The position numbers and the translations under genes were made by a program. A stretch of DNA of 64,000 nucleotides from Aurantimicrobium sp. MWH-Uga1. Lineage in GTDB: Bacteria; Actinomycetota; Actinomycetes; Actinomycetales; Microbacteriaceae. A model generated the notes under the pieces. It was given only the letters and a program-made list of their open reading frames with translations. It ran no database searches and was not told where the DNA came from. Each line of letters starts with the position of its first letter. Within the stretch, counting starts at the first letter, position 1. Below are positions 1 through 64,000 of this stretch, piece after piece. Location of the stretch: positions 1,426,001-1,490,000 of the forward strand of contig NZ_CP030929.1 of assembly GCF_003325955.1 (NCBI RefSeq), read 5' to 3'.

Positions 1-1
1 G

Positions 2-628
2 GCAGCCTCTTTCCTGCGTGACCAAATCACTTCGGGAACCCTGCCAGCTGGCGCACCAGTTCGCCCTGAAACTGTCGCGGACGAACTGGGAATTTCTACT
101 ACTCCTGCACGTGAAGCACTCCAAGCACTTCGTGCTGAAGGATTCCTTGACCTAGCACCCCGTCGTGGATTTACGGTTGCCAAGGTTGATGGTAACGATG
201 TTCGGGACATGTTCTTGGTGCAATCCATGGTTGCAGGCGAACTCGCAGCTCGTGCTGCAGTCAATGCCACTCCTGAGACAATTGCCAGTCTGGAGCACAT
301 CCACAACGAACTCGTTGCTGCCGCTAACCGCGAGGATTTGGGAGCACTTGAAGAACTCAATCATGCGTTCCACCGTGAAATAAATCTCACCGCTGATGCC
401 CCTCGCCTGGCGTGGGTTATCAAGCTGGTTTCCCGCTATGCACCCCGTCGTTTTTACGCTTCTATCAAGGGATGGCCAGAAACAACCGTGCATGATCACA
501 CTGGATTGCTTGAGGCCATCCGTGAGGGAAATGCCGAGCGCGCCCGCCACGAAATGGTTGAGCACGTTCGTCATGCCGGTGAGCAGCTAGCTAGCCACAT
601 CGACGCACGTATCGCTGCCCAGAACTAG
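2..628 (+). CDS. GntR-family (FadR/FCD type) transcriptional regulator, 5' end cut by window
   Basis: The reading frame is open from base 2 and runs to the stop at 626-628, so the N-terminus lies outside the window. Translation shows a GntR winged-helix domain (GTLPAGAPVRPETVADELGIS, then TPAREALQALRAEGFL and RRGFTV), followed by an all-helical FCD-like ligand domain of about 140 residues (EELNHAFHREI, EGNAERARHEMVEHV). Family members are dimeric repressors or activators of organic-acid and fatty-acid catabolism. It lies directly upstream of etfBA on the same strand and near the CoA-transferase/hydratase/lyase cluster, so it may control either group; that is inference. The Met at 209 falls inside the gene and is not the start. 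Confidence 0.85.
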   Translation, partial: AASFLRDQITSGTLPAGAPVRPETVADELGISTTPAREALQALRAEGFLDLAPRRGFTVAKVDGNDVRDMFLVQSMVAGELAARAAVNATPETIASLEHIHNELVAAANREDLGALEELNHAFHREINLTADAPRLAWVIKLVSRYAPRRFYASIKGWPETTVHDHTGLLEAIREGNAERARHEMVEHVRHAGEQLASHIDARIAAQN

Positions 629-654
629 CTTTCAAGACACTGGATATCCTGTCA

Positions 655-685
655 TTGCTTTGCCCTGAGTGCTTTGGTATATAAT
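655..685 (+). promoter_or_regulatory. Probable etfB promoter
   Basis: A perfect TATAAT at 680-685 lies 32 bases before the GTG start of etfB. A weak TTGCTT at 655-660 could be the -35 box, with a long 19-base spacer. The surrounding bases are unusually AT-rich. A GAGGAAAA ribosome-binding site follows at about 704-711. Confidence 0.5.
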
Positions 686-717
686 ATTTTCTGTGACTCG
701 ATGAGAGGAAAACAGCT

Positions 718-1482
718 GTGAAAATCGTTGTCCTAATGAAGCAAGTGCCTGATACATGGGGTGAGCGCACACTCGATCTAGCGACCGGGTGGGTTGACCG
801 TGGCGGCGACAACGTTATTGATGAAATCAACGAACGCGCTCTCGAGGTCGCACTGTCTTACAAAGACTCTGATAAATCAGCTGAAGTCATCGTCATGACA
901 ATGGCGCCTGGGGATGTCAGTGAGTCTCTTAAGAAAGCCCTGGCAATGGGCTGTGATTCAGCCGTACACATCACCGATGTTGCTCTCGCTGGAGCCGATG
1001 CGGCCTACACCGCAGCTGCGCTCTCCGCAGCACTGAAGGACTTGGGGCCAGATCTCGTGATCGCAGGAAACGAGTCCACCGACGGACGCGGGGGAATAGT
1101 TCCTTCAATGATTGCCGAACATCTCGAAATTGCACATCTGGGAATGTTGGGAAACATCACTATTAACGAAACAACTGTTGCCGGTGTTCGCTTACTGGAG
1201 GATTGCACCCAGGAAGTTCACGCAGCACTTCCTGCCATCATTTCGGTTAACGAAAGTAACCCTGACGCTCGCTTCCCCAGCTTCAAAGGAATCATGGGCG
1301 CAAAGAAAAAGCCAGTCACCTCAAAGTCATTGGCTGAACTTTCTCTCACCAAACCTGCAGGTTCAACAACAATTCTGAGCACTGCTGCGCGCCCTGCCCG
1401 CACTGCGGGAACCAAAATCACCGATGATGGCACAGCTGGTGAACAGCTTGCTGAATTCCTCGCCTCAAACCGTTTGATCTAA
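718..1482 (+). CDS. etfB: Electron transfer flavoprotein subunit beta
   Basis: 254 aa, the usual length for EtfB/FixA. It begins [13 protein letters not shown], the family's opening strand, and contains the AMP/FAD-region signature [24 protein letters not shown] and a late PAIISVNE segment. With EtfA it forms a soluble heterodimer that carries electrons from acyl-CoA and related dehydrogenases to the membrane quinone pool. The start is GTG at 718 with GAGGAAAA upstream. etfA follows after 14 bases and a membrane cytochrome after that, so the three are almost certainly co-transcribed. Confidence 0.95.
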
Positions 1483-1496
1483 GGGAAGAACAAGTC

Positions 1497-2465
1497 ATGT
1501 CGAACATTCTCACCCTCGTTGAACTCAACAGCTCAGGCAAGCTCAGTTCTACAACACCATCGCTCCTTGCCAGCGCAACAAAATTGGGCACTCCTGTTGC
1601 CGTTGTAGTGACAAGTCCTGGTTCTGGGCCCGAACTGGCAACAGAGCTGGGAGCGCTAGGGGCAGCCCAGGTTATTCTGGCTGAAAGTAGCGATGCTGCA
1701 AACTCACTGGTCACCCCGGCCGTTGCTGCGTTACAGGAATCAATTAGTTCTTGCTCTCCCGCCGCTGTCTTGATCCCTAACACCGTTAATGGACGTGAAA
1801 TTGCAGGCCGTCTGGCCGTGCGCACAGACTCCTCTGTATTGGTGGATGCGGTTGATTTCACCCTGTCAGGTGGACATGTTGTTGCTACCCACTCCGTTTT
1901 CGGTGGCGGTTACACCGTAGAATCTCAGAACACCGGAGGTCTCGTCATCGCAACAGTTCGTCAAGGTTCTTCAGACGGACGCACACCAGTTGCCACCCCC
2001 ATAGTGTCGACTATCTCGATCTCGATTGACGCGTCGAAAACCGGAGTTATTGACAGCACTCACTCGGAGACAACTAGTTCCTCACGGCCTGAACTTCGTG
2101 GAGCAGAAAAGGTTGTCTCTGGTGGTCGAGGTCTTGGCTCTGCCGAAAAGTTTGTTCTGGTTGAACAACTTGCAGATTCTTTAGGGGCTGCCGTAGGTGC
2201 CTCGCGCGCGGCAGTTGATGCCGGATTTATTACTCAATCCCACCAGGTTGGCCAAACCGGCGTCACTGTTTCGCCACAACTGTATGTTGCCCTCGGTATT
2301 TCCGGTGCGATTCAGCATCGTGCCGGAATGCAAACCGCAGACACCATCATTGCTATCAACAAAGATGCTGATGCACCTATCTTCGACGTTGCTGACTTTG
2401 GTGTCGTAGGTGATGTCTTCACCGTCGTGCCACAACTTATTTCCGCCATTGAGGCTCGTCGATGA
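1497..2465 (+). CDS. etfA: Electron transfer flavoprotein subunit alpha
   Basis: 322 aa, normal for EtfA/FixB. The C-terminal FAD-binding domain is clear: [19 protein letters not shown], a [11 protein letters not shown] stretch, [23 protein letters not shown] and [20 protein letters not shown]. The N-terminal half is the diverged domain that pairs with EtfB. AAGGGAAG precedes the ATG. The last four bases overlap the start of the next gene (ATGA), which suggests translational coupling to the membrane cytochrome. Confidence 0.95.
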
Positions 2466-3394
2466 GTAATCTTGCCGCTGCACTCAAGACTCCAGAAGTG
2501 AGAAAAAAGCTTACTTGGGGAGTTCCTCTCGCGGTAGTGGCATTGGCCGGAGTTGTGCTTCTTGCTCAGTGGTTTCGAGCCAGTGAAGCGGGAGAATCTT
2601 TTCTAGCTCAGTACCCTGGTGAAACTGTACTTCCTCAGGGTGCACCCGAAGGATTCCCTGCCTGGTTGAACTTTCAACACTTCCTGAATGCTTTCTTTAT
2701 TGTTCTCATTATTCGCACTGGCTGGCTCGTGAGAACAACGCAGCGTCCAGCTGCCTATTGGACCAGAAACAACAAAGGCCTTCTTCGAACAAAAGGTGAA
2801 CCCCAAAAAATCAGCCTTGATTTGTGGCTTCACTTGAGCCTTGATTTCTTGTGGGCACTCAATGGAGTGATCTTTATCATCCTGCTTTTCTTAACAGGTC
2901 AGTGGATGCGGATTGTTCCAACGACGTGGGAAGTTTTTCCCAACGCCCTATCCGCTGCCGTGCAGTATGCCTCCCTCAACTGGCCGACAGAAAATGGCTG
3001 GGTCAATTACAACAGCCTTCAGCAATTGGCCTACTTCCTCATCGTCTTTATTGCTGCTCCGCTCGCGATAGTGACCGGTATTCGCATGTCTAATGCCTGG
3101 CCTGGACCGTCTGCTCGAATCAGCAAGATATATCCACTGCCCGTTGCACGCGCAATCCACTACCCCGTCATGATTTTTTTCGTCTTGTTTGTGATTGCTC
3201 ACGTGACATTGGTACTCACAACGGGTGCACTTCGAAACCTTAACCACATGTATGCTGCCAACAATGGCGATAGCTGGCTGGGATTTGGGCTTTTCGCCAG
3301 TTCACTTGTGTTGACTGTTGCGGCGTGGATTGTGGCGAAGCCAGCTTTCTTACAACCTGTCGCAACGCTTACTGGCAAAGTGACACGTCAGTAA
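2462..3394 (+). CDS. Cytochrome b-like integral membrane protein coupled to ETF
   Basis: 310 aa with about five hydrophobic helices (near residues 18-36, 72-90, 125-147, 188-208, 233-255, plus a C-terminal one at 273-293). His73, His124, His233 and His247 lie in or at helices and could ligate b-type hemes, as in the cytochrome b561/formate dehydrogenase gamma superfamily. It overlaps etfA by 4 bp. The family normally passes electrons between a soluble or peripheral partner and quinone, so a role as membrane acceptor for EtfAB in place of a classical ETF:quinone oxidoreductase is plausible. No iron-sulfur motif is present. Superfamily call fairly sure; electron route inferred. Confidence 0.7.
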
Positions 3395-3399
3395 AGGGC

Positions 3400-4539
3400 T
3401 TAGTTCAAACCAAACTCGCGAAGCACAGACTCTGTGTCTGCACCGAGTCCAGGAATCGCACCCATCACAGGGTCATATGATTGCGCGGTCACAGGCGGAA
3501 TGAGGCTTCGAGCGGTTTCACCGCTGGGAAGCATCACGTTCCGCCAGCGATTTCGCGCGGCAAGTTGTGGGTGAGCAGAAAACTCACGCATGTCTCGCAG
3601 CTTTGCGTTCGCAATCCCTGCTTGATCAAGCCGAGCAACCGCTTGTTCACTTGTCAAGTGAGAAAAGACCGCATTGATAATCTCATGAAGAGCATCACGG
3701 TGTTGCACACGAAGTGACCCCGCATTGAATCGAGGATCTGTAGACAGCGATTCATCGTGCAGAACAACTTCGCAGAACGTGGCCCATTCACGCTCATTCT
3801 GTATTCCAAAAAATACCGTTCCATTGGCGGTATGGAACGGGCCATACGGAGCGATGGTTGCGTGTTGCGCTCCCGATCGAGGTTGTTGCTGACCACCATA
3901 TTCCGCATAAAGATATGGTTGGCTCATCCATTCGCCGAGTGCTTCCAGCATAGAAATTTCTAAAACGTCACCCTTGCCTGTCTTTCCTCGGAGGAGCAAG
4001 GCACTCAGCACTCCCGAGTAGGCATACATTCCCGCAGCAATATCGGCTACTGAAATACCCACCTTGGCAGGTTCGGATTCGGTTCCAGTGACAGAGAGCA
4101 AACCCGTTTCGCACTGAACGAGAAGATCGTATGCTTTTTTGTTCTCGTATTCTCCGCCCCGGCCGTATCCGGAAATGGAAACATAAATCAGCTGAGGATT
4201 AATCTCACACGCAACATCTGGACCTAGACCGAGACGCTCAATTGCACCTGGGGCAAGGTTTTGAATGAAGACATCTGCCTTGCTAATTAAGACTTTGAGG
4301 GCAGCGTTCCCTTTGTCGCTTTTGAGATCGAGGACAACACTTTCTTTATTGCGATTAATCCAAACAAAGTAGCTTGCCTCACCATGAACCTTCGTGTCAT
4401 AAGCACGAGCAAAATCTCCAGCATCTCTTTCGATTTTGATCACTCGAGCACCCAAATCGGAGAGCTGACGTGAGGCAAACGGTGCGGCAACCGCTTGCTC
4501 GAGAGAAATGACAGTGATTCCGTCAAGGGGGAGAACCAT
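3400..4539 (-). CDS. CaiB/BaiF-type class III CoA-transferase
   Basis: 379 aa, close to the family's usual 380-410. It opens with LDGITVISLEQAVAAPFASRQLSDLGARVIKIE, typical of class III CoA-transferases. Asp166, in SVADIAAGMYAYSGVLSALL, matches the nucleophilic Asp that forms the acyl-aspartyl anhydride in formyl-CoA transferase. Such enzymes move CoA from succinyl-CoA or acetyl-CoA to a carboxylic acid. It is last in an operon after a MaoC hydratase (5393-5935) and a CitE-like lyase (4545-5393), so a C5 dicarboxylate such as itaconate or mesaconate is the likely substrate. The substrate is inferred from context only. Confidence 0.9.
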   Translation of the reverse strand: MVLPLDGITVISLEQAVAAPFASRQLSDLGARVIKIERDAGDFARAYDTKVHGEASYFVWINRNKESVVLDLKSDKGNAALKVLISKADVFIQNLAPGAIERLGLGPDVACEINPQLIYVSISGYGRGGEYENKKAYDLLVQCETGLLSVTGTESEPAKVGISVADIAAGMYAYSGVLSALLLRGKTGKGDVLEISMLEALGEWMSQPYLYAEYGGQQQPRSGAQHATIAPYGPFHTANGTVFFGIQNEREWATFCEVVLHDESLSTDPRFNAGSLRVQHRDALHEIINAVFSHLTSEQAVARLDQAGIANAKLRDMREFSAHPQLAARNRWRNVMLPSGETARSLIPPVTAQSYDPVMGAIPGLGADTESVLREFGLN

Positions 4540-4544
4540 GCTGC

Positions 4545-5393
4545 TTATTCTCCTCTTCGTGCAAGTATTCGTTGAGCTCGATCTACTACTGGCTTATCTA
4601 CCATGAGACCGTTGTGTTGTGATGCGCCACCTTCTAGGCCGATTATTTCTTCAGCCCAGGTAATTTCTTCTGAGCTTGGCTTAAAACTTGACCTCACAGC
4701 AGGAACCTGAGCGGGGTGAATGCATAATTTCCCTGCAAAACCGAATTGCCGAGCGCGCGTTGCTTCAGCCTCGACAAGCGCAAGGTCTGTGATACTCAAA
4801 CTCGGTGAATCTACAGGTGCAACAAGTCCTGCCGAACGAGAAGTGACAACAATCTGAGCACGCGCATAATCTGTCACCCGCTCATGAGTTGCGTCCACGT
4901 CTAATCCAAAATCAACTGCCCCAAATCCGAGACGTGTCACACCAGGAGCTTGAGCAATATGTTCAATGTTTACTAATCCTTTGGCTGATTCAATCAAAGG
5001 AACAATTGCCAACCCCCGAGGCAGCGCGTTAATCGTTTCAGAAATTTGGCTGGCTGATTCTGCCTTTGGAACCATGACACCCAGAAGGCCATTGTTGTGT
5101 ATGGCCGCAACATCACGCAATGCCGCTAAATGAACTGAACTCAGATTTCCATCGATTCGCACCAAGGCGGTCAATCTACCACCTGGAATATCTTCGTGAT
5201 TTGCTGTCAATGCTGTAACGACAGCCTCCAAAGCTGTTGGTTTATTCTCTACAGCAACCGCGTCTTCAAGATCAATGATGATGACATCGGCCCCAGATTG
5301 ATGGGCTTTCGTGAACCGATCAGGCCTGTCCCCTGGGACAAATAAAAACGTTGTGGCCGACGCCACAACATCATGTTGTGCACTTGTCGACAT
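4545..5393 (-). CDS. HpcH/HpaI (CitE-like) acyl-CoA lyase
   Basis: 282 aa. TIM-barrel CitE-like features: TFLFVPGDRPDRFTKA at the N-terminus, the IIIDLEDAV strand, VMVPKAES, the Mg-binding Glu of IVPLIESAKGL, the GFGAVDFGLD loop, and the GKLCIHPAQVPAV signature near the C-terminus. Stand-alone CitE-like proteins cleave beta-hydroxyacyl-CoAs (citramalyl-CoA, malyl-CoA, methylmalyl-CoA) to acetyl-CoA or propionyl-CoA plus an oxo acid. No citF/citD partner is present, so it is not a citrate lyase subunit. The ATG overlaps the MaoC stop by one base (coupled translation). Confidence 0.88.
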   Translation of the reverse strand: MSTSAQHDVVASATTFLFVPGDRPDRFTKAHQSGADVIIIDLEDAVAVENKPTALEAVVTALTANHEDIPGGRLTALVRIDGNLSSVHLAALRDVAAIHNNGLLGVMVPKAESASQISETINALPRGLAIVPLIESAKGLVNIEHIAQAPGVTRLGFGAVDFGLDVDATHERVTDYARAQIVVTSRSAGLVAPVDSPSLSITDLALVEAEATRARQFGFAGKLCIHPAQVPAVRSSFKPSSEEITWAEEIIGLEGGASQHNGLMVDKPVVDRAQRILARRGE

Positions 5394-5935
5394 TAGTTAC
5401 CGCTGACCTGGGGCAGCGACGACTCATCTGGGCGAGCTCCGGCGACACTGGGTAGATGGCCCTTTTTATAAATCATGAAAGAGCGTTTGAAGCTCACAAC
5501 AATAGTTCCGTCTTGGTTGAACCCTTCAGTTGCGACAGTAACAACACCCATAGATGGTCGTGATGCTGATTCACGGAGTTCAAGAACTTTGGAACGGGAA
5601 TAAATTGTGTCGCCTTCAAATACTGGTGCAGGCATTCGCACTTCGTCCCAACCAAGATTTGCAAAAACATTCATGGAAAGATCCATGGTGGATTGGCCGG
5701 TAACCAAAGCAAGAGTAAATGTGGAGTTCACCAAAGGGAGTTTGTAGCTGGTTCCAGAAGCATAGTTCCGGTCCACATGTGTCTTGGAGACGTTTTGCGT
5801 CATCAAGGTGAACATCTGGTTATCTGCTTCGGTGACGGTTTTTCCGAATGGGTGGTAGTAAATATCCCCCACGCTGAAATCTTCGTAAAGGCGTCCAGTC
5901 CAGCCTTCCACCACGCGAGAATGTGGGTCGCTCAT
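5393..5935 (-). CDS. MaoC-like enoyl-CoA hydratase (mesaconyl/itaconyl-CoA hydratase-like)
   Basis: 180 aa, a single hot-dog domain. It opens RLYEDFSVGDIYYHPFGKTVTEADNQMFTLMTQN and carries a THVDRNYA segment, so an Asp (TEAD) and His (KTHVD) are placed as in MaoC hydratases although the canonical GDxNPxH motif is degenerate. Later ANLGWDEVRMPAPVFEGDTIYSRS and ESASRPSMGVVTV match the mesaconyl-CoA hydratase-like branch. Good Shine-Dalgarno (AAGGAC) before the ATG. It is the first gene of the hydratase-lyase-CoA-transferase operon. Confidence 0.85.
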   Translation of the reverse strand: MSDPHSRVVEGWTGRLYEDFSVGDIYYHPFGKTVTEADNQMFTLMTQNVSKTHVDRNYASGTSYKLPLVNSTFTLALVTGQSTMDLSMNVFANLGWDEVRMPAPVFEGDTIYSRSKVLELRESASRPSMGVVTVATEGFNQDGTIVVSFKRSFMIYKKGHLPSVAGARPDESSLPQVSGN

Positions 5936-5976
5936 TGTTTCAGTCCTTAGTTATGCCAGCAATTCGTCTAAAATAT

Positions 5977-5982
5977 ATTATA
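5977..5982 (-). promoter_or_regulatory. -10 element of the hydratase-lyase-CoA-transferase operon
   Basis: On the minus strand this reads TATAAT, about 40 bases upstream of the MaoC start, in an AT-rich patch (ATATATTTTAG follows). No good -35 box is visible, so activation or an alternative contact is possible. Confidence 0.45.
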
Positions 5983-6070
5983 CAGAAATAGCAGATGCGG
6001 GCGATAGCATTGTGTCGAATTAGCCCGCGACAGCAGCCGAGGGGAAGCGAAAGATTTCTCGGTTAAACAC

Positions 6071-6095
6071 ATTATGGGCTCAGCGAGCCCATAAT
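6071..6095. terminator. Perfect 10-bp hairpin between two minus-strand transcription units
   Basis: ATTATGGGCT, loop CAGCG, AGCCCATAAT. It lies 18 bases past the stop of the small Cys-rich gene and upstream of the MaoC operon promoter. There is no clear T-run on either side, so it may be a weak terminator, an RNA-stabilising stem or an operator. Confidence 0.5.
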
Positions 6096-6112
6096 GTTCA
6101 GCGATGCGAAAC

Positions 6113-6229
6113 CTAGTTACAGGTGCAGCGGTCAGCCTGTGGTACGCCTTGAAGCGCTTCCTCAATGTGCTCGCCGCAACCGGTCCAGGTGGTCTTGCCG
6201 CATGAACCGCATTTGGCTGGACTACACAT
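6113..6229 (-). CDS. Small Cys-rich protein (38 aa)
   Basis: ATG at 6229 preceded by a strong GGAGG ribosome-binding site six bases away, stop TAG at 6113-6115. The 38-residue product has Cys at positions 2, 7, 10, 18, 35 and 37, a CGSCGKTTWTGCGEH segment and a CTCN end. Four to six Cys plus His21 could hold one zinc or another soft metal. Similar tiny CxxCGKTTWxGCG proteins of unknown function are widespread in actinobacteria (from memory). It is monocistronic, between a hairpin and two 16-bp palindromes, one of CsoR type, so metal or thiol-stress control is likely. Confidence 0.8.
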   Translation of the reverse strand: MCSPAKCGSCGKTTWTGCGEHIEEALQGVPQADRCTCN

Positions 6230-6248
6230 GTTTACCTCCGGATTAACA

Positions 6249-6264
6249 GTGACCTAACGGTCAC
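6249..6264. promoter_or_regulatory. 16-bp palindrome upstream of the Cys-rich gene
   Basis: GTGACC-TAAC-GGTCAC: perfect 6-bp arms with a 4-bp spacer, in the leader 20-35 bases before the ATG. It is a possible repressor site close to the ribosome-binding site. The cognate regulator is not in view. Confidence 0.5.
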
Positions 6265-6271
6265 ACTTTGT

Positions 6272-6287
6272 ATACCCCCTAGGGTAT
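6272..6287. promoter_or_regulatory. CsoR-like operator
   Basis: ATACCC-CCTA-GGGTAT: perfect 6-bp arms with a 4-bp spacer. The TACCC...GGGTA pseudo-palindrome with a G/C-rich core resembles operators of the CsoR/RcnR/CstR family (copper or sulfane-sulfur sensors). It lies 43 bases upstream of the Cys-rich gene, where a promoter is expected. No CsoR gene is in this window. Confidence 0.6.
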
Positions 6288-6422
6288 CTGTATATGAGCT
6301 TTTTTGCCAGCCCAAGAATACTCCTCGGTGAAGAAAACATCTTCTGAATCTTCAATGAATTTGTTACACATGTTTTACTTTCCGTCTAGGAAGAATTGGC
6401 AAAACAGGTTTACCCTAAAGCT

Positions 6423-6875
6423 ATGGGGACATACACATTAGAAGAACTCAACGCCAGCAACATCGTTGCTGCCAACACCTTGACCCTCAAGCGAGGTCAG
6501 GAACAGTTTCTAGCTCCCCCGTCGTATTCCATCTCTGAGTCGTATGTGAATCCCACCACAGCCTGGCCACGCGTCATTAAAGACGGTGACACCGTTGTTG
6601 GTTTTGTGCGCGGAAACTTTGATCCAGAGAATGCCCAACCAGAACTACGCAGTTGTTTGTGGCGCATCCACGTTGCTGCCGACTACCAGGGCAAGGGCGT
6701 AGGAAAGTTTGCTGTCGCGGCGCTGGTTGAAGAAGCCAAAGCTCGCGGAGAAAAAAGTCTGACGGTTTTGTGGGAGCGCGGTGTCGACAGTCCTGAAGAA
6801 TTCTTCCACCGTGTTGGGTTCACTGACGTGGGCACCACTCAATACGGTGAGACCATTGGTGAAATTAAGTTCTAA
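6423..6875 (+). CDS. GNAT-family N-acetyltransferase (spermidine acetyltransferase-like)
   Basis: 150 aa from the ATG at 6423. The acetyl-CoA binding motif A is clear: RIHVAADYQGKGVGKFAVAALVEEA (Q/R-x-x-G-x-G), followed by SLTVLWERGVDSPEEFFHRVGF. The GQEQFLAPPSYSISESYVN opening recalls BltD/PaiA-type polyamine or amino-acid acetyltransferases. The ATG is preferred over an upstream TTG at 6396 because family members start just before this beta strand. A TACCCT at 6411-6416 six bases before the ATG also fits a leaderless actinobacterial transcript. Substrate unknown. Confidence 0.8.
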   Translation: MGTYTLEELNASNIVAANTLTLKRGQEQFLAPPSYSISESYVNPTTAWPRVIKDGDTVVGFVRGNFDPENAQPELRSCLWRIHVAADYQGKGVGKFAVAALVEEAKARGEKSLTVLWERGVDSPEEFFHRVGFTDVGTTQYGETIGEIKF

Positions 6876-6884
6876 GCCCACACG

Positions 6885-6915
6885 AAAGAACCCCCGGCTT
6901 TGCCGGGGGTTCTTT
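6885..6915. terminator. Bidirectional rho-independent terminator
   Basis: A perfect 14-bp stem (AAAGAACCCCCGGC), TTT loop, with T's on the 3' side in both directions. It lies between the convergent GNAT and DDAH-like genes. Confidence 0.92.
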
Positions 6916-6926
6916 GATTCTGTGTT

Positions 6927-8126
6927 TTAGCGCATGCGCACAGACAAGCAGGTGACACAGCCTTCGAGCTTTTCAAATTCTGAAATATCGACCGTAATCA
7001 CACGGTAACCAAGTTCACGGAAGAGCTCGGCTGACTTAGGTGCCGAGGATGACATCAACACGGTGTCGGGTGCCAAGACCACAACTGCAGTGCCATGTGC
7101 TTCGGGCACGGGCAGGAAGCGGTCAAAGACACGAGGGTCATCTACGAGTGGAGGGTAACCGATGACGGTGCCATCAGGCAACGCAGTCACAGCAGTCTTG
7201 AGGTGCAGCGCCTTGGTGACAGGAACAGCGACAACGGTGTAACCCTGCTGCGCAGCAATGGCACGAAGTTGGCGAATACCTTCTCCGTTAGTACGACCAC
7301 CACGACCCACATAAATAGTCTTGCCAACCTTGAGAACATCGCCCCCATCAAGAGCGCCTGGGCTTACGATGCGTTCAATTTTGACACCCAGCTCATTCAG
7401 AGTTGCTTCTGTACCAATAATTTCTGGCTTGCGGCTATCAGCACCGGGGTTGGTAAGAACGGCAATCTTGCCCAGCATCACCACTGTGTCTTCGATGAAG
7501 ACGCTGTCGGCCAGATCATCGCGAGGTTCAACTTCAATGGTGAGCCAGCCTGCAGCGTTAAGCGCTGCAACATAGCCATCCCACTGGTCATTCGCCAGAT
7601 CAACATCAACCTTTTTACGCTTGATGTGAGTAATGAGCCCCTCGGCAAGATTTGCGGCTGGAGCGCGAACCAATGCAACTTTCGTAGGCTGGTCGCTCTT
7701 AGTGCGAGCAAGAACCGCACGCCAAATAGCGGTACCTGCTGTTACTGAGGCGACTGTGCCTGCAATGAGAAAAATGAGGTTGTCGTTGAACAATGAACCG
7801 AAGACAACAGCAACCACTTCAGGGCTCATGCCCACACCCTGCACACCAACCTGAATGAACATGCCAGTAATTGCAGCAATGGCTGACGCAATCAAACCGG
7901 CAATCCAGGAATAGCGGCGTTTAGCTAGAAAACCCAGCACACCAGCCAGCGCGATGAGGAAGAAGAGGATGGTGCTAGCAGTGAAGAAGAAAGCACCTGC
8001 CTGCCACATGATGTTTTCATCAAGGCCCTTCCCGATGAAAAATGCCAAGACGGTGACGTCTTGAGCAATGACTGCTACTGCGAGCGCGGATAAACCGGCG
8101 GCAAGAAGGCGACGTGGAGTGAACAT
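6927..8126 (-). CDS. Membrane-anchored dimethylargininase (DDAH)-like hydrolase
   Basis: 399 aa in two parts. Residues 1-140 hold about four transmembrane helices (near 8-31, 43-68, 73-97, 108-136). Residues 147-399 are an amidinotransferase-fold domain of the DDAH type, with FIEDTVV (210-216), GALDGGDVLKVG (257-268), RTNGEGI, LHLK with His308 and the C-terminal CVTCLSVRM, in which Cys393 fits the catalytic cysteine. Asp260, His308 and Cys393 appear intact. DDAH converts methylated arginines to citrulline; other guanidino substrates are possible. The membrane fusion is notable. It follows purH by 14 bases, possibly in the same operon. Confidence 0.82.
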   Translation of the reverse strand: MFTPRRLLAAGLSALAVAVIAQDVTVLAFFIGKGLDENIMWQAGAFFFTASTILFFLIALAGVLGFLAKRRYSWIAGLIASAIAAITGMFIQVGVQGVGMSPEVVAVVFGSLFNDNLIFLIAGTVASVTAGTAIWRAVLARTKSDQPTKVALVRAPAANLAEGLITHIKRKKVDVDLANDQWDGYVAALNAAGWLTIEVEPRDDLADSVFIEDTVVMLGKIAVLTNPGADSRKPEIIGTEATLNELGVKIERIVSPGALDGGDVLKVGKTIYVGRGGRTNGEGIRQLRAIAAQQGYTVVAVPVTKALHLKTAVTALPDGTVIGYPPLVDDPRVFDRFLPVPEAHGTAVVVLAPDTVLMSSSAPKSAELFRELGYRVITVDISEFEKLEGCVTCLSVRMR

Positions 8127-8140
8127 AGGTGTTGTGTCCT

Positions 8141-9739
8141 TTAGTGAAAGAAGTGGCGTTCGCCGGTGAAGTACATCGTAACCCCTGCCTTCTGGGCAGC
8201 AGCGATGACTTCTTCATCACGGACTGACCCACCTGGCTGAACTACTGCTTTGATGCCGGCAGCCAACAGAACCTGAAGGCCATCAGCAAAGGGGAAGAAT
8301 GCGTCGGAGGCAGCGACTGAGCCTGCTGCACGGTCACCTGCGCGATTGACCGCGAGGTGGCATGAATCAACCCGATTGACCTGCCCCATACCCACGCCGA
8401 CAGATGCACCGTTGTGTGCAAGCAGGATGGCATTGGACTTAACCGAACGACAGGCTTTCCACGCAAACTCCAGATCGACCAAGGTGTCGGGGTCTGCGGG
8501 TTCGCCAGAAACAAGTTCCCAATCAGTCAAGAGTGCACCAAGCTTGGCATCAGCGTCGAAAAGGTCGGCATCCTGCACGAGGTAGCCTCCGGATATTTGG
8601 CGGACCTCTTGTGGTTCTCGGCCAAAGTTTTCTGGCAACTGCAATAGGCGCAGGTTTTTCTTAGTCTTGAGAAGAGTGAGCGCGTCAGGTTCAAAACCGG
8701 GAGCGACAAGTACCTCCGTGAATACTTCACTGACCTGTTCAGCCATCTTGAGAGTGACCGGACGGTTTGCCGCGATAACACCGCCAAAAGCTGAGACGGG
8801 ATCACACTCGTGTGCCAAGCGGTGAGCTGAAGCAATCTGATCCACTGCCTTGTCACGACCGACCGCAATGCCGCAGGGGTTGGCGTGCTTGATGATCGCC
8901 ACTGCAGGGTTGATGAAGTCGTAAGCAGCTCGAACCGCAGCGTCGGCATCTACGAAGTTGTTGTAGGACATTTCTTTGCCGCCAAGCAGTGTGGACTGTG
9001 CAATACCGTGACCACCCTGCTCAAGGTAGAGAGCTGCTTCTTGATGTGAATTCTCGCCATAACGAAGAATTGATCCGCGGTGTGCCGAGACGGTGAATGT
9101 CTCGGGGAACTTCTCATCGCGAACAAACCAGGCAGATACCGCAGCGTCATATGCAGCGGTGTGTGCAAAAGCTTCAGCAGCCAGTGACCGACGCTGCTCC
9201 AGGGTGGTTCCCCCTGTTACTAACGCTTCGATAATTTCTGCGTAACGGGTAGGTGAAACCACGATTGCTACGTTGGGGTGGTTTTTCGCAGATGCGCGAA
9301 CCATTGCAGGTCCGCCAATATCAATCTGCTCAATTACATCAGCGTCTTCAGCGCCAGATGCAACAGTCTCGCGGAAGGGGTAGAGGTTGACCACTACGAG
9401 ATCGAAAGCGGCGATACCGAGTTCGTCGAGTTGCTCAGCATGAGACTCGAGGCGAAGATCAGCAAGAATGCCGGCGTGGACTGAAGGGTGCAATGTTTTA
9501 ACGCGGCCATCGAGCGATTCTGGGAAGCCGGTTACTTCGCTCACGTCCTTGACGGCGTGACCTGCATCACGAATTGTTTGTGCTGTGGACCCGGTAGAGA
9601 CAAGTTCGACACCCGCTGCACTGAGTGCACTGGCAAGTTCAAGCAGCCCCGTTTTGTCACTGACCGAGATGAGGGCGCGACGAACGGGCACAACATCGCG
9701 GTGTGTGTACAAGTTGGGATCGTGTGAAGGACCGCTCAT
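8141..9739 (-). CDS. purH: Bifunctional AICAR formyltransferase/IMP cyclohydrolase
   Basis: 532 aa, full length for PurH. The N-terminal MGS-like IMP cyclohydrolase domain ([62 protein letters not shown]) is followed by the AICAR transformylase domain ([67 protein letters not shown]). It catalyses the last two steps of de novo IMP synthesis. purN lies upstream with a one-base overlap, pairing two 10-formyl-THF-using enzymes in one transcript. Confidence 0.97.
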
Positions 9740-10329
9740 CAGCGTGCTAACTCCTGAAGGTTGATGTTCTCAGTGGCAATGTTTTTCACGGTGCGAACAA
9801 TAAGTTCTCGTTCCACCGCTTTGATACGTTCATGTAAAGACTCTTCCGTGTCATCAGCGTTGATGGCCACATGAACTTGCTCAATAACTGGACCTGTGTC
9901 GACACCCTCATCCACGATGTGCACTGAAGCACCTGTAACAGTCGCGCCATCTGCCAGAGCATCACGCACTGCATGTGCTCCGGGATACAAAGGCAGGAGC
10001 GCTGGGTGCATATTGATCAGCTGAGGCGAGAACAGCCCCACGAAATCTGCGGGGAGGATTCGCATAAATCCAGCGCACACGACCAAGTCAGGTTGATACT
10101 CAGAAATGGCTGCGGCCAAGGCTTGTCCCCACGCTTCACGATTACCGTATTCCTGAGGAGCAACAACAAATGTGGGCACACCAAATTCAACAGCATGAGC
10201 TAAACCACTAGCAGCATTATCTGCACCCACGGCCACAATCTCAGCAGGGTATGAGTCGTCGCTTGCTGCCTCAAGAAGTGCACGCAAATTAGAACCTGAC
10301 CCCGAGATCAGGACGACGAGATTCAGCAC
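9739..10329 (-). CDS. purN: Phosphoribosylglycinamide formyltransferase (GART)
   Basis: 196 aa. Begins [20 protein letters not shown], the phosphate-binding loop of PurN. Further motifs: [15 protein letters not shown], the catalytic [21 protein letters not shown] (Asn-His pair) and [18 protein letters not shown] with the active-site Asp. It formylates GAR in step 3 of purine synthesis. It overlaps purH by one base and follows the DUF6350 gene by 43 bases, an arrangement common in Microbacteriaceae. Confidence 0.97.
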
Positions 10330-10372
10330 AGGTTAAGCCTACCTGCTAGAAACATGGCGAAATTCGGGGCTG

Positions 10373-11602
10373 TTACTTTTGCTTCGTTGTCGTCACGCCC
10401 GAACGGGCATACATTCCCAGTGATGCCGCAATAAGGAATTCGAGTGCAGCAATACCGCCAGTGCGTAACGCATTCGGTCCCACTTCAGCCAATCGACCAG
10501 GTCCCGCAGCCCCACCACTGGCCCATGCCAGTAAACCGATGAGGATACCGGCAACAAGAGCGATGCCCAGCACGGTCAGTGAAATCCAGCGAAAGGAGAC
10601 GTCAGGACCGAGGGTTCGAAGTAATGCTGGCCGAATAAACCACGCTGCCAAAAATGCAGCCAGCAATGGAACCAAAAGCCCGAGGAATCCAAACGCTAGA
10701 TCGTTCGTGGGCATTGCTCCCAGAATAGGCAGAGCAGGAACAAGACCCAAGTCTGTGCCTACAGGGGAAACTGAAGAACCGGCGCCGAGTGCGAAACCGG
10801 TCCCGATAAACCACGACACAACCCACATCACAAAGTTGGGCATAAACATCAGCTGTGCAGCCGTCAGGATAAGGCTTCCGCCTCCACCTCCTTGCAGGCC
10901 TTCATAAATGCCCAAAATGCTGGCGAAGTTCGCGATGATCAATATAGATAATGCAATGGCTGAGGCACCGATGACGAGTGCGGCAGTAATCAGGCCTCCG
11001 CGCAATGAAGCAGAGAGCACGGCTTTTACCTGTGAAGAAAGTCCGGTTGCCCAACCCACAACTTTTTTCTGTACCCGCTCTGCGCGGCCTCCAGAGTGGC
11101 CGACTTCACCTCGAGCGCCAATGAAAACTCCCAGAGCAAAGATAGCCGTTGGGAAGGAAACTGCCATCCACATCACTGGAGTGGCATTGACGTGAACAGC
11201 AGAGAGAGCAATCAGGATCGTGAAGAAGCCGAATGTTGCCACTGCAGACAACGGTCCCACAAACCGTGCACCTGATTCAAAGGACTTTCGTCCCAGTCGA
11301 ACACCAAGCAGGATGGTGAGCAAGGAAAAGCTCAGCGGCGCAATCGAGATAAGGAAGGGTTTGTCCCCACCAGGAAGATTGACTGCAGCGGCCAAGACAG
11401 GGTCTAAGGTCATTTTCAAATCAACCCCGTGACCAACCAACCAAATATCTGCCGAAGCCCGATAAAACACATCCCAGCTCACACCGGAATCAAATTGGAC
11501 CGCCCACATCAAACTCAGCGGAACGAGGGAGATACCGACCCCAATAGCTAGCGCAATGAATGCCTCGAGGGCAGCAAGCAGAGCTATGAGGGTGCGGTTC
11601 AC
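10373..11602 (-). CDS. DUF6350-family multi-pass membrane protein
   Basis: 409 aa, about ten hydrophobic segments, with Gly/Ala/Ser-rich loops (DSGVSWDVFYRASADIWLVGHG, APLSFSLLTILLGVRLGRKSFESGARF, SPVGTDLGLVPALPILGAMP). The pattern and the position just before purN match the actinobacterial family DUF6350 (formerly linked to PerM, cell division). Function is unproven. It lies nine bases after the tailed membrane protein gene on the same strand, so they are likely co-transcribed. Confidence 0.75.
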   Translation of the reverse strand: MNRTLIALLAALEAFIALAIGVGISLVPLSLMWAVQFDSGVSWDVFYRASADIWLVGHGVDLKMTLDPVLAAAVNLPGGDKPFLISIAPLSFSLLTILLGVRLGRKSFESGARFVGPLSAVATFGFFTILIALSAVHVNATPVMWMAVSFPTAIFALGVFIGARGEVGHSGGRAERVQKKVVGWATGLSSQVKAVLSASLRGGLITAALVIGASAIALSILIIANFASILGIYEGLQGGGGGSLILTAAQLMFMPNFVMWVVSWFIGTGFALGAGSSVSPVGTDLGLVPALPILGAMPTNDLAFGFLGLLVPLLAAFLAAWFIRPALLRTLGPDVSFRWISLTVLGIALVAGILIGLLAWASGGAAGPGRLAEVGPNALRTGGIAALEFLIAASLGMYARSGVTTTKQK

Positions 11603-11611
11603 CTCTTGATG

Positions 11612-13045
11612 CTATGACTTTTTAGCAGCAGGCTTCTTTGCGACAGGCTTCTTTGCAGGAGCTTTCTTCGCAGCAGGCTTTGCAGCGGTAGTTTTATTTG
11701 CTGCTGTCTTTGCCGAAGTTGTCGCCTGTGCAGCTGGCTTCTTTGCTGATGCCTTGTTTGGTGCAGGCTTCGCCGCTGAAGAAGCAGGTGCTACCGGTGC
11801 TGCGGGAGCAGCCGCTGCTGCCGCAACAACAGGCTTGCCGTTGGTGCGTTGAAGGACCTCATATACAAAGAGGAGAACCAGAATGAGCAGTGTGTTCCAG
11901 ATGACCATCGGAACGGTTACGGGTTGCTGAAGAGCAACAATCCACGCGATGACACCGATGATAAGTACACGGGCGAGAACACGGTACTTGTTCATCACAG
12001 GGCTCACACCAGAGAACGCCTTGTTCTGAGGGTCAATGGCCTTGCGCACAGTATCAATCTGCTTGTTGGAGAAAGCACGAAGTTTGGTAGCTGACTCTGA
12101 AGAGCCAAATGCCCATGCTGCAATTGCAGTAAATACCGCTACCACGCCCAGGGCAGCAACAACATTGACCACGTAGGCGGTCACAGCGTCGTAGATCACT
12201 GCGACTGCTCCAGAAATAGCCGGATCAATAACAGTGGAGGCCACGATTCGACCCGTGCCGAAAAGGAAGCCCATGAAGCCCATCACCAGAGCAAAGACAA
12301 TGCTGGTGGCCATGATCGCACGTTGACGGTTACGCGCTGCGAAAATACCTAGTGCAAACATTGCGGCAACAATCCATGGCAACCAGGTTCCAACTCCGAC
12401 ACCGACCTGGTAAATCACACGAGCCAGAGCTAGCTCAGGGATTTTGCCGATGGTGATGGACTTGTCAACCTCAGGGATGGCGTTAGCAAAGCCAACACCT
12501 TGCTTCACGAGAGCAGCCTTGATATCGACAATGATGGGCTTGAGCGGAAGGGTTAGGGTTCCGTCATTGGAGAGCTGAATCATCGAGTTGGGGTCACCCG
12601 AAAGCAGGGCCACTGCTTGTTCCTGAGTGAGTGTCAGAGTCTTGGTCCAGGCCTGTTGGAAAGCATCTGATTCAACGGCCTTCGTCACAACGTCGGTAAT
12701 CAGTGCATCAACACCGCTTGCAACGGGTGTGCTCAGCATCTCTAGGGCCTTCTGTGCAGGCTCTGGAAGGTTGAGCGCTTGTGCTAGTCCTGTGAAGAGT
12801 GAATCGGTCAGTTTCGGAATGTCAACGTTTTCCTTGACAACACCCGTGATTTCGTCAATGACTACCTGCTGAACCTCAGGGTTGGAAGCCAACGGGGAAA
12901 GAGTGCTCACGAATCGCTCGGTGTTGGTCACTTCACTTGTTGCCCAGTGGCTGACGATGGCAACAGGTGTCAACACCATTGCGACGATAATGAGAATGCT
13001 CGAGAGCCACGCACGTCCAGCACTCTTCTTTACAGCTTCAGCCAC
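11612..13045 (-). CDS. Multi-pass membrane protein with Lys/Ala/Pro-rich C-terminal tail
   Basis: 477 aa from a GTG at 13045, chosen because AAGGGGA lies just upstream; an ATG at 13138 would add an unsupported 31-residue leader. A first helix (about residues 15-35) precedes an extracytoplasmic domain of roughly 170 residues (TNTERFVSTLSPLASNPEVQ), then four or five helices. The last ~70 residues are cytoplasmic-type low complexity, rich in PAKK, AAKK and APAK repeats, like a histone H1 tail. The family is recognisable as actinobacterial membrane protein of unknown function; the tail might touch DNA or acidic lipids (inference). First gene after the sucCD terminator. Confidence 0.75.
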   Translation of the reverse strand: MAEAVKKSAGRAWLSSILIIVAMVLTPVAIVSHWATSEVTNTERFVSTLSPLASNPEVQQVVIDEITGVVKENVDIPKLTDSLFTGLAQALNLPEPAQKALEMLSTPVASGVDALITDVVTKAVESDAFQQAWTKTLTLTQEQAVALLSGDPNSMIQLSNDGTLTLPLKPIIVDIKAALVKQGVGFANAIPEVDKSITIGKIPELALARVIYQVGVGVGTWLPWIVAAMFALGIFAARNRQRAIMATSIVFALVMGFMGFLFGTGRIVASTVIDPAISGAVAVIYDAVTAYVVNVVAALGVVAVFTAIAAWAFGSSESATKLRAFSNKQIDTVRKAIDPQNKAFSGVSPVMNKYRVLARVLIIGVIAWIVALQQPVTVPMVIWNTLLILVLLFVYEVLQRTNGKPVVAAAAAAPAAPVAPASSAAKPAPNKASAKKPAAQATTSAKTAANKTTAAKPAAKKAPAKKPVAKKPAAKKS

Positions 13046-13130
13046 AGTTTTCCCCTTTGAAGAAAGTCTTTGTTGTTTCAAGTCTGCCACCGACAAATGG
13101 TTTAACCCAACCCATTTGCGTTTGACAGGG

Positions 13131-13168
13131 AAAAACACATGGCGCCGACCCGAAGGTCAGCGCCATGT
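13131..13168 (-). terminator. sucCD terminator
   Basis: On the minus strand: a 14-bp stem with one mismatch around the loop TTCG, followed by GTTTTTCCC. It starts about 15 bases after the sucD stop and separates sucCD from the membrane-protein/purine operon. Confidence 0.88.
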
Positions 13169-13183
13169 GAATGTTGGTTTGTG

Positions 13184-14074
<891 letters not shown>

Positions 14075-14098
14075 TTATCCTTGAGTTTTCGTGAGGGC

Positions 14099-15262
14099 TT
14101 AGCGGGCAGCGAGTTCTGCGGCCTTGTCGGCGCCGTCATCCATGCTGTCTGCGAGGGTTACGAGGGGGTGGTTAGCCTCGGCGAGAATCCGACGACCCTC
14201 ATCGACGTTGTTGCCGTCAAGGCGAACAACGAGAGGCTTGTTAGCAGCGGAACCGAGGGTTGCCAGTGCCTGGACAATACCGTTGGCTACAGCATCACAG
14301 GCTGTGATACCACCGAAGACGTTGACGAATACGCTCTTGACCTGTGCATCACCGAGGATGACGTCGAGACCAGCGGCCATAACTTCTGCCGATGCTCCAC
14401 CACCGATGTCGAGGAAGTTCGCGGGCTTGACGCCACCGTGGTTTTCACCAGCGTAAGCAACGACGTCCAGGGTGCTCATCACGAGACCTGCGCCGTTACC
14501 GATAATTCCGACTTCACCGTCAAGCTTCACGTAGTTGAGATCTGCAGCCTTTGCCTTAGCTTCGAGTGGATCTGCAGCTGCCTTGTCTTCAAGTGCAGCG
14601 TGGTTTTCGTGACGGAACTCGGCGTTCTCATCGAGCGAGACTTTACCGTCGAGGGCAATGATGTCGCCTTCTTCAGTAAGAACCAGAGGGTTGACCTCAA
14701 CGAGGGTGGCATCTTCGCCGGTGTAGACCTCGTAAAGCTTGACGAAAACAGGAGCAACCTTGTCAACCAGCTCAGCTGGGAACTTGGCTGCAACTGCAAT
14801 GCGCTTGGCTTCAGCAAGGTCGATTCCCTTGATGGGGTTTACTTCGATGCGAGCAAGAGCTTCGGGGCGCTCCACAGCGAGTTGCTCAATCTCCATGCCA
14901 CCTTCGTAAGAGGTGAGGGAGAGGTAGGAGCGGTTTGCACGGTCGAGCAGCACGGAGAAGTAGAACTCTTGTGCAATGCGAGCACCAGCTGCAACCATGA
15001 CGCGCTTGACGACGTGTCCCTTGATGTCGAGTCCAAGAATGGCCTTGGCTGCTTCCTCAGCTTCCTCGGGGGTCTTGGCAACCTTGACGCCACCCGCCTT
15101 ACCGCGGCCACCGACCTTAACCTGAGCTTTGACGACAACTACGCCACTGAGCTTTTCAGCTGCAGCACGTGCTTCAGCAGGGGTGTCGGCGATGATGCCC
15201 GCCAGTACGGGAACGTCATAACTCTCGAACAGGTCCCTGGCTTGGTATTCGTATAAATCCAC
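14099..15262 (-). CDS. sucC: Succinyl-CoA ligase, beta subunit
   Basis: 387 aa from the GTG at 15262, whose product begins [19 protein letters not shown] as in family members of about 388 aa; an ATG at 15316 would add 18 extra residues. ATP-grasp domain: [46 protein letters not shown], then the C-terminal CoA-ligase domain with [28 protein letters not shown] and [13 protein letters not shown]. It lies upstream of sucD in an operon controlled from the 15.3 kb intergenic region, where a strong palindrome sits. Confidence 0.97.
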
Positions 15263-15332
15263 GTGATTCCCAATCCGCATTGAGCGATAAATAATCAGTA
15301 GCGATAGGACCGCCACTGGCGAAAGTTAAAAG

Positions 15333-15350
15333 TAACTTGATATCAAGATA
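15333..15350 (-). promoter_or_regulatory. Candidate TCA-cycle operator upstream of sucC
   Basis: On the minus strand TATCTTGATATCAAGTTA, with a perfect 12-bp palindromic core CTTGATATCAAG at 15336-15347, about 70 bases before the sucC start. The icd promoter (32631-32648) has TATCTTGATATCGAGCTA, identical at 16 of 18 positions. Regulator unknown. Confidence 0.7.
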
Positions 15351-15455
15351 AATTGACCAGTTCGACTTTACCCCTTTTTTCAGCCAAATACACCCCTGAA
15401 CAAGGTTTGGCTCACCTAACTAGATAGCACAGGGACAAACTGCCAAGCTGGTGTT

Positions 15456-16178
15456 ATGGCTGAACCAACTCTTGAACATGGATTTGAACCTCACGACGCT
15501 GCGTCCAACAGCAAACTGAACTGGCTTCGTGCCGGAGTTCTCGGCGCAAACGATGGCATTGTCTCCATTGCTGCACTAGTTGTTGGCGTTGCGGCCGCCA
15601 CCAGCGATCCCGCAGTGATATTCCTTACCGGTATCGCAGCACTTGCAGCCGGAGCTATCTCGATGGCGCTAGGAGAATATGTCTCTGTTTCTAGCCAACG
15701 AGATTCTGAAAAGGCGTGGGTCAATAAAGAACGCCGTGAACTGGAAATGTTTCCCGAGGAAGAACTCGAAGAACTCGTTGCGCTCTATGAAGCCAAGGGA
15801 CTCAAACCAGAAACTGCTCGTCAGGTTGCTGTTGAGATGACCGAGGTGGATGCACTCAAGACTCACCTCGATGTTGAACTAGGTATTGACCAGGACGAGC
15901 TGACCAACCCACTGCACGCAGCTATATCTTCTGCAATAGCTTTCACCGTAGGGGCGCTGCTTCCCCTTTTGGCAGTCTTACTCACGCCAGAACCGTTCAA
16001 AATTATCGCCACTGTGGCTGCATCGCTGTTAGCGCTGGCACTGACCGGGGGAATCGGTGCCTACATCGGTGGCGCGCCTGTTCCTCGTGCAATCTTGCGT
16101 GTGACCATTGGTGGAGCACTGGCTCTGGCTGTGACCTACTTCATTGGTTCACTGCTCGGCGGGGGCGCAGCCATCTAA
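15456..16178 (+). CDS. VIT1/CCC1-family metal transporter
   Basis: 240 aa. It opens with LNWLRAGVLGANDGIVSIAALVVGVAAA, the first-helix signature of the VIT1/CCC1 family. TM2 is followed by AISMALGEYVSVSSQRDSEKA, then an acidic, Glu-rich cytoplasmic loop (PEEELEELVALYEAKGL) typical of the metal-binding domain. Three more helices make five in all. Eukaryotic and bacterial members move Fe2+ or Mn2+ out of the cytoplasm in exchange for protons. Transcribed divergently from sucC. Substrate inferred from family. Confidence 0.88.
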   Translation: MAEPTLEHGFEPHDAASNSKLNWLRAGVLGANDGIVSIAALVVGVAAATSDPAVIFLTGIAALAAGAISMALGEYVSVSSQRDSEKAWVNKERRELEMFPEEELEELVALYEAKGLKPETARQVAVEMTEVDALKTHLDVELGIDQDELTNPLHAAISSAIAFTVGALLPLLAVLLTPEPFKIIATVAASLLALALTGGIGAYIGGAPVPRAILRVTIGGALALAVTYFIGSLLGGGAAI

Positions 16179-16191
16179 CTGTGCGATGAAC

Positions 16192-18519
16192 CTATAACTT
16201 CTCGATTGGCGCGATCTTAATCAGAAGCTTCTTGGCTCCTGCTGTATCAAACTTCACGTGAGCAACACTCTTGGCACCCTCACCAGTGACTTGGTTCACA
16301 GTTCCTTCACCAAAGTCAGCGTGAGAAATACGGTCGCCTGCCACGAGAACAAGGTCGCCGTTATCACGAATTTTGTTGGTGACCCGATTAGCCCATTCGG
16401 TCTTTGGTTGAGGGGCAGCCTCGAGAGAATTCCAGCCACCTTCCGTGGATCCCCAACCACCAAGCTCACTCGAACCAAATCCACCGTCATAGCGCGAACC
16501 TCGAGCATTGAGTGCTCGTGATTGATAACCGTCACGGCCGTTCACTGTTCCGGGCGACTGGCGCCAGTCAATGAGCTCTGAAGGAATCTCCTGCAGATAG
16601 CGCGACGGCATCGCCACATTGGTCTGACCAAACTGTGCTCGACTCATCGCCAAAGAGAGGAAAAGTTTCTTTCGTGCGCGAGTAATTCCCACATAAAACA
16701 AACGGCGCTCTTCGGCAGGTCCTCCCGGTTCACCTGCGGACATCCGGTGAGGAAGAAGTTCTTCTTCGACACCCGTGATGAACACTGCGTTGTATTCCAG
16801 GCCTTTTGCGGTGTGCAAGGTCATGAGCGAGACGGTGCCACTGTCATCATCAAGCTCATCTGCGGCTGCCACGAGTGAAACTTCGGTCAAGAAATCAACA
16901 AGCGTGCCGCCTGGGTTGTTCTTATCAAACTCTTTGGTCACTGCCAAGAGTTCTTCGACGTTTTCAGCGCGTGCTTCGTCTTGAGGATCCCGGGTTGCTC
17001 TGAGCAGCTCCACGTATCCGGTTTCTTCCAGAATGCGTGTGAGGACTTCAGCAACGGGTGAAGATTCGGCCAACGATGTTGCTTCATCAATGAGGCCCGA
17101 AAGTTTGGCAATTGCTCCAGAGACCTTGGGGCCAAGGCCGAGCGACTCTGCAGAGCGTAATGCTTCGCGCAAAGTGATGTTGTTGGTATCAGCGTAGTTC
17201 TGTAAACCTGTTTCAGTGGCTGGACCAATTCCGCGTTTGGGAACATTGAGAATACGGCGCACAGCGAGCGAATCAGCTGGGTTCGCTACAGCAACTAAGT
17301 ACGCCAGGATGTCTTTGATCTCTGCACGTTCATAGAACTTAGTGCCGCCCAAGATTCGGTAGGGAAGAGCCGAACGGATAAAGATTTCTTCCAGCGCACG
17401 TGTTTGAGAGTTCGTTCGATAGAACACAGCTATCTCGTTGTAGCCCATCCCTTGGGCGTGGAGTGCACTAATTTCATCGACAACAAACTGTGCCTCATCG
17501 TGTGCTGAGTAACCGGTGAATCCAACAATGAGATCACCATCGCCCACATCGGTCCACAGCTTTTTATCTTTGCGATCAAAGTTGTTGGAAATGACTGCAT
17601 TAGCTGCCGAAAGAATTGTCTGCGTTGAACGGTAGTTTTGCTCCAGCATGACCACGTGGGCGCCGGGAAAATCACGCTCAAACTCAGCAATGTTGCGCAT
17701 ATCAGCGCCCCGGAAAGCGTAAATGGACTGATCGGAATCACCCACCACCGTCAGTGAAGCACCCGGAAGACCGTCAGCTGTTTCCCGAGTGAGCTCGTGA
17801 ATAAGGGCATATTGTGCGTGGTTGGTGTCCTGATACTCGTCCACCAGAATGTGCCTAAATTGTTTGCGATAGTGATCTGCAACATGTGGGAATGCCCGAA
17901 ATAAAAACACTGTCTGGGCAATAAGGTCATCAAAGTCAAAGGCGTTGGCTGCTTGGAGCGCGCGAGTGTATCCGCGGAAAATTTCGAGGAACTTCACCTC
18001 GGTTGGATCATTGAGATTTGCATTGCGCGAATAGCTATCAACATCAGAGAGCTCATTTTTGAGTCGAGAAATCTTTCCTGCAACACCCGAAACAGAGAGA
18101 CCATACGTGTCTGCTTCATACTCTTTAATCAGGCGCTTGATGAGGGTGCGTGAGTCATGTGAATCGTAGATGGTGAACGCTTTTGTGAAGCCAAAGTTCT
18201 CTGCCTCACGTCGCAGTATCCGAACACAAGACGAGTGGAAGGTGGAAATCCACATCCCCTCGGTTGCCGCACCCAGCATGTTTTCTGCGCGCTCGCGCAT
18301 TTCTGCGGCAGCTTTGTTGGTGAACGTGATCGCCAAGATATTGCTAGGCCACGCTTCCCGATTACTAATCAGGGAAGCGATGCGCCTTGTGAGAACGCTG
18401 GTTTTTCCCGATCCTGCTCCGGCAACAATAAGTAATGCGGGACCGCGGTATTCCACCGCTTCACGCTGCTGGGGATTAAGCCCATCCAGTAAAGGGTTGG
18501 GCGATGAAAGCTCACTCAT
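16192..18519 (-). CDS. pcrA: ATP-dependent DNA helicase PcrA/UvrD
   Basis: 775 aa, an SF1A helicase. Q-motif LNPQQREAVEY, Walker A IVAGAGSGKT (Lys39), LAITFTNKAAAEMRERA, Walker B ILVDEYQDTN, motif III VGDSDQSIYAFRGAD, motif IV LEQNYRST, motif V VSLMTLHTAKGLEYNAVFITGVEE and motif VI EERRLFYVGITRARKKL. The C-terminal end (RISHADFGEGTVNQVTGEG) is the Tudor-like RNA-polymerase-binding module of PcrA. It works in nucleotide excision and replication-conflict repair. It converges on the VIT1-like gene. Confidence 0.96.
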   Translation of the reverse strand: MSELSSPNPLLDGLNPQQREAVEYRGPALLIVAGAGSGKTSVLTRRIASLISNREAWPSNILAITFTNKAAAEMRERAENMLGAATEGMWISTFHSSCVRILRREAENFGFTKAFTIYDSHDSRTLIKRLIKEYEADTYGLSVSGVAGKISRLKNELSDVDSYSRNANLNDPTEVKFLEIFRGYTRALQAANAFDFDDLIAQTVFLFRAFPHVADHYRKQFRHILVDEYQDTNHAQYALIHELTRETADGLPGASLTVVGDSDQSIYAFRGADMRNIAEFERDFPGAHVVMLEQNYRSTQTILSAANAVISNNFDRKDKKLWTDVGDGDLIVGFTGYSAHDEAQFVVDEISALHAQGMGYNEIAVFYRTNSQTRALEEIFIRSALPYRILGGTKFYERAEIKDILAYLVAVANPADSLAVRRILNVPKRGIGPATETGLQNYADTNNITLREALRSAESLGLGPKVSGAIAKLSGLIDEATSLAESSPVAEVLTRILEETGYVELLRATRDPQDEARAENVEELLAVTKEFDKNNPGGTLVDFLTEVSLVAAADELDDDSGTVSLMTLHTAKGLEYNAVFITGVEEELLPHRMSAGEPGGPAEERRLFYVGITRARKKLFLSLAMSRAQFGQTNVAMPSRYLQEIPSELIDWRQSPGTVNGRDGYQSRALNARGSRYDGGFGSSELGGWGSTEGGWNSLEAAPQPKTEWANRVTNKIRDNGDLVLVAGDRISHADFGEGTVNQVTGEGAKSVAHVKFDTAGAKKLLIKIAPIEKL

Positions 18520-18531
18520 TGCGCCTTAAGT

Positions 18532-19530
18532 CTATGGGCGCGTACGGACAGCCAAGTCAGGGAAGTCGCTGAACACCCCATCAACGCCGAGAGACCACAA
18601 CAACTCAAAGAACTCTTTCCAGTTACCTGGTTCATGATCTGCGCCATCGGTGCGAAATTCTTCAGGAAGAAAGACATTCTCTATCCGCAAGGACCACACC
18701 CACACTGTTAAGCCGCGTTGGTGTGCACTTTCAACGATCCTGCGTCCTTGTTCAACATCCAAGGTGGAATCTCTTCCCATGAGCAAACTCCAGGCGAGGG
18801 CTACGCCGTCAAGTTTCTCCGCGAAGATATCTAAGCCGGCATCTGAAAGTTCATCATGGTTTGACATAGATGGGACTCCTTCGGAGAGTGCCCACTGAAC
18901 TTCATCAAAAGCGGTGTAACCAAAATCCATGATGTAGACGTGTCTTGCACCTACACCCCTGTCTTTGCAGCGCATCACGACGCTCTTTTCAAAGCTTTCA
19001 ATCAGGATTCGAGGATCGTCTGCCTGCCAGCCCACTATGTACAAATCTTGTGCGATGAGTTCTTCAAAGGCGAATCCCAATTGCGCAAAATAGGTGGGGT
19101 GTTTGATTTCCACAACCAGAGTCAGTTTCTTCTGAGCTTGGTCAACGATCTCCAATAAATCAATAAACCGCAACATGGGGTAGTGGCCATCTTCAGCCGT
19201 GTTTGCTTGCCGAAGTTCAGGAAGTCGTTCTTTACACCGCAGTGTAGAAAGTTCGGCCCAAGTGAAATCTTCGGTGAACCATCCCGTGAGCTCTTCCCCA
19301 TCCACCACTTTTGTTGTGAGGAGGTGAGCAAATTCTGGTCTGCTTGCCACATCCGTGGTGCCAGAGATTTCATTCTCATGGCGGATGACAAGGACCCCGT
19401 CTCGGGAGATCACCAGATCTGGCTCTATTGCGTCAGCGCCTTGTTCAATTGCGGTGAGGTAGGCCTTCCGAGTGTGCTCTGGATGGTAACCACTTGCACC
19501 GCGATGAGCAATGACGAGAGGAGGAGTCAT
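18532..19530 (-). CDS. Glycerophosphodiester phosphodiesterase
   Basis: 332 aa. GDPD TIM-barrel signatures: IAHRGASGYHPEHTRKAYLTAIEQGADAIEPDLVISRDGVLVIRHE, giving the two catalytic His and the metal-binding Glu/Asp, and a C-terminal VWVWSLR and GVDGVFSDFPDLAV. It hydrolyses deacylated phospholipids to glycerol-3-phosphate and an alcohol. No signal peptide is visible, so it probably acts in the cytoplasm. It lies 12 bases downstream of (upstream in transcription) pcrA. Confidence 0.93.
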   Translation of the reverse strand: MTPPLVIAHRGASGYHPEHTRKAYLTAIEQGADAIEPDLVISRDGVLVIRHENEISGTTDVASRPEFAHLLTTKVVDGEELTGWFTEDFTWAELSTLRCKERLPELRQANTAEDGHYPMLRFIDLLEIVDQAQKKLTLVVEIKHPTYFAQLGFAFEELIAQDLYIVGWQADDPRILIESFEKSVVMRCKDRGVGARHVYIMDFGYTAFDEVQWALSEGVPSMSNHDELSDAGLDIFAEKLDGVALAWSLLMGRDSTLDVEQGRRIVESAHQRGLTVWVWSLRIENVFLPEEFRTDGADHEPGNWKEFFELLWSLGVDGVFSDFPDLAVRTRP

Positions 19531-19738
19531 GTTCCAAGAATGGCAGAGCGATAGAGGAAAGAGGCTGATTATTCACTAGGAATACAACGGCAACTTTGCT
19601 TCAGTGCTCTCGGTTTAATCTGATCTGCCCAAAACAGGGGAAAACACAGCTAATTCTCGGAAAACTCACTACCCACACTCGGTATCGTGGAGGTAGCGCT
19701 TCACAGTGCCTAACTCCTCGAAAGGATGAACAACCGTC

Positions 19739-20533
19739 ATGGCTGTTAACAACCCTGCTTTTGCTGGCAACAAGGCGTTCTCACCGAACGCAACCGCCGA
19801 AGAGCTCCAAGCACTCTACGACGCACCTTCTGCGAACCGTGCGCCAGAGCCTGCCCTCACCTATGAAGCAACAATTGCGAAGTCGTTTATTTCCTTTGCT
19901 GTTCTTCTTGTTGGTGCAGTTGCTGGCTGGATGATCACTTCCACCAACCCCGCATTTGGAATGACTTTGGTCATGTTTGCGGCCATTGGCGCTCTCATTC
20001 TCGCGATGGTAAACATCTTCAAAAAGGAGCCAGTTCCTGCGCTGATCCTGGGCTACGCAGCTCTCGAAGGTGTCTTTATTGGTGGCATCTCGCTGGTCTT
20101 TGACGCTCAGTGGAGTGGCATTGTTGCCCAGGCTGTCATCGCCACCATCGTCGTGGTGGGTGTGACGTTGGCACTTTTTGCCAGCGGCAAGATTCGTGCC
20201 TCGGCTCGTGCAACCAAAATCTTCTTCATTGGAATCATTTCCTATTTGGTATTCAGCTTGGTCAGCTTCTTCATGCAGCTGTTCGGTGCAACCAGCGGAA
20301 CCTTTGGCCTCAACAGTGTTGAGATCTTTGGAATCCCCCTCGGTTTGATCATTGGCCCCCTCGTCATTCTGCTTGCTGCCTACTCACTCGTTCTGGACTT
20401 CGACATGATCCAGCGTGGTGTAGTGAACAAGGCTCCCGCCAAGTTCGCGTGGACAGGCGCATTCAGCATCATGGTGACCGTGGTCTGGCTGTACCTCCAG
20501 ATCCTCCAGTTCCTAGCTATCGCTCGCGACTAG
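19739..20533 (+). CDS. Bax inhibitor-1/YccA-family membrane protein
   Basis: 264 aa with seven hydrophobic helices after a 55-residue soluble leader (FSPNATAEELQALYDAPSANRAPEPALTYE). Helical motifs such as GYAALEGVFIGGISLVFDAQW and the C-terminal LDFDMIQRGV (with conserved Asp residues) place it in the BI-1/TMBIM group, which forms pH-sensitive Ca2+ leak channels in the solved bacterial member. The ribosome-binding site AAAGGA is about 12 bases from the ATG, longer than usual. The 200 bases upstream hold no other gene I can support. Confidence 0.88.
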   Translation: MAVNNPAFAGNKAFSPNATAEELQALYDAPSANRAPEPALTYEATIAKSFISFAVLLVGAVAGWMITSTNPAFGMTLVMFAAIGALILAMVNIFKKEPVPALILGYAALEGVFIGGISLVFDAQWSGIVAQAVIATIVVVGVTLALFASGKIRASARATKIFFIGIISYLVFSLVSFFMQLFGATSGTFGLNSVEIFGIPLGLIIGPLVILLAAYSLVLDFDMIQRGVVNKAPAKFAWTGAFSIMVTVVWLYLQILQFLAIARD

Positions 20534-20546
20534 TCACTGCACGAAC

Positions 20547-20587
20547 AAACACCTGTGGCCTCCCTTCGTGGGAGGCCACAGGTGTTT
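20547..20587. terminator. Strong bidirectional terminator
   Basis: A perfect 18-bp stem around TTCGT; A's and T's flank both ends. It is shared by the convergent BI-1 and winged-helix genes. Confidence 0.9.
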
Positions 20588-20657
20588 AATCAGCGTATGT
20601 AGATTGTCCAGGCAAATACTCCTAAGCCACTTCTGAAAAAAGAAGCTGTTGAGACTA

Positions 20658-20936
20658 TTAGTTTGCTTCGGAGAACAAGGACAGTAGCTCTGCGATAGGG
20701 GTTTGGTTGTTGAGTGGATGACGTAACGGAATCTCACCATGAACGGTGTAGTGGTTGTTGCGACCGTTCTTTGTCTTCTCGACATACCCAGCTTCAACCA
20801 GATCGTTGAGTATTCCCGCCGTTGCCCTGGCAGTGATTCCAACCTTGGCTGCAATCTGGTCGACGGTGAGGTCTGCAGATTGTGACACTGCAACAAGCAC
20901 GTGCCCGTGGTGAGTGAGGAATGTCCAGTTAGCCAT
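20658..20936 (-). CDS. Small winged-helix DNA-binding protein
   Basis: 92 aa. TFLTHHGHVLVAVSQSADLTVDQIAAKVGITARATAGILNDLVEAGYVEKTKNGRNNHYTVH is a compact winged helix (MarR/ArsR-like: HTH then beta-wing) and nothing more than a short C-terminal tail follows. No metal-binding Cys/His cluster is seen. It starts 2 bases after the terC stop, so it is probably co-transcribed with terC and may regulate it or the divergent sbtA. Ligand unknown. Confidence 0.8.
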   Translation of the reverse strand: MANWTFLTHHGHVLVAVSQSADLTVDQIAAKVGITARATAGILNDLVEAGYVEKTKNGRNNHYTVHGEIPLRHPLNNQTPIAELLSLFSEAN

Positions 20937-20938
20937 GC

Positions 20939-21952
20939 CTACATCTTTCCAGACTTACGCCAAGTTGGAGCCAATGCCGCCATTTCCTCCTCTGTCGCTT
21001 CAGGGAGCTGCTGACGTGAGGCAGGCTCAATGTGCTCGGCTTCTTTGTTTCTGCTGACGATAAAACTCGCCACGATGGAAGCAGTCAGGATGGTCAGAAT
21101 CACAGTCAGTGAGATTCCGGTGGGAACCTTGACGATATCGTGCAGAGCCATCTTGACACCGACCCAGACCAGTACAAACGCAAGCCCAATCTTGAGGTAG
21201 ACGAATCGGTACATCAGGTCGGCTAGCAAGAAGTACATCGCACGCAGACCCAAGATGGCGAATGCGTTTGCGGTGAAGACGAGGAACGGTTCAGAAGTTA
21301 CCGCGAAGATTGCGGGGATCGAGTCAACCGCAAAGATGATGTCGGTGAACTCCACTAAGACCAACACCATGAACAACGGAGTGGCTAAGAGGACACCGCC
21401 AATGCGGACAAATAGTTTCTGTCCGTAGTACTTCTTGGTTGAAGGCACGACTGAGGAGAACCACTTATAGAAACGACCCTCTGCTGGGTTAACGTGATCG
21501 TTCCGTTTGATGAGCATGTGGATACCGGTGTAAATCAGGAACGCTGCGAAGAGGTAGAGAACCCAGGCAAAGTTTTCAAGAATGACCGCACCGAGTGCAA
21601 TGAAGATGCCGCGGAATACAAGTGCACCTAGAACACCCAGGAAGAGAACTCGGTGCTGGTACTTACGAGGAACGCTGAAGGAAGCGAAGATCAAAGCCCA
21701 AATGAATACGTTGTCGACGGCCAGAGATTTCTCTATGACGAATCCGGCAAAGTATTGCTGCCCGTATTCGGCCCCAAAGTAATTCCACACCAGGACACCA
21801 AAACCGATACCGGTCGCAACCCAGAAGGCTGACCATATCGCAGCTTCGCGAAGAGAGATCTCGTGCGCCTTCCGGTGAGCAAAGAGGTCAATAAGCAGCA
21901 TCACAATAATTGCTGCGAATACTGCGAGCCACATCCAGAGTTCTACGTTCAT
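20939..21952 (-). CDS. TerC-family integral membrane protein
   Basis: 337 aa with about nine helices. Family hallmarks: DLFAHRKAHEISLREAAIWSAFW, the AGFVIEKSLAVDNVFIWALIFASFSVP block with the acidic membrane residues, and VLVEFTDIIFAVDSIPAIFAVTSEPFLVFTANAFAILGLRAMYFLL. TerC/Alx/MeeF proteins export Mn2+ and help metalate secreted proteins; older names link them to tellurite resistance. It is divergent from sbtA with a short shared promoter region and is followed by a winged-helix gene. Confidence 0.92.
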   Translation of the reverse strand: MNVELWMWLAVFAAIIVMLLIDLFAHRKAHEISLREAAIWSAFWVATGIGFGVLVWNYFGAEYGQQYFAGFVIEKSLAVDNVFIWALIFASFSVPRKYQHRVLFLGVLGALVFRGIFIALGAVILENFAWVLYLFAAFLIYTGIHMLIKRNDHVNPAEGRFYKWFSSVVPSTKKYYGQKLFVRIGGVLLATPLFMVLVLVEFTDIIFAVDSIPAIFAVTSEPFLVFTANAFAILGLRAMYFLLADLMYRFVYLKIGLAFVLVWVGVKMALHDIVKVPTGISLTVILTILTASIVASFIVSRNKEAEHIEPASRQQLPEATEEEMAALAPTWRKSGKM

Positions 21953-22029
21953 GACATCCTTACTAAAGAAGATTGATTACTGAATATTATTTCCTGTATT
22001 ATTCTTCTAGTCAACTGATTGGACGAAAA

Positions 22030-22992
22030 ATGTTTGAATCTCTCGAGCTCGCTGTGAGCAACTTGACCTCACCCCCAGTCCTAGCCTTCGTGCTGGGACT
22101 TATTGCTGTGGGGCTACGCTCAAGGCTAGAGATTCCACCACAGATTTTTAGTGCCCTCTCGATCTACCTCCTGCTTGCGATAGGTATTAAAGGCGGCGTG
22201 GGCCTGCGCATGTCTGAGCCAGCAGACATTGCCGCACCCATCGCCCTCGCCATCATCGTGGGGCTGGCAATACCCGTCGCCGCATTCGCAGCCCTCAAAG
22301 TACTCACACCACTGAACCAAACTGAGCGGGGCGCTATTGCTGCACACTATGGATCAACTTCCCTCGTGACTTTCACAGCTGGTCTGATGTTCGTGGAGTC
22401 CCTTGGTCTTGATCCCGAGGGTTACCTTGCCACGCTGCTGGCCATCATGGAGGTACCCGGTCTCATCGTGGGTCTTGTTCTTGCTCGCAAAGCAAGCAAG
22501 CAACAAAGCTGGGGGCCCCTTATGCACGAGGTCCTCACCGGAAAATCAATCCTCCTCCTTGTTGGTGGTTTGGTAATCGGTGCCGTCAGTGGGCCGGTTG
22601 GCTACGAGCGCGTTGAGCCCTTCTTCGGCGCCCTCTTCGTCGGAGTGCTCACCCTGTTCCTACTCCAGCTGGGTATCCAAGCAGGATCTCACCTTAAAGA
22701 ACTCCCCCAGGCAGGTTGGGGATTGCTCGTCTTTGCCATCGCATTCCCGCTCGTGATTGGTATTGCGGGAGTCGGACTAGCAACCCTCATCGGACTGAGC
22801 GCCGGTGGGGCTGCAGTGTTCGGTGTGCTCTGTGCAAGTGCCTCCTATATCGCAGCACCGGCAGCAGTGAAACTTTCCCTGCCGGAAGCAAACCCCGGCT
22901 TCTACCTCACCGCCAGCTTGGGAATCACCTTCCCCTTCAACCTGCTCATTGGTATCCCGGTCTTTGTTTGGTTCGCACAGCTCATCGCCTAG
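22030..22992 (+). CDS. sbtA: SbtA-type sodium-dependent bicarbonate transporter
   Basis: 320 aa from the ATG at 22030, preceded by a GGACGAAAA stretch; a longer reading from 21973 adds a hydrophobic but unsupported leader overlapping the promoter. About ten helices in two inverted halves. SbtA-like sequences: SPPVLAFVLGLIAVGLRSRLEIPPQIF, LSIYLLLAIGIKGGVGL, AAHYGSTSLVTFTAGL and GVLCASASYIAAPAAVKLSLPEANPG, typical of the DUF897/SbtA family. In cyanobacteria it imports HCO3- with Na+; in a heterotroph it may feed anaplerotic carboxylation. No SbtB partner is seen. Confidence 0.88.
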   Translation: MFESLELAVSNLTSPPVLAFVLGLIAVGLRSRLEIPPQIFSALSIYLLLAIGIKGGVGLRMSEPADIAAPIALAIIVGLAIPVAAFAALKVLTPLNQTERGAIAAHYGSTSLVTFTAGLMFVESLGLDPEGYLATLLAIMEVPGLIVGLVLARKASKQQSWGPLMHEVLTGKSILLLVGGLVIGAVSGPVGYERVEPFFGALFVGVLTLFLLQLGIQAGSHLKELPQAGWGLLVFAIAFPLVIGIAGVGLATLIGLSAGGAAVFGVLCASASYIAAPAAVKLSLPEANPGFYLTASLGITFPFNLLIGIPVFVWFAQLIA

Positions 22993-23018
22993 TTCACACA
23001 GCTAAACCACTCAGCGGG

Positions 23019-24119
23019 CTAAGGGTTGATGATGAAGAAGATGAAGCCAGCAAAAATACTGAGGTGGATAGCTCCCTGCAATATCGTTGCCCTTCCGGGA
23101 ACTACGGTGAGAATACTCACGGCAACAGTTAAGACAAAGAGAACAAGCTCAGTTGCGCTCAAGCCCAGAACAATGGGGAAGCCAAAGAATATTGACATCA
23201 CCGCAATAACCGGGATGGTTAGCCCAATGCTCGCCATTGCAGAGCCGTACGCCAAGTTCAAGCTGGTTTGAGTCCGACCAAAATAGGCAGCCCGAACCGC
23301 GGCAATTGATTCAGGCAACAACACAAGCCCGGCAATGCTCACAGCAATCAGTGTCGAGGGAAGTCCCGCACCATATACTGCCGTCTCCAGAAGAGGGCTC
23401 GTGATTTTGGCCAAGCCAACAACACTGACCAGCGCTACGACCAAAAGCGCAAAACTGATCCATGCCAGACGTGAACTTGGGGGATCTTTGTGCTCAGCAA
23501 CCAAAGTCGTGCTGTTTTCGGAAACAGGCGGAGGTAAAAAGAAGTCCCGGTGCCGAACCGTTTGAATGAAAACAAAGACGAGATAAATCACCAAGGCAGT
23601 TACTGCTGCAAAAACAAGCTGTGCTGATGAGAATGTTGCACCCGGGGTTGACGTGGTGAAGGAAGGCAAAATCAAACTCATCGTTGTCAACGCTGTAATC
23701 GCTGCTAGTGCACCACCAATGCCCTCTGCGTTGAAAGTCGCTGTTCGTTTACGTTGAGCTTTCACAATCAACGAGATTCCGACAATTCCATTGCAAATAA
23801 TCATGATTGCGGAAAAGACTGTGTCTCTAGCTAGTGTTGCCGATTCCTGTGGTGAGGCAATCATCAACGTCACAAGCATGCCCACTTCGATCACGGTGAC
23901 AGCCGCCGCAAGGATGAGAGAACCATAGGGCTCTCCCACCTTGTGGGCTATCACCTCAGCATGGTGAACAGCTGCCAACACAGAAATGGCCAACAAGATC
24001 CCGAGCAGAACCATGACAAAAAGGGAGGGAGTTGAATTCCAAAAAACCAACAAACTGGCCAATGCCACAATTGGCAAAGCATTGACACTCACACTAGAAA
24101 CTTGAGACAGAAGTTTCAT
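23019..24119 (-). CDS. ChaA-like Ca2+/H+ antiporter
   Basis: 366 aa, eleven hydrophobic segments in two homologous halves. The alpha-1 repeat GEPYGSLILAAAVTVIEVGML and the alpha-2 repeat VLLPESIAAVRAAYFGRTQTSLNLAYGSAMASIGL carry the acidic ion-binding Glu residues of the CaCA superfamily. E. coli ChaA exchanges Ca2+, Na+ or K+ for protons at alkaline pH. It converges on sbtA with only 26 bases between stops and no obvious terminator. Confidence 0.88.
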   Translation of the reverse strand: MKLLSQVSSVSVNALPIVALASLLVFWNSTPSLFVMVLLGILLAISVLAAVHHAEVIAHKVGEPYGSLILAAAVTVIEVGMLVTLMIASPQESATLARDTVFSAIMIICNGIVGISLIVKAQRKRTATFNAEGIGGALAAITALTTMSLILPSFTTSTPGATFSSAQLVFAAVTALVIYLVFVFIQTVRHRDFFLPPPVSENSTTLVAEHKDPPSSRLAWISFALLVVALVSVVGLAKITSPLLETAVYGAGLPSTLIAVSIAGLVLLPESIAAVRAAYFGRTQTSLNLAYGSAMASIGLTIPVIAVMSIFFGFPIVLGLSATELVLFVLTVAVSILTVVPGRATILQGAIHLSIFAGFIFFIINP

Positions 24120-24297
24120 GACAGCTCACCTCCACGGCCACCAACAAGGTCTGGACTAGCTCTTATTCCAAACTAGTTTGTGTTCTTGAAAAAGACCCGA
24201 GAAAGACTGAACCAGCTTGCTTTCAGCTCTATCGGAGGGAGCAAGGAGAGAAATATGATTGTGCAACACGATCCGAATGCTCTCCGAAAGGAGCACC

Positions 24298-24435
24298 ATG
24301 GTCAAGAACAATCGAACAAACGAAGAAGACCTTCGCGAAGCCGCCAAAGAAAATGCTCGCATTGCCAAACAAGAAATGGCTGAACAGCAGGTTCGCGAAG
24401 CTGAAGAAGAACAGCGCGAAGGCCAGAAGTACTGA
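24298..24435 (+). CDS. Small charged helical protein (45 aa)
   Basis: ATG at 24298 with a good GAAAGGAG ribosome-binding site; stop TGA at 24433-24435. The product has about 20 charged residues out of 45 with a heptad-friendly pattern (EEDLREAAKENARIAKQEMAEQQ), no Cys and no hydrophobic segment. It is probably a single amphipathic helix or coiled coil. It is followed at once by a terminator, so it forms its own unit. An overlapping frame from ATG 24254 is a weaker rival. I do not recognise the family. Confidence 0.65.
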   Translation: MVKNNRTNEEDLREAAKENARIAKQEMAEQQVREAEEEQREGQKY

Positions 24436-24440
24436 AACAA

Positions 24441-24465
24441 AAAATCCCCACAGTGTGGGGATTTT
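24441..24465 (+). terminator. Rho-independent terminator of the 45-aa gene
   Basis: AAAATCCCCACA-G-TGTGGGGATTTT, followed by CTTCT. It may serve the minus-strand tRNA-Met gene as well. Confidence 0.85.
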
Positions 24466-24471
24466 CTTCTG

Positions 24472-24545
24472 TAGCTGGAGCGGGGCTCGATCCCGCGACC
24501 TCACGATTATGAGTCGTGCGCTCTAACCACCTGAGCTACCCAGCC
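24472..24545 (-). tRNA. tRNA-Met (CAT), elongator-like
   Basis: Cloverleaf on the minus strand: acceptor GGCTGGG with TCCAGCT (G-U at both ends), D-arm TAGCTCAGGTGGTTAGAGC, anticodon arm CACGA-CTCATAA-TCGTG, T-arm GCGGG-ATCGAGC-CCCGC. Anticodon CAT. It has the general pattern of elongator Met; a lysidine-modified tRNA-Ile2 cannot be excluded by eye. CCA is not encoded. Confidence 0.88.
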
Positions 24546-24597
24546 ACGAACACTCATCTTGTGGAACAGGAAACCTGCAGCAGTCGAAGAATGATCG

Positions 24598-24669
<72 letters not shown>

Positions 24670-24811
24670 GTATCCAGACCTTCAGGATTGCTCCCGAAAA
24701 TTGGCACCGTTAGAGATTATCACCTCTGAGCATTTGCGAAAAACTCAGAAGCTCAAGGCATTACTCGCGAGGCAACTTCGCCGCTGGGCTCATATACCTA
24801 AACTTGCATTC

Positions 24812-26455
24812 ATGGTTGAAAATCAGTGGTGGCGTTCCTCCGTTGTTTATCAGATTTACCCACGGTCCTTTGCCGATTCCAATGGCGATGGCATTGGTGA
24901 TCTGCCCGGAATAACCGCGCGCCTCCCCAAGCTCAAAGAGCTGGGTGTTGATGCTATTTGGCTGTCACCATTTATGACGAGCCCGCAAAAAGATGCCGGT
25001 TACGACGTTGCCAACTATTGCGATGTTGACCCCCTGTTTGGCACACTCGCAGATTTCGATGCACTCGAGGCCCGAGCACACAGCCTCGGTCTCAAAGTGA
25101 TTGTGGATCTTGTTCCCAACCACTGCTCTTCGGAACACCCCTGGTTTATTGAGGCACTTGCGGCTGGTGCAGGAAGCACAGAGCGGGCACGGTTTATGTT
25201 CAGGGAAGGAAAAGGAGAAAACGGGGAACTTCCCCCCAATAACTGGGAATCCGTTTTTGGCGGTCCTGCGTGGACTCGAACCACCAATCCTGATGGAACT
25301 CCTGGACAGTGGTACCTCCACCTCTTTGATTCCAGCCAACCCGACTTTGACTGGACTAACCCCTGGGTGCGCGAACGCTTCATTGAAATTCTGAAATTCT
25401 GGCTGGACCGTGGAGTAGACGGCTTCCGTGTTGATGTGGCGCACGGTCTTTCTAAAGCACCTGGGCTTCCTGATTTCCGTCGTGACGAGGAGTACTGGAA
25501 CACTCCTCCCCAGGAACGTATCGACAACCCCTACTTTGGCCATGATGGCGTGCACGAAATCTACCGCGAGTGGAACAAGGTACTTGCGGAATATCCCGGC
25601 GAACGCATTTTGTGTGCCGAAGCTTTTGTTGAACCTTTGACCAAGATGGCCCTCTGGGTTCGTCCTGATGAAATGCAGCAAGCTTTCAATTTCCCCTTCC
25701 TCGTTACACGCTGGAATGGCGAGCAGATGCGGCAAGTAATCAAGGATTCGATTTCTGCTTTCGCCGCAGTGGGCGCTCCAAGCACGTGGGTGTTGTCTAA
25801 CCATGACCAAGTTCGTCACGCCACACGATTGGCGTTGAATCCTGCTACCAGCACGGCTGACCGCATAACGGGTATTGGCCCCTTGACTGAGCCCAAGCCG
25901 GATCCGGCTTTAGGTCTTGCCCGGGCTCGCGCAGCATCAGTGATGATGCTTGCCTTGCCCGGAGTTGCCTATTTGTACCAGGGTGAAGAGCTGGGTCTTC
26001 CTGAAGCTGTCGATATTCCTGATGACAAACGGCAAGACCCCACCTTCTTCAGAACAGCTGGTGAATCGTATGGCCGTGATGGGTGTCGCGTTCCTCTTCC
26101 CTGGGAGGCAGAGGAAATAAACCTAGGTTTTGGTCCTGCTGGAGAACCATGGCTACCTCAGCCTGAGGTATACCGCGAGTATTCTCGCGACCTGGAAGAA
26201 GCTGACCCCCACTCAACTCTTGCTCTCTACAAATCCGCATTGACGAGCCGTAAACAGCATGATCTTGGCGAGGGAGAGCTGGAGTGGATTGAGGGAACTC
26301 CTGAAAACATTCTTGGCTTCCGTAACAAAGATGTCACAGTATTTACCAACTACAGCGAAGAGGATTTTGCTCTGCCTGCAGGAAAAATCATTCTCGATAG
26401 CGCAGACAGTAGCGACGGTATTCTGAGACCTGCTACTGCAGTGTGGATGGTGTAG
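24812..26455 (+). CDS. GH13 alpha-glucosidase
   Basis: 547 aa from the ATG at 24812, where the typical opening WWRSSVVYQIYPRSFADSNGDGIGDLPGI begins; the longer frame from 24701 runs into the tRNA flank. GH13 regions: VDLVPNHCS, DGFRVDVAHG with the nucleophile Asp, ILCAEAFV with the acid/base Glu and VLSNHDQVRH with the stabilising Asp. The order and QEEL-like GEELGLPE tail match oligo-1,6-glucosidase/alpha-glucosidase (GH13 subfamily 23/30-like). No signal peptide, so it acts on imported maltose- or sucrose-type oligosaccharides. Confidence 0.92.
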   Translation: MVENQWWRSSVVYQIYPRSFADSNGDGIGDLPGITARLPKLKELGVDAIWLSPFMTSPQKDAGYDVANYCDVDPLFGTLADFDALEARAHSLGLKVIVDLVPNHCSSEHPWFIEALAAGAGSTERARFMFREGKGENGELPPNNWESVFGGPAWTRTTNPDGTPGQWYLHLFDSSQPDFDWTNPWVRERFIEILKFWLDRGVDGFRVDVAHGLSKAPGLPDFRRDEEYWNTPPQERIDNPYFGHDGVHEIYREWNKVLAEYPGERILCAEAFVEPLTKMALWVRPDEMQQAFNFPFLVTRWNGEQMRQVIKDSISAFAAVGAPSTWVLSNHDQVRHATRLALNPATSTADRITGIGPLTEPKPDPALGLARARAASVMMLALPGVAYLYQGEELGLPEAVDIPDDKRQDPTFFRTAGESYGRDGCRVPLPWEAEEINLGFGPAGEPWLPQPEVYREYSRDLEEADPHSTLALYKSALTSRKQHDLGEGELEWIEGTPENILGFRNKDVTVFTNYSEEDFALPAGKIILDSADSSDGILRPATAVWMV

Positions 26456-26457
26456 AT

Positions 26458-27915
26458 CTAACCTGCGTAGTTGCTCATGAACGGTCCTGGATCAATCTGG
26501 ACATCATTCACGTGTACTTCAAAGTGAAGGTGCGAGCCCGTTGAATTTCCGGTGCTTCCTACCGCACCAATGACCTGACCAGCACCTACACCTTGGCCAA
26601 CACCCACATCCAGACGGCTGAGGTGGCCATAGAGGGTATCGAACTGAACACCATTCACGTTGTGCGCAATAATGACACACACGCCCAAACTGTTGTTGGG
26701 TGAGGGCTGAGCAGCCTTAACAATTCCGTCGGCAACGGAATAGATGGGAGTTCCCGTATCACCCTCAAAGTCAATACCGGCGTGCAGAGATCCCCAACGG
26801 TAACCGTAACCAGAGGAGACTTTTCTATTTGCAAGTGGCCAGGTGATTGCTCCACCTGATGCAGGAGGAGTTACCGCGGTTTCTTCCCCACACAATCCTG
26901 AGTTGCCATAGAAATTCATCGGCGCTGCCTTTGCGGCCAATGTAACATCGACACCATCACGCGAGGCAGTAGCAGTCGAGGAATCTGAATCGACGTTAAC
27001 TGACTGGCTAGCCAGTGACACCTGCTCATCCAAGAATGCCTGCATCTTGATTTTTGCTACATCAGATTGAGTGAGCAAAGCATTTGCCGGAATAGAGATG
27101 GAGAGTGCAAACGCAAAGCAGGCAACCAATGCAAGCACTGAAAAAACCCGCTGAGAAATCTGGCGTCGTCGGTCTGCTGCACTGCGATCACGTTGGCTGC
27201 GGTTGCTGAGGAATGCTGGGCGACGTGGGATTGCACGCTTCACCAATTTGTGTGGCCGAACACTTGCATCGTCAGAATCATTCTGAGCAGCTGCAGTCTG
27301 AGCAATAGTCATGGGGACAGCTGGTGCGGCAAGTGAAACAGGTTCAGAAGTTATTGGTGTTTCGACATCTTCAGGCACTGTTTCTTCAGTAACTTCGACG
27401 GAAACAACTGGCTCCGCGACCGGCACCACAAAGTTGCCGACAGGTTCAATCTCAGAGACCGTCTCTTCAACTGCCGTTTCAGTTGATTCACCAGAGTGTG
27501 GCTCAGACTCAGAAACTGTGCCAAGGACAGGTTCGGCTGCTGTGACGATTACAGGGGTGACGTCTTCGTTGTGTACAACAGCTTCGAGCGCAGAAGGAAC
27601 TTCTTCTTGTTGCGGGACCGAAACAGGCTCAGAAAGACCCTGCTCGCGGAGTCGAAGTTCACGACGAGTCAGCGGTTGCCCATTCGTGTTTGTGACGAAA
27701 GGTTGTGCTTCGGGCAGAGCGGGGCTTGCGATGGGGGATTGAGATATCTCAGTAACTACAGAGTCTTGCGCTGGTGCAGACTGCTCGTTAGAGACAACTG
27801 GGCTGACGCCGTGCTTGCGCTCCCACTCACGCAGTTCTCGTCTGGTGAGTCCTGCAGGTGGGGTCAGCGCAGAGCCAGTTGCCGCGGCAACGTTCTCTTC
27901 GAATTCTCCGGCCAT
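26458..27915 (-). CDS. Membrane-anchored M23 (LytM/peptidase) family protein
   Basis: 485 aa. The cytoplasmic N-terminal ~240 residues are acidic, Val/Glu/Pro-rich low complexity, with two copies of an LTRRELR motif (near 24 and 82). One transmembrane helix follows (about 255-280, VFSVLALVACFAFALSISIP). The outside part ends in an M23 domain: SGYGYRWGSLHAGIDFEGDTGTPIYSVADGIV (His and Asp zinc ligands) and GSHLHFEVHVN (HxH). It is predicted to cut peptidoglycan cross-links or to act as a scaffold for a cell-wall hydrolase. Ends convergent with the GH13 gene. Confidence 0.9.
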   Translation of the reverse strand: MAGEFEENVAAATGSALTPPAGLTRRELREWERKHGVSPVVSNEQSAPAQDSVVTEISQSPIASPALPEAQPFVTNTNGQPLTRRELRLREQGLSEPVSVPQQEEVPSALEAVVHNEDVTPVIVTAAEPVLGTVSESEPHSGESTETAVEETVSEIEPVGNFVVPVAEPVVSVEVTEETVPEDVETPITSEPVSLAAPAVPMTIAQTAAAQNDSDDASVRPHKLVKRAIPRRPAFLSNRSQRDRSAADRRRQISQRVFSVLALVACFAFALSISIPANALLTQSDVAKIKMQAFLDEQVSLASQSVNVDSDSSTATASRDGVDVTLAAKAAPMNFYGNSGLCGEETAVTPPASGGAITWPLANRKVSSGYGYRWGSLHAGIDFEGDTGTPIYSVADGIVKAAQPSPNNSLGVCVIIAHNVNGVQFDTLYGHLSRLDVGVGQGVGAGQVIGAVGSTGNSTGSHLHFEVHVNDVQIDPGPFMSNYAG

Positions 27916-28034
27916 GCACTCTCATCCAATTTGTGGGCGCGAAAAAGCACCCTAGAAATGTAACGGAATGATTAAGGTTACCCGGCAACCCTGAGAAACT
28001 CCACCGAAAATTGGTCTAATTCTGGGTGAAAATG

Positions 28035-28844
28035 CTACTTGATCAGGAGTTTTTCAATTTCTGGAAACAGGTATTTGTTCGACGCTAGAAGCATAGATTC
28101 CCCCTCGGCAGCACCATAGAGCCCGCCGACTACAGCTCCTGCCTCACGTGCAATAAGGCTACCCGCCCCATGATCCCAGGGCTTTGTCCCACTTTCGAAG
28201 TACCCATCCAAACGTCCAGCTGCCACTGCACACAGATCGAGCGAAGCTGCACCTGCGCGACGAATATCTCTGACAGCAGGAAGTATGTGCGTCAATCGCT
28301 GTGCTTGAATAGCGCGCACTTCGGAGCTATACCCAAATCCAGTGGCCACAAGCGCATGGGCGAGATCAGTTTCCTCATTAACGTGGAGTTGCTGCTGCTT
28401 ACCTCCTGTCAGAAGGAAGGCTCCCCCTCCTTTTGACGCAAAGTAAAGCTCATCAGCGGCAGGGTTGTTCACAACACCGACCGCTTGCTTCCAGCTAGCG
28501 GGGTCTGGATTTCCCTCCACCACAGCGATGCTCACCGCATACTGTGGAATTCCATAGAGATAGTTAACAGTGCCATCGATGGGGTCAACAATCCACGTCA
28601 GCCCTGAGGTTCCTGTGCTGTCACCTCCTTCTTCTCCATAGAAACCATCCTCGGGGCGAAGCTGTGCAAGACGTGCTTTGACGAACTCTTCGCACTCCCT
28701 ATCTGCCAGCGTCACAACGTCAATAGAGGTTGACTTGGTTGCTGCAACGGTCACACCTTCCCTGCGCCGACGGGCGACCAATTCACCTGCTTCGGTAGCT
28801 ACGGTGCGAGCAATATCGAGAAGTTCGGTGGGAGAAACAGCCAT
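28035..28844 (-). CDS. Inositol monophosphatase-family phosphatase
   Basis: 269 aa from the ATG at 28844 (GGAG just upstream; a second ATG at 28859 would add five residues). The metal-binding motifs are complete: GEEGGDS, WIVDPIDGTVNYLYG and the C-terminal WDHGAGSLIAREAGAVVGG. Members hydrolyse inositol-1-phosphate, histidinol phosphate or related sugar phosphates; inositol phosphatase fits an actinobacterium that uses inositol for lipids and mycothiol. The sugar-kinase gene ends 21 bases upstream in the same direction. Confidence 0.9.
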   Translation of the reverse strand: MAVSPTELLDIARTVATEAGELVARRRREGVTVAATKSTSIDVVTLADRECEEFVKARLAQLRPEDGFYGEEGGDSTGTSGLTWIVDPIDGTVNYLYGIPQYAVSIAVVEGNPDPASWKQAVGVVNNPAADELYFASKGGGAFLLTGGKQQQLHVNEETDLAHALVATGFGYSSEVRAIQAQRLTHILPAVRDIRRAGAASLDLCAVAAGRLDGYFESGTKPWDHGAGSLIAREAGAVVGGLYGAAEGESMLLASNKYLFPEIEKLLIK

Positions 28845-28865
28845 GCTCCAAGGGTACAAGTTGTT

Positions 28866-29798
28866 TCAGTGCCGAGAAGCCGAGTGAATGCTTGCGCGCA
28901 AAGGAGAAGTTTCTGGAAGCGCAGACAACAGTGCGACGCCGTCAATCGGCTCTGCCAAAGCAGTGACAAATTGTGCGTGAGGTATTGCCTTCACAACGGC
29001 TGACACAAAAGCATCCTTGAGCATCTCGGCTTTCATGACATTTCCAACCCAACTAAATCGAGGTGAATCTGAATCGAGAAGACCCACTCGCTCGGCAGCA
29101 GTCACAGCGGACAAAGCCAACTCCTGGCCAGCCCCGTTGACGATTCTGCGTGCTTCGTCATCGGCTTCTGCGAGCTCGATGACACGTTGAGCGAATGACG
29201 CGATCCAAGCGACGCGATCATTGCTGGTTTGCAACTCGATGTAAGCCTCTTCGGGATGCGAGAAGTTCTCGGTAAGTAAAGAGAGCAAACTACTAGAAGC
29301 AATTCGACCGTCGTAAACTCGCATGCCAGCTTCTAGTCCTGCTCGACCAATCCAATAAGCAGAACCGGCATCACCAATGAGATTTCCCCAACCGTCTATA
29401 CGGACCATCTCTGTGTCGCCAACGCCGAGGGTGACCACCCCAGTTCCTACAGCAGTAACAACGCCATTCTGTGTTCCTAATGCACCTAGATACCCCGTGA
29501 TTGAGTCGTGTGCGAGGGACACGTTTCGAACAATGGCAGGTAATAAGTTGAGTAAATCTGCTGGCTTGCTCTGCGCTGCGGTTAACCCAGTCATCCCAAT
29601 CGAGAGCGAAACGGGTTTGTTCACTCCCTCTACAGCGGTGGTGATGTACTCGGCTAGTTGAGGAAATAGTGCCCGGTCGGTCTTGACCCCAGGAAATTGC
29701 TTCAAGGAACGGATATCCCCATCGATGAGGAGAGTGCGAACACCAGTCTGTCCGGCATCAAGCGCAAGAGTGATGTGCGTTGAGGGTATTGAATTCAC
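28866..29798 (-). CDS. BadF/BadG-type ATPase, N-acetylglucosamine kinase-like
   Basis: 310 aa of the ASKHA fold. Phosphate-1 loop ITLALDAGQTGVRTLLIDGD, second loop GVVTAVGTGVVTLGVGD, then the GWGNLIGDAGSAYWIGRAGLEAGMRVYDG segment typical of bacterial GlcNAc/glucosamine kinases of the BadF-like family, and ASFAQRVIELAEADDEARRIVNGAG. It probably phosphorylates an amino sugar from wall recycling or chitin. It belongs with the IMPase and the small membrane protein upstream in a minus-strand run. Confidence 0.82.
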   Translation of the reverse strand: MNSIPSTHITLALDAGQTGVRTLLIDGDIRSLKQFPGVKTDRALFPQLAEYITTAVEGVNKPVSLSIGMTGLTAAQSKPADLLNLLPAIVRNVSLAHDSITGYLGALGTQNGVVTAVGTGVVTLGVGDTEMVRIDGWGNLIGDAGSAYWIGRAGLEAGMRVYDGRIASSSLLSLLTENFSHPEEAYIELQTSNDRVAWIASFAQRVIELAEADDEARRIVNGAGQELALSAVTAAERVGLLDSDSPRFSWVGNVMKAEMLKDAFVSAVVKAIPHAQFVTALAEPIDGVALLSALPETSPLRASIHSASRH

Positions 29799-29813
29799 GA
29801 CGAACCAATCAGA

Positions 29814-30188
29814 TTAGAACCTGCGACGAATAATGCAGACCAGATAGTTCAGGCCAAAAAGAAAACCTACCGCTGCATAGAGATAAGTAAACCAACTCAT
29901 TTGAGCTGGAATAAGGATTGTCAGCACACCCAACCCTGTTGCCGTTATGGCCATGACTGTAGCAGCTGCAATCAATCTTGCTTCAGACGAAGAATGTGAG
30001 TTTAGCCACATATTTCCTGCCAATGCGACGAGTGTGATTCCAATCATTCGCATCGACCAGACCAACTCTGTTGAGGCACCATCTAGGTGCAACATAAATA
30101 GAAAGAAGCTTGGCGCCACTAGTAAGAGGAGCGCACTTAGCCCAAAGACGACCGAGCCTAGTTTGAGCGTCGTACTAATCCCGAACAT
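29814..30188 (-). CDS. Small four-helix membrane protein, unknown function
   Basis: 124 aa, four hydrophobic helices (about 8-33, 45-62, 68-92, 97-118), with a basic C-terminus (CIIRRRF). No catalytic motif or known family was recognised. It lies 15 bases upstream of the BadF-like kinase on the same strand. Confidence 0.65.
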   Translation of the reverse strand: MFGISTTLKLGSVVFGLSALLLLVAPSFFLFMLHLDGASTELVWSMRMIGITLVALAGNMWLNSHSSSEARLIAAATVMAITATGLGVLTILIPAQMSWFTYLYAAVGFLFGLNYLVCIIRRRF

Positions 30189-30303
30189 AGGTACAGGCTA
30201 CTGGTTGAAGAATGCCCAAAGAGCAATTAGTGCGACCGAAAATTAGACCTCCCCCGTCCGCACTTGCTTGTTGCTAACCGTTACAAGTTGAAGTAAGAAA
30301 ACG

Positions 30304-30333
30304 GTTCAGCCTCTGATTTCTCAGAGGCTGAAC
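30304..30333 (-). terminator. icd terminator
   Basis: Perfect 13-bp stem GTTCAGCCTCTGA / TCAGAGGCTGAAC with a 4-base loop; on the minus strand it is followed by CGTTTTCTTAC. Lies 15 bases past the icd stop. Confidence 0.88.
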
Positions 30334-30348
30334 AAAATGAATAAGGAT

Positions 30349-32574
30349 CTAGTTGATCGAATCGATGACGTTGTTCAATGTTTCAGACGGACGCATCACC
30401 TGGTCAACCAGCTCAGTCTTGGGGCGGTAGTAGCCACCAATATTGACGGGCTTACCCTGAACAGCAATGAGTTCGCCAACAATCTGCTCTTCGTGTGCAG
30501 CGAGTGCTTCAGCTACGGGAGCGAAGGTGGCAGCCAAAGCTGCATCCTGTGACTGCTTGGCCAATTCCTGAGCCCAGTAGAGTCCGAGGTAGTAATGGCT
30601 TCCACGGTTATCGATGGTGCCCACCTTGCGTCCAGGTGAACGGTCTTCTTCAAGGAAGGTTCCGGTTGCGCGGTCGAGCGTGTCAGCAAGTACCTTGGCC
30701 TGAGTATTTCCGGTGGTGTCAGCTAAGTGCTCAAGTGATGCCGCGAGCGCAAAGAATTCACCCAGGGAGTCCCAACGAAGGAAGTCTTCTTCGAGCAGCT
30801 GCTGAACGTGCTTGGGGGCAGAACCACCAGCACCTGTTTCGAACAGTCCACCACCGGCAAGCAGAGGAACAATCGACAACATCTTGGCGCTTGTTCCCAC
30901 TTCAAGAATGGGGAAGAGATCGGTGAGGTAGTCGCGCAGAACGTTACCGGTTACCGAGATGGTGTCTTCGCCCTTGCGAATGCGAGCAAGTGAATACTTG
31001 GTCGCATCCGCTGGAGCCATAATCTCGATGGTCAAACCAGTGGTGTCGTGATCGGCGAGGTAGGTCGTGACCTTCTTGATGATCTGAGCGTCATGTGCAC
31101 GTTTCTCATCCAGCCAGAACACGGCGGGTACACCTGTTGCACGAGCTCGGCTGACAGCTAGCTTGACCCAGTCACGAACGGGAATGTCTTTGGTCTGGGT
31201 TGCGCGCCAAATGTCTCCCTTGGCAACGTCGTGAGAGATGAGTACCTCTCCTGCGGAGTTGATGATCTCGACACGTCCTGGTGCAGCAATCTCGAAAGTC
31301 TTGTCGTGGCTTCCATACTCTTCAGCTGCCTGAGCCATCAATCCCACGTTGGGAACGGTACCGATAGTGGCAGGGTCGAGTGGGCCGTTGGCAATGACGT
31401 CTTCAATCGTCGCCTGGTACACCCCAGCGTAGGAGGAGTCAGGAATGACGGCAATGGTGTCGTCTTCTCCACCATCAACACCCCACAACTTTCCACCATT
31501 ACGCACCAATGCCGGCATAGATGCGTCCACGATGACATCGGAAGGAACATGAAGGTTAGTGATTCCCTTATCGCTGTTGGTATAGCTCAGGCGTGGACCT
31601 GCAGCAATGGCTGCCGCGAACTCTGCAGCAATTGCGTCGCCGCCTGCAACATCATTGAGTCCAGCCAGGATTGCGCCAAGACCGTCATTAGCAGTCAAAC
31701 CTGCAGCCTCAAGCTGTGCTCCATGCTTGTCAAAAACACCAGAGAAGAATGCTTTCACGACGTGGCAAAACAAGATGGGGTCGGACACCTTCATCATGGT
31801 TGCCTTGAGGTGCACGGAATACAGAACGTTGTCTTTCTTGGCTTGTTCAAGAGTTTCAGCCAGAAATTCATCAAGTGCTGCCACGGACATAAATGTGGCG
31901 TCAACGATTTCACCCTCAAGAACTTTAAGACCCGACTTCAAGACTGTCTCGGTGCCGTCAGTTGCGATGTGACGAATGGTAAGTGTGTCCGCTGCTGGCA
32001 GCACGACTGACTTTTCGTTCGAGAAGAAGTCATCGTGACCCATGGTTGCCACACGTGTTTTTGATCCTGCCGCGAAAGGCTTGTTCACATGAGGGTGCTT
32101 GCGGGCGTATGCCTTCACTGACATGGGCGCACGGCGGTCGCTGTTACCTTCACGAAGGACAGGGTTTACAGCACTTCCTTTGATGCGGTCGTAGCGTGCA
32201 CGTGCATCTTTTTCCGCGTCCGTGCTGGGCTCGTCTGGATAGTCAGGAACATCACATCCTGCTGCCTGAAGCTCAGCGATAGCTGCCTTAAGTTGAGGAA
32301 TGGAAGCAGAGATGTTGGGAAGCTTGATGATGTTGGCTTCTGGAGTCTTTGCCAATTCACCTAGTTCTTTCAGTGCGTCTGCAACTTGTTGATCTGCGCT
32401 GAGTCGCTCAGGGAATGCAGAGAGAATGCGTCCGGCAAGTGAGATATCGCGGGTCTCGATGGATACTCCCGCAGCTTTGGCATATGCCTGAACGATGGGA
32501 AGGAACGATGCAGTCGCCAGCGCGGGTGCTTCGTCAGTGTAGGTGTAGACAATGGTCGATTCGTTCACGTACAT
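30349..32574 (-). CDS. icd: Monomeric NADP-dependent isocitrate dehydrogenase
   Basis: 741 aa, the size of the monomeric type II enzyme. Recognisable family blocks: [96 protein letters not shown] and [24 protein letters not shown]. It oxidises isocitrate to 2-oxoglutarate and supplies NADPH. It stands alone between its own promoter region and terminator. Its promoter contains an 18-bp palindrome nearly identical to one upstream of sucCD. Confidence 0.97.
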
Positions 32575-32630
32575 GCCATTCTTCGTTGGTGTTGGGGCTC
32601 AACAATCTCTATTCCAAGTCTACCTAAAAG

Positions 32631-32648
32631 TATCTTGATATCGAGCTA
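32631..32648 (+). promoter_or_regulatory. Candidate TCA-cycle operator upstream of icd
   Basis: TATCTTGATATCGAGCTA, 57 bases before the icd start. Sixteen of 18 bases equal the sucCD site (minus strand of 15333-15350). Core CTTGATATCGAG is a near-perfect palindrome. Confidence 0.7.
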
Positions 32649-32679
32649 TTTTTCTGTGGGCCCCTTTCAAGGCAAAGAG

Positions 32680-32711
32680 GAAAGCGCCAGGACAAAAGTC
32701 CTGGCGCTTTC
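32680..32711 (-). terminator. Terminator of the MMPL gene
   Basis: Perfect 14-bp stem GAAAGCGCCAGGAC / GTCCTGGCGCTTTC with a TTTT loop on the minus strand; 11 bases past the stop of the MMPL gene. Confidence 0.85.
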
Positions 32712-32722
32712 TGTTGGTTGAG

Positions 32723-34825
32723 TTAGCCAAATTTGGGAGCCGTGAGTTTCTTACGTGGCCACCAGAACTTGTCCCCTGTCATAAACGCCAGTGCTGGAAC
32801 AATCACTGTTCGAACAAGGAGGGTGTCCAACAGAACACCAATACCGACGATGATGCCGATCTGGTAGAGAGCAATCAGAGGCAAGACACCCAGAACGGCG
32901 AAAACCGCTGCGAGCAAAATACCCGCGCTGGTAATCACACCACCGGTTGTTGCTAGGGCACGAATCATGCCCTCCTTTGTACCAAAGTGCACCGCTTCTT
33001 CTTGGGCTCTAGCAACAAGGAAGATGTTGTAATCAACACCCAAAGCAACCAAGAACAAGAAGGAGAAGAGGAACACGCTCAGATCAAGAGCGGGGATTCC
33101 CAACACGTTGGTGAACAACAGCCATGCTGCTCCCTGCGCTGCGAAGAAGGATGCCACAACTGTCAGCAGCAACAGGATTGGCGCTACTAAAGCCCTCAAT
33201 AAGAAGACTAGAACGCCGAATACCAGCAGCAGGATGAGTGGAATCACAATCATCTGGTCGTGGGAATAAGCAGTGCGAACATCGAGTTGTTCAGCATCGA
33301 GTCCACCCACGAGTGCATCCGCGCCATCAACGGTTGCCAACTCAGTGCGCAGGTCCTTGATGGACTGATAGGCCTCTTCAGAGCCTGGTTCGCCATCCAA
33401 AATGACATCGATGCGGGCTACGGAATCGTTCTGTGAGACTTCAGTTGCCGAAGCAACTCCGCTCACAGTTTCTGCGGCTGCAATTGCTTGGTCAGCGCTG
33501 TCTTTGTTCACAATGACGATCGTGGGGGTTGTTGCCCCGGCAGGGAATGCTTCGGCAAGAACTTCCTGACCATAAACCGCCTCAGGCTTAACTCGGAACT
33601 GCTCGGTGCTGGAAAGACCGACCTTAATTCCGGTTGCCCCCAGTGCGAGGGCAAAAAGGATTCCAAATCCAACGATGGAGATGATCACTGGACGCTTAGC
33701 AACACCACGTCCGAGCTTGCCCCACACTCCGTTAAGTGATTTGTTTTCTGCGCCAAGTTTAGGAATGAACGGCCAGAAGAGTCCGCGACCGAACACAACC
33801 AGCGATGCTGGGAGGAACACTAGTGCGGCGATCATCGCAATCACGATACCTGTGGCACAGACAAGACCGAGTGCACGGTTTCCGCCAAGCTCTGCGAGGG
33901 TGAGGGTCAGTAGAGCCAAGGTCACGGTTGAACCCGAGGCGATAATTGCGGGGCCTGCACCGCGCAACGCAGCAGCCATCGCAACGTGGCGATCTTCGTT
34001 GCGGAGAAGTTCTTCACGGTATCTGGCAATCAGAAGCAACGCATAGTTCGTTCCCGCACCAAACACAAGCACCGACAAGATACCTGTGACGGAACCATCA
34101 GGAACAATTCCAAAAGCGGTTGCAACATTGCGACCAACCTGGCCGGCAACACCGTCAGCAGTTCCCACAACCAAAAGCGGGACAATCCACAGAACTGGTG
34201 AGCGATACGTCACAATCAGCAGGACCGCGACAACAATCACGGTGAAGAGCAACAAGGTGAAGTCTGCGCCAGCGAATACACCGACGAGGTCTGCCTGGAA
34301 TCCTTCAGGACCAGTGACATAGGTGGTGATTCCGCTGGGTAATCCCTCCTGGGCTGTGGCGCGAATTTCTTTGATGCGCTCCGCAACAACCTCAGTCTCA
34401 TCGCTCTTTTCCAAAGGGATGGTTACAACTGCGGTCGTGTTGTCCTCGGAAACAACGGCTGGAGGAACGAAAGGCTCGCCGTTAACTTCTGCGTTAGTAA
34501 ATTCTGTGAAGTTTTCGTTCACACCACCGGTGGGTAGTTGAACGATGGGGTTGAAGCTCCCCTGCAACCACTCAAGTTGAGAATCGCTAAATGTGCCGTC
34601 TGATTTGTAGACAACAACAGCAGCTGTCGAATCAGCCCCAGGCAAATCTTTCAGGGCTTCGTTGACCAAAGCTGTTTCACTATCGGAGGGAAGACCATTG
34701 GTGGGGTTTGTTTCAGTCGTCGCCGCACGGAATGGACCTAGCGCTAATGCAGCCAGGATGAATCCAACAACGATGGTGGCCCAGGCAGTTTTCCTACCCG
34801 TGATGAATGAGATGAGACGATTCAT
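32723..34825 (-). CDS. MMPL/RND-family exporter
   Basis: 700 aa with twelve helices in two halves and two large extracytoplasmic loops (about residues 35-180 and 400-500). The proton-relay helices carry FGAGTNYALLLIARYREEL (first half) and ALGVDYNIFLVARAQEE (second half), the MMPL signature D-Y-N/A pattern; the first copy has T-N-Y in place of D-Y. Members export lipids, siderophores or drugs. It faces a divergent MarR regulator over a 95-base intergenic region, the usual layout for an inducible efflux pump. Confidence 0.93.
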   Translation of the reverse strand: MNRLISFITGRKTAWATIVVGFILAALALGPFRAATTETNPTNGLPSDSETALVNEALKDLPGADSTAAVVVYKSDGTFSDSQLEWLQGSFNPIVQLPTGGVNENFTEFTNAEVNGEPFVPPAVVSEDNTTAVVTIPLEKSDETEVVAERIKEIRATAQEGLPSGITTYVTGPEGFQADLVGVFAGADFTLLLFTVIVVAVLLIVTYRSPVLWIVPLLVVGTADGVAGQVGRNVATAFGIVPDGSVTGILSVLVFGAGTNYALLLIARYREELLRNEDRHVAMAAALRGAGPAIIASGSTVTLALLTLTLAELGGNRALGLVCATGIVIAMIAALVFLPASLVVFGRGLFWPFIPKLGAENKSLNGVWGKLGRGVAKRPVIISIVGFGILFALALGATGIKVGLSSTEQFRVKPEAVYGQEVLAEAFPAGATTPTIVIVNKDSADQAIAAAETVSGVASATEVSQNDSVARIDVILDGEPGSEEAYQSIKDLRTELATVDGADALVGGLDAEQLDVRTAYSHDQMIVIPLILLLVFGVLVFLLRALVAPILLLLTVVASFFAAQGAAWLLFTNVLGIPALDLSVFLFSFLFLVALGVDYNIFLVARAQEEAVHFGTKEGMIRALATTGGVITSAGILLAAVFAVLGVLPLIALYQIGIIVGIGVLLDTLLVRTVIVPALAFMTGDKFWWPRKKLTAPKFG

Positions 34826-34881
34826 GAATTTCCTTGAGTTGTGTCAACTTTCGAATTACTTGACATAAATTATCAACTTAA

Positions 34882-34894
34882 TTCGACAGTCGAA
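34882..34894. promoter_or_regulatory. Candidate MarR operator
   Basis: TTCGAC-A-GTCGAA, a perfect inverted repeat in the intergenic region shared by the MMPL and marR genes. TTCGAC could be the -35 of marR, with TAAAAT at 34906-34911 as -10 (18-base spacer), so binding would block autologous transcription. A second inverted repeat, AGTTG-TGT-CAACT, is at 34837-34849 near the MMPL start. Confidence 0.55.
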
Positions 34895-34920
34895 CTATTC
34901 GATAGCTAAAATATATAACA

Positions 34921-35382
34921 ATGAGTGAACAAAGCCAAACAGAACCAGCCATGTACGGCCACCGCGCCACAAGGCTGCTTCGCTCTGTCATTCAAGAGAG
35001 CGAAGAATACTCAAAAACAGTTGGCCAACATCTGATGGTCAATCAGACCGATCTCCAAGCTATGACACATCTGATTGAACATGGGCCGATGTCTGCAGGA
35101 GATCTTGCTAAGTCTGTCGGGCTGAGCCCCGCTGCGGGGACCACCATGATTGACAGACTTGTGGATGTTGGTCACGTTTCCCGTCAATCACATCCGACAG
35201 ACCGAAGAGCTGTTGTGGTCGTTCCCAACCCGCAATCGGTTGCAACCGCCTGGCAAAGAATCATGCCTTTGATTAGCGCCAGCGAATCTATCCTTGACGA
35301 CATGAACGAAGAGGAGCGAGCTGCAGTGGAAAAGTATCTTGCCCTGATGCTGACGGCGTATAAAGCAGAAGCTGAAAAGTAG
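34921..35382 (+). CDS. MarR-family transcriptional regulator
   Basis: 153 aa. Winged helix in the centre: MTHLIEHGPMSAGDLAKSVGLSPAAGTTMIDRLVDVGHVSRQSHPTDRRAVVVVPNPQS, including the DxR wing typical of MarR. Flanking helices make the dimer interface. It most likely represses the divergent MMPL exporter. No ribosome-binding site precedes the ATG; a TAAAAT box 9 bases upstream suggests a leaderless or very short leader. Confidence 0.92.
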   Translation: MSEQSQTEPAMYGHRATRLLRSVIQESEEYSKTVGQHLMVNQTDLQAMTHLIEHGPMSAGDLAKSVGLSPAAGTTMIDRLVDVGHVSRQSHPTDRRAVVVVPNPQSVATAWQRIMPLISASESILDDMNEEERAAVEKYLALMLTAYKAEAEK

Positions 35383-35389
35383 GTAAAGA

Positions 35390-35418
35390 AAAAGCCTCCC
35401 GATGAGGGAGGCTTTTTT
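35390..35418 (+). terminator. marR terminator
   Basis: AAAAGCCTCCC-GATGA-GGGAGGC followed by TTTTTT. It ends six bases before the 3' end of tRNA-Tyr on the opposite strand. Confidence 0.92.
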
Positions 35419-35423
35419 GATTG

Positions 35424-35505
35424 TGGCAAGTGAGGGATTCGAACCCCCGAAGGCTGAGCCGTCTGATTTACAGTCAGATCCCTTTGGCCGCTAGGGTAAC
35501 TTGCC
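35424..35505 (-). tRNA. tRNA-Tyr (GTA)
   Basis: Minus strand: acceptor GGCAAGT with ACTTGCC, D-arm region CCCTAGCGGCCAAAGGG, anticodon arm TCTGA-CTGTAAA-TCAGA, a class II long variable arm (CGGCTCAGCCTTC) and T-arm GGGGG-TTCGAAT-CCCTC. CCA is not encoded. Confidence 0.96.
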
Positions 35506-35581
35506 GTTGCGAACTTCTTGATTACTCAAGAGCGCTTCTCAACAATACCGGGGTGATGCGATTGATGAAAATCGGAAAGAA

Positions 35582-36391
35582 CTACTTTGATTTTTCTGCG
35601 TACTCTTTGGCTTTGTTAGAAACGTCTTTAGCGTAATTATTTGAGGCGTTGTAACCTCGAAGTGCCTTGCGCCAGCCTTCTGGTGTGGAGAGATCTCCCC
35701 CACTAAAACACAGGTATCTTCCCGCGGCGAACGCAGAGTCATCAATGTTTTGGCCGTCTTCAATTCCGTCACCATTTCCATCACTGTGCCAGGCAGCCCA
35801 GGTTGGTGGAATGAATTGCATGGGGCCGACAGCGCGGTCAAATTCTGCGGTGCCATCAAAATTGCCGTCGTCAAAATCGGGAAGGGCTTTGGTGTTGTTT
35901 TTGCCATCAAGTGGAATGCCATAAATGGGCTCACTCATGTTTCCGTCACTCTTGACCTTGCCGCCAAAAATCGTCCCATGGCGCGATTCCACCCAACCAA
36001 TTCCAGCAAGAGTATTCCAGGAAAGCTTGCACTCCGGCTTGTAGGCATTCAGTTGCAAAGCAACACCCGCATACGCAGTGAGCACCCGCTTGGGAATTCC
36101 AGTTTTTTCTGACGTGGTTTTCACCCAGGCAGGATCTGCCAACCCCGCAACAGGGGAGTTAGCCAAGTCATAGTTTGTGACCCCCTCCTTCACAGGAGGG
36201 AGCGCTGCAGCCCCCGGAAGGAGTGAAACAGCAAACTCGTCAACTGTAGGAGTGGGAGTGGGAGTTGCTGTTGGTGTGTTCTCAGCAACGGACGATTGGC
36301 CTCCTACACACGAAGTGAACCACCAGATTCCCAGCACAAACACCGCAAACACCGTAAGTGTGCGGTTACGTCTAACGCGTCGAGAAGCCAT
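35582..36391 (-). CDS. Secreted lytic transglycosylase (MltB/SLT_2-like)
   Basis: 269 aa. Signal-type N-terminus (basic RRVRRNRT, then a hydrophobic stretch ending IWWFTSC; the Cys may be lipidated) and a Thr/Pro linker. The catalytic domain contains LSWNTLAGIGWVESRHGTIFGG with the acid Glu, and FDRAVGPMQFIPPTWAAWHSDGNGDGIEDGQNIDDSAFAAGRYLC, typical of the lytic murein transglycosylase B type. It cleaves the glycan strands of peptidoglycan outside the membrane. Monocistronic, downstream of the tRNA-Tyr. Confidence 0.9.
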   Translation of the reverse strand: MASRRVRRNRTLTVFAVFVLGIWWFTSCVGGQSSVAENTPTATPTPTPTVDEFAVSLLPGAAALPPVKEGVTNYDLANSPVAGLADPAWVKTTSEKTGIPKRVLTAYAGVALQLNAYKPECKLSWNTLAGIGWVESRHGTIFGGKVKSDGNMSEPIYGIPLDGKNNTKALPDFDDGNFDGTAEFDRAVGPMQFIPPTWAAWHSDGNGDGIEDGQNIDDSAFAAGRYLCFSGGDLSTPEGWRKALRGYNASNNYAKDVSNKAKEYAEKSK

Positions 36392-36456
36392 GTCCTTCCA
36401 TTCTGAGGGGCACAGCTGACAATCTGCCGAAGGCTGGGCTTAGATAACATGGACTC

Positions 36457-36945
36457 ATGGCAGATTCATCTTTTGACGTAGTAAGCAAGGTCGACAAAAT
36501 GGAGACCGATAACGCACTCAACCAGGCAGTTAAAGAGGTTGAACAGCGCTATGACTTCAAGAACGTAGGCGCTTCCATTGAATGGAGCGGCGAAAAGATT
36601 CTCATGAAGGCAAACTCAGAAGAACGAGTCAAAGCCATCCTTGACGTTTTTGAGCAAAAGCTCATCAAGCGTGGAATCTCGCTACGTAGTCTTGACGCAG
36701 GTGACCCCTTCCCCTCGGGTAAGGAATTCCGCATCGAAGCCAAAATGAAAGAGGGCATCGATCAGGAAAACGCAAAGAAAGTCACCAAGCTCATTCGTGA
36801 CGAGGGCCCCAAGTCTGTCAAAGCACAGATTCAGGGCGATGAAGTGCGTGTTTCTTCAAAGAGCCGCGATGACCTGCAGGCAACCATGGCGCTGCTGAAG
36901 AACGCAGACCTTCCTGTTGCTCTGCAGTTTGTGAACTTCCGCTAA
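36457..36945 (+). CDS. YajQ-family nucleotide-binding protein
   Basis: 162 aa, normal size. [35 protein letters not shown] is the family's opening, and the C-terminal half has [51 protein letters not shown]. YajQ proteins bind cyclic di-GMP in Xanthomonas and RNA-like ligands elsewhere; the cellular role in actinobacteria is not settled. Stands alone on the plus strand. Confidence 0.95.
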
Positions 36946-36955
36946 ATCTCAAGGC

Positions 36956-38521
36956 TTATTTGAAGCCGAGTATTTGCTCACCCCACGCCTTGCGAATATC
37001 CCCATCGGGATCGTTTTCGATGGAATCGGTTCCGTTGATAATGAGTGTGGCGCGTGTGGTTTCGTCATAGCGCGGCCAGGTGAGGTCTTGCCCAGTTTCA
37101 GAATCCACAGTTTGGGGATTTGAAGTTCTGGCAAAACTGGTCCACCGTGCCTGAATTCGCTGGGAAATAACCCACGCTTCTTTCAGCCCACCCAACCTAA
37201 ACTGCAGTGCCTTCTTATTCATCTTCTGTGGCAGGGTTCCAAAGACATAGGGCAGCTCAGTAGCGTGACTTGCCCCAATACCCAGCAGTTTCATTAGTGG
37301 TGGCGCTTGATCAAAGCGATACATCCACGTCGGCGCCACCTGTGAGTGGGCTTCAGCGACCCAGACCGAAGGCATGCGGAATCCCGCATCGCGGGAGATT
37401 TCCATCGCGCCTTTTTGTTTAGGGAAATCAGGATAAGCATCCAGTATCCGTTCTTCATCAAAGTTCTTGTCTGGATGGTCCTTGGACATCAGGTCGAACA
37501 TTTCTTGGATGCTGGATTCACTTATGGGCATCAGGGGTGATTTCATCATTTTGAACAAAGCTGCTTCGTCTTTATTCGTTCCGATAACCAAAGGAATCTT
37601 ATGTTGCTGTCCGTTACGGAATGTTTGCACTGGGTAGTAAGGCACAAAAGTTCCGTCCACAATGGGTGCAAAAGCAACTGTTCCCGGCCAGGTCAACGAT
37701 ACGTGGTCAAGTAATGTGGTTGTGAAGGATGCCAACGTCTTGGCATCGGTTTCACGCAAGTAGTGTGGGGCGTCTTCTGTGCTCACACCCATCAACTCGA
37801 GATAAGCATGTGCAACAAGCGCAGCTCGTTCTGGTTTATAGACACTGGTTGCTGGTGAGCTTTCCGCTATCGCTTTGTGGAAGAGCCCTTTCGCCTCGGG
37901 CATCGTCATCAACGTGGTGACACAACCACCACCAGCCGATTCGCCAAAGAGGGTGACGTCATCAGGGTCTCCACCAAAAGCAGCGATGTTGTTTTTCACC
38001 CACTGCAACGCAAGAACAAGGTCAGTCAACCCCATATTGCTTTCAAAGCTGGGGTCGATGGAACTGAAATCTAACCATCCGAGAGCACCAAGTCGATAGT
38101 TCACGGTGACGATGATGACGTCACCGTTTTCTGCCAAAGAGTGACCGTTATAGACGGCTTGTGAGGAGAAACCGATGAAATATGCGCCGCCGTGAATCCA
38201 GACCATGACGGACTTTGGTTTATCTCCAGGCTTGGTGATGGGTGCCCAAATATTGAGGTTGAGGCAGTCCTCATCAATCTCAACACCGGCAGGAATCGGG
38301 ATGAGCTTCGTGGGCTCTTGGGGCGCAATATTCCCAAACTCAAGGGCGTCCCTCGTTCCCTGCCAGGGCTCAACTGGCACAGACCTGCGATAGCGCAGGT
38401 CTCCTATGGGTGCTTTGCCATAGGGGACACCCAACCAGCGATGAGTGTTTCCATCTTGCGTGCCGCGCACCACTCCTGCAGTGGTCTGAACTAAGAGTGA
38501 GGGATCTGAAAATGCGTCCAT
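36956..38521 (-). CDS. Type B carboxylesterase
   Basis: 521 aa, the full carboxylesterase/cholinesterase fold. VRGTQDGNTHRWLGVPYGKAPIGDLRYRRS is the entry block, EDCLNLNIWAP the second signature, VMVWIHGGAYFIG the oxyanion hole and GESAGGGCVTTL the nucleophilic-Ser elbow. A charge-relay Glu (KDEAALF) and His (ASHATELPYVFG) follow. No signal peptide, so probably cytoplasmic and of broad ester specificity (p-nitrobenzyl esterase-like). The next gene upstream is another alpha/beta hydrolase three bases away, in one operon. Confidence 0.93.
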   Translation of the reverse strand: MDAFSDPSLLVQTTAGVVRGTQDGNTHRWLGVPYGKAPIGDLRYRRSVPVEPWQGTRDALEFGNIAPQEPTKLIPIPAGVEIDEDCLNLNIWAPITKPGDKPKSVMVWIHGGAYFIGFSSQAVYNGHSLAENGDVIIVTVNYRLGALGWLDFSSIDPSFESNMGLTDLVLALQWVKNNIAAFGGDPDDVTLFGESAGGGCVTTLMTMPEAKGLFHKAIAESSPATSVYKPERAALVAHAYLELMGVSTEDAPHYLRETDAKTLASFTTTLLDHVSLTWPGTVAFAPIVDGTFVPYYPVQTFRNGQQHKIPLVIGTNKDEAALFKMMKSPLMPISESSIQEMFDLMSKDHPDKNFDEERILDAYPDFPKQKGAMEISRDAGFRMPSVWVAEAHSQVAPTWMYRFDQAPPLMKLLGIGASHATELPYVFGTLPQKMNKKALQFRLGGLKEAWVISQRIQARWTSFARTSNPQTVDSETGQDLTWPRYDETTRATLIINGTDSIENDPDGDIRKAWGEQILGFK

Positions 38522-38524
38522 GTT

Positions 38525-39598
38525 CTAAAGGTAGGCCTTCAACCAGCGAGTAAGTTCATCAAATGCTTTCTGCCTAACCGGACGTGCAGACAAAATGACA
38601 TCGTGCATCGCATTCTCAATGCGGGAAAGGGTGATCAGTTTGCCCAGCTGGTGAACGCGGGCAGCAACAATATTTACATCGATAGCCACGTCCGCTTTCT
38701 TCATTTCCGGGCTCCACCTGGGTACGAGCAAACTCCGGGTTGAAAGCCAGGTGAAAACCGGGACATCAATATTCAGTCCTGCTGCAACTTTGGCGTGACC
38801 TGTCAGGATGGCGTTCAACCATGCAGGACGAACGGGGAAGCCATGCTCTGGTCTCCACTCAGGATTGAATTCCCATTCACCATCTTTGTGGATATCAATG
38901 GTGCGAGAGTAAAAACCGAAATCAATGCTGGGCATAGGGGCTTTGGGGTTTAATTTGGTTCCCGCTCTGAGCACTGGTGTGACAAGTGCACGTGCAGCTG
39001 CAGTGAGCTGGTATTCCAGCCAGGGGCTGTTCAACACCACGGCATCGGCTCGACCTGGGTTCCGATCTGCCCACAAACTGACCACAAGCCCTCCGGTGGA
39101 GTGCCCCATCAACACAAGTTTCCTACCTGAAGCTGCGCGCGAATCAGAGTGTGACTTTTCGGTGCCGTGCCCCATGACTTCGAGCGCATATTCGATTTCT
39201 TCGTCATAGTCCGAGAGGTCTTGGATAAATCCTTCGGATTGGCCAGGCCGAAGGCTGCGCCCATATTTGCGTAAATCAAGCGCATAAAACTGTGCACCCT
39301 GCGAGCGCCAGTACTCAGCCAAATTCTTTTGGAAAAAATAGTCAGACCAACCATGGATGTAGAGCACATCAGTGTTGGTAGCAACCTGGTCTGATTTCCC
39401 CGTCATTCTGGAGAAGAAGGTAGAGGCCTTAGGTGGCAACGCCTTGACCAAAGTGGCAACTACCTCTCCCTCAGCATCTGGTTTGAGTTTGAGGGTTGCT
39501 TGGAGATACCCAATGCCTAATACGTCGGGTTCCCAGGTGACTGACTTATCCACATTTCCATTGTGTACCCGAAATATGTTGTGTGACTGTGAATTCAC
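38525..39598 (-). CDS. Alpha/beta hydrolase (serine aminopeptidase/monoglyceride-lipase-like)
   Basis: 357 aa. LYIHGWSDYFFQKNLAEYWRSQGAQFYALDLRKYGRSLRPGQ is the HG oxyanion and cap region of Hydrolase_4 proteins; KLVLMGHSTGGLVVSLWADR contains the nucleophile Ser; the late MHDVILSARP carries the catalytic His. Known relatives act on acylglycerols or peptides. No transmembrane segment or signal peptide. It is co-transcribed with the type B esterase, so the pair may serve lipid or ester turnover. Confidence 0.88.
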   Translation of the reverse strand: MNSQSHNIFRVHNGNVDKSVTWEPDVLGIGYLQATLKLKPDAEGEVVATLVKALPPKASTFFSRMTGKSDQVATNTDVLYIHGWSDYFFQKNLAEYWRSQGAQFYALDLRKYGRSLRPGQSEGFIQDLSDYDEEIEYALEVMGHGTEKSHSDSRAASGRKLVLMGHSTGGLVVSLWADRNPGRADAVVLNSPWLEYQLTAAARALVTPVLRAGTKLNPKAPMPSIDFGFYSRTIDIHKDGEWEFNPEWRPEHGFPVRPAWLNAILTGHAKVAAGLNIDVPVFTWLSTRSLLVPRWSPEMKKADVAIDVNIVAARVHQLGKLITLSRIENAMHDVILSARPVRQKAFDELTRWLKAYL

Positions 39599-39708
39599 GG
39601 ATTAGCATCATATAGTGAGGAAATCCTCAGTAAATCAGGCTACGAACTATCAATTTCGCCAGTAAATTCTCAAATTTGCTACTTATTTCGTATCCGCAAA
39701 GGAAAATG

Positions 39709-41064
39709 ATGATCGACAGAAACCGTTTAGCTGAACTCTTTGACCGCGAGCGCGCCACCTTCACGGCATCGCACCCCAAGTCACAGGCTGCCTACGAAAA
39801 CGCAACCCACCTCTTTGGGCGCGTTCCCATGACCTGGATGAACAAGAAGGCTGGTGGATTCCCCATTTACCTTGACCGCGCCAAAGGAAACCGGGTGTGG
39901 GATATTGACGGTCACGAATACATTGACTTTGCTCTCGGAGACACCGGTTCGATGGCTGGCCACTCCAACCCTGACGTTGTTGCCGCCATCAAGAAGCGTG
40001 TTGACGAACAGGGTGGCCTCACCACCATGCTTCCCACCGAAGACGCAGAGTGGGTAGGTGCAGAACTTTCACGCCGCTTTGGAATGGATAAATGGAGCTT
40101 TTCTCTCACGGCAACTGATGCCAACCGCTGGGCTATTCGATTAGTGCGTGCACTGACCGGACGCAGCAAGATTCTGTTCCACTCCTACTGCTACCACGGA
40201 TCGGTTGATGAATCCTTAATTGTGGTGGGACCTGACGGTCATGGAATGAGCCGCCCAGGTAACGTGGGTGAACCCGTCGATGTCACCATGACGAGCCGTG
40301 TTGCCGAGTTCAACGACCTTGAGATGCTCGAGCGAGAACTTGCCAACGGTGACGTTGCTGCAGTTCTGATTGAACCAGCGCTCACTAACATCGGCATTGT
40401 GCTGCCAGATCCTGGCTACCACGAAGGTGTTCGTGCGCTCACGCGCAAATACGGAACCCTCCTGATCATTGATGAGACCCACACTTTCTCTGCAGGCCCT
40501 GGGGGTATGACACAGCGTGACAACCTAGAGCCCGACATTGTGATTATTGGTAAGTCCATTGCTGGCGGTATTCCCACTGGCGCCTATGGCCTCAGTGCAG
40601 ACTTTGCTGAGAAGGCACTCGCGCGCACCGACCTGGACTTAGTCGACATGGGTGGTGTTGGTGGAACCCTTGCCGGTAACCCGCTCTCAGTTGCTGCCAT
40701 GCGCGCAACTCTCGAAAACGTGCTCACTGAGGAAGCTTTCGAGACGATGATTGCCACCGCCACGGTGTTCAACGATGGCGTGCAAGCACTCTTTGACAAG
40801 TACGACCTGCCATGGTCGATCAACCAGTTGGGAGCTCGAGCTGAGTACCGCTTTGCTAAGCCCTACCCCAAGAACGGTACAGAGGCGAACGCTGCCGCAG
40901 ACGGTGAGCTCGAGGACTTCCTGCACCTCTACCTGGCAAACCGCGGCATCTTGCTCACTCCCTTCCACAACATGGCTTTGATGTGTCCAACCACCTCGGT
41001 GGAGGATGTTCAGAAGCACCACGAAGTTTTCGAAGAAGCAATCAAAGAATTGTTGGGACAATAG
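39709..41064 (+). CDS. Class III aminotransferase, glutamate-1-semialdehyde-aminomutase-like
   Basis: 451 aa from the ATG at 39709, five bases after AAAGGA (an adjacent ATG at 39706 is too close). PLP features: LLIIDETHTF with Asp255 and IIGKSIAGGIPTGAYG with Lys282 as the Schiff base. The opening GGFPIYLDRAKGNRVWDIDGHEYIDFALGD resembles HemL-like enzymes, but the classic heme-pathway context is absent. A second class III aminotransferase follows after 4 bases, so they form a two-step or two-subunit amine pathway of unknown substrate. Confidence 0.85.
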   Translation: MIDRNRLAELFDRERATFTASHPKSQAAYENATHLFGRVPMTWMNKKAGGFPIYLDRAKGNRVWDIDGHEYIDFALGDTGSMAGHSNPDVVAAIKKRVDEQGGLTTMLPTEDAEWVGAELSRRFGMDKWSFSLTATDANRWAIRLVRALTGRSKILFHSYCYHGSVDESLIVVGPDGHGMSRPGNVGEPVDVTMTSRVAEFNDLEMLERELANGDVAAVLIEPALTNIGIVLPDPGYHEGVRALTRKYGTLLIIDETHTFSAGPGGMTQRDNLEPDIVIIGKSIAGGIPTGAYGLSADFAEKALARTDLDLVDMGGVGGTLAGNPLSVAAMRATLENVLTEEAFETMIATATVFNDGVQALFDKYDLPWSINQLGARAEYRFAKPYPKNGTEANAAADGELEDFLHLYLANRGILLTPFHNMALMCPTTSVEDVQKHHEVFEEAIKELLGQ

Positions 41065-41068
41065 GCTC

Positions 41069-42394
41069 ATGACTGAATCACCGTTGATGCACCCTGCCGA
41101 TAACGCCACCGTACGCGAGGCAGACACCAGTAACGTCTTCCACTCGTGGTCTGCGCAGGGAACACTAGCTCCCTTCGTGATTGCCGGGGGGAAGGGTGCA
41201 CGGGTCTGGGATTACGAGGGCAACACTTACCTCGATTTCTCGTCCATGTTGGTCAATGTGAACATTGGCCACCAGCATCCTAAGGTGATTGCCGCCATCA
41301 AAGCTCAAGCTGATGTGCTCACTACGGTGGCGCCAGCACACGCGAACAATGTTCGTGCGCTGGCAGCACAGAAGATCCTTTCACACGCCCCCGAGGGTTT
41401 CGAGAAAGTCTTCTTCACCAACGGTGGGGCCGACGCGAATGAGAACGCGATCCGCATGGCACGTTTGCACACAGGGCGTGACAAGGTCATTTCGTTCTAT
41501 CGCTCCTACCACGGCAACACGGGTGCAGCGATTGTGTCCACTGGTGACTGGCGACGAATTCCTAATGAATACTCACGTGGCCACAAGCACGTCTTTGGCC
41601 CCTACCTCTACCGTTCTGAATACTGGGCAACCACTCCTGAGCAAGAGTCAGAGCGTGCTCTGCACTTTCTCGAGCGCACCATTCAAGCAGAAGGTCCTGC
41701 AAGCATTGCCGCCTTCCTGATTGAATCCGTTCCTGGCACAGCTGGAATCCTCACTCCCCCACCTGGGTTCTTGAAGGGAGTTCGCGCCCTGGCCGATAAA
41801 TACGGCATCGTATTGATCTTGGATGAGGTTATGGCGGGCTTTGGTCGCACCGGTGAATGGTTTGCCTTCAATGCCTTCGATGTGGTCCCTGACCTCATTA
41901 CCTTTGCCAAGGGTGTGAACTCTGGTTACATTCCCGTAGGTGGCGTCATCATCAGTTCAGAGATTGCTCATGCATTCGATGAGCGCGTATTCCCTGGCGG
42001 TCTTACTTACTCTGGACACCCTCTGGCCTGCGCAACTATCGTTGCCACTATCGAGGCGATGGAAGAAGAGAGGGTCGTCGAGAACTCCAAGCACATTGGG
42101 GAAACCGTTCTTGGCCCCGGTCTGAACGCACTCAAGGACAAGCACCAGATCATCGGTGATGTTCGTGGTTCTGGAGTGTTCTGGGCTGTTGAATTCGTGA
42201 CAAACCGCGACACGAAAGAGCCCGTCGACGCTGCCTGGATGGGCAAGCTCAAGGCAGCTCTCATGGCTCACAAGCTTCTGCCTTTCATGGCTGATAACCG
42301 TCTCCACGTTGTTCCACCCTGTGTTGTTACAGAGGACGAGGCACGTGAAGGCCTGGCCATTATTGATGCAGTCTTGACAGAGCTTGCTGCCTGA
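41069..42394 (+). CDS. Class III aminotransferase (taurine/omega-amino-acid:pyruvate-like)
   Basis: 441 aa from the ATG at 41069; the longer frame would overlap the previous gene by 60 bases. VFFTNGGADANENAIRMAR, the ILDEVMAGFGRTGEWFAF block with Asp252 and DLITFAKGVNSGYIPVGGV with Lys281 are hallmarks of omega-aminotransferases. Closest by eye to taurine:pyruvate, beta-alanine and aspartate-aminotransferase-family members. Four bases separate it from the GSA-like aminotransferase; a strong terminator follows. The substrate is not decidable from sequence. Confidence 0.85.
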   Translation: MTESPLMHPADNATVREADTSNVFHSWSAQGTLAPFVIAGGKGARVWDYEGNTYLDFSSMLVNVNIGHQHPKVIAAIKAQADVLTTVAPAHANNVRALAAQKILSHAPEGFEKVFFTNGGADANENAIRMARLHTGRDKVISFYRSYHGNTGAAIVSTGDWRRIPNEYSRGHKHVFGPYLYRSEYWATTPEQESERALHFLERTIQAEGPASIAAFLIESVPGTAGILTPPPGFLKGVRALADKYGIVLILDEVMAGFGRTGEWFAFNAFDVVPDLITFAKGVNSGYIPVGGVIISSEIAHAFDERVFPGGLTYSGHPLACATIVATIEAMEEERVVENSKHIGETVLGPGLNALKDKHQIIGDVRGSGVFWAVEFVTNRDTKEPVDAAWMGKLKAALMAHKLLPFMADNRLHVVPPCVVTEDEAREGLAIIDAVLTELAA

Positions 42395-42405
42395 ATACCA
42401 GAAAT

Positions 42406-42441
42406 AGATGGAACCCCTCTCAAACGAGAGGGGTTCCATCT
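42406..42441. terminator. Bidirectional terminator
   Basis: Perfect 16-bp stem AGATGGAACCCCTCTC around AAAC, between the convergent aminotransferase and pstB genes. Confidence 0.9.
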
Positions 42442-42455
42442 CTATGGCGTGATGA

Positions 42456-43235
42456 TTATCCGAAACGACCTGAGATGTAGTCCTCAGTTGCCTGAACGTG
42501 AGGGTTCTCAAAGATTGTGGTGGTGTCATCAAACTCGATGAGCTTCCCTGGTTCACCAGTTCCGGCAATGTTGAAGAAAGCGGTCTTGTCTGACACACGT
42601 GATGCCTGCTGCATGTTGTGGGTCACGATGACGATTGTGTACTTCGCCTTGAGCTCTTCGATGAGGTCCTCAATAGCCAGTGTTGAGATGGGGTCCAGTG
42701 CCGAACAGGGCTCATCCATCAGAATCACCTCAGGTGACACGGCAATCGCGCGTGCAATACACAAACGCTGTTGCTGACCACCTGAAAGACCAGAACCAGG
42801 AAGGTCTAGACGATCCTTGACTTCCTTCCAGAGGTTGGCTCCCTTGAGGGATTTCTCAACGAGGTGGTCGGCATCTGATTTTGACATTTTCTTGTTGTTG
42901 AGCTTCACGCCGGCAAGAACGTTGTCCTTGATGGACATGGTGGGGAAAGGGTTTGGGCGCTGGAACACCATGCCGACCTGGCGGCGAACCATGACGGGGT
43001 CCACATCAGCGTCATAGAGGTTCTTGCCATCGATGAGGACTTCACCTTCAACACTTGCACCAGGAATAACCTCGTGCATGCGGTTGAGTGTGCGCAGGAA
43101 GGTTGACTTGCCACAACCCGAGGGGCCAATGAAGGCGGTAACGGTGCGAGGCTCGATGGTGAGCGAGACGTCTTCTACGGCCTTGAACTTGCCGTAGTAA
43201 ACGTTGAGGTCTTTGACTTCGATGCGCTTAGACAC
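42456..43235 (-). CDS. pstB: Phosphate ABC transporter ATP-binding protein
   Basis: 259 aa, standard PstB length. Walker [10 protein letters not shown] with Lys43, Q-loop [14 protein letters not shown], signature [16 protein letters not shown], Walker [17 protein letters not shown] and the switch His in [16 protein letters not shown]. It powers Pi import through PstA/PstC. Last gene of pstSCAB, 26 bases after pstA, and ends at a bidirectional terminator. Confidence 0.97.
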
Positions 43236-43261
43236 AGGTTTTCCTTCTGGTGTGGTGAAAC

Positions 43262-44332
43262 TTAGCGGAGGCCTTTAGGAGCCAGGAGTTTAGAGACAAG
43301 TCGGGCAATAAGGTTCAACGCCATGACGATCAAGATCAGCACCAAGGCGCCTGTCCATGCGCGGTCGATATATGCCTGAGCATCAGAGCCTTGGCTGGCA
43401 TATTGGGTGTACACAAATACAGGCAGTGTTGCCATGCGATCTGAGAACAGGTTGTAGTTCATGCTCGTGCTCATACCCACGATGATCAGAAGCGGTGCTG
43501 TTTCACCAATGATGCGGGAGATAGACAGCATCACACCGGTGATGATTCCCGCAATGGAGGTGGGAATGACGATTTTGACAATTGTCAGCCACTTGGGAAC
43601 ACCCAGTGCATAGGAGGCTTCACGCAGCTCGTTCGGAACGAGCTTGAGCATTTCTTCTGTAGAGCGAACCACAACTGGAATCATCAAGATTGAGAGGGCA
43701 ACCGCGCCACCAATACCGAAACGAATTCCGGGACCAAAGAAGATTGCAAACAGTGCGAAGGCGAACAAACCAGCAACAATCGAAGGAATTCCTGTCATCA
43801 CATCGACAAAGAAGGTGATGGCTTTAGCCAGGCGGCCCTTTCCGTATTCGACTAAATAAATGGCGGTCATAATTCCGATGGGAACCGAAATTATTGTCGC
43901 TGCCAGGGTGATTTCTAACGTTCCAATAATGGCGTGAAGGCCACCACCGCCAGCACCCACGACGTTGCGCATGGAGGAGTTGAAGAAGGTGGCATCGAAG
44001 CGAGGAAGACCGTTGACCACTGCGGTGTAGACCAAAGAAATCAAAGGCAGCAAAGCCACAATGAATGCCGTGGTGACCAAACCAGTAGCAAGACGGTCAG
44101 ATGCTTTGCGACGCCCTTCAACGATGCGAGAAAGAATGTAGGAAAGGAGAACAAAGAGCACTGCTGATACGAACACAGCAGCGACAATGTTGAATCCTTC
44201 GGAGATGCCGGCCGCCATGAGCACACCAAAAACGCCAAAGGCAACAAGTGCACTCACACCAGCGGTTGCCCACAAAGTGAGCTGAGAGAGGCGGCGTGCG
44301 CTCGTCGGAGCGGGAACAACGAGGGCGGACAT
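43262..44332 (-). CDS. pstA: Phosphate ABC transporter permease PstA
   Basis: 356 aa. Two N-terminal helices precede the six-helix transporter core; the EAA-type loop [43 protein letters not shown] contacts Pst[17 protein letters not shown] is the conserved PstA membrane motif. It overlaps pstC by one base. The 60-residue extra N-terminus is usual in actinobacterial PstA. Confidence 0.96.
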
Positions 44333-45276
44333 TAGTTAGCTCCCGAGAATGCCTTGCGGCGGTTGATCACCATACGAGCCAATGAGTTCACCAGCAAGGT
44401 GATGAGGAACAAAATCAAACCTGTCGCGATAAGCACGTTGACCCCGAGATCGTGTGCTTCAGGGAAGTTCAACGCAATGTTTGCTGCGATGGTCGTGGGG
44501 TTTTGTGATTGTAGAAGTGCGAAAGAAATAATCACCGAGGGTGAGAGCACCATTGCGACAGCCATGGTTTCTCCGAGTGCACGACCCAGGCCAAGCATGG
44601 TGGCGGAGATGATTCCAGGGCGTGCAAAGGGAAGAACAGCTGTCTGAATCATTTCCCAGCGAGTAGCACCCAACGCGAGAGCTGCCTCTTCATGCAGAAC
44701 GGGAGTTTGTAAAAAGATTTCACGAGTAATCGCTGTAATGATGGGCAAAATCATGACCGCCAAGACGATTGCGACAGTCAAGATAGTTCGACCAGTTCCT
44801 GATACTGGGCCAGCAAAGATAGGAATCCAGCCGAGGTTATCGACCATCCACGAGAAGAAGGGTTGAACAGCTGGAGCCAGAACAGTGATTCCCCATAAGC
44901 CAAACACAACCGAAGGAACAGCTGCGAGCAGGTCAATGATGTAACCAAGACCTTGAGCGAGCTTGCGGGGCGCAAAGTGAGAGATGAACAGGGCAATGCC
45001 GATGGCGAATGGAACAGAGATCAGCAGTGCTAGAGCTGCAGCCCACACAGTTCCGAAGACTAAAGGGATGACATACGCCCAGAAGCCTTCGCCTTCTCCT
45101 ACTTTGGAAGGGTCTGCGACGAAAGCGGGGATGCTTTGAGCAATGAGGAAGATAGCAACTGCAGCGAGGACCGCGAGGATAAGAGAACCTGCAACGAGGC
45201 TAGAAGTGGAGAAAACTTTGTCTCCACGGCGACTGGGTGCTTTGACCTGAGTCGGTTCTTGAACGTCGATAGCCAC
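44332..45276 (-). CDS. pstC: Phosphate ABC transporter permease PstC
   Basis: 314 aa, six core helices. SLVAGSLILAVLAAVAIFLIAQSIPAF is TM1; the cytoplasmic EAA loop is LHEEAALALGATRWEMIQTAVLPFARPGIISATMLGLGRALGETMAV, the part that binds PstB. Pairs with PstA to form the Pi channel. It is separated from pstS by a stem-loop at 45312-45353, which is expected to let the binding protein be made in excess. Confidence 0.96.
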   Translation of the reverse strand: MAIDVQEPTQVKAPSRRGDKVFSTSSLVAGSLILAVLAAVAIFLIAQSIPAFVADPSKVGEGEGFWAYVIPLVFGTVWAAALALLISVPFAIGIALFISHFAPRKLAQGLGYIIDLLAAVPSVVFGLWGITVLAPAVQPFFSWMVDNLGWIPIFAGPVSGTGRTILTVAIVLAVMILPIITAITREIFLQTPVLHEEAALALGATRWEMIQTAVLPFARPGIISATMLGLGRALGETMAVAMVLSPSVIISFALLQSQNPTTIAANIALNFPEAHDLGVNVLIATGLILFLITLLVNSLARMVINRRKAFSGAN

Positions 45277-45311
45277 GAGTCCTTCTTACTGCAAAATTAG
45301 GGATTTGGGTA

Positions 45312-45353
45312 ATGCCCGGCTCAGAGAATCTTGAGATTCCCCAAGCCGGGCAT
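45312..45353 (-). terminator. Stem-loop between pstS and pstC
   Basis: ATGCCCGGCT pairs with AGCCGGGCAT; the loop contains a second small stem (GAATCTTGAGATTC). There is no T-run, so it probably stabilises the pstS mRNA or partly terminates before pstC. Confidence 0.7.
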
Positions 45354-45363
45354 CAGAAGGTAA

Positions 45364-46455
45364 TTACTTGATTGCGGAAACGATAGCAAGCGCCTTCTTG
45401 GAAGTTGCTGCATCGAGTGGAGCGGAACCAGCTGCTGCTGCTGCATCAGCCTGACCCTGCTCGCTGAGGATGTATTCGAAGTAAGGCTTCACCAGGTCAG
45501 CGACACCAGCTTCTGCGTACTCGTTGCAACCGATCAGGTAAGAAACAAGAACGATGGGGTAGTGAGTGGGGTCAGTGGTGGTGCGGTCAATCTTGATAGC
45601 CATGTCAGATGCGTCACGGCCTTCAACAATCGAACCATCAGCTACTACCGCAGCTGCAGCCTCAGGGGTGTACTTGATGAACTTGTCGCCCACCTTGATG
45701 TTTGCAACGGAAAGGCTTCCGGCCTTGGACGCGTCAGCGTAGCCAATGGTTCCGGTACCGTTCTTGACTGCGTCAACAACACCCGAGGTACCCTGTGCGC
45801 CTTCACCGGTCTGGAAGGGGAATGGGTCAGCTGGCTTTTCAATAGCCCAGTCAGCCTTGGCAGTCTGGAAGAGGTAGTCAGAGAAGTTCTTGGTTGTACC
45901 AGAGTCATCTGAACGGTGAACAGCGGTGATGGCCAAGTCAGGAAGCTTCGCCTTGGGGTTCAAAGCTGCAATTGCTGGGTCGTTCCAGTTGGTGATTGCG
46001 CCGGAGAAGATCTTTGCAATTGTGGAAGCATCCAGGTTGAGGTCAGTAACGCCATCAACGTTGTAGATGATTGCGATTGGAGAGATGTACGCAGGCACTT
46101 CGAAAGGAAGTGTGTCGGGAGCACAAGCTGCGAATGGCATTGCAAGCTCTTCATCCTTGAGGTAGGAGTCAGAACCAGCGAAGTTGGATCCACCAGCGAT
46201 GAAGGTCTCGCGACCAGCACCAGAGCCGGAGGGGTCGTAGGTCACGGTTACGCCTGGGTTAGCAGTCTGGAATGCTGCAATCCAAGCTTCCTGAGCTGAG
46301 CCCTGGCTGGATGCGCCTGCACCTACGAGGGTACCCTCGAGGGTGCTTTCAACGGGAGCTGCCTCTTCGTTAGCTGCACAAGCGCTGAAAACAAGTGCAG
46401 TTGATGCTGCGATAGCAATGGCTGCCATGGGGCGGCCGAAACGTGTGATGTTCAC
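45364..46455 (-). CDS. pstS: Phosphate-binding lipoprotein
   Basis: 363 aa. Lipoprotein signal peptide with lipobox ALVFSACAAN (Cys at about 26), then the PBP fold. Phosphate-binding loops: GAGASSQGSAQEAW, DPSGSGAGRETF, AVHRSDDSGTTKNFSDYL and GTIGYADASKAG. It captures Pi at the outer face of the membrane. First gene of pstSCAB, with a PHO-box-like repeat at 46545-46566 upstream. Confidence 0.97.
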   Translation of the reverse strand: MNITRFGRPMAAIAIAASTALVFSACAANEEAAPVESTLEGTLVGAGASSQGSAQEAWIAAFQTANPGVTVTYDPSGSGAGRETFIAGGSNFAGSDSYLKDEELAMPFAACAPDTLPFEVPAYISPIAIIYNVDGVTDLNLDASTIAKIFSGAITNWNDPAIAALNPKAKLPDLAITAVHRSDDSGTTKNFSDYLFQTAKADWAIEKPADPFPFQTGEGAQGTSGVVDAVKNGTGTIGYADASKAGSLSVANIKVGDKFIKYTPEAAAAVVADGSIVEGRDASDMAIKIDRTTTDPTHYPIVLVSYLIGCNEYAEAGVADLVKPYFEYILSEQGQADAAAAAGSAPLDAATSKKALAIVSAIK

Positions 46456-46544
46456 GTGAAATCCTTTCAGGATTTTTCTTGGTGTATGGACTCGTTTTGA
46501 ATCCTGAGTTCACGATAAGTGGCCTGGGTGACGCGTTGGCACAC

Positions 46545-46566
46545 GCAAGGTAAACAGAAGGTGAAC
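46545..46566 (-). promoter_or_regulatory. PHO box upstream of pstS
   Basis: On the minus strand two 11-nt direct units, GTTCACCTTCT and GTTTACCTTGC, match the actinobacterial PhoP/RegX3 repeat pattern (GTTCACC-like with 11-nt period). It lies about 90 bases before the pstS start. Confidence 0.72.
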
Positions 46567-46588
46567 GCTGAAAAATCTTCGGGAAAAG

Positions 46589-46623
46589 AAGAAAGACCCG
46601 CGTAATCTCGCGGGCCTTTCTTC
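46589..46623 (-). terminator. phoU terminator
   Basis: Stem AAGAAAG-CCCGCG region (one mismatch) with a TAATCT/AGATTA loop; on the minus strand the 3' side continues TCTTCTTTTCCC. Nine bases past the phoU stop. Confidence 0.8.
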
Positions 46624-46631
46624 ACAGGTAT

Positions 46632-47306
46632 TTATGCTTTTGACTCAGTGATTTCATCAATGTCGGGAGCCCATTCTCCGGTGGAGAGGTAAGCAACCTT
46701 GCGAGCAATCGAAATGGCGTGATCTGAGAAACGCTCGTAGTAACGGCTAGCCAAAGTAGCATCTACGGTGTCCATGGATGTTCCCGCCCAAGTGTCAGAA
46801 AGAACCTTGTCAAAGACAGAGAGGTGCAGGCTGTCAATCTTGTCATCAAGATCGCGAATCTTTTCCAACTGCTTGAGCTCTTGTGATCTGAGCATCTTGA
46901 TGAGCTTTTCTGCTATCTCGATGTCAATCTCGCCCATTTCCTTGAAGGTTGAGCGCAGGCCCTTAGCGATGACCTTGTCGGGGAAACGGTAACGGGTGAG
47001 CTGTGAGAGGTGCTCAGCCATGTCGCCCATGCGCTCGAGGTTAGCGCTGATACGCAGAGCACTCACAACTACCCGAAGATCGCGAGCAACTGGCTGCTGG
47101 CGAGCAAGTATCTGGATTGCGAGTTCGTCGAGGGTAAGTGCCAATTCGTCAATGTGGGCATCTTCTTCGATGACCTGCTCTGCTAGGGCAATGTCACTGT
47201 TCTGAAAAGCAGTGGTTCCCTTGCGCATTGCCTCAGCAACGAGCTCGGCAATCTCTACAAGACGTTGCTGAACTTCGTGAAGTTCTTGCTGAAACACGTC
47301 GCGCAT
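46632..47306 (-). CDS. phoU: Phosphate-signalling protein PhoU
   Basis: 224 aa. Two three-helix PhoU repeats: the first near IAELVAEAMRKGTTAFQNSDIALAEQVIEEDAHIDELA with the E(x)xxD metal motif, the second around FKEMGEIDIEIAEKLIKMLRSQELKQLEKIRDLDDKIDSLH. PhoU tunes PstSCAB and the SenX3 kinase so that Pi starvation is signalled only when uptake is slow. It faces senX3-regX3 over a 179-base region with GTTAACC repeats at 47379-47411. Confidence 0.95.
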   Translation of the reverse strand: MRDVFQQELHEVQQRLVEIAELVAEAMRKGTTAFQNSDIALAEQVIEEDAHIDELALTLDELAIQILARQQPVARDLRVVVSALRISANLERMGDMAEHLSQLTRYRFPDKVIAKGLRSTFKEMGEIDIEIAEKLIKMLRSQELKQLEKIRDLDDKIDSLHLSVFDKVLSDTWAGTSMDTVDATLASRYYERFSDHAISIARKVAYLSTGEWAPDIDEITESKA

Positions 47307-47378
47307 GTGAATTCCTTATAAATAGTCTTAATCAACCGCTCTCTCAGTAAGCCCTGTGAGAGTGAAGTTGAGTTGTCA

Positions 47379-47411
47379 CACAGGTTAACGAAAAGAGCGG
47401 GTCAGGTTAAC
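47379..47411 (-). promoter_or_regulatory. PHO-box-like repeats between phoU and senX3
   Basis: Minus strand units GTTAACCTGAC and GTTAACCTGTG lie exactly 22 bases apart (two helical turns, two PHO-box units) with an unmatched 11-mer between. They could bind RegX3 to control phoU and senX3-regX3 divergently. Confidence 0.55.
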
Positions 47412-47485
47412 AGTTGACTTTCCAAGCCTACTCCTGCGTATTTTCTTTTTGAGGGAGGACGAAGGTGGGTTAGCGTTAGAGCATC

Positions 47486-48607
47486 ATGTCTGCTCCATTA
47501 ATCTTGCTCGCCATTGGTGTGGGAGCTGTTGCTGGTGCGGCGATCGTTCTTCTGATTATCTGGGTTGTTCGTCAACGCCAGATGGACAATGCGCGAACAT
47601 CAGGTGACTTACCCCGCGGTGTAGCTCAAGTGGTCAGTGGGCTTGACGGAGCAGTCTTTATCGTTGACAAGTCACTAAATGTATTAGTGGCCTCTGAAGG
47701 TGCCAATATTCTCTCCGTGGTCGGTCAAGGTCGAATCCTCATTCCGGAAATTGTCCTCATTGCAGAAGCAGCACTCAAAGGTACTGATGTCCGAGAAGAT
47801 GACATGGAAATTGCTCGCGGACCTTTGGGCGATGCGACGCTAACTGTCTCGGTTCATGCCTCACCTTTTAGAAACCGTTTTGTTCTGATCAGTGTGGTGG
47901 ACCGCGGTGAATTCAAGCGCCTCGATGACATCCGCAGAGAATTTGTGGCCAATGTCAGCCACGAGCTCAAAACTCCGATTGCGTCTGTTGGACTGCTTGC
48001 TGAGGCACTTCAGGAAGCCGCGGATGAACCAGAGACAGTTCGCCACTTTGCCGACCGACTGAGCGCGGAAGCAAAACGGCTTGGTGATATCACGCGAGAA
48101 ATCATTGAGCTTTCTCGTCTACAAGCAGAGGGTGCCTTAGCGGATTTTGAACATGTCACCATCAGCGACATCGTAGAAAAAGCTATTGACCAAAACCGGG
48201 TTGTAGCCAAGGCTCGCAAAATCAAACTCGTCAGCGGTGGTGAGCTCGACTGCGCGATATACGGCGACCCTGCACGACTCGTTGTCGCACTGAGTAATTT
48301 GATTGCGAATGCTGTGCATTACTCCCCTGATAAATCTCAGGTTGGCATTGGCGTTGCACGCCGAAATACCTTTGTTGAAATTGCTGTGACCGATCAGGGA
48401 ATAGGGATGAACAAAGACGAGGTTGAACGAGTCTTTGAGCGTTTCTACCGAACAGACCAAGCCCGTTCTCGTTCAACCGGTGGAACGGGCCTGGGCCTGA
48501 GCATCGTGAAGCACATTGTTTCTAACCACGGTGGTGACATCCGAGTCTGGTCGTCACCAGGTAAGGGTTCCACTTTCACAATTCGCATCCCCGAAGCAAC
48601 CCAATAA
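47486..48607 (+). CDS. senX3: Phosphate sensor histidine kinase
   Basis: 373 aa. One N-terminal helix (about 5-28), a PAS-like region (residues 40-140), then the kinase: H-box REFVANVSHELKTPIASVGLL with phospho-acceptor His159, N-box NLIANAVHYS, G1 VTDQGIGMN, F-box ERFYRTDQARSRSTGGTGLGLSIVKHI. It phosphorylates the response regulator encoded 13 bases downstream. The layout phoU-senX3-regX3 next to pst is classical for actinobacteria. Confidence 0.95.
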   Translation: MSAPLILLAIGVGAVAGAAIVLLIIWVVRQRQMDNARTSGDLPRGVAQVVSGLDGAVFIVDKSLNVLVASEGANILSVVGQGRILIPEIVLIAEAALKGTDVREDDMEIARGPLGDATLTVSVHASPFRNRFVLISVVDRGEFKRLDDIRREFVANVSHELKTPIASVGLLAEALQEAADEPETVRHFADRLSAEAKRLGDITREIIELSRLQAEGALADFEHVTISDIVEKAIDQNRVVAKARKIKLVSGGELDCAIYGDPARLVVALSNLIANAVHYSPDKSQVGIGVARRNTFVEIAVTDQGIGMNKDEVERVFERFYRTDQARSRSTGGTGLGLSIVKHIVSNHGGDIRVWSSPGKGSTFTIRIPEATQ

Positions 48608-48620
48608 ATAAGGAAAAAAC

Positions 48621-49304
48621 GTGAGCCGCATACTCCTGGTGGAAGACGAAAGCGCACTGAGCGAACCTTTAGCCTTTCTCCTCACTCGAGAAGGTTTTGA
48701 GGTAGAGATTGCTGAGGACGGCCAACAAGCACTGGATGTGTTTGCCAATGGCACCTTCGACATCATCTTGTTAGACCTCATGATTCCGAAGGTTCCTGGT
48801 ACAGAGGTGTGCCGACAGATTCGCACCACCTCCAACATTCCCATCATCATGCTCACCGCCAAAGACACCGAGGTGGACAAGGTCGTGGGATTGGAACTGG
48901 GAGCAGATGACTACGTGACCAAGCCCTACTCAACGCGTGAACTTCTCGCTCGCATCAAAGCTGTGCTTCGACGTAATGTTCGTGAAGACGACAGCAACGA
49001 TGACGGAGTCATCGACATTGCTGGAATCCGACTTGATGCTGACCGCCACACCCTTCATGTTCAAGGTGAGCTTGTTGCAACACCTCTGAAAGAATTTGAG
49101 CTCTTGGAATACCTCATGAGCAACGTTGGTCGTGTACTCACCCGTGGACAACTCATCGATCGGGTGTGGGGAACCGACTACTACGGTGACACCAAAACCC
49201 TCGATGTTCACATCAAGCGGCTTCGCTCCAAAATCGAGGCAGACCCTGCAGAGCCTGTGCACTTAGTAACGGTGCGTGGGTTGGGTTATCGCTTCGACGC
49301 GTAA
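48621..49304 (+). CDS. regX3: Phosphate response regulator
   Basis: 227 aa, OmpR/PhoB type. Receiver domain: phospho-acceptor Asp52 in FDIILLDLMIPKVPG, acidic pair VEDE, Lys in MLTAKDTEVDKV. C-terminal winged helix: LVATPLKEFELLEYLMSNVGRVLTRGQLIDRVWG and KTLDVHIKRLRSKIE. It should bind the PHO boxes found before pstS and near phoU. Confidence 0.96.
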   Translation: MSRILLVEDESALSEPLAFLLTREGFEVEIAEDGQQALDVFANGTFDIILLDLMIPKVPGTEVCRQIRTTSNIPIIMLTAKDTEVDKVVGLELGADDYVTKPYSTRELLARIKAVLRRNVREDDSNDDGVIDIAGIRLDADRHTLHVQGELVATPLKEFELLEYLMSNVGRVLTRGQLIDRVWGTDYYGDTKTLDVHIKRLRSKIEADPAEPVHLVTVRGLGYRFDA

Positions 49305-49314
49305 GATACCTCAA

Positions 49315-49647
49315 CTAACTACAGCAGTTGTCGGAACCCATCACGGGATCAAGGTTTAACGCTAACAAGATGTTGCTTGCTGCCGGGGTGAGTGAAAAAT
49401 ACGCCCATTTACCCTTTTGGCTACGTTTAAGAAGGCCTGCATCAACCAAGAGTTTCATGTGATGGCTCACTGTGCTCTGGGCAAGTTTCGTATCTGGTGT
49501 GAGGTCGCAGATGCACGCTCCGTCAACACAGGTGGTTCCTGCAATCTTGAGCAGCAGGTTCAAACGCGTTTCATCACCAAGCGCTTTGAGCTGCTGGGCA
49601 AGCTCAGCTGTGGCGTTAGAAGCCATGACGGTTTGGGAGAGTGCCAT
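49315..49647 (-). CDS. arsR: ArsR-family arsenic repressor
   Basis: 110 aa. Winged helix LAQQLKALGDETRLNLLLKIAG, then CVDGACICDLTPDTKLAQSTVSHHMKLLVDAGLLKRSQKGKWAYFSL. Cys40, Cys45 and Cys47 just before the recognition helix, and a CC pair at 108-109, are candidate As(III) ligands. The start is ATG 49647: TATACT ends six bases upstream on the minus strand, fitting a leaderless transcript; ATG 49626 is the alternative. Divergent from the micropeptide-aquaporin-arsC unit. Confidence 0.9.
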   Translation of the reverse strand: MALSQTVMASNATAELAQQLKALGDETRLNLLLKIAGTTCVDGACICDLTPDTKLAQSTVSHHMKLLVDAGLLKRSQKGKWAYFSLTPAASNILLALNLDPVMGSDNCCS

Positions 49648-49661
49648 GACTCAAGTATATA

Positions 49662-49708
49662 TTGACATTTATCGATATGAGGATGTACAGTATTTACGTA
49701 TCGATAAA
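49662..49708 (+). promoter_or_regulatory. ars promoter with paired ArsR-type operators
   Basis: TTGACA at 49662-49667 and TACAGT at 49686-49691 (18-base spacer) point to the micropeptide gene. TTTATCGATA at 49668-49677 and its exact inverse TATCGATAAA at 49699-49708 bracket the -10 region, where ArsR dimers could sit. A direct repeat TCGATTCAT (49711 and 49722) follows with an 11-nt period. Confidence 0.65.
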
Positions 49709-49755
49709 CTTCGATTCATAGTCGATTCATCCTTATATGAGAGAAAGGAATAACC

Positions 49756-49821
49756 ATGATCAAGCTCAACGTAATCTCGGGCGGCGATGGCGGTTGCTGC
49801 GGCGACACCGGCTGCTGCTAG
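49756..49821 (+). CDS. 21-aa Cys-rich micropeptide in the ars operon
   Basis: ATG at 49756 after a strong GAAAGGAATAACC leader, stop TAG at 49819-49821. The peptide begins MIKLNVISGGDGG and then has two CC pairs separated by GDTG, ending in CC. Four vicinal thiols in nine residues could chelate As(III) like a mini-metallothionein or ArsD-like chaperone. First gene after the ars promoter. No comparison could be run, so it may be a lineage-specific peptide or a leader peptide. Confidence 0.65.
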   Translation: MIKLNVISGGDGGCCGDTGCC

Positions 49822-49834
49822 GTCTCTCTCTGTG

Positions 49835-49868
49835 AGCCCCACCAGTTTCGAAGTGAGCAGTTGGGGCT
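49835..49868 (+). promoter_or_regulatory. Stem-loop between micropeptide and aquaporin genes
   Basis: AGCCCCA at 49835-49841 pairs with TGGGGCT at 49862-49868 across a 20-base loop. It could be an attenuator or stability element; no T-run follows. Confidence 0.4.
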
Positions 49869-49913
49869 TCGCTCATCTCCGGCACACCTATACAACAGCA
49901 TCAGAATTGACAC

Positions 49914-50591
49914 ATGCACACTCTCAGACTCGCCCTCGCGGAGTTCTTCGGAACTCTCGTTCTCGTAGCCACCGTTGTGGGCTCCGGAATCATGGGCACC
50001 CAGATGTCTGACGATGCTGGGGTGGCACTGTTGATCAACACGTTGTCGACAATCTTTGTGCTGGCATTACTCATTCTAATTTTGGGACCCCTCAGCGGTG
50101 CTCACTTCAACCCTGCGGTTACCCTCGTGTTGTGGGCAAAGAAGCTCCAACCTGGAGTGCACGTTCTTCCCTATGTGATCGCACAGATTTCAGGTGCCAT
50201 CGCCGGAGCAATTTTGGCAAACATCATGTTTGACCAGGCGCCTATCCAAATAGCATCAACACAGCGGGTCTCACCCGGATTATTTATTGGTGAAATAGTT
50301 GCAACAGCCGGCCTTTTGGTTGTGATTCTGGTCTTCATTGCTCGTGACCAAGCCCGCTTTATTCCTTTCGCGGTTGCCGCATGGATTGGCTCCGCCTACT
50401 TCTTCACCTCCTCGACATCTTTTGCAAACCCTGCCGTGACCATTGGTCGTGTCTTTAGCGACAGCTTCGCTGGGATTGCCCCGCCCTCAGTGGGGCCCTT
50501 TGTTCTTGCACAGCTCATCGGTGCCACACTCGGAGCGGTATTCGCTTGGGCAATCATTGACTCCACACACAAGAAAGAAAACCATGTCTGA
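49914..50591 (+). CDS. Aquaporin-family (MIP) channel, AqpS-like
   Basis: 225 aa, six helices. Two NPA boxes: GAHFNPAVTLVLWAK and TSFANPAVTIGRVF, the second followed by the MIP arginine. LAEFFGTLVLVATVVGSGIM is the usual first helix. In arsenic operons such channels (AqpS of Sinorhizobium) let arsenite leave the cell down its gradient. arsC follows with an 8-bp overlap, and no Acr3 or ArsB pump is present. Confidence 0.9.
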   Translation: MHTLRLALAEFFGTLVLVATVVGSGIMGTQMSDDAGVALLINTLSTIFVLALLILILGPLSGAHFNPAVTLVLWAKKLQPGVHVLPYVIAQISGAIAGAILANIMFDQAPIQIASTQRVSPGLFIGEIVATAGLLVVILVFIARDQARFIPFAVAAWIGSAYFFTSSTSFANPAVTIGRVFSDSFAGIAPPSVGPFVLAQLIGATLGAVFAWAIIDSTHKKENHV

Positions 50592-50994
50592 CAACAAAGC
50601 AACTGTTCTCTTCGTCTGCGTCCACAACGCAGGACGCTCACAAATGGCAGCCGGTTATCTTCAACATCTTGCCGGTGACCGGGTTGAAGTTCTTTCTGCG
50701 GGCACAGAACCACGTGATCAAGTGAACCCTTCAGCCATCGCCGTGATGGCAGAAGAAGGAATCGACCTCACCACCTCAACACCCAAGGTTCTCACCGACG
50801 AGGCTGTCATGGCATCTGACTACGTCATCACCATGGGCTGCGGAGACAAGTGCCCGTTCTTCCCCGGCAAGCAATACCTTGACTGGCCACTAGCAGATCC
50901 AGCAGGCAAGGGAGTGGAAGATGTCCGCCCCATTCGTGACGAAATTCGCAGCAAGATCGAAGCACTCATCGCAGAGATTGACGCAAAGTTCTAA
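50584..50994 (+). CDS. arsC: Arsenate reductase, LMW-phosphatase-like
   Basis: 136 aa from the ATG at 50584, which overlaps the aquaporin stop by 8 bases; a longer frame would run deep inside the aquaporin. P-loop VLFVCVHNAGRSQMAAGYL with Cys12 and Arg18, plus YVITMGCGDKCPFFPGKQYLDWPLADPAG with Cys86 and Cys90. It reduces arsenate to arsenite with mycothiol or thioredoxin as electron source. Forms the ars operon with the micropeptide and channel. Confidence 0.95.
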   Translation: MSDNKATVLFVCVHNAGRSQMAAGYLQHLAGDRVEVLSAGTEPRDQVNPSAIAVMAEEGIDLTTSTPKVLTDEAVMASDYVITMGCGDKCPFFPGKQYLDWPLADPAGKGVEDVRPIRDEIRSKIEALIAEIDAKF

Positions 50995-51008
50995 CTTCAC
51001 TTCATCAA

Positions 51009-51041
51009 TGACTATGGCCACCCATTGGGTGGCCATAGTCA
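51009..51041. terminator. Bidirectional terminator
   Basis: Perfect 15-bp stem TGACTATGGCCACCC around ATT, between the convergent arsC and ferredoxin-reductase genes. Confidence 0.88.
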
Positions 51042-51058
51042 TTAGGCATTATGAGCAC

Positions 51059-52432
51059 TTACTCTGCGCGCGAGGCTTTCAGCATGGTCTCTCTATCGAC
51101 AACCTTGATGCGCGCACGTCCTTCAGGCTCACCAAGCTTCTGCTCGTATTCATCTAAAGCAGTCCAGCCCTGAGCTGTGGTGAATTCAATGCCGCGACTT
51201 TCCATCAGATCAACGATGGCACCCTCTTCAGGCTCTTCCGGAGTCCACCATGAAACTTGATCTTCAAGCACATGAGCGATGGTTTCCATCGCGTCGCTCT
51301 TGGTGTGACCGATGAGTCCTACGGGTCCACGCTTAATCCATCCGGTGGCATAAACGCCAGGGATGTGCTTTCCAGACTCATCAATGACCTGGCCTTCGTG
51401 GTTAGGGATAACACCCTTGTCAACATCAAAGGGAACGTCTTTTAGCGGTGAGCTGTAGTAACCAATAGCGCGATACACAGCCTGCACCTCTACTTCACGG
51501 ATCTCGCCAGCGCCCACAACTCCCCCGGAGCCGTCGGGGGCTGTGCGTTCATAACGGAAGCCCGTCACGTTGCCTTCTTCATCCCCGAGCACCTCGAGAG
51601 GGTTGGCATAGAAGTGCAAGTGCAGCCGTCGTGAGGCCTTGCCGGTCTCGCGGGTACGCCATTCGTTCATGACCTTGTTGAGAACAAAGACTTGCTTGTT
51701 GGAATCAATCAGTGCCTGGCTTGCAGGATCAATCTCAAAGTCTTCGTCATAAACGATCATGTCAACATCACGCAGCTCACCCAGTTCACGCAGCTCCAGC
51801 GGAGAGAACTTTGCTTGCGCGGGACCACGACGTCCAAAGACGTGAACATCAGTTACTGGAGAGGCCTTGAGACCCTGATAGACGTTGTCAGGAATCTCGG
51901 TAACGAGAAGGTCTTCAGCGTGCTTGGCCAGCATTCGAGCGGCATCAAGTGCCACGTTTCCGTTACCGATCACTGCAACAGATTGTGCAGTCAGTGGCCA
52001 GGTGCGGGGAACATCAGGATGACCGTCATACCAACTGACAAAGTCAGCTGCCCCGTAACTGCCATTGAGGTCGATGCCTGGAATGTTCAATGGAACATCC
52101 TTCATGGCACCTGTAGCAAAGATGACGGCGTTGTAGTGCTTCTTGAGGTCGTCCATCGTGATGTCAACGCCGTATTCCACATTGCCAAACAAGCGGATGT
52201 CTCCGCGGTCCAGTACCTCGCGCAGAGCTGTGATGATTCCCTTAATGCGTGGGTGGTCGGGTGCAACACCATAACGAACCAAACCATAAGGTGCGGGAAG
52301 GTGTTCAAAAAGGTCAATAGAAAGATCGAAATCGCGTTCGGCTTTCATCGCAATATCAGCTGCGTAGATTCCTGCGGGGCCGGCGCCAACAATGGCCAGT
52401 CGAAGCTTGGTCACGGGGTAAATAATCCTCAT
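51059..52432 (-). CDS. fprA: Ferredoxin--NADP+ reductase, adrenodoxin-reductase type
   Basis: 457 aa, the size of mycobacterial FprA. N-terminal FAD motif LRLAIVGAGPAGIYAADIAMK, NADP domain VIGNGNVALDAARMLA, RRGPAQAKFSPLELRELGEL and the C-terminal VYATGWIKRGPVGLIGHTKSDA (FAD-binding end). It shuttles electrons between NADP(H) and ferredoxin for oxygenases or Fe-S biogenesis. Start: ATG 52432 is taken, but GTG 52414 (Val-Thr-Lys-Leu) with AGGATT upstream is equally close to the family start. Confidence 0.93.
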   Translation of the reverse strand: MRIIYPVTKLRLAIVGAGPAGIYAADIAMKAERDFDLSIDLFEHLPAPYGLVRYGVAPDHPRIKGIITALREVLDRGDIRLFGNVEYGVDITMDDLKKHYNAVIFATGAMKDVPLNIPGIDLNGSYGAADFVSWYDGHPDVPRTWPLTAQSVAVIGNGNVALDAARMLAKHAEDLLVTEIPDNVYQGLKASPVTDVHVFGRRGPAQAKFSPLELRELGELRDVDMIVYDEDFEIDPASQALIDSNKQVFVLNKVMNEWRTRETGKASRRLHLHFYANPLEVLGDEEGNVTGFRYERTAPDGSGGVVGAGEIREVEVQAVYRAIGYYSSPLKDVPFDVDKGVIPNHEGQVIDESGKHIPGVYATGWIKRGPVGLIGHTKSDAMETIAHVLEDQVSWWTPEEPEEGAIVDLMESRGIEFTTAQGWTALDEYEQKLGEPEGRARIKVVDRETMLKASRAE

Positions 52433-52484
52433 ACGTGGAAGGCAAGTGAATTCCCAGTTTAGTCGGGGGCAATAGGCTTAACTC

Positions 52485-53753
52485 GTGAAAATCCTGGTTC
52501 TTGGCTCCGGTGCCCGCGAGCACGCTATTGTTACCGCCCTGCTAGCTGAAAATGCCGACCACGAGATTACTGTTGCTCCCGGCAACGCCGGTATCGCTTT
52601 CGATGTTCCTTGCGTCACGACAAACATCCTCGATCCAGAAGCCGTGGCCTTCCTGGCCGAGGGTCTCGATGTTGATCTTGTCGTGGTGGGTCCTGAAGCA
52701 CCCCTTGTGGCTGGTGTCGCCGATCCCTTGCGCGAAATGGGTATCCCCGTCTTTGGTCCCAACCAGGCTGCCGCTGCTCTAGAGGGTTCAAAAACCTTTG
52801 CCAAGCGCATCATGGATGAGGCTGGCGTTCCCACCGGACGTGCAATCAAGGTTTCAACACTGCTTGATGCCGAGACAGCATTGGATGACTACGGCGCTCC
52901 CTACGTCATCAAAGCTGATGGCCTCGCTGCCGGTAAGGGTGTCCTCGTTACTCACGATCGCGATGCAGCTGTGGCGCATGCCTCCCACTACCTCACCCAA
53001 GGTTCAGTCCTCATTGAAGAATTCTTGGACGGCCAAGAAGTGTCACTGTTCATGTTTGCCGACGGCCACGACGTGCTGCCACTTTCTCCAGCGCAAGATT
53101 TCAAGCGTCTGAAGGACAACGATGAAGGTCCCAACACTGGTGGCATGGGTGCCTACTCGCCACTTCCGTGGCTGACAGAACAGTTTGGCAGTGAAGACGC
53201 GTTTGTCACCGAAGTGATTGAAACGATTGCTCTGCCCACCATCCGTCAGCTCGAGGCCGAAGGAACGCCCTTCCAAGGCTTGCTTTATTGCGGGCTTATT
53301 CTCACCTCCAAGGGAATTCGCGTTATCGAATTCAATGCGCGATTTGGAGACCCCGAAACTCAGGTTGTTCTGCCCCGGCTCAAGACTCCTTTGTCTGAAC
53401 TCATGATGGCTTCGGCAACTGGAGCTCTCGCCGGACGAGACCGCCCCGAGTTCTCAGATGAAGCCGTCGTCACGGTTGTTCTCGCCAGCGAGAACTATCC
53501 CGAGACTCCTGTTACTGGCAGAGTGTTGACCGGTATTCCCTTGGCAAACGCCGTTGAGGGTGTGCACGTTACCCATGCGGCAACCACCGAACAAGACGGC
53601 GAGCTCATTGCGACCGGTGGTCGGGTTTTGAGCGTTGTTGGTCGTGGAAAAGACTTTGCCGAGGCACGCTCGCGTGCTTACGAAGGCCTCGCCAAGATTC
53701 AGCTTGAGGGCGGTCAATACCGCACAGACATTGCCAAAAAGGTTGTGAAGTAA
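52485..53753 (+). CDS. purD: Phosphoribosylamine--glycine ligase
   Basis: 422 aa. Opens MKILVLGSGAREHAI, the PurD signature; ATP-grasp motifs VIKADGLAAGKGVLVTHDRDAAVAH, EEFLDGQEVSLFMFADG, GPNTGGMGAYSP and the IEFNARFGDPETQVVLPRL metal site. Second step of purine synthesis. Shares its last base with purC, so the two are one operon. Start is GTG at 52485. Confidence 0.97.
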   Translation: MKILVLGSGAREHAIVTALLAENADHEITVAPGNAGIAFDVPCVTTNILDPEAVAFLAEGLDVDLVVVGPEAPLVAGVADPLREMGIPVFGPNQAAAALEGSKTFAKRIMDEAGVPTGRAIKVSTLLDAETALDDYGAPYVIKADGLAAGKGVLVTHDRDAAVAHASHYLTQGSVLIEEFLDGQEVSLFMFADGHDVLPLSPAQDFKRLKDNDEGPNTGGMGAYSPLPWLTEQFGSEDAFVTEVIETIALPTIRQLEAEGTPFQGLLYCGLILTSKGIRVIEFNARFGDPETQVVLPRLKTPLSELMMASATGALAGRDRPEFSDEAVVTVVLASENYPETPVTGRVLTGIPLANAVEGVHVTHAATTEQDGELIATGGRVLSVVGRGKDFAEARSRAYEGLAKIQLEGGQYRTDIAKKVVK

Positions 53754-54640
53754 TGTCCGGTTTCACCGGAGGCGACAAGCTCGACCTTGCCGGGTGGGAG
53801 CACACCTACTCCGGCAAAGTTCGTGACCTCTACGTTCCCGCAGGGGAAACTTTAGAGTCAACGCCTCGCGTGCTGGTTGTTGCGAGCGATCGAGTCAGCG
53901 CCTTCGACCATGTGCTCCAGCCAGGTATCCCCGGCAAGGGAGAACTGCTCACCAAGCTCAGCCTGTGGTGGTTTGATCAGCTTGGTGTTCCCAACCACCT
54001 GCGCGCAGGCGAGATCCCTGCAGAGGTTCAGGGAAAGGCGATGCTCGTTGCCAACCTGGACATGTTCCCGGTTGAGTGTGTTGTTCGCGGCTACCTCTCC
54101 GGTAGTGGTTACCTCGAATACATCGAGACCCAGAGCGTGTGTGGCATTGCTCTTCCTGCAGGACTCAAGGATGGCGACAAGCTACCTGAGCCGATTTACA
54201 CCCCTGCGTGGAAAGCACCCTTTGGCGAACACGATGAGAACATCACCTTTGAGAGAACTGTGGAACTCATCGGACTCGAGGACGCAACTACGTTGCGCGA
54301 CCTTTCACTTCAAATCTTCACCCAGGCCAGCGAGCTTGCGGCCGCCAAAGGAATCATCCTTGCTGACACGAAGTTCGAATTTGGTCGCGACAGAGAAACT
54401 GGTGTGATCACCCTCGCTGATGAGGTTCTCACCTCCGACTCTTCTCGTTATTGGGATGCAGCAGCTTATGAAGCAGGAACTACCCCTGCGGAAAAAATGA
54501 CCAGCTTTGATAAACAAATTGTGCGTAATTGGCTTTCAGCGAATTGGGACAAGAAGGGCACACCTCCGGTTCTTCCCGAGGAGATTGTTCAAAAAACTGC
54601 AGACCGTTATCGCGAGCTCATCAACCGGATGCTGGGATAG
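53753..54640 (+). CDS. purC: SAICAR synthetase
   Basis: 295 aa. HTYSGKVRDLYVP is the opening ATP-binding region, RVLVVASDRVSAFDHVLQPGIPGKGELLTKLSLWWF and CVVRGYLSGSGY follow, then IILADTKFEFGRD and DEVLTSDSSRYW, the substrate and Mg sites. It couples CAIR and aspartate. ATG overlaps the purD stop by one base. Confidence 0.97.
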   Translation: MSGFTGGDKLDLAGWEHTYSGKVRDLYVPAGETLESTPRVLVVASDRVSAFDHVLQPGIPGKGELLTKLSLWWFDQLGVPNHLRAGEIPAEVQGKAMLVANLDMFPVECVVRGYLSGSGYLEYIETQSVCGIALPAGLKDGDKLPEPIYTPAWKAPFGEHDENITFERTVELIGLEDATTLRDLSLQIFTQASELAAAKGIILADTKFEFGRDRETGVITLADEVLTSDSSRYWDAAAYEAGTTPAEKMTSFDKQIVRNWLSANWDKKGTPPVLPEEIVQKTADRYRELINRMLG

Positions 54641-54699
54641 CCGTAATAATTCTGTGGCGAGGTTTTCCTAACTCTGTGCTGTGCGCCTAGCCTGAAGTC

Positions 54700-55356
54700 A
54701 TGCGCAGATTTATCAATTCCATTTTCGAGGTTCCCCGGAGTGGTGCCCCGATGTGGAAAAGATTGGTTCTGGTGGAATCCGGACTCATCATCTGCGGTTT
54801 TGCTTTCGCCATCATGTTGCAAGCCGCTATTGGACTTGATCCGTGGGACGCCTTCCACCTCGGACTGTCACTAGTAACGGGTGTCTCCATTGGGCTCGTC
54901 GTTGTGGTCGTGGGTTTTGCAGTTCTTTTTCTCTGGATATTCCTCAAGCAAAAACTTGGTATTGGAACCATCCTCAACGCCATCACCATTGGTCTCTCGA
55001 TCGACTACTTCATTACCTTGATTCCCCAGGCTCCCGACTTCAGGTGGGGTTTGGGGTACTTCATCGTGGCCATCGTTATTAACGGCTTAGGTATTTCGAT
55101 GTATATCGGCGCTGGCTTGGGTCCAGGGCCTCGAGATGGTTTGATGACGGGACTGGTCAGAATTACCGGGCGGCCCGTCTGGCTAGTAAGAACAGTCATC
55201 GAAGTTCTTGTTCTTGGACTGGGCTGGCTTATGGGTGGCGCAGTCGGCTTGGGAACGGTTCTCTATGCTTTTGCAATTGGTCCCGTCGTTCACGTGATGC
55301 TGCCCTGGTTCAACCTAGACAAGGTGAAAGAACCAGAAGAACTTGAAGGCCACTAA
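54700..55356 (+). CDS. YczE/YitT-like integral membrane protein
   Basis: 218 aa with five or six helices. LVESGLIICGFAFAIMLQAAIGLDPWDAFHLGLSLVTGVSIG and YIGAGLGPGPRDGLMTGLVRITGRPVWLVRTVIEVLVLGLGWLMGG match the YczE family (YitT-like fold, often near Sfp-type or lipid genes). Transport function is not established. It follows purC after 59 bases. Confidence 0.85.
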   Translation: MRRFINSIFEVPRSGAPMWKRLVLVESGLIICGFAFAIMLQAAIGLDPWDAFHLGLSLVTGVSIGLVVVVVGFAVLFLWIFLKQKLGIGTILNAITIGLSIDYFITLIPQAPDFRWGLGYFIVAIVINGLGISMYIGAGLGPGPRDGLMTGLVRITGRPVWLVRTVIEVLVLGLGWLMGGAVGLGTVLYAFAIGPVVHVMLPWFNLDKVKEPEELEGH

Positions 55357-55400
55357 GCGGAAGCGATTCCTAGCTCATTCTTAGGTACGCGTGTCACACT

Positions 55401-55865
55401 ATGGCTATGAAACGTCACCCACACGTACCCGCAATATTCGCGATGGTCGCGGTGGCGTTCCTTTTTGCACTTGCACCGGTCTTCCATGCAGTTTGTGTTT
55501 CAGTTGTGGGTTCTAGCTCTGACTCTCACACGAGCCATGTCATGGCGGATGGCACTGTGATGAATATGGCTGTCCAAGTCTCCCCAGACGTGATGAATAT
55601 GGGTGCGTCACCACCGTTTGACGTTGAGCCCATTTCGCCTCACTCTGCTAATGAAACATCACATGTGATGGGGACCATCATGATTACCGCTGGACTCACC
55701 CTGTTGACATTCTTTGGGTTGCGCTTGTGTAAGCAGGTGCTTGCTCGTGGATTTGTCGCTGCAATCACGAAGCCTACGCTTGTGAAGCTCTCTGAAGTAG
55801 GCATCGCCCGAGCAAGGCCGCCAAGCCAAGTTAACCTCACCACTTTGTGTATTTCCCGAACATAA
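55401..55865 (+). CDS. Small membrane protein with Met/His-rich outer loop
   Basis: 154 aa: helix at about 11-35, an outward loop (about 36-88) with many His and Met (SDSHTSHVMADGTVMNMAVQV, VMNMG, SPHS), then helix 90-108 and a basic cytoplasmic tail. Met/His-rich loops are common in periplasmic or membrane copper-binding proteins. It precedes a DUF305 lipoprotein and an HMA chaperone on the same strand, so it may be a copper-handling component (inference). No family recognised. Confidence 0.65.
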   Translation: MAMKRHPHVPAIFAMVAVAFLFALAPVFHAVCVSVVGSSSDSHTSHVMADGTVMNMAVQVSPDVMNMGASPPFDVEPISPHSANETSHVMGTIMITAGLTLLTFFGLRLCKQVLARGFVAAITKPTLVKLSEVGIARARPPSQVNLTTLCISRT

Positions 55866-55868
55866 GCC

Positions 55869-55939
55869 TTACGTCACAGTGCGCACGCAACGTCCGTTGC
55901 TGATGCGCTCAGAAGTTCACACTCTTATTTATGACGTAA
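55869..55939 (+). promoter_or_regulatory. Structured leader before the DUF305 gene
   Basis: A nested fold: TTACGTCA (55869-55876) pairs with TGACGTAA (55932-55939), enclosing a hairpin at 55881-55908 (GCGCA-C-GCAACG-TC-CGTTGC-TGA-TGCGC). The outer arm ends at the start of the AAAGGA ribosome-binding site. It could be a terminator remnant or a regulatory RNA. Confidence 0.4.
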
Positions 55940-55950
55940 AGGAATACCCA

Positions 55951-56547
55951 ATGTTTAACAAGAAACACAAAATTGCTGGATTCACTGCCGTTGCACTTGC
56001 TGGAGCAGTTTCCCTTGCCGGCTGCACCATCAACATTGGTGGCACAGGCTCCAATGGAATGATGGACGGCGGCATGATGGCGAACAATCTAAGTTCTTCA
56101 GGATTCTCTGGAACCGACATCATGTTTGCCCAGATGATGATTCCTCACCACCAGCAGGCCGTGGACATGTCCACCCTCGCTGAGACTCGCACCACCAACC
56201 CTGAAATCTTGGCCCTGGCCAAGCAGATCAAGGAAGCCCAAGCACCTGAGATCAAGCAGATGACGGCATGGATTGAGTCCTCAGGATCAAGCATGGACAT
56301 GGGCCATGACATGGGAATGGGTGGCATGCTCACCGATGAACAGATGACTGCTCTAGAAAATGCCCAAGGCGCTGCGTTCGACAAGCTCTACCTCGAAGGC
56401 ATGATTGGTCATCACCAAGGTGCTCTCCAGATGGCCAAGATGATCGAGAACTCTGACAATGCCGAAGCGAAAGAACTCGCAGCCAACATTATTAAGAGCC
56501 AAAGCGCTGAAATCGACAGGATGAAGCAGATGTTGGCGGGTATGTAA
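55951..56547 (+). CDS. DUF305-domain lipoprotein (CopM-like)
   Basis: 198 aa from the ATG at 55951 (AAAGGA upstream; longer frame rejected). Signal peptide with lipobox VSLAGC, then a Gly/Met-rich linker. The DUF305 helical bundle shows the paired HHQQAVDMS and HHQGALQMA motifs, His/Met rich as in CopM and related extracytoplasmic copper-binding proteins. TAATG overlap with the HMA gene. Likely binds Cu(I) outside the membrane. Confidence 0.88.
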   Translation: MFNKKHKIAGFTAVALAGAVSLAGCTINIGGTGSNGMMDGGMMANNLSSSGFSGTDIMFAQMMIPHHQQAVDMSTLAETRTTNPEILALAKQIKEAQAPEIKQMTAWIESSGSSMDMGHDMGMGGMLTDEQMTALENAQGAAFDKLYLEGMIGHHQGALQMAKMIENSDNAEAKELAANIIKSQSAEIDRMKQMLAGM

Positions 56548-56759
56548 TGGCCACGTCATCTTTCACTGCAACGGGCATGACCTGTCAGCACTGTGTTGCC
56601 AGCGTCACCAAAGAAGTGAGTGAGCTCGATCACGTCACTTCAGTTACCGTTGACCTTCCCACAGGAAAAGTCACAGTGGAAAGCGACGCCCCCATCCCCG
56701 CGGATGAGGTCATCGCTGCCATCGACAAGGCAGGGTACTCATCAGAAGTGAGTAAATAG
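56547..56759 (+). CDS. HMA-domain copper chaperone, CopZ-like
   Basis: 70 aa, a single ferredoxin-like HMA fold. The metal loop is GMTCQHCVASV (Cys13, Cys16), then a typical VTVDLPTGKVTVESDAPI and DEVIAAIDKAGY. It delivers Cu(I) to an ATPase or to a regulator. Its ATG overlaps the DUF305 stop (TAATG). A P-type ATPase is not in this window. Confidence 0.92.
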   Translation: MATSSFTATGMTCQHCVASVTKEVSELDHVTSVTVDLPTGKVTVESDAPIPADEVIAAIDKAGYSSEVSK

Positions 56760-56790
56760 CGCCGACTGTTTGCTTAGCGTTTGGTGTCAA

Positions 56791-56835
56791 GTGGCCACAC
56801 GTTAATCCTCATCGCGAGGATTAACGTGTGGCCAC
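56791..56835 (+). promoter_or_regulatory. Perfect 20-bp inverted repeat covering the next gene's start
   Basis: Arms 56791-56810 and 56816-56835 are exact inverses around ATCGC. The right arm contains GAGG (56816-56819) and the GTG start (56828-56830) of the SGNH hydrolase. No T-run follows, so it is not a normal intrinsic terminator. Confidence 0.8.
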
Positions 56836-57685
56836 TGCTGTCTATCGACGATATGTTGCCCTCGGTGACTCACTCACTGAGGGTCTCGGCGATGACCGTT
56901 TTGAAAAAGACAGATTATTTGCTGGCTGGGCTGATCGGTTTGCAGTATTGCTCAACGAAGATGCCTTGGCTTCTGGTGAAGACTTTCTCTATGCCAACCT
57001 CGCTGTGAGAAGCAGGAACTCCGCTGAAATACTTTCTGACCAAGTCAACAAAGCACTGCTCCTTGAGCCCGACCTAGTCACCATTATGGCTGGCGCGAAC
57101 GACTTATGGCGTCCTCGAAAAAGCTGGGACTTAGTTCGGGCACAATTCACGGATGCTGTTCAAGTACTCAAAGCAGCTGGCATCACTGTTGTGTTAACCA
57201 ACTGCATCAATCCAGTGCATCACTGGTCTTTTCGTGGCGGTGCACTGCGGGCTAAAGAACTCACCAAACTCATCGAAGAAGTTGCATCCGAACAGAATGT
57301 CTTGGTCGTGGATGTCTATCGCAGCCCAACCTTGCGTCGTTTACGAGTCTGGTCAGACGACTGTGTTCATTTCGGTCCACGTGGACACGCGCATGTTGCA
57401 AACAAAGCTGCGAAGCTTTTAGGTTTGCCCTATCGAATCGAAACCCCGGTTCTTGAACCACGCCTCAAAGATGGCATGACATTGCTAGAACATGTCAAAT
57501 GGATTGCCACTCACGTGACCCCGTTTGTCGGTAGAAGATTGCGCGGTATTGCTGCTGGAGACGGAATTAACCCCAAGCGACCAGTGTTGTCTCGCGTACA
57601 CGATCACCCCTGGACAGTGCGACGTTCAAAGTCTTCACCACTCGTTCACTCGCCATTTCCCCCCACGTCGGTTCTCACCAAATAA
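56828..57685 (+). CDS. SGNH/GDSL-family hydrolase
   Basis: 285 aa. Catalytic blocks: YVALGDSLTEGLGD (nucleophile Ser in GDS), the LTIMAGAND-type TIMAGANDLWRP (block III Asn), and a DDCVHFGPRGHAHVA end with Asp and His. SGNH esterases/lipases act on lipids, sugars or acetyl groups. An in-frame stop TAA lies at 56822-56824, so GTG 56828 is the only usable start, and it sits in the right arm of a 20-bp hairpin. The C-terminal 60 residues are basic. Confidence 0.88.
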   Translation: MATAVYRRYVALGDSLTEGLGDDRFEKDRLFAGWADRFAVLLNEDALASGEDFLYANLAVRSRNSAEILSDQVNKALLLEPDLVTIMAGANDLWRPRKSWDLVRAQFTDAVQVLKAAGITVVLTNCINPVHHWSFRGGALRAKELTKLIEEVASEQNVLVVDVYRSPTLRRLRVWSDDCVHFGPRGHAHVANKAAKLLGLPYRIETPVLEPRLKDGMTLLEHVKWIATHVTPFVGRRLRGIAAGDGINPKRPVLSRVHDHPWTVRRSKSSPLVHSPFPPTSVLTK

Positions 57686-57704
57686 GCCTTTGTAACTTAG
57701 GGGC

Positions 57705-58853
57705 ATGAGCATGCGGGTTGCAATCGTGACAGAGTCATTTCTCCCCACACTTAACGGAGTAACCAACTCAGTACTTCGAGTAGTTGACACACTCAAAGAA
57801 GCTGGCCATGAGGTCATCATCATTGCCCCCACTGCACCAACTAAGAGGTATTTGGGATTCAACGTAGTCCGAACTTTAGCTTTGCCCTTTATGCAATTCC
57901 AAGTGGGTCTTCCACCTTTGGCTCTTCAAGCAACTCTTGAAGAATTCAAGCCAGACGTGATCCACGTTGCTTCCCCGTTCTTCTTGGGAGGTCAAGCAAT
58001 TGCAATCGCCAACAAGCTCGGCATTCCTACCGTCGCGATTTACCAGACCGACATTGCTGGATATCTGCAGCGCTATGGCATGCAGTTTGCTAAGCCTGTG
58101 GTTGATCGATTCGTTGCTGCTATTCACGGCCCCGCCACCATGAACTTGGCACCTACTCCCGAATCTGCCGCCTACCTGCTCAAGCTTGGCGTGCAGCGTG
58201 TTGGCGTATGGGGTCGAGGAGTAGATCTGGAACTCTTTCACCCTCGCAACAAAGACGACGCCGCGACTGTCGCATTCCGCTCTCTCCACGCGCGAGGAAA
58301 GAAAAACCTCATCGGTTTTGTAGGGCGCCTGGCGCCCGAGAAGCAAGTACACCGCATGCTCGAGTTGGCTGACCTTCCAGACACTGCGCTGGTCATTGTG
58401 GGGGACGGCCCTGAACGAAAGAACCTGGAAGCCCTCTTCTCGGGCAAATCAGTGAGCTTTACTGGTGCATTGCAAGGCCAGGAACTCTCATCTGCCTACG
58501 CAGCCCTCGATGCTTTTGTTCACTACGGCACAGAAGAAACCTTCGGCCAGACCATTCAAGAAGCTCAGGCTTCTGGAATACCAGTGGTTGCTCCCGCTGT
58601 AGGAGGCCCACGTTTCCTCATTTCTGATGGCGAAAATGGTCGTTTGATCGAGCCGGAAAACAAAACCGGCTTCATTGATGCCGTGACCGAAATCTTGTCT
58701 GTCCCTCGACTTGCGGCCCGCATGGGGGAAGCAGGTCGGCGTTCGGTCTTGAAGAAGTCATGGAAAGCAAACAATGAAAACCTGCTGAAGACCTACCGCG
58801 CAGCGGCGGCCTTCACCGGGACTGAGCTGGAGTCCAGTCCTGAACTGGTTTGA
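57705..58853 (+). CDS. GT4-family glycosyltransferase, mannosyltransferase-like
   Basis: 382 aa, GT-B fold. N-domain opens MRVAIVTESFLPTLNGVTNSVLRVVDTLKEAGHEVIIIAP, C-domain has IGFVGRLAPEKQVHRMLELAD, VIVGDGPERKNLEAL and the EX7E motif in YGTEETFGQTIQEAQASGIPVVAP. This is the pattern of GDP-mannose-dependent alpha-mannosyltransferases (MgtA/PimB-like) that build actinobacterial glycolipids. The next gene (DedA) overlaps its end; galU follows. Confidence 0.92.
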   Translation: MSMRVAIVTESFLPTLNGVTNSVLRVVDTLKEAGHEVIIIAPTAPTKRYLGFNVVRTLALPFMQFQVGLPPLALQATLEEFKPDVIHVASPFFLGGQAIAIANKLGIPTVAIYQTDIAGYLQRYGMQFAKPVVDRFVAAIHGPATMNLAPTPESAAYLLKLGVQRVGVWGRGVDLELFHPRNKDDAATVAFRSLHARGKKNLIGFVGRLAPEKQVHRMLELADLPDTALVIVGDGPERKNLEALFSGKSVSFTGALQGQELSSAYAALDAFVHYGTEETFGQTIQEAQASGIPVVAPAVGGPRFLISDGENGRLIEPENKTGFIDAVTEILSVPRLAARMGEAGRRSVLKKSWKANNENLLKTYRAAAAFTGTELESSPELV

Positions 58854-59457
58854 TGCCCAAGGAATCATTGAGGCTCTCGGGGCTCTCGCCGTCCTGGGAG
58901 TAGCGGCGCTGATTTTTACAGAAACAGCCACGATTCTGGGTTCGTTCCTCCCAGGAGACTCATTGCTCTTTCTGCTCGGGCTGACCCTGTCGACGGTGTT
59001 GACCACCATCCCTTTGATTCCCGCAATAGCGCTTGTCCTCTTTGCCGCTGTGGCAGGTTCAGAGGTTGGTTACTGGCTGGGGCACAAGTTGGGTCCACGA
59101 GTGTTCAACCGAGATGACACCTGGTTCTTCAACAAGAAAGTCGTGGAGAAAACAAAAGAGTTTTATCACCACTACGGAGCGCGTGCAATTATCTTGGCCC
59201 GGTTTATCCCGGTGCTTCGAGCACTGGTGCCACTGACTGTGGGGATGTCTAACTTCGGTTGGCGTCGCTATTTGGTTTACAACATCGCAGGCGCCATCGC
59301 GTGGGTGGCTGGTCTGATGACAGCAGGCTATTTCTTAGGAACAATCCCCTGGGTTCGACACAATATCGAATTAGTGGTGATCAGCTTCGTCATTATTTCT
59401 TCGTTGCCACTTCCCATTGAAATCATCCGAAACAGACTCAAGAATCGCTCATCGTGA
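58840..59457 (+). CDS. DedA-family membrane protein, apparent CTG start
   Basis: 205 aa if translation begins at CTG 58840 (GGAG at 58829-58832, seven bases upstream). From there the sequence reads LNWFDAQGIIEALGALAVLGV, then FTETATILGSFLPGDSLLF, as in DedA proteins of about 200 aa. The first ATG at 58963 falls after the conserved FLPGDS helix and would truncate the protein. The conserved ARFIPVLRALVPLTVGMSNFGWRRYLVYNIAGAIAWV follows. DedA proteins flip or carry C55-P or phospholipids. It overlaps the glycosyltransferase by 14 bases and galU by 4. Confidence 0.85.
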   Translation: MNWFDAQGIIEALGALAVLGVAALIFTETATILGSFLPGDSLLFLLGLTLSTVLTTIPLIPAIALVLFAAVAGSEVGYWLGHKLGPRVFNRDDTWFFNKKVVEKTKEFYHHYGARAIILARFIPVLRALVPLTVGMSNFGWRRYLVYNIAGAIAWVAGLMTAGYFLGTIPWVRHNIELVVISFVIISSLPLPIEIIRNRLKNRSS

Positions 59458-60347
59458 TCACGTCAATTACAAAAGCAGTCATTCCTGCAGCGGGTATGGG
59501 AACGCGATTCCTCCCCGCTACCAAGGCCATGCCCAAAGAAATGCTCCCCGTCATTGACAAGCCTGCAATTCAATATGTCGTTGAAGAAGCTATCGGAAGC
59601 GGACTCAATCACCTTCTCCTCATCACAGGGAGAAACAAACAAGCTCTGGAAAACCACTTTGATCGCAACGTGGAGTTAGAGAACATACTCACTGCTCGAA
59701 ATGATGTGGCAAAACTAGAACAGATCACCACCATCACCGAGGATGTTGATCTCCACTACGTCAGACAGGGCAACCCTCTAGGTCTGGGTCATGCCGTGCT
59801 CAAGGCAGAAACCTTTGTTGCAGGAGAGCCTTTCGCGTTGCTCCTAGGCGATGACATCATCGAACACGGCGATGACCTCCTCTCCGAGATGATGTGGATT
59901 GCTCACACAGAACGAGCTTCAGTCATTGCTCTCATGGAAGTTCCACAATCACATCTGTCCCGTTATGGTGTTGCCGATGTGGTCACCACTGAAAGTGAAC
60001 ACATCTTTGGGATCAAAGGGTTCGTTGAAAAACCGGAAGTGGAGTCAGCACCGTCTCGGCTCGTTGCCATCGGCCGGTACGTTTTGCAGCCAGGTGTATT
60101 TGATGTCCTCAAGAGACTCAAGCCAGGTTTTGGCGGCGAAATACAACTATCTGATGCGCTAGACCGAATGGCACAGGACACCTCAATAGCCGGGCCAGTG
60201 TTTGGACTAGTTCACGAATACCGCCGCTTCGATACCGGTGACAAACTCTCTTATCTCAAAGCCATCGTTCAACTCGCCGGAGAACGTGAAGACCTCGGTC
60301 CCGCCTTCAATAAGTGGCTGAGGAAATACGCCAAGGGACTTAAGTAA
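59454..60347 (+). CDS. galU: UTP--glucose-1-phosphate uridylyltransferase
   Basis: 297 aa. KAVIPAAGMGTRFLPATKAMPKEMLPVIDKPAIQYVVEEA is the nucleotide-binding GalU signature; FALLLGDDII the metal-binding Asp pair, GVADV and FVEKPE the sugar site. Makes UDP-glucose for wall polysaccharides and glycolipids. GTG start overlaps the DedA stop by four bases (GTGA). Confidence 0.97.
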   Translation: MITSITKAVIPAAGMGTRFLPATKAMPKEMLPVIDKPAIQYVVEEAIGSGLNHLLLITGRNKQALENHFDRNVELENILTARNDVAKLEQITTITEDVDLHYVRQGNPLGLGHAVLKAETFVAGEPFALLLGDDIIEHGDDLLSEMMWIAHTERASVIALMEVPQSHLSRYGVADVVTTESEHIFGIKGFVEKPEVESAPSRLVAIGRYVLQPGVFDVLKRLKPGFGGEIQLSDALDRMAQDTSIAGPVFGLVHEYRRFDTGDKLSYLKAIVQLAGEREDLGPAFNKWLRKYAKGLK

Positions 60348-60391
60348 GCAGAGGCGCCGGTTTCCCGACGCCCCTATTTAATGAATCAGTC

Positions 60392-60889
60392 TTACTTTCC
60401 TGACGCCTTGATCTTGGCCAGGAGAGCCGCCTTGGTCAGCCCGGTGTAACCGGAAATTCCATTCGTGCGGGCGTAGTCACGAAGTGCAACAACGGTCCAG
60501 CTAGCTGAAGGCGTTGCTGTGCGTGCAGCTGGCTTTGCAGCAGGCTTTGGTGCCGCCTTTTTAGCCGCTGGCTTAGAAACAGGTTTCTGAACCGCAGGAG
60601 TTGAAGCAGCTTTCACCGCTGGCTTCGCTGCAACCTTTGCTGCAGGCTTCGCTGCTGCCTTAGTTGCCTTCTTTGCCTTTTCAACCTTTGCAGTGGCCTT
60701 GACGACAACCTTCTTTGCGGACTTGGTTGCCTTCTTGAGGTCCTTCTTGGCGAGGGATTCTGCCTCGTCAGCTGCCTTCTTGATTGACTTCTTTGCCTTG
60801 GTCTCGAGCTTCTTTGCGAGGCCGCGAGCTTCAGTCAGTCTTTTTGAGAGCTTCTTTTTGAGCTCTTTCTTGTCTTTAGCATTTGCCAT
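60392..60889 (-). CDS. Histone H1-like DNA-binding protein with SAP/Rho_N-type C-terminus
   Basis: 165 aa. Residues 1-70 are a Lys-rich helix with coiled-coil spacing (KKELKKKLSKRLTEARGLAKK), residues 70-130 a PAAKKAAPK tail like eukaryotic histone H1, and the last 35 residues (SWTVVALRDYARTNGISGYTGLTKAALLAKI) look like a SAP/Rho_N helix-extended-helix that binds nucleic acid. It probably coats DNA in the nucleoid. Monocistronic and divergent from the Pls-like NRPS. A weak stem (GGCG...CGCC) lies past the stop. Confidence 0.85.
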   Translation of the reverse strand: MANAKDKKELKKKLSKRLTEARGLAKKLETKAKKSIKKAADEAESLAKKDLKKATKSAKKVVVKATAKVEKAKKATKAAAKPAAKVAAKPAVKAASTPAVQKPVSKPAAKKAAPKPAAKPAARTATPSASWTVVALRDYARTNGISGYTGLTKAALLAKIKASGK

Positions 60890-61025
60890 GAGAATTCCTT
60901 CAGGGGTTTCGTTTCTCTTGCTTGCGAGAAAAAGCTATGGGGCGAAGGTTAACAAACCGCCTACTTTGTGCCGTGTCGGCAACTTGTTCATTTAGCGTTC
61001 ACTGGCACACGCAATAATGTGCCCC

Positions 61026-64000
61026 ATGCCCGAAAACCTTTCTCAGAGCCGTGAAGCACAGTCGGTGCTCTCTCGTCTGAGTAGTGCCCCGGCCCCACGG
61101 ACACTCATCGACATCTTCCGCGAGGTCACCAATTCCAACGCTGACGAAACAGCTTTGGACGACGGTACTACTCGTCTGAGCTATCGAGACTTAACAGAAC
61201 AGGCTCTGGCCGTGGCCCACCAACTCCATTCCTATGGGGTGCAGCGGGGCAATCGTGTGGGCATTCGAATTGAGTCGGGCAGTGTTGATTTATACATCGC
61301 CATCTTGGGAATTCTGCATGCGGGTGCTGCCTACGTTCCTGTCGATGCCGATGATCCTGATGAACGCGCACGAGTTGTGTTTTCAGAAGCAGAAGTCAAC
61401 GGAGTTATCGCCACCGGCGGTAAGTTCCTGCAGTCAGAGATACCCGGCGGGGAACTCAGACAAGTAGGTCAGATTGATTTTGACTACCGCGAGACCGTCT
61501 TTCCTGAAGAGTTTGCTCCCCTCGAGACCGACGACGCATGGATTATTTTTACCTCTGGCTCAACGGGGAAGCCCAAGGGCGTCGCCGTCTCCCACCGCTC
61601 TGCAGCTGCCTTTGTCGATGCAGAGTCTCGGATGTTTTTGCAAGCCGAACCAATCAATGCCCAAGACCGAGTGCTTGCAGGCCTCTCCGTTGCGTTTGAT
61701 GCATCGTGTGAAGAGATGTGGCTTGCCTGGGGCCACGGTGGTTGTCTCGTTCCTGCCCCTCGTTCTTTGGTCAGATCGGGTTCAGACCTAGGACCATGGC
61801 TGATGGCCAATGGCATCACCATTGTCTCGACTGTGCCCACCTTGGCAGCGATGTGGCCCGAGGATGCCCTTGAAAACATTCGTCTGTTGATTTTCGGTGG
61901 TGAAGCATTCCCACTCGAGCTGGCAGAAAAACTGGCTTCATCCGGCCGTGAGGTCTGGAACACCTATGGCCCCACCGAGGCAACGGTCGTTGCCTGTGGA
62001 GCGCAAACCACCGGTAGCGGACCCATGAGAATTGGGCTCCCCCTGGACGGGTGGGACCTCGCTGTGGTCAACTCCGAAGGGCATCGTGTTGCAGAAGGTG
62101 AAACCGGCGAGCTGATCATTGGTGGCGTGGGACTTGCGAGATATCTGGATACGGAGAAAGACTCCCAGGTTTATGCCCCCTTCCCCACATTGGGCTGGGA
62201 TCGTGCTTACCGCAGCGGCGACATGGTTCGCTATGAAGCAGAAGGCCTGATTTTTGTCGGTCGTGTTGATGACCAAGTCAAGGTCGGTGGCCGCCGAATT
62301 GAACTGGGTGAAATTGAAAGTGCTCTGAGTGCTCTCCCCGATGTCACCGCAGGGGCTGTGGTTGTGCAAACAACACAGGCAGGCAACAAGGTTCTTGTCG
62401 GCTACATCAGTGTCACTGAGGTTGAGACTTTCTCTGTCGCTGATGCACTGGTGACCTTGCGTGATTCCCTCCCCGCGCCTCTCATTCCATTACTGGTTCC
62501 TCTTGCTGAGCTTCCGGTTAGAACCTCCGGCAAAGTCGATAAAGCTGCTCTGCCCTGGCCGCTAGCTAACGCTGACCTAGATGAACTCGATTTCACAGAG
62601 ATCGAACGACGCGTCGCCAGCGAATGGGCTGTAGTTCTCGGTGTTCCCGTGACGGACCTCAACACACACTTCTTTGACACCGGTGGGGGTTCTCTGGCAG
62701 CTGCCCAACTAGTTGGAAGGCTCCGTGCCCTGTACCCCAGCATGACGGTGGCAGATATCTATGCCCACCCTCGGTTGGGATCCATGTCTGACTTCATCGA
62801 TGTCAGCACAGCAGGAGAACTTATTCCCTCCGGGTCCTTCCACAAATCACCAAAAGTTCCCCAATCCCCGCAGCTCATCCAGGCAGTGCTCTCCATTCCC
62901 TTGTTTGCGTTGGCGGGACTGAGATGGTTGTTTTATGCCCTGGCCGCATCCACGTTGCTGGGCTTGCTGGGCGTTGTTGACTTCCTGCCGACTGCTCCGC
63001 TTGCCATTTTGATTCCGGGCATCTTGTTATTTGGTTCCCCGTGGGGCCGAATGTTGCTCAGCGTTGCGATTTCCAGAACTGTGCTCGCAGGGTTGCGACC
63101 CGGAAACTATCTCCGAGGTGGCTCCACCCATTTGCGTTTGTGGTTTGCAGAACAGGCAGCCTCACATATCGGAGCGGTGACGTTGGCTGGAGCACCCTGG
63201 GTCACCGCCTATGCACGGGCACTGGGTGCACGAATTGGTCAGGGTGTCACCATGCACACCCTCCCTCCCATCACCGGGATGTTGTGGGTTGGTGCAGGTG
63301 CATCGATTGAACCTGAGGTTGATCTCACCGGTTATTGGATCGACGGCGATGTAGTTCGTGTGGGTGAAATCCGCATTGGTGCTCACGCAACCATCGGTGC
63401 ACGCAGCACTCTCGCCCCGGGAACTCGTATTGGCAAGTTTGCTGAGATTGCTCCCGGCTCGAGCGTGTTTGGAAAAGTTCCTGCAGGACAGCTGTGGAGT
63501 GGTTCCCCAGCCAAACGTGAAGGCAAGGTCAAAGCGTGGTGGCCACAGGAACCCGCCACACAATCTCGCGCGTGGGGGGCGCTCTTCGCTTTCTCTTCGG
63601 GAGTCTTTGCACTATTCCCTCTGGTGTCTTTATTGTGTGGTGCTGCAGTTGTGTTAGCCGCATTGCAGCAGACGCAGTCGGTCTCTGACGTGCTGAGCAT
63701 CGTCGCGGTGGGATTTATCCCTGCGACAGTGCTCGCCGGATTTATCTTTACTGTTCTCGTTCTTGCCTCTGTTCGCATCCTCAGCCTCACTATGCGAGAA
63801 GGCATCTTCCCGGTTCACAGCTGGGCTGGGTGGCAAGCATGGAGTGTGGAGCGAATCCTCGATTTGGCTCGCACATTCCTCTTTCCTCTCTACTCAAGCC
63901 TGTTCACCCCGATCTGGCTGCGCATGCTGGGAGCCAAGGTCGGACACAACGTGGAAGCGTCAACCGTGTTGATGCTTCCCAAGATGTCCACCATTGGTGA
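61026..64000 (+). CDS. Pls/PosA-type non-ribosomal peptide synthetase, 3' end outside window
   Basis: At least 991 codons from ATG 61026, open to the window end. Adenylation domain: LHAGAAYVPVDADDP, IIFTSGSTGKPKG (176-186), NTYGPTEATVV, GRVDDQVKVGGRRIELGEIE and SGKVDK with Lys503. Carrier domain: HFFDTGGGSLAAAQLVG with phosphopantetheine Ser556. Then helices and a hexapeptide (left-handed beta-helix) domain near residues 720-840, followed by more helices, the layout of epsilon-poly-lysine synthetase and the TIGR02353 terminal domain. No condensation domain. Product unknown; a membrane-tethered polymerising or single-residue transferring enzyme is likely. Confidence 0.9.
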   Translation, partial: MPENLSQSREAQSVLSRLSSAPAPRTLIDIFREVTNSNADETALDDGTTRLSYRDLTEQALAVAHQLHSYGVQRGNRVGIRIESGSVDLYIAILGILHAGAAYVPVDADDPDERARVVFSEAEVNGVIATGGKFLQSEIPGGELRQVGQIDFDYRETVFPEEFAPLETDDAWIIFTSGSTGKPKGVAVSHRSAAAFVDAESRMFLQAEPINAQDRVLAGLSVAFDASCEEMWLAWGHGGCLVPAPRSLVRSGSDLGPWLMANGITIVSTVPTLAAMWPEDALENIRLLIFGGEAFPLELAEKLASSGREVWNTYGPTEATVVACGAQTTGSGPMRIGLPLDGWDLAVVNSEGHRVAEGETGELIIGGVGLARYLDTEKDSQVYAPFPTLGWDRAYRSGDMVRYEAEGLIFVGRVDDQVKVGGRRIELGEIESALSALPDVTAGAVVVQTTQAGNKVLVGYISVTEVETFSVADALVTLRDSLPAPLIPLLVPLAELPVRTSGKVDKAALPWPLANADLDELDFTEIERRVASEWAVVLGVPVTDLNTHFFDTGGGSLAAAQLVGRLRALYPSMTVADIYAHPRLGSMSDFIDVSTAGELIPSGSFHKSPKVPQSPQLIQAVLSIPLFALAGLRWLFYALAASTLLGLLGVVDFLPTAPLAILIPGILLFGSPWGRMLLSVAISRTVLAGLRPGNYLRGGSTHLRLWFAEQAASHIGAVTLAGAPWVTAYARALGARIGQGVTMHTLPPITGMLWVGAGASIEPEVDLTGYWIDGDVVRVGEIRIGAHATIGARSTLAPGTRIGKFAEIAPGSSVFGKVPAGQLWSGSPAKREGKVKAWWPQEPATQSRAWGALFAFSSGVFALFPLVSLLCGAAVVLAALQQTQSVSDVLSIVAVGFIPATVLAGFIFTVLVLASVRILSLTMREGIFPVHSWAGWQAWSVERILDLARTFLFPLYSSLFTPIWLRMLGAKVGHNVEASTVLMLPKMSTIG

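Follow-up and report, generated by a model that had tools for sequence, protein, structure and literature searches.

The window, which is the whole stretch of 64,000 nucleotides analyzed in the present study, corresponds to C1:1426001-1490000 of a single-contig genome of 1.61 Mb and contains two loci for enzymes of the TCA cycle (Table 1). At the first of these, sucD stands 3' of sucC, both on the minus strand, and together they encode the two subunits of succinate-CoA ligase. The second carries icd, the gene for a monomeric isocitrate dehydrogenase. The identities originally given to sucC, sucD, and icd hold, with all three products scoring above the respective NCBIfam cut-offs. The start codons were read as GTG at 15262 for sucC and GTG at 32568 for icd, and the mechanically derived open reading frames start at 15316 and 32574, respectively.

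An 18-bp palindrome is present in front of each of sucC and icd. The original prediction described these two copies as a shared element, and its coordinates and strands were right: the copies are identical at 16 of 18 positions (two mismatches). It also held that no third copy was visible, and a scan of the window at up to three mismatches returned these two matches only. The view that a chance match of this quality is unlikely was borne out by dinucleotide shuffles, from which 0.03 matches were expected in the window.

Table 1. Genes and palindromic sites considered in the present study (window numbering unless C1 is given, which denotes the genome).
Feature	Position	Strand	Remarks
sucC, ADP-forming succinate-CoA ligase subunit beta	14099..15262	-	NCBIfam NF001913, 524.6 bits (cut-off 370)
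sucD, succinate-CoA ligase subunit alpha	13184..14071	-	NCBIfam NF004230, 455.3 bits (cut-off 336)
sucCD-promoter palindrome, putative TamR box, TATCTTGATATCAAGTTA	15333..15350	-	70 bp to sucC start codon
VIT1-family (PF01988) gene	15456-16178	+	Divergent from sucC
icd, monomeric NADP-dependent isocitrate dehydrogenase	30349..32568	-	NCBIfam TIGR00178, 1199.2 bits (cut-off 950)
icd-promoter palindrome, putative TamR box, TATCTTGATATCGAGCTA	32631..32648	+ (icd itself on -)	62 bp to icd start codon
acn-promoter palindrome	C1:893977-893994		66 bp to acn start as read
iclR-promoter palindrome	C1:1172473		64 bp to IclR-gene start as read
IclR-family regulator gene carrying the fourth site	C1:1171647-1172408	-	
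TamR-type MarR-family protein, 170 aa (candidate regulator)	C1:329612-330121	-	Comparative data

Palindromic sites in the genome and genus

The perfect palindrome was matched at four places in the whole genome when up to three mismatches were allowed, and its reversed control at none. Using the degenerate consensus TATCTYGAYRTCRAGATA, we found four sites at 0-1 mismatch, none at two mismatches, and three at three mismatches; the last three (C1:671352, C1:1472836, and C1:1472914) are at the level of the control, with reversed TATCTYGAYRTCRAGATA giving four genome matches at up to three mismatches. Under a first-order Markov model derived from the window, 0.005 genome sites at 0-1 mismatch were expected, versus the four that were found.

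All four sites are upstream of start codons as read, which was the outcome of the genome scan that the original prediction had proposed. The targets are sucCD, icd, acn, and the gene for an IclR-family regulator, three of which are TCA genes, and the spacing from the site to the start codon is near-constant at 62-70 bp. Regarding the further TCA genes at which copies had been anticipated, the expectation was correct for acn, but not for gltA, mdh, sdh, or odhA, which lack a site in this genome: the whole-genome scan with TATCTYGAYRTCRAGATA returned nothing at up to two mismatches beyond the four copies.

The acn product was identified as AcnA (TIGR01341, 1304.2 bits, cut-off 945). The longest mechanical open reading frame of acn would span its palindrome, and we favor a start placed 3' of the palindrome, as indicated by an RBS-like GGAGGA and by the pattern of conservation and coding. 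A simple scan of the target strand found no sigma-70 promoter at the sucC or icd site; an overlap between the palindrome and promoter would be expected under the repression model described below.

All four sites are kept in 8/8 genomes of the genus, and the loss of the motif in close relatives, which had been raised as a potential objection, was not seen. Across these eight genomes, no position varies in the sucC or iclR site, one varies in the acn site, and two vary in the icd site, and each copy of the latter differs from that in the window by 0-1 base change. The block downstream of the sucC site is also invariant in all eight genomes, and the flanks outside of such short blocks vary. In the genus alignment, ACTTT follows the palindrome in 24/24 rows of the acn, sucC, and icd sites and in 0/8 of the iclR site.

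The IclR-family gene comes after a gene encoding a protein with Ala_racemase_N and D-ser_dehydrat domains. This upstream PLP enzyme, with its D-serine dehydratase-type domains, scored below the cut-off for the 3-hydroxyaspartate aldolase BhcC, and the two genes (C1:1171647-1173588; loci L002 and L018) are positioned 3' of RNase III- and Fpg-like genes.

A TamR-type candidate regulator and its co-occurrence with the palindrome

The regulator had been placed outside the window, and the best candidate in the genome is indeed located elsewhere, namely, a TamR-type MarR-family protein of 170 aa (Table 1). A search of the genome with the MarR_2 profile gave 12 matches, seven of which were above the cut-off; this protein was among the seven, and it exceeded the cut-offs of both Pfam MarR_2 and MarR. 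It resembles the MarR proteins that adjoin the palindrome in other genomes and shares 59-61% identity with the TamR proteins of three Streptomyces-like genomes; for comparison, the identity was 31-52% for second copies in the 60-genome search described below and 20% for the MarR protein encoded in the window. The motif SGTMTNR, which is at the start of a predicted helix (86-98), was invariant in 18/18 aligned rows. The predicted model of the protein (pLDDT 89.9) contained an extra N-terminal helix (7-18) before the winged-helix core and was nearest to PecS and MftR, both of which have been solved with operator DNA. In a tree of TamR and its paralogues with a poor outgroup, the deep branches did not group the 170-aa regulator with tam-linked TamR apart from the paralogues.

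The presence of the regulator (E ≤1e-15) and palindrome (up to three mismatches to the perfect form) was compared across 60 genomes, comprising the present genome and 59 relatives. Both were present in 47 and neither in 11, with one genome having the site only (G022) and one the regulator only (G027; Fisher p = 4e-10). At 0-1 mismatch to the degenerate form, a cut that was selected after the first results and is, thus, given together with the first, the respective numbers were 47, 12, 0, and 1 (G043). Among 393 genomes of the class, for which the regulator cut of E 1e-20 was fixed before the search, 264 had both, 100 neither, five the site only, and 24 the regulator only (p = 6e-63); these p values overstate independence because the genomes share ancestry, and the two sets partly overlap. 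The reversed control pattern was matched in 29/393 class genomes. The regulators in the 24 regulator-only genomes matched more weakly, with E values of 1.7e-42 at best, and are possibly paralogues.

In the family beyond the genus, a TamR-type gene was detected in 23/29 genomes, representing 23 other genera, and these 23 genomes carried 44 sites at 0-1 mismatch versus none in the six genomes without the regulator. This tally excludes sites with exactly two mismatches, of which there were 25 in the regulator-bearing genomes and four in the regulator-less genomes, as well as a dropped site with three mismatches in G006. The 44 sites were assigned to acn (22), icd (14), sdhC (4), MmgE/PrpD (2), sucC (1), and an SSF (sodium:solute) symporter (1). 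An acn site was present in 22 of the 23 regulator-bearing genera; G027 has the regulator and no 0-1 mismatch site at acn. Three of the 14 icd sites precede the gene for the monomeric isozyme and 11 that for the dimeric isozyme, with one of each being checked against NCBIfam. The remaining assignments are looser: three of the four sdh sites, which are in four different genera, also stand before a divergent mannose-1-phosphate guanylyltransferase-like gene (one by Pfam, two by eye), the symporter site is approximately 450 bp from the symporter start, and one of the PrpD sites lies partly within the end of a TetR-like ORF.

The neighbors of the sites were covered for the genus, for the family at 0-1 mismatch, and for some of the order- and class-level genomes. 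Among genomes that belong to the order and not to the family, a site precedes acn in most of the loci inspected, and other sites were found in tam-tamR regions (L029 and L144), next to tam (L026 and L028), tamR (L143), and a PrpD gene (L024), and in the interval separating an MFS-like gene from a nucleoside hydrolase gene (L020). TamR-type boxes were noted before MmgE/PrpD-family genes in three genera (L024, L101, and L114), and MmgE/PrpD may be a further target connected with 2-methylcitrate or aconitate chemistry.

Regarding tamR loci in records that carry an organism name, we used the best 80 of 515 candidates, 79 of which are titled Streptomyces and one "Actinobacteria bacterium". Among these best 80 loci, tam is divergent from tamR within 500 bp in 79, the exception (L232) being near a contig end, and a box at up to two mismatches lies within 300 bp upstream of tamR in 75. 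The best box had no mismatches in seven, one in 41, two in 27, three in four, and four in one, and the reversed control had 6-8 mismatches at the same loci. TamR of G216, a genome in the class of the present one, is up to 97% identical to that of named Streptomyces records, which places the present genome in the same class as Streptomyces; its family is tentatively Microbacteriaceae. In tam-linked genomes, the box is located between tamR and tam. The Tam neighbors match trans-aconitate 2-methyltransferase, with 3/4 of those tested being above the cut-off.

The gene for the 170-aa regulator is flanked by ABC-F-like and glmU-like genes as read, and a search of the genome for tam, performed without a positive control, found no match. 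The best match to the box at the regulator's own locus had five mismatches, so the self-regulation that is usual for TamR appears to be missing. The other 28 fetched family-level regulator loci (L049-L076) yielded one box at two mismatches (L068) and none better. Since a tam neighbor was not found, we classify the present system only as a TamR-type regulator with its regulon, and not as a canonical tam-tamR system.

Assignment of the palindrome

Considering the co-occurrence and the presence of the same palindrome in tam-tamR promoters, we regard it as highly probable that the palindrome is the operator of the TamR-type MarR-family regulator, which is encoded outside the window in the same genome. 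The proposal that a shared operator defines a TCA-cycle regulon is, thus, supported, with three of the four genome sites (acn, icd, and sucCD) being before TCA genes.

The strongest of the alternatives is that the palindrome is recognized by a different regulator, such as another MarR protein of the PecS/MhqR-like kind, and that the TamR-type protein only accompanies the palindrome across genomes. The 14/14 fetched loci of lower-scoring regulator copies, which showed no box at up to two mismatches, argue against this, as do the boxes in tam-tamR promoters of Streptomyces and elsewhere. The MarR protein encoded beside icd in the window (34921-35382) is not a suitable binder either because its distribution does not track the site: it was found in only 12/60 genomes and is absent from five of the eight genus genomes, all of which retain the four sites. 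TamR-type binding in the present genome is itself a prediction, other MarR proteins are known to have palindromes of a similar general shape, and, in L027, a perfect box adjoins a more distantly related MarR gene and an EamA-like exporter gene; on this basis, we allow the alternative a small probability.

A slightly smaller probability is given to the IclR-family regulator as the binder, acting on its own gene and on the three TCA operons. Having a site in the promoter of its own gene is characteristic of a self-regulator, and both this gene and its site are kept in 8/8 genus genomes; however, relatives of this protein (E ≤1e-30) were found in 26/60 genomes versus the palindrome in 48/60, and the overlap was poor, with many site-bearing genomes having no IclR relative and four siteless genomes (G023, G025, G041, and G059) having one. 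Furthermore, among the sites for which neighbors were inspected, none outside the genus was at an IclR gene. The IclR-family regulator was, therefore, rejected as the binder because its distribution does not follow that of the site.

That the match is due to chance, or to a structural or recombination element with no regulatory role, may be suggested by the two copies visible in the window, but is negligible in view of the four genome sites found versus 0.005 expected, their near-constant distance from start codons, and their conservation in the genus and presence across the class.

Possible function of the TamR-type regulon

To our knowledge, the control of the TCA cycle has been little described outside Corynebacterium, Mycobacterium, and Streptomyces. 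In Corynebacterium, acn and TCA genes are likewise targets of AcnR, RipA, and GlxR, whose protein families and operators differ from those of the TamR type. The TamR regulon of Streptomyces coelicolor was reportedly described by Huang and Grove in 2013 and by Huang and colleagues in 2015, and its targets include mdh, idh (icd), and aceB1. The icd box in the present genome corresponds to one of these targets, whereas mdh and aceB1 have no site at up to two mismatches here. Other points of difference from S. coelicolor are that no tam was found, that the regulator gene has no box, and that the targets include sucCD and the IclR-family regulator. The two systems are alike in having a regulator that appears to be orthologous, as judged from its identity to Streptomyces-like TamR, and in the palindrome itself, which is shared with named Streptomyces tam-tamR promoters. 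They are also alike in acn, which carries a box in the present genome: according to a review, S. coelicolor TamR represses TCA-linked genes, aconitase included, and its binding to DNA is weakened by citrate and trans-aconitate (PMC5487221). Streptomyces TamR responds to citrate and not to urate (PMC6391409). The 170-aa protein differs from the urate-responsive MarR group, being 38-46% identical to PecS and MftR and 28-31% identical to HucR. In the titles and opening lines of abstracts in the open-licence literature, we found no description of TamR regulation outside Streptomyces.

By analogy with S. coelicolor TamR, we infer that the 170-aa protein binds the palindrome and acts as a repressor and that its ligand would be citrate or aconitate. 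In the mechanism that we propose, a dimer of the regulator would occupy the 18-bp palindrome, at 62-70 bp 5' of the start codons, and hold down the transcription of acn, icd, sucCD, and the IclR-family gene. As levels of citrate or an aconitate isomer rise, for example, on damage to the iron-sulfur cluster of aconitase, the regulator would release the DNA, with the oxidative TCA limb being raised as a unit.

The comparison of sequences provides good support for regarding this as a known regulatory system that has been rewired, and not as a new kind. On balance, we also lean toward the broader view that TamR is a class-wide actinobacterial gauge of citrate or aconitate for the oxidative TCA limb, and not a trans-aconitate speciality of Streptomyces. 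Its operator would have been kept or regained before acn, two types of icd, sucCD, and sdh, and, in the present small-genome genus, tam and self-regulation would have been lost, with a cascade running via the IclR-family regulator. The 18-bp operator and its candidate regulator, which were found together in 264/393 class genomes, would provide a testable rule for the tuning of aconitase and later steps in many actinobacteria as well as a set of citrate-responsive promoters for use in engineering. The presence of sites at two very different isocitrate dehydrogenases would demonstrate selection on the metabolic step and not on the gene.

Several observations were made at neighboring loci. In L027 (G045), the perfect palindrome at 1501-1518 is not at a TCA gene, and the MarR protein encoded beside it is 36% identical to the 170-aa regulator, which suggests that this palindrome may also be recognized by a related branch. 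The EamA-like exporter gene, identified by eye, is on the other side of this box, and the locus shows a PecS-PecM-like arrangement with a TamR-type box; the PecS gene is divergent from pecM (PMC6391409).

The sucC-VIT neighborhood of the window is kept in 8/8 genus loci. Before the VIT-family gene, at 15403-15417, we noted AGGTTTGGCTCACCT. This sequence resembles a DtxR/IdeR iron box, and the loose pattern was matched equally often in 12/100 shuffles.

At the other locus, an MMPL-like transporter gene, which scored below the NCBIfam cut-off, and a divergent MarR gene adjoin icd (32723-35382). Since this MarR gene is present in only 3/8 genus genomes, the two may form a local export pair.
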